From J088 sp003695505 [NCBI: Candidatus Dadabacteria bacterium] (GTDB lineage Bacteria; J088): a stretch of 7,781 nt of DNA. Shown here piece by piece: positions 1-7,781 of the stretch. The first letter of the stretch is position 1, and each line of letters starts with the position of its first letter. The DNA lies in assembly GCA_003695505.1 (NCBI GenBank), contig RFIY01000309.1, positions 1 to 7,781 of the forward strand, in the 5' to 3' direction. Both the position numbers and the translations under genes were made by a program. Below the pieces are notes generated by a model, which was given only the letters and a program-made list of their open reading frames with translations, was not told where the DNA came from and made no database searches.

Positions 1-120
1 CAGCTCGTGATCGACGCCGCGGGCGCGGCATTCGAGATCCGCGAGCGCTACGCCGCTGGCGTCGCCGGCCGCAAGGGCAATCAGGAACAGTTTCTCTGGC
101 TCACGAAGCGCGCGGCCTGA
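1..120 (+). CDS. 3' end of a gene, possibly an rRNA methyltransferase (partial)
   Basis: Frame 1 is open from the left edge to a TGA at 118-120 and encodes 39 residues ending FLWLTKRAA. The third codon positions are mostly G or C, as in the other genes here, so this is very likely a real coding end. The segment GRKGNQEQFLWL recalls the GN-x-E-xFLWL ending of TlyA-type 2'-O-ribose methyltransferases, but the resemblance rests on about a dozen residues recalled from memory and other methyltransferases could end similarly. The start and the catalytic domain lie outside the window. The gene converges on the arsenic operon across the 1-kb repeat-filled gap, and no clear intrinsic terminator with a T-run follows its stop. 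Confidence 0.6.
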   Translation, partial: QLVIDAAGAAFEIRERYAAGVAGRKGNQEQFLWLTKRAA

Positions 121-280
121 TCGCGGGCGCGCCGGTTCGTCTGTCGGTCGGCTTCCGGGTTGCACCCACCGCGACTTTCGATGTCGCACGAATCCGGATG
201 ACCCGACGTCGTCGCCCTGAACCCGTCGCAACCGATCAAATGCCTCGCCCTTGAGCACGTCGCAATCTGCCGCACTCCTG

Positions 281-456
281 GCCCCGGAATTCGCCGCAGG
301 CGGAACGCCGGGGCTTGTCCACCGCGCGGAGCCGTTCTCGTCGGTTATAGCCCCCGACGGCTGGATCCCGGCTCCGGGGCCGTGATGACAGCGATCGCGC
401 CGCTGCGCGGCGGGTGTTGGTTTTGATGGGGTTCCGTCCGCCCTTCGGGCGGCCGG
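281..456. repeat. Dispersed hairpin-bearing repeat element, copy 1
   Basis: This copy shares two exact blocks with copy 2: 22 bp at 281-302 (matching 815-836) and 47 bp at 376-422 (matching 895-941). The sequence after 422 stays alignable to about 452. It starts with an imperfect hairpin at 282-313 (CCCCGG against CCGGGG, inner stem CGCC/GGCG, loop GCA). A second stem lies at 339-344/354-359 (CGTCGG/CCGACG), and a third at 398-412 (CGCCGC, loop TGC, GCGGCG). Copy boundaries are approximate. It does not encode a transposase, so if mobile it would depend on a protein encoded elsewhere. Confidence 0.75.
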
Positions 457-531
457 GTGCCTTTTGGTCTTGCGCAAAAGGCACCAAAACGCGCTGGGGC
501 CGCAGGCTGGGCCGCCCCGCCTTCGGCGGGG
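438..531. repeat. Cluster of three perfect hairpins downstream of repeat copy 1
   Basis: Three perfect stems follow one another. CCGCCC/GGGCGG is at 438-443/447-452 with loop TTC. An 11-bp stem, GGTGCCTTTTG/CAAAAGGCACC, is at 456-466/475-485 with an 8-base loop. CCCCGCC/GGCGGGG is at 515-521/525-531 with loop TTC. The 11-bp stem is followed by AAAA on the plus strand rather than a T-run, so it is not a convincing plus-strand terminator. It looks like part of the repeat element complex rather than a regulator of a gene, since no gene starts nearby. Confidence 0.6.
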
Positions 532-814
532 TTCCCGGTCGATCCGCACCGCGAGACGGGCGAAACAGATTCGGGGTTACGATACCGCTTGTTGGCTGAA
601 TGCCTGGGTCTTCATGCCGTGCTGCCCATTCGACGGTTCCGAAATTGCTGTTTCGCGTTCACCGTCTCGCGGCACGACCCGCCCGGCGGCCCAGAGCGGC
701 CCAGAGAGCCTGAGGCTTCCCTGTTCCGGGGAACGTCAGTCCGCTCGTCGACCTGTACTTCGCCACACTCCCAGCGTCGCCCCTGTGGGTCCCGCAACTC
801 ACCCCCCCCTCGTC

Positions 815-975
815 GCCCCGGAATTCGCCGCAGGCGAATATCCGGGGTCCATCCGCTGCGCGACCCGGCCACCCAGTGACTGGGTCCCGGCTCGGGGGCC
901 GTGATGACAGCGATCGCGCCGCTGCGCGGCGGGTGTTGGTTGGGATCGGGTTTCGTCCAGCCCGCGGCCGGCCGG
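815..975. repeat. Dispersed hairpin-bearing repeat element, copy 2
   Basis: Direct-repeat partner of the element at about 281-456, in the same orientation and about 520 bp away. Its first hairpin (816-847) is more complete than in copy 1: a 14-base arm at 816-829, loop GCA, and a complementary 15-base arm at 833-847 with a single bulged base. The middle of the element differs in sequence from copy 1 but again holds a stem (ACCCAG/CTGGGT at 871-876/880-885, loop TGA). The 47-bp block at 895-941 is identical to 376-422 and holds the stem at 917-931. Conserved hairpins around a diverged middle are typical of intergenic palindromic repeat families. Confidence 0.75.
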
Positions 976-1023
976 AATGGACCACGGATCAGGTGCGGGG
1001 CGACGGAAGATGGGGGCGGCACG

Positions 1024-1045
1024 AAAGTGCGGCTCGCCGCACTTT
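1024..1045. terminator. Possible bidirectional terminator hairpin between converging genes
   Basis: A perfect 9-bp stem, AAAGTGCGG/CCGCACTTT, encloses loop CTCG. It is flanked by A and T residues so that each strand ends its stem in ACTTT. On the plus strand the arm continues into one more T, then GGC; on the minus strand it continues into CG. It lies about 120 bases past the arsC stop and about 900 bases past the left-edge gene, in repeat-like DNA. The T-run is short and partly inside the stem, so termination is only a possibility; the hairpin may simply be the end of repeat copy 2. Confidence 0.3.
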
Positions 1046-1163
1046 TGGCAAAGAGACCAGCTCGCATGTGTTACATCCGTGCATCGAGCGTTGCCCCCAC
1101 TGCGTCCGCGCGGATGGTTCGCCAACAGGTTCGGTGCGACGTCCCAGGTGAGGTCGCCGGCTG

Positions 1164-1583
1164 TCAGGATTCCGAAACGTCGACACCGAGCCGTTGCAGC
1201 AGGTCCGCGACGCGTGCGCGGATTTCGTCGCGCACGGCACGGAACCCGTCGTCGTCGAGTGTTTTCGGATCGGTCAGTCCCCAGTCTTCGCGAATCTTCG
1301 CCGGTATGAAAGGGCATGCATCGCCGCAGCCCATGGTAATGACGGCGTCGTAGCCGTCCTGCGGCACTTCGTCCAGTCCCAGGGAGCGGTGGCCGCGCAT
1401 GTCGATGCCGACTTCGTCCATGAACTGGATCGCGCGCGGGTTGACCTGGCCGGATGGACGGGAACCGGCGCTGTAGACGTCGACGCGGTCACCGCCGAGC
1501 GCGCGGGCGAAGGCCTCGGCCATCTGGCTGCGGTTGCTGTTTTCGATGCAGACGAAGAGGATGCGGGGGCGGGATGCATTCAT
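1164..1583 (-). CDS. arsC: Arsenate reductase, thioredoxin-coupled LMW-phosphatase type
   Basis: The 139-residue product belongs to the low-molecular-weight phosphatase fold and should reduce arsenate to arsenite in the cytoplasm. The P-loop CX5R is C12-I-E-N-S-N-R18, followed by S19. The resolving cysteines of the relay are probably C86 and C90 (MGCGDACP), spaced four apart rather than seven as in the plasmid pI258 enzyme. The general acid is probably D105 in the D105-P106 pair. Final electron donation by thioredoxin is a family expectation, not visible here. The start ATG overlaps the acr3 stop as ATGA, with an AAGGAA ribosome site at 1591-1596 seven bases upstream, so the two are probably translationally coupled. 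Its product, arsenite, is the substrate of the Acr3 pump encoded just upstream. It is the last gene of the operon. Confidence 0.93.
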
Positions 1584-2611
1584 GCAGGCGTTCCTTGTGG
1601 TGTGGCGTCGGGAAAGGTGTCGCGCGTGCGGTTGGCGATGCGAACCAGCGACAGCATCACCGGGACTTCGATCAGCACGCCGACGACCGTGGCGAGCGCC
1701 GCGCCCGACTCGAGGCCGAACAGGCTGATGGCGACCGCGACGGCCAGTTCGAAAAAGTTGGATGTGCCAATCAGCGCGGCCGGGGCGGCGATCGTGTGCG
1801 GCAGGCGCAATAGCCAGGCCGCAAGATAGGCGAGGATGAAAATACCGTAACTCTGGAACAGCAGCGGAATCGCGATCATCAGGACGCGCCCCGGCTGGCT
1901 CGTCAGCGTGTCGGCCTGGAATGCGAACAGCAGCACGACCGTCAGGATCAGGCCAATGACCGAAGCCGGCTTGAGCCGCTGCGCGAGGGCTTCGACCTCG
2001 TCGGGTGTGCGTCCACGCTGCGTCAGGATGCCCGCGACCAGGGGAATGACGATATAAATCAGCACCGACAGGACGAGGGTTTCCCAAGGCACGGTCAGAT
2101 CGGTGACGCCCAGGAGCCAGGCGACGATCGGGGCGTAGGCAAAGACCAGAATCAGGTCGTTGACCGTGACCTGTACCAGAGTGTAGCCGGCGTCGCCGTC
2201 GGTCAGGTTGCTCCAGACGAAGACCATCGCCGTACAGGGCGCGGCGCCGAGCAGGATCATTCCGGCGATGTACTGGGCCGCCTCTTCGGCCGGTACCCAG
2301 TTGGCAAAGACGTAGCGAAAGAACAGGATGCCGAGCCCTGCCATCGTGAACGGCTTGATCAGCCAGTTGACGACGACGGTCAGTGCGAGTCCAGCCGGCG
2401 CCTGGCGGGCGTCACGCAGCGCGGACGGGCGCACGCGCAACATCATCGGATAGACCATCAGCCAGATCAGAACCGCGACGACCAGATTGACATGCGCAAC
2501 CTCGAGGCTGGCGAGCGCCTGCGCGGCTCCTGGCGCGGCGATGCCGAACCCGACCCCGATCAACATGGCGGCGGCGACCCAGAAAGACAGAAATCGTTCA
2601 AACAGTCCCAT
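1580..2611 (-). CDS. acr3: Acr3-type arsenite efflux permease
   Basis: This 343-residue, strongly hydrophobic protein has about ten predicted membrane segments, the usual size for bacterial Acr3 (also called ArsB in some annotations, though unrelated to true ArsB). The family-defining cysteine is C126 in [15 protein letters not shown] within the fourth membrane segment, and the conserved late glutamate is E315 in LIEVPVML. Both are known to be needed for arsenite transport in studied homologues. The motifs NWLIKPF (82-88) and QVTVND (147-152) also fit the family. It should export As(OH)3 across the inner membrane using the proton gradient. A perfect AGGAGG at 2618-2623 lies six bases before the ATG. 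The gene overlaps the end of the regulator by 14 bp and the start of arsC by 4 bp, so all three form one transcription unit. Confidence 0.95.
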
Positions 2612-3020
2612 CGTCTGCCTCCTGTTCCAGCAGGTCGAAAAATCGGCATTCCGTGCCAGGTTCGTGGTTCGAGCAGTCTTGTACGAATGCAGCCAGTGCG
2701 CTTCGCATCTGTTCGAGTTCGGCGAGTTTGTGCTCGATGTCGGCGAGGTGTCGGGCTGCCAGTGCCGTTACGCCGCTGCAGTCGCCGTTTGCCGTGCGCT
2801 GCAGATCGAGCAGGTCGCCGATCTGCTCGAGCGAGAATCCCAGCTTCTGTGCGCCGAGGATAAAGCGCATGCGCCGCAGTTCGGCATCGCCAAAGTCGCG
2901 GTAGCCGCCGTGGTGGGTCGATGCTCCGGAGCGCACCGGGCGCAACAGACCGCGCCGCTCCCAGTAGCGAATGGTGTCGACGGACACGCCGACGGCGGCG
3001 GCTGCTTCACGAATGCGCAT
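2598..3020 (-). CDS. MerR-family metal-responsive regulator of the ars operon
   Basis: A 140-residue MerR-family protein, the usual length for the ZntR/MerR metal sensors. Residues 1-70 are the winged-helix DNA-binding domain, with the typical opening [19 protein letters not shown] at 15-26 and GGYRDF at 38-43. A long dimerisation helix runs over about 81-113. The ligand region has C81, C116 and C125, spaced 35 and 9 residues apart as in the mercury sensor MerR (C82, C117, C126 from memory), plus H119. ZntR has a similar but not identical layout. The protein should bind the palindrome in its own promoter and activate by DNA distortion. It is the first gene of the operon, so it is probably autoregulated. 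The inducer cannot be read directly: arsenite or antimonite is suggested by the neighbours, but zinc, cadmium, lead or mercury sensing is possible from the family. Confidence 0.9.
2618..2623 (-). promoter_or_regulatory. Strong ribosome binding site of acr3
   Basis: AGGAGG on the minus strand, six bases before the acr3 ATG and inside the coding end of the regulator gene. It is the strongest Shine-Dalgarno match in the operon. Together with the leaderless start of the regulator it suggests that the pump is made in larger amounts than the regulator from the same mRNA (inference). Confidence 0.8.
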
Positions 3021-3026
3021 GCGTTC

Positions 3027-3057
3027 AGGATAACTCTGGAGTCAGCTCCAGAGTCAA
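3027..3057 (-). promoter_or_regulatory. MerR-type promoter and operator of the merR-acr3-arsC operon
   Basis: On the minus strand a perfect -35 box TTGACT (3057-3052) and a -10 box TATCCT (3032-3027) are separated by 19 bp, the overlong spacing typical of MerR-activated promoters. A 22-bp palindrome at 3033-3054 has perfect 9-bp arms ACTCTGGAG and CTCCAGAGT around 4 central bases; it begins at the last three bases of the -35 box and fills the whole spacer. From memory, the E. coli zntA promoter has the same half-sites and the same TTGACT and TATCCT boxes, with a 20-bp spacer. The -35 box begins four bases after the epimerase stop codon. The -10 box ends six bases before the regulator ATG, so the expected transcription start falls at or next to the start codon. 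Confidence 0.9.
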
Positions 3058-3061
3058 GCGA

Positions 3062-4033
3062 TCAGGCGGCCACGGCGCGGTTCAGGTCGCAGAGGGTCGG
3101 ATCGTGCGGCGGCCAGTCGCCGCGCATCAGTGCCAGTTTCTCTTCGTAGGCCTGGCGCATTGTGCGTGGCCGCCAGTTCAGGTCGTGTTGCGCGCGATGA
3201 ATCTGATAGGAACGCCGCACCGGCAGTGGCACAGGGATCTGGACGCGGGGGATCTGGCCGCCGGCCAGCCGCCAGGCGCGAACGTGATCGACGTAATCGA
3301 CCCGGTTGGGCGGGGCGGCGATGTTGTAGGCTCTGCCGTTGGCGCTGTCGCGTTCGGCCATGCGCATCATGGCTTCGGCCAGGTCACCGGCATAGACCGC
3401 CGGGAATCTCCAGTCGAGCGGCTTGACCGCTACCGGGCTGCGCATCAGCTTCTCGAACGCCGCCGAAAAACCGTCGCGGCACCAGGCGCCAAAAATCATC
3501 TGCGGTCGGGCGATCGCGACATGGATGTCGGCGTCCGCCGCAATCTCCAGCGCGACGCGCTCGGCCTCTGCCTTCGTCTTGCCATACCAGCGCGTGCGGT
3601 TGGGTTTGTCGTCGGACTGCCAGAGCGGGTCGTCTTCGCCGTAATCGTGATCCGGCTTCGGACGATAGACCGAGGCCGACGATGTCAGAACCGCACGCTG
3701 CACGCCCGCCTCGGCTGCCGCGGCAAAGACGCGGCGCGTGCCTTCGATGTTCGTTTCGGCGAGTCGCGCCCACGATTGACGACCGATCGAGATCAGCGCC
3801 GCATTGTGGTACAAAACGTTGGCGTCCCGCAAGGCCGGCGCAATCGTCGCCGGCTGCGTCAGGTCGAAGCGGCGTAGCTCCAGATTCGGGTGCGTGAATG
3901 CCAGCCCGTTGTCAGGATTACGGGCAAGGGCGACGACGTGCGCGCCGCGCTCGAGCAATACTCGGACGAGGTAATGGCCGACGAATCCGGTGGCACCGGT
4001 GACGGCGACGGTCTGGTCGCGGAGGCTGAACAT
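3062..4033 (-). CDS. NAD(P)-dependent epimerase/dehydratase-like protein (extended SDR)
   Basis: The 323-residue product is an extended short-chain dehydrogenase of the epimerase/dehydratase superfamily. The Rossmann nucleotide-binding motif is TGATGFVG at 12-19, followed by the beta-strand RFDL at about 55-58 and HNAA at 76-79. The catalytic site shows TSSAS at 117-121 and Y150-G-K-T-K154, the YxxxK pair. The substrate-binding C-terminal half is too variable to name the substrate: a nucleotide sugar, a hydroxysteroid or dihydroflavonol-type ketone, or another alcohol are all possible. No membrane segment is seen, so it should be cytoplasmic. It lies 75 bp downstream of the HMG-CoA-lyase-like gene in the same direction, so they may be co-transcribed. 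Only a weak -10-like TAAACT is seen before the start. Its stop codon almost touches the ars promoter, so read-through into the ars operon is possible. Confidence 0.85.
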   Translation of the reverse strand: MFSLRDQTVAVTGATGFVGHYLVRVLLERGAHVVALARNPDNGLAFTHPNLELRRFDLTQPATIAPALRDANVLYHNAALISIGRQSWARLAETNIEGTRRVFAAAAEAGVQRAVLTSSASVYRPKPDHDYGEDDPLWQSDDKPNRTRWYGKTKAEAERVALEIAADADIHVAIARPQMIFGAWCRDGFSAAFEKLMRSPVAVKPLDWRFPAVYAGDLAEAMMRMAERDSANGRAYNIAAPPNRVDYVDHVRAWRLAGGQIPRVQIPVPLPVRRSYQIHRAQHDLNWRPRTMRQAYEEKLALMRGDWPPHDPTLCDLNRAVAA

Positions 4034-4108
4034 GATTCATACCAGTTTAGCACCCGATCCGCCGCCGTACACATATGGCTGCGGATGGTAGCCGGCGAAC
4101 GCGCGGTC

Positions 4109-5092
4109 TCAGCCAGCGGCTACGCTGGTGGCCTCCGGCGAATGACGGACACGGCCGGCGTGGACGATGTGACTGTGCAGTGGGTCGGCGAGCAGGTCGA
4201 CCAGTGCGCGTCCGGCTTCGATCAACAGGTCGATGTCGAGGCCCGTCTCGATGCCCATTTCGTCCACCAGGGCGGCGAAGTCCTCGCTGCTGGTGTTCCC
4301 GGTCGGCCCGCTGACCTGAATCCGTTGTTCCGGCGGTCGGCCGCCAAGGCCTCCGAGTGACGTGTCAACGATGCGTACGCCCATGTCGAGCGCGGCGAGG
4401 CTGTTGGCGATGGCCGCGCCACGCGTGTCGTGGAAGTGGGCGACGGGCATCAGGCCGTCCAGCTCCGGCAGCACACGCGAAAAGAAGTGGCGCACCTGGA
4501 ACGGGTTGGCCATGCCGGTCGTGTCACCGAACTGGATTTCGGTTGCTCCGATCAGGCGATAGTGCCGCACCAGGTCGAGGACCCGCTCGACGGGCACGTC
4601 GCCGGTGTAGGGGCAGCCGAAGCTGGTCGAAATGCTGCCGATGATGCGGATACCGCTGCGCTGCGCGATCTCTGCGGCGCGACGATGTTCCTGGATCGTT
4701 TCCTGCGTGCTGCGCCGCAGATTCTTGCGATTGTGCGCCTCGGAGGCGCTGACAACGATCAGGGCGGCGTCGGGCCCGGCGCCGTACTGTGCGGCGACGG
4801 CGGCGCGTTGCATGCCCTTCGCGTTGGGGACGAACGCGATCAGTTCGGCGTCCGTTTCTTCGCGCAACCGCTCGAGCACGGTTTCGGCGTCGAAGAACTG
4901 CGGAATGATCTTCTCGGGTACGAAGCTGGTTGCCTCGATCCGGTCGAAGCCGGCCGCGATGATCCGGCGCAGGATGGCCAGTTTCTCATCGGTTGTCAGG
5001 ACGCGATCGATGGACTGGATCCCGTCGCGTGCAAAACACTCGGTCAGTGTGATGCGATCGGGGATTCCACGAATCAGACCTATCGGAGCCAT
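4109..5092 (-). CDS. HMG-CoA-lyase-family (DRE-TIM) metallolyase lacking the catalytic cysteine
   Basis: The 327-residue protein is a full-length relative of hydroxymethylglutaryl-CoA lyase, a TIM-barrel metal-dependent carbon-carbon lyase. Family residues present: R22-D23 (in TECFARDGIQ), E53 (IEATSFVPEK), H219 and H221 (HFHDT) and N266 (TGNTSSED). In true HMG-CoA lyase the loop reads GLGGCP, with the cysteine acting as proton donor. Here it is GLGGRPPEQR (249-257), arginine at position 252, and the loop is about five residues longer before GN. Cleavage of HMG-CoA by the standard mechanism is therefore doubtful; it may act on another acyl-CoA or 3-hydroxy acid. The start at 5092 is chosen because AAAGGAG at 5100-5106 sits seven bases upstream; a longer open frame reaching 5155 lacks such a site. 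No other leucine-breakdown genes are nearby. Confidence 0.85.
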   Translation of the reverse strand: MAPIGLIRGIPDRITLTECFARDGIQSIDRVLTTDEKLAILRRIIAAGFDRIEATSFVPEKIIPQFFDAETVLERLREETDAELIAFVPNAKGMQRAAVAAQYGAGPDAALIVVSASEAHNRKNLRRSTQETIQEHRRAAEIAQRSGIRIIGSISTSFGCPYTGDVPVERVLDLVRHYRLIGATEIQFGDTTGMANPFQVRHFFSRVLPELDGLMPVAHFHDTRGAAIANSLAALDMGVRIVDTSLGGLGGRPPEQRIQVSGPTGNTSSEDFAALVDEMGIETGLDIDLLIEAGRALVDLLADPLHSHIVHAGRVRHSPEATSVAAG

Positions 5093-5099
5093 GATGCTT

Positions 5100-5106
5100 C
5101 TCCTTT
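5100..5106 (-). promoter_or_regulatory. Ribosome binding site deciding the lyase start
   Basis: AAAGGAG on the minus strand, seven bases before the ATG at 5092-5090. It favours this start over the upstream in-frame ATG at 5155, which would add 21 residues (MISVPPWYTW...) unlike the usual start of the family. Confidence 0.75.
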
Positions 5107-5123
5107 GCGGACCTTTGCCACGG

Positions 5124-5142
5124 CTCCATGTGTACCATGGAG
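5124..5142. promoter_or_regulatory. Inverted repeat upstream of the lyase gene
   Basis: Perfect 7-bp arms CTCCATG and CATGGAG around TGTAC, about 30 bases before the lyase start. On the minus strand a TTGATT (5155-5150) that could serve as a -35 box lies just upstream, but no good -10 box is found at 16-18 bp. It could be an operator or a structure in the 5' leader. Confidence 0.35.
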
Positions 5143-5168
5143 GCACGCTAATCAAGGTGCATCTTTCC

Positions 5169-5193
5169 GATATGCCTCACTTAGAGGCATATC
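5169..5193. promoter_or_regulatory. 25-bp inverted repeat, candidate operator in the divergent intergenic region
   Basis: Perfect 10-bp arms GATATGCCTC and GAGGCATATC enclose ACTTA. The site lies roughly midway between the divergent lyase and rhomboid starts (77 and 84 bases away). Further matches to the half-site core occur at 5140-5145 (GAGGCA) and 5199-5204 (GAGGCT). It is AT-richer than its surroundings, and a weak -10-like TATCTA overlaps its right end on the plus strand. Binding by a dimeric repressor or activator is the likeliest role, but no regulator gene stands next to it. Confidence 0.5.
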
Positions 5194-5276
5194 TAAGAGA
5201 GGCTCAGGTTCTCCAGCGGCGCGCTGGCTTTCTGGCACAATGGTTCACGAATACAGAGCCCGCACAGGTCAGAGCC

Positions 5277-6062
5277 ATGATTCCCTACGCCGACGACAAT
5301 CCGACCAGCCGCCCACCGGTCATGACGCGGGCGCTGGTCGTGATCAATATCGCCGTATTTTTGTTCATGCTGCCGCTGGGACAGCGAGCCGTGTTTGAGT
5401 TCGGAATGATTCCGTGGGAATTGTTCACGGGACGCCGCCTCCCGGACAGCCAGTTGCTGGGATGGCAGGCGATCTTCACGAGCATGTTCATGCATGGTGG
5501 TTTTCTGCATCTTGCGGGCAACATGCTGTTTTTGTGGGTCTTCGGTGACAATGTCGAAGATGCGATGGGTCGGGGGCGCTACCTGATCTTCTATCTGTTG
5601 TGCGGACTGGCGGCTGCCGGCTCCCAGCTCGCCGCGATCCTGGTCAAGGCCGGACCTCCGCCCGACGCCGCAATTCCGCTGTCCACGCTGCTGATGTTGC
5701 CGCCAACGCCTGATCCGACGCGCATGTGGTATGTACCGATGGTTGGTGCAAGCGGGGCGATCAGTGGTGTGATGGCCGCCTATTATGTACTCTACCCGCA
5801 CGCTCGTGTGCGTTTGCTTGTGCCGATTTTCTTCATTCTGACTACGATCGTTGTACCGGCGGCCTTTGTGATTGGCTACTGGTTCATTATTCAGGTCGTC
5901 GCAGGCCTGGCCGATCCTGGTTTTGGTGGTGGCGTGGCCTGGTGGGCGCATATCGGCGGATTCATCGGGGGCCTGGCGCTGCTGCAGCCGTTTCTGAGCC
6001 GGCAGGCGCGGGAGCAGTTGCGACTGCGGCGGCGCTGGCGCAAAATCCAACGGGGCTTCTGA
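5277..6062 (+). CDS. Rhomboid family intramembrane serine protease
   Basis: The 261-residue membrane protein has about six or more membrane segments, the first at about 17-34. The rhomboid signatures are all present: H78-L-A-G-N82 (HxxxN) in the second segment, the catalytic serine S159 in GASGAISG, and the catalytic histidine H225 in AHIGGFIGG, forming the Ser-His dyad. It should cut substrate proteins within the membrane; the substrate cannot be told. Compared with typical short bacterial rhomboids, the stretch at about 124-153 (rich in Pro, between the third segment and the serine segment) looks enlarged by roughly 25-30 residues. The C-terminus (about 240-261) is a basic cytoplasmic tail with many Arg. 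The start at 5277 has only a weak ribosome site (AGG), but an upstream in-frame start would lack the family pattern. It stops one base before nadE. Confidence 0.93.
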   Translation: MIPYADDNPTSRPPVMTRALVVINIAVFLFMLPLGQRAVFEFGMIPWELFTGRRLPDSQLLGWQAIFTSMFMHGGFLHLAGNMLFLWVFGDNVEDAMGRGRYLIFYLLCGLAAAGSQLAAILVKAGPPPDAAIPLSTLLMLPPTPDPTRMWYVPMVGASGAISGVMAAYYVLYPHARVRLLVPIFFILTTIVVPAAFVIGYWFIIQVVAGLADPGFGGGVAWWAHIGGFIGGLALLQPFLSRQAREQLRLRRRWRKIQRGF

Positions 6063-6063
6063 T

Positions 6064-7707
6064 ATGAAGGTCGCACTGGCGCAATGTAACCCGCTCGTCG
6101 GCGATCTGGCCGGCAATGCCGACCGCGCCTTTCGGGCCTGGCGACAGGCGGTTGATCTTGGCGCGGATCTGGTCGTGCTGCCGGAACTGTTCCTCTGTGG
6201 CTACCCGCCGGAGGATCTGCTGCTGTTCGATGCGTTCATCGACGAGGCGGAGGCCGTATTGCACGACCTTGCCCGACGCATCGGAGAGGTGCCGCTGCTA
6301 GTCGGAACGGTGCATCGTCCCGGACCGGATCGCCTGATCAATGCCGCGGCATTGTTGCGTGACGGCGCGATTCATGCCGTCGTCGGCAAGACATGCCTGC
6401 CCAATTACGGGCCGTTCGATGAAAAGCGCTATTTCGAGCCGTCGCCGCCGACGGCGCCGATCGAGCTCAACGGCCTCAAGATCGGTGTCACGATCTGCGA
6501 AGATCTCTGGCGCGACGGTCCGGCCGTCGAGCTGCTGCGCAACGAAGATGTCGATGTGGTGCTGAACCTGTCGGCCTCGCCCTATCATCGCCGCAAGTAC
6601 CAGCAGCAGCGCCGACCCGTGTTCGAGGGGCGCGCCTGGGAATGTGGTGCGCCTGTCCTGGTCTGCAATCTTGTCGGCGGGCAGGACGAACTCGTCTTCG
6701 ATGGCCAGTCCTTCGTGGTGGCGCCGGACGGCCGCGAAGTCGCACATGGCCCTGCATTTCGCGAGGCGATCGTACTTGTAGGCGTTGGTTCAGCCGTTGA
6801 GCAAATTGGCACCTACGATCTTGACGGCATGCAGATCGACGTGAATGACGAGCTGCCAGCCGAGCAGGAGCTTGCCGATGCGCTGGGACTCGCGTTACGG
6901 GACTATGTCGAAAAGAACCGGTTTCCGGGCATTCTTGTCGGGCTGAGTGGCGGCGTAGATTCGGCCCTGGTTGCCGCACTGGGTGTCCGTGCGCTTGGCG
7001 CCGAGCGCGTGCGCGCGACGAGTATGCCGAGCCGGTTCAACAGCGCCGGCACGCGCAGCGATGCCCGGGCGCTGGCCGAAGGCCTGGGGATCGCCTTTGA
7101 CGAAGTGCCGATCGAGCGTGTGTTCGAGACGACGCTCGATGTGTTGCGGCCGTATTTGGGCGATGAGGCCGACTGGGGGACGACCGCCGAGAACATGCAG
7201 GCGCGGATTCGCGGCCAGTATCTGATGGCGCTGTCGAACCGCTATGGCCTGCTCGTTACGGCGACCGGCAACAAGAGTGAGCTCGCGATGGGGTACGCGA
7301 CCTTATACGGAGACATGGTCGGTGGCTACGCGCTGATCAAGGATCTGACGAAGACGTGGGTCTACCGGGTCACCGACTACCTGCGTGTCCAGGAAGGGAT
7401 GCCGATTCCCGAAACGATTCTGACCCGTCCACCATCGGCGGAACTGCGCGAAAACCAGACGGACCAGGATTCATTGCCGCCATACGATTTTCTTGATCAG
7501 GTTCTCGAGCTGTACATCGAGCACAATCGCAGTCCGCGCGAAATCGCGCAGGAACTGGGAGACATCGAACTCGTCCGCCACATCTGCCGGGCTGTCGATC
7601 GTAACGAATACAAACGGCGTCAGGCCGCGCCGGGGCCGCGTGTGACCGAGCGCGTCTTTGGCAAGGACCGGCGGATGCCGATCACTCAGCGCTGGATCAG
7701 CTCGTAG
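6064..7707 (+). CDS. nadE: Glutamine-dependent NAD+ synthetase
   Basis: The 547-residue two-domain enzyme makes NAD+ from nicotinic acid adenine dinucleotide, ATP and glutamine, the last step of NAD synthesis. The N-terminal nitrilase-type amidase domain (about 1-250) carries the Glu-Lys-Cys triad: E41 in LPELFLCGYPPEDLL, K109 in GKTCLPNYGPFDEKRYF, and C145 in GVTICEDLW. It frees ammonia from glutamine. The C-terminal synthetase domain (about 270-547) has the ATP pyrophosphatase P-loop SGGVDS at 295-300, then TTAENMQARIRG and TGNKSELAMGYATLYGDMVGG, which bind the substrate. Length and motifs are normal, so it should be active. The ATG comes one base after the rhomboid stop (TGATATG) without a clear Shine-Dalgarno sequence, which suggests translational coupling. 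The two genes probably share an mRNA; a functional link between them is not evident. Confidence 0.97.
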   Translation: MKVALAQCNPLVGDLAGNADRAFRAWRQAVDLGADLVVLPELFLCGYPPEDLLLFDAFIDEAEAVLHDLARRIGEVPLLVGTVHRPGPDRLINAAALLRDGAIHAVVGKTCLPNYGPFDEKRYFEPSPPTAPIELNGLKIGVTICEDLWRDGPAVELLRNEDVDVVLNLSASPYHRRKYQQQRRPVFEGRAWECGAPVLVCNLVGGQDELVFDGQSFVVAPDGREVAHGPAFREAIVLVGVGSAVEQIGTYDLDGMQIDVNDELPAEQELADALGLALRDYVEKNRFPGILVGLSGGVDSALVAALGVRALGAERVRATSMPSRFNSAGTRSDARALAEGLGIAFDEVPIERVFETTLDVLRPYLGDEADWGTTAENMQARIRGQYLMALSNRYGLLVTATGNKSELAMGYATLYGDMVGGYALIKDLTKTWVYRVTDYLRVQEGMPIPETILTRPPSAELRENQTDQDSLPPYDFLDQVLELYIEHNRSPREIAQELGDIELVRHICRAVDRNEYKRRQAAPGPRVTERVFGKDRRMPITQRWISS

Positions 7708-7781
7708 CCGTCGCGACCCTTGCGCACGCGGTTGCGCTGTTCGAGCACATCCAGGTAGCCCTGCATCGTCATGATGGCGAC
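7686..7781 (-). CDS. 3' end of an unidentified gene (partial)
   Basis: A minus-strand frame is open from the right edge to a TGA at 7688-7686 and encodes 31 residues ending RKGRDGYELIQR. Nearly all third codon positions are G or C (about 28 of 31), which supports real coding. The pattern of a helix followed by a basic turn and DGYEL resembles the end of a winged-helix domain, but the piece is too short to name a family. It overlaps the last 22 bases of nadE, tail to tail, so neither gene has room for a terminator of its own between them. Confidence 0.6.
   Translation of the reverse strand, partial: VAIMTMQGYLDVLEQRNRVRKGRDGYELIQR

Follow-up and report, generated by a model that had tools for sequence, protein, structure and literature searches.

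A MerR-family regulator heading an acr3-arsC operon in Candidatus Dadabacteria: a candidate arsenite-responsive activator

In the window, that is, the whole stretch of 7,781 nucleotides analyzed, a MerR-family regulator gene is placed between a promoter and the arsenic resistance genes acr3 and arsC, and all of these elements form a compact minus-strand operon (3057-1164). The operon and its dedicated control by the MerR-family protein are well supported. The best explanation is probably a dedicated MerR-type activator of this efflux operon that responds to a soft metalloid. As judged from the operon content, As(III) and/or Sb(III) would be our best guess for the chief inducer, held with the same moderate confidence, since the sole operator found genome-wide controls arsenic genes alone. 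Bacterial arsenic sensing has been described mainly through ArsR-family repressors.

Organization of the operon and its promoter

The features of the operon are listed in Table 1. The original prediction of one operon with overlapping genes had the coordinates right; according to them, merR and acr3 overlap by 14 nt, and acr3 and arsC by 4 nt. Acr3 scored 376.7 bits against TIGR00832 (cut-off, 282.8). Its sole cysteine, Cys126, is found in GAAPCTAM, Glu288 is found in NFFELAVA, and an AGGAGG Shine-Dalgarno sequence precedes the gene. For ArsC, which belongs to Pfam LMWPc, arsenate reductases were the best matches; with the best NCBIfam model, TIGR02689 (arsenate reductase), the score was 104.4 bits, below the cut-off of 157.6. 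By sequence, merR-acr3-arsC can be classified as an acr3-type arsenic resistance operon with an Acr3 transporter and an ArsC that falls below the equivalog cut-off. The operon contains no ArsR gene and its first gene is merR. The idea that a MerR-family regulator takes the place of ArsR on acr3-arsC was thus borne out, both by this gene content and by the unique operator before merR.

Table 1. Features of the merR-acr3-arsC operon in the window
Feature	Position	Strand	Properties
-35 element TTGACT	3052..3057	-	promoter scan
Operator, perfect 9-4-9 dyad ACTCTGGAG-CTGA-CTCCAGAGT	3033..3054	-	scan; half-sites identical to E. coli zntA
-10 element TATCCT	3027..3032	-	19 bp from -35; 6 nt before merR ATG
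merR, MerR-family regulator	2598..3020	-	140 aa; C81, C116 and C125
acr3, arsenite efflux transporter	1580..2611	-	343 aa; TIGR00832 above cut-off
arsC, LMW-phosphatase-type arsenate reductase	1164..1583	-	139 aa; Cys12, Cys86 and Cys90; PF01451 above cut-off

Upstream of the operon is an ORF (3062-4033) that looks epimerase-like by eye. Its end and the -35 element are separated by 4 bases, and transcriptional read-through from this ORF into the operon is possible. Downstream of arsC, no gene was recognized. This region contains imperfect direct repeats (361-456/880-975 and 270-328/804-862; 89% and 76%), perhaps a genome-wide intergenic element.

The MerR-type promoter that had been proposed was found before merR, with the perfect dyad inside a promoter spacer of 19 bp, as in the MerR superfamily, where this spacer is 19 or 20 bp. 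A 22-bp palindrome in a 20-bp spacer, the form of ZntR sites, was not found, since the half-sites are equal but the spacer is 19 bp. When the 60 upstream bases were shuffled (mononucleotide shuffles), the combination of a -35 element at 5/6, a -10 element at 4/6, a 19- or 20-bp spacer and a 9-bp dyad arose in 0 of 200,000 shuffles; the 9-bp dyad alone arose in 41 of 50,000. With the same thresholds and 8/9 paired bases, both strands of the window yielded this single site (index 4725 on the reversed strand, corresponding to window position 3057). A generic sigma-70 scan of the window with 16-18-bp spacers gave 0 sites, as expected from the 19-bp spacer of the merR promoter. A chance neighborhood or an annotation or assembly artifact, with merR functionally unlinked to acr3-arsC, is very improbable: the assembly is fragmented (395 contigs), but the genes overlap on a single strand, and merR is directly preceded by the unique dyad promoter.

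Since the -10 element ends so close to the merR ATG, transcription starting at the usual distance would begin at the ATG itself. The sequence therefore predicts a leaderless merR message. We also compared 10 distinct self-directed promoters among 60 MerR ORFs, some of which are the same gene in overlapping loci. The distance from the -10 element to the first in-frame start was 6-8 nt in six of the 10 promoters and at least 22 nt in the other four. The short spacing is seen in the window (3020-3032) and at L054, L060, L063, L019 and L127. A leaderless start may be common among merR-first operons.

Position of the regulator in the MerR family

The regulator possesses the MerR HTH (PF13411) and MerR-DNA-bind (PF09278) domains, both above cut-off, as do members of the MerR superfamily. 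The top-scoring NCBIfam model was Hg-MerR (TIGR02051; 96.7 bits, below the 150.85 cut-off). The scores were also below the cut-offs with the models of ZntR (PRK09514, 91.8 of 143 bits; TIGR02043, 87.4 of 167.95), CueR (TIGR02044, 86.3 of 147.4) and CadR-PbrR (TIGR02047, 67.5 of 151.45). Among solved structures, the best match was the mercuric resistance regulator 5crl (E 2.3e-19), and CadR was next.

A tree of 42 rows was constructed with ZntR and PbrR among the references, PbrR representing the CadR/PbrR side. Before rows were counted, we removed matches with an aligned length below 90 positions as well as duplicates of the window locus and of the L004/L005 loci. The regulator did not fall firmly inside a ZntR or PbrR clade, a placement that would have spoken against the original prediction, but the tree gave it no firm place elsewhere either: it is in an open 36-row fork (branch 0.91) and forms no supported clade with ZntR, Hg-MerR, PbrR or CueR.

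The regulator has exactly three cysteines, with spacings of 35 and 9. Their likeness to those of mercury-sensing MerR, which had been pointed out, holds for the residues and their distances. However, the pattern is not specific to mercury: C-35-C-9-C is present in 22 of the 42 aligned rows, including Hg MerR and PbrR. We therefore rejected the spacing as a mark of a mercury-type site; because it occurs in PbrR and roughly half of the relatives, it cannot indicate a metal. In the alignment, the spacing of ZntR is 35/10, and CueR has Ser at the first cysteine position, where the regulator has Cys. The Cys at position 81, as in +2 sensors according to PMC9909328, counts for a soft-metalloid activator, but the one type that it argues against is CueR. 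The loop of the regulator also has His119 and acidic residues.

Some MerR-family sensors are highly selective, and this speaks against a broad thiophilic sensor, in which the three-thiolate site would answer As(III), Sb(III), Hg, Cd and Pb and the arsenic operon would be the sole output. We regard such a sensor as rather improbable, even though His119 and the acidic residues of the loop speak for it, Hg and Pb sensors have the three-cysteine set in common, and ZntR responds to Cd, Pb and Zn according to the available part of PMC1526738.

By identity, the nearest relatives of the regulator (45-50%) are in a nine-row clade, and their neighborhoods, seen in part, contain mercury or heavy-metal genes. 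These include a MerA tail (L048), an HMA-type protein below the cut-offs (L052) and an outer-membrane efflux protein (L047). The notion that the operator marks ZntR function was rejected because a ACTCTGGAG-like half-site (7/9 bases paired) precedes L060, a regulator of another clade, and a further regulator of that clade, at L123/L075, adjoins merT-like and MerP/HMA-like genes.

The operator and the gene arrangement in this and other genomes

The genome of the window comprises 2.83 Mb and is 84.5% complete. When as many as 3 mismatches were allowed, the operator pattern was found genome-wide at the window site and at one further place, which has 3 mismatches and is inside an ORF; the reversed-pattern control gave 0 sites in the genome. 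No second match of the regulator was obtained in the genome at E 0.001. Acr3 had one match, and two more proteins matched the broader SBF family only. Two P-type ATPases were found, and both scored best with copper among the metal-specific models: L130 reached 610.6 bits with copper and 413.6 with cadmium (cut-off, 313.5), both above cut-off, and L131 passed the cut-off with copper (414.7) but narrowly missed it with cadmium (311.9).

HTH_5 matches were detected at two places, L109 and L110, on contigs other than that of the operon. L109 (645-1037) is an ArsR/SmtB-type metalloregulator above the NF033788 cut-off and possibly acts in trans on the operon; its presence and the incompleteness of the genome count against the arsenic-sensor reading. 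The ORF at L110 is, by eye, presumably GntR-like. An ELCVCD-like motif is typical of classical ArsR; the cysteines of L109 do not form such a motif. Among Pseudomonadota proteins, identity to the Acr3 of this genome reaches 67%.

Among 398 Pseudomonadota genomes, the operator with at most one mismatch occurred in 10 and never before acr3. In nine of the 10 genomes, it preceded a zntA-like gene. In the tenth (G375), it preceded a ZntR-class merR, which was above the cut-off with one model (170.3 bits; cut-off, 143) and below it with a second (161.4 of 167.95), followed by an SO_0444-family Cu/Zn exporter (Pfam ArsP_1). At this locus (L132, 1501-3020), the same half-sites head an operon of the ZntR-class merR and the SO_0444-type ArsP_1-family exporter.

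The occurrence of the operator before zntA-like genes weighs most heavily against an arsenic sensor because the site indicates ZntR-like recognition. It fits a regulatory capture, in which a Zn/Cd/Pb- or Hg-sensing MerR stands before acr3-arsC and a co-occurring metal, not arsenic, induces the operon. The half-sites are of the ZntR type, which also leans against the mercury comparison of the original prediction; however, they are set in a spacer of 19 bp, versus 20 bp for ZntR sites. The 35/9 spacing is common to PbrR and a Hg MerR, but the regulator is below the ZntR, CadR-PbrR and MerR cut-offs. The relatives sit in mercury or heavy-metal clusters, but in this genome the operator was not found before any other gene. 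As for metal export, copper models gave the best scores for both P-type ATPases, which argues against capture, and the cadmium-family score of L130 counts against the arsenic-sensor reading. In Pseudomonas, cross-talk from mercury to arsenic has been reported: the accessible text of PMC10433974 describes a predicted mercury-type MerR2 site in front of an arsR gene and an increase in arsenic-resistance proteins in the presence of mercury. These results indicate metal cross-talk without arsenic and, within the limits of that text, also count against an arsenic sensor. Since DNA and metal are recognized by different parts of the protein, the operator type leaves the inducer undecided. Overall, we consider capture unlikely.

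The MerR-led acr3-arsC arrangement was uncommon in our samples. In the 398 Pseudomonadota genomes, the regulator had a match (1e-14) in 235 and Acr3 (1e-40) in 223. At the nearest 30 Acr3 loci of this phylum (1.5-kb flanks), MerR was found at 0, a detectable ArsR at 22 and neither at eight. A single ArsR query alone gave 21 of the 30; ArsR counts from single-sequence queries are lower bounds. At 29 Acr3 loci from other phyla, MerR was found at one (L019), a detectable ArsR at 16 including L019, and neither at 13. At L019, MerR is downstream with its own promoter, and ArsR precedes acr3. When the 29 nearest-MerR loci (L047-L075, 1.5-kb flanks) were inspected, acr3 adjoined two (L071 and L072), and an ArsR-like gene was present at L049 only, which has no acr3 in its 20-kb stretch. 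We also chose by eye six Pseudomonadota genomes among the matches listed (G490 and five others in which ~14 kb or less of a single contig holds both genes), and all had an ArsR-like ORF beside acr3.

For plasmids, a joined MerR and Acr3 query was used, and the best 40 of at least 5000 records were considered; 42 records had at least 80% coverage. In four of six records taken from these 40 (L118, L120, L121 and L122), an ArsR-type gene is before acr3 and no MerR was annotated or detected. L117 has both ArsR and MerR, the latter paired with its own cation-diffusion partner. In L119, a MerR adjacent to merT is ~1 kb away from an unannotated acr3-like ORF, and no ArsR was detected. Of the close merR/acr3 pairs opened (the six genomes, L019, L117 and L119), 8/9 have an ArsR-like gene. 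A contig scan yielded two relatives of the regulator with 38% identity (L004 and L005), and neither of their 10-kb loci contains acr3. No relative was found in the viral contigs scanned with the regulator, and in phage records Acr3 had matches in 10 of 50,697, all below 60% identity. Among the genomes searched, a merR-acr3-arsC operon of this kind was found in one only, which also counts against an arsenic sensor.

At L125 (5104-5469), L117 (6192-6551) and L143 (4940-5323), an additional acr3 remnant that matches query residues 207-328 was observed directly 3′ of merR in a merR/cation-diffusion pair, next to an acr3 with an ArsR-like gene. In L125 and L117, the remnant is ~70% identical to the query.

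Proposed activation and comparison with known systems

By analogy with the MerR family, from which activation by DNA distortion and binding across the dimer are carried over, the soft-metalloid activator would work as follows. Without inducer, the MerR dimer would keep the over-long 19-bp promoter inactive. C81′ of one monomer, together with C116 and C125 of the other, would bind a soft metalloid ion, and the metalloid-bound dimer would untwist the spacer, so that RNA polymerase transcribes merR, acr3 and arsC together. ArsC would then reduce arsenate, and Acr3 would export the arsenite. In the accessible sections of PMC9909328, the Hg ligands, which span the dimer, are Cys117, Cys126 and Cys82′, and the main +1/+2 selector is described as the residue that the other monomer contributes. 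The regulator has the equivalents of these three cysteines and no further cysteine. Three cysteines also hold As(III) and Sb(III) in AfArsR, according to the available part of PMC11212059.

In the open-access literature, as far as its texts were available, no MerR-family arsenic sensor was found described, and in the accessible portions of several papers on MerR and arsenic, MerR and acr3 are separate genes. It is conceivable, although we put this forward only tentatively, that the regulator is the first naturally occurring MerR to sense As(III)/Sb(III): a separate lineage combining ZntR-type DNA recognition, a bare three-cysteine arsenite site, promoter distortion and a predicted leaderless, self-activating merR message. 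If so, activation by an arsenite-responsive MerR-type protein would represent a second route to arsenic sensing, reached by convergence, and it would reveal how a single three-thiolate site can be adapted from planar Hg(II) to pyramidal As(III). Biosensor design would gain an activator with leak and dynamic range unlike those of ArsR.

Compared with ZntR/zntA of E. coli, the MerR fold is shared, and the half-sites (ACTCTGGAG and CTCCAGAGT) and both promoter hexamers are identical; against the zntA operator read from the genome record, 20 of 22 bases are equal and two differ. Unlike ZntR, the regulator acts on a 19-bp spacer instead of 20 bp, and its target is acr3-arsC. ZntR moreover contains a CC pair, and its C-to-C distance is 10. 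In the available part of PMC1526738, zntR genes are not autoregulated and are mostly apart from zntA, ZntR sites are ACTCTGGAGTCGACTCCAGAGT in 20 bp, and proteobacterial mer sites are TCCGTAC-4-GTACGGA in 19 bp. MerR-family sites other than those of ZntR have 19 bp in the accessible text of PMC3431237.

With Hg-responsive MerR, the regulator shares the three cysteines at the 35/9 spacing, which is not diagnostic, and the 19-bp spacer of proteobacterial mer promoters. However, its operator differs from the mer site given in that source, and the window contains no mer genes. PbrR is similar in C-35-C-9-C and, in the sources as available, in the 19-bp spacer; in contrast to PbrR/CadR, the regulator is below the cut-off, and the window contains neither a P-type ATPase nor a CDF protein as its partner. 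Finally, ArsR-controlled acr3 operons have the same effectors, acr3 and arsC, whereas here ArsR is absent and an activator-type promoter replaces the repressor site.
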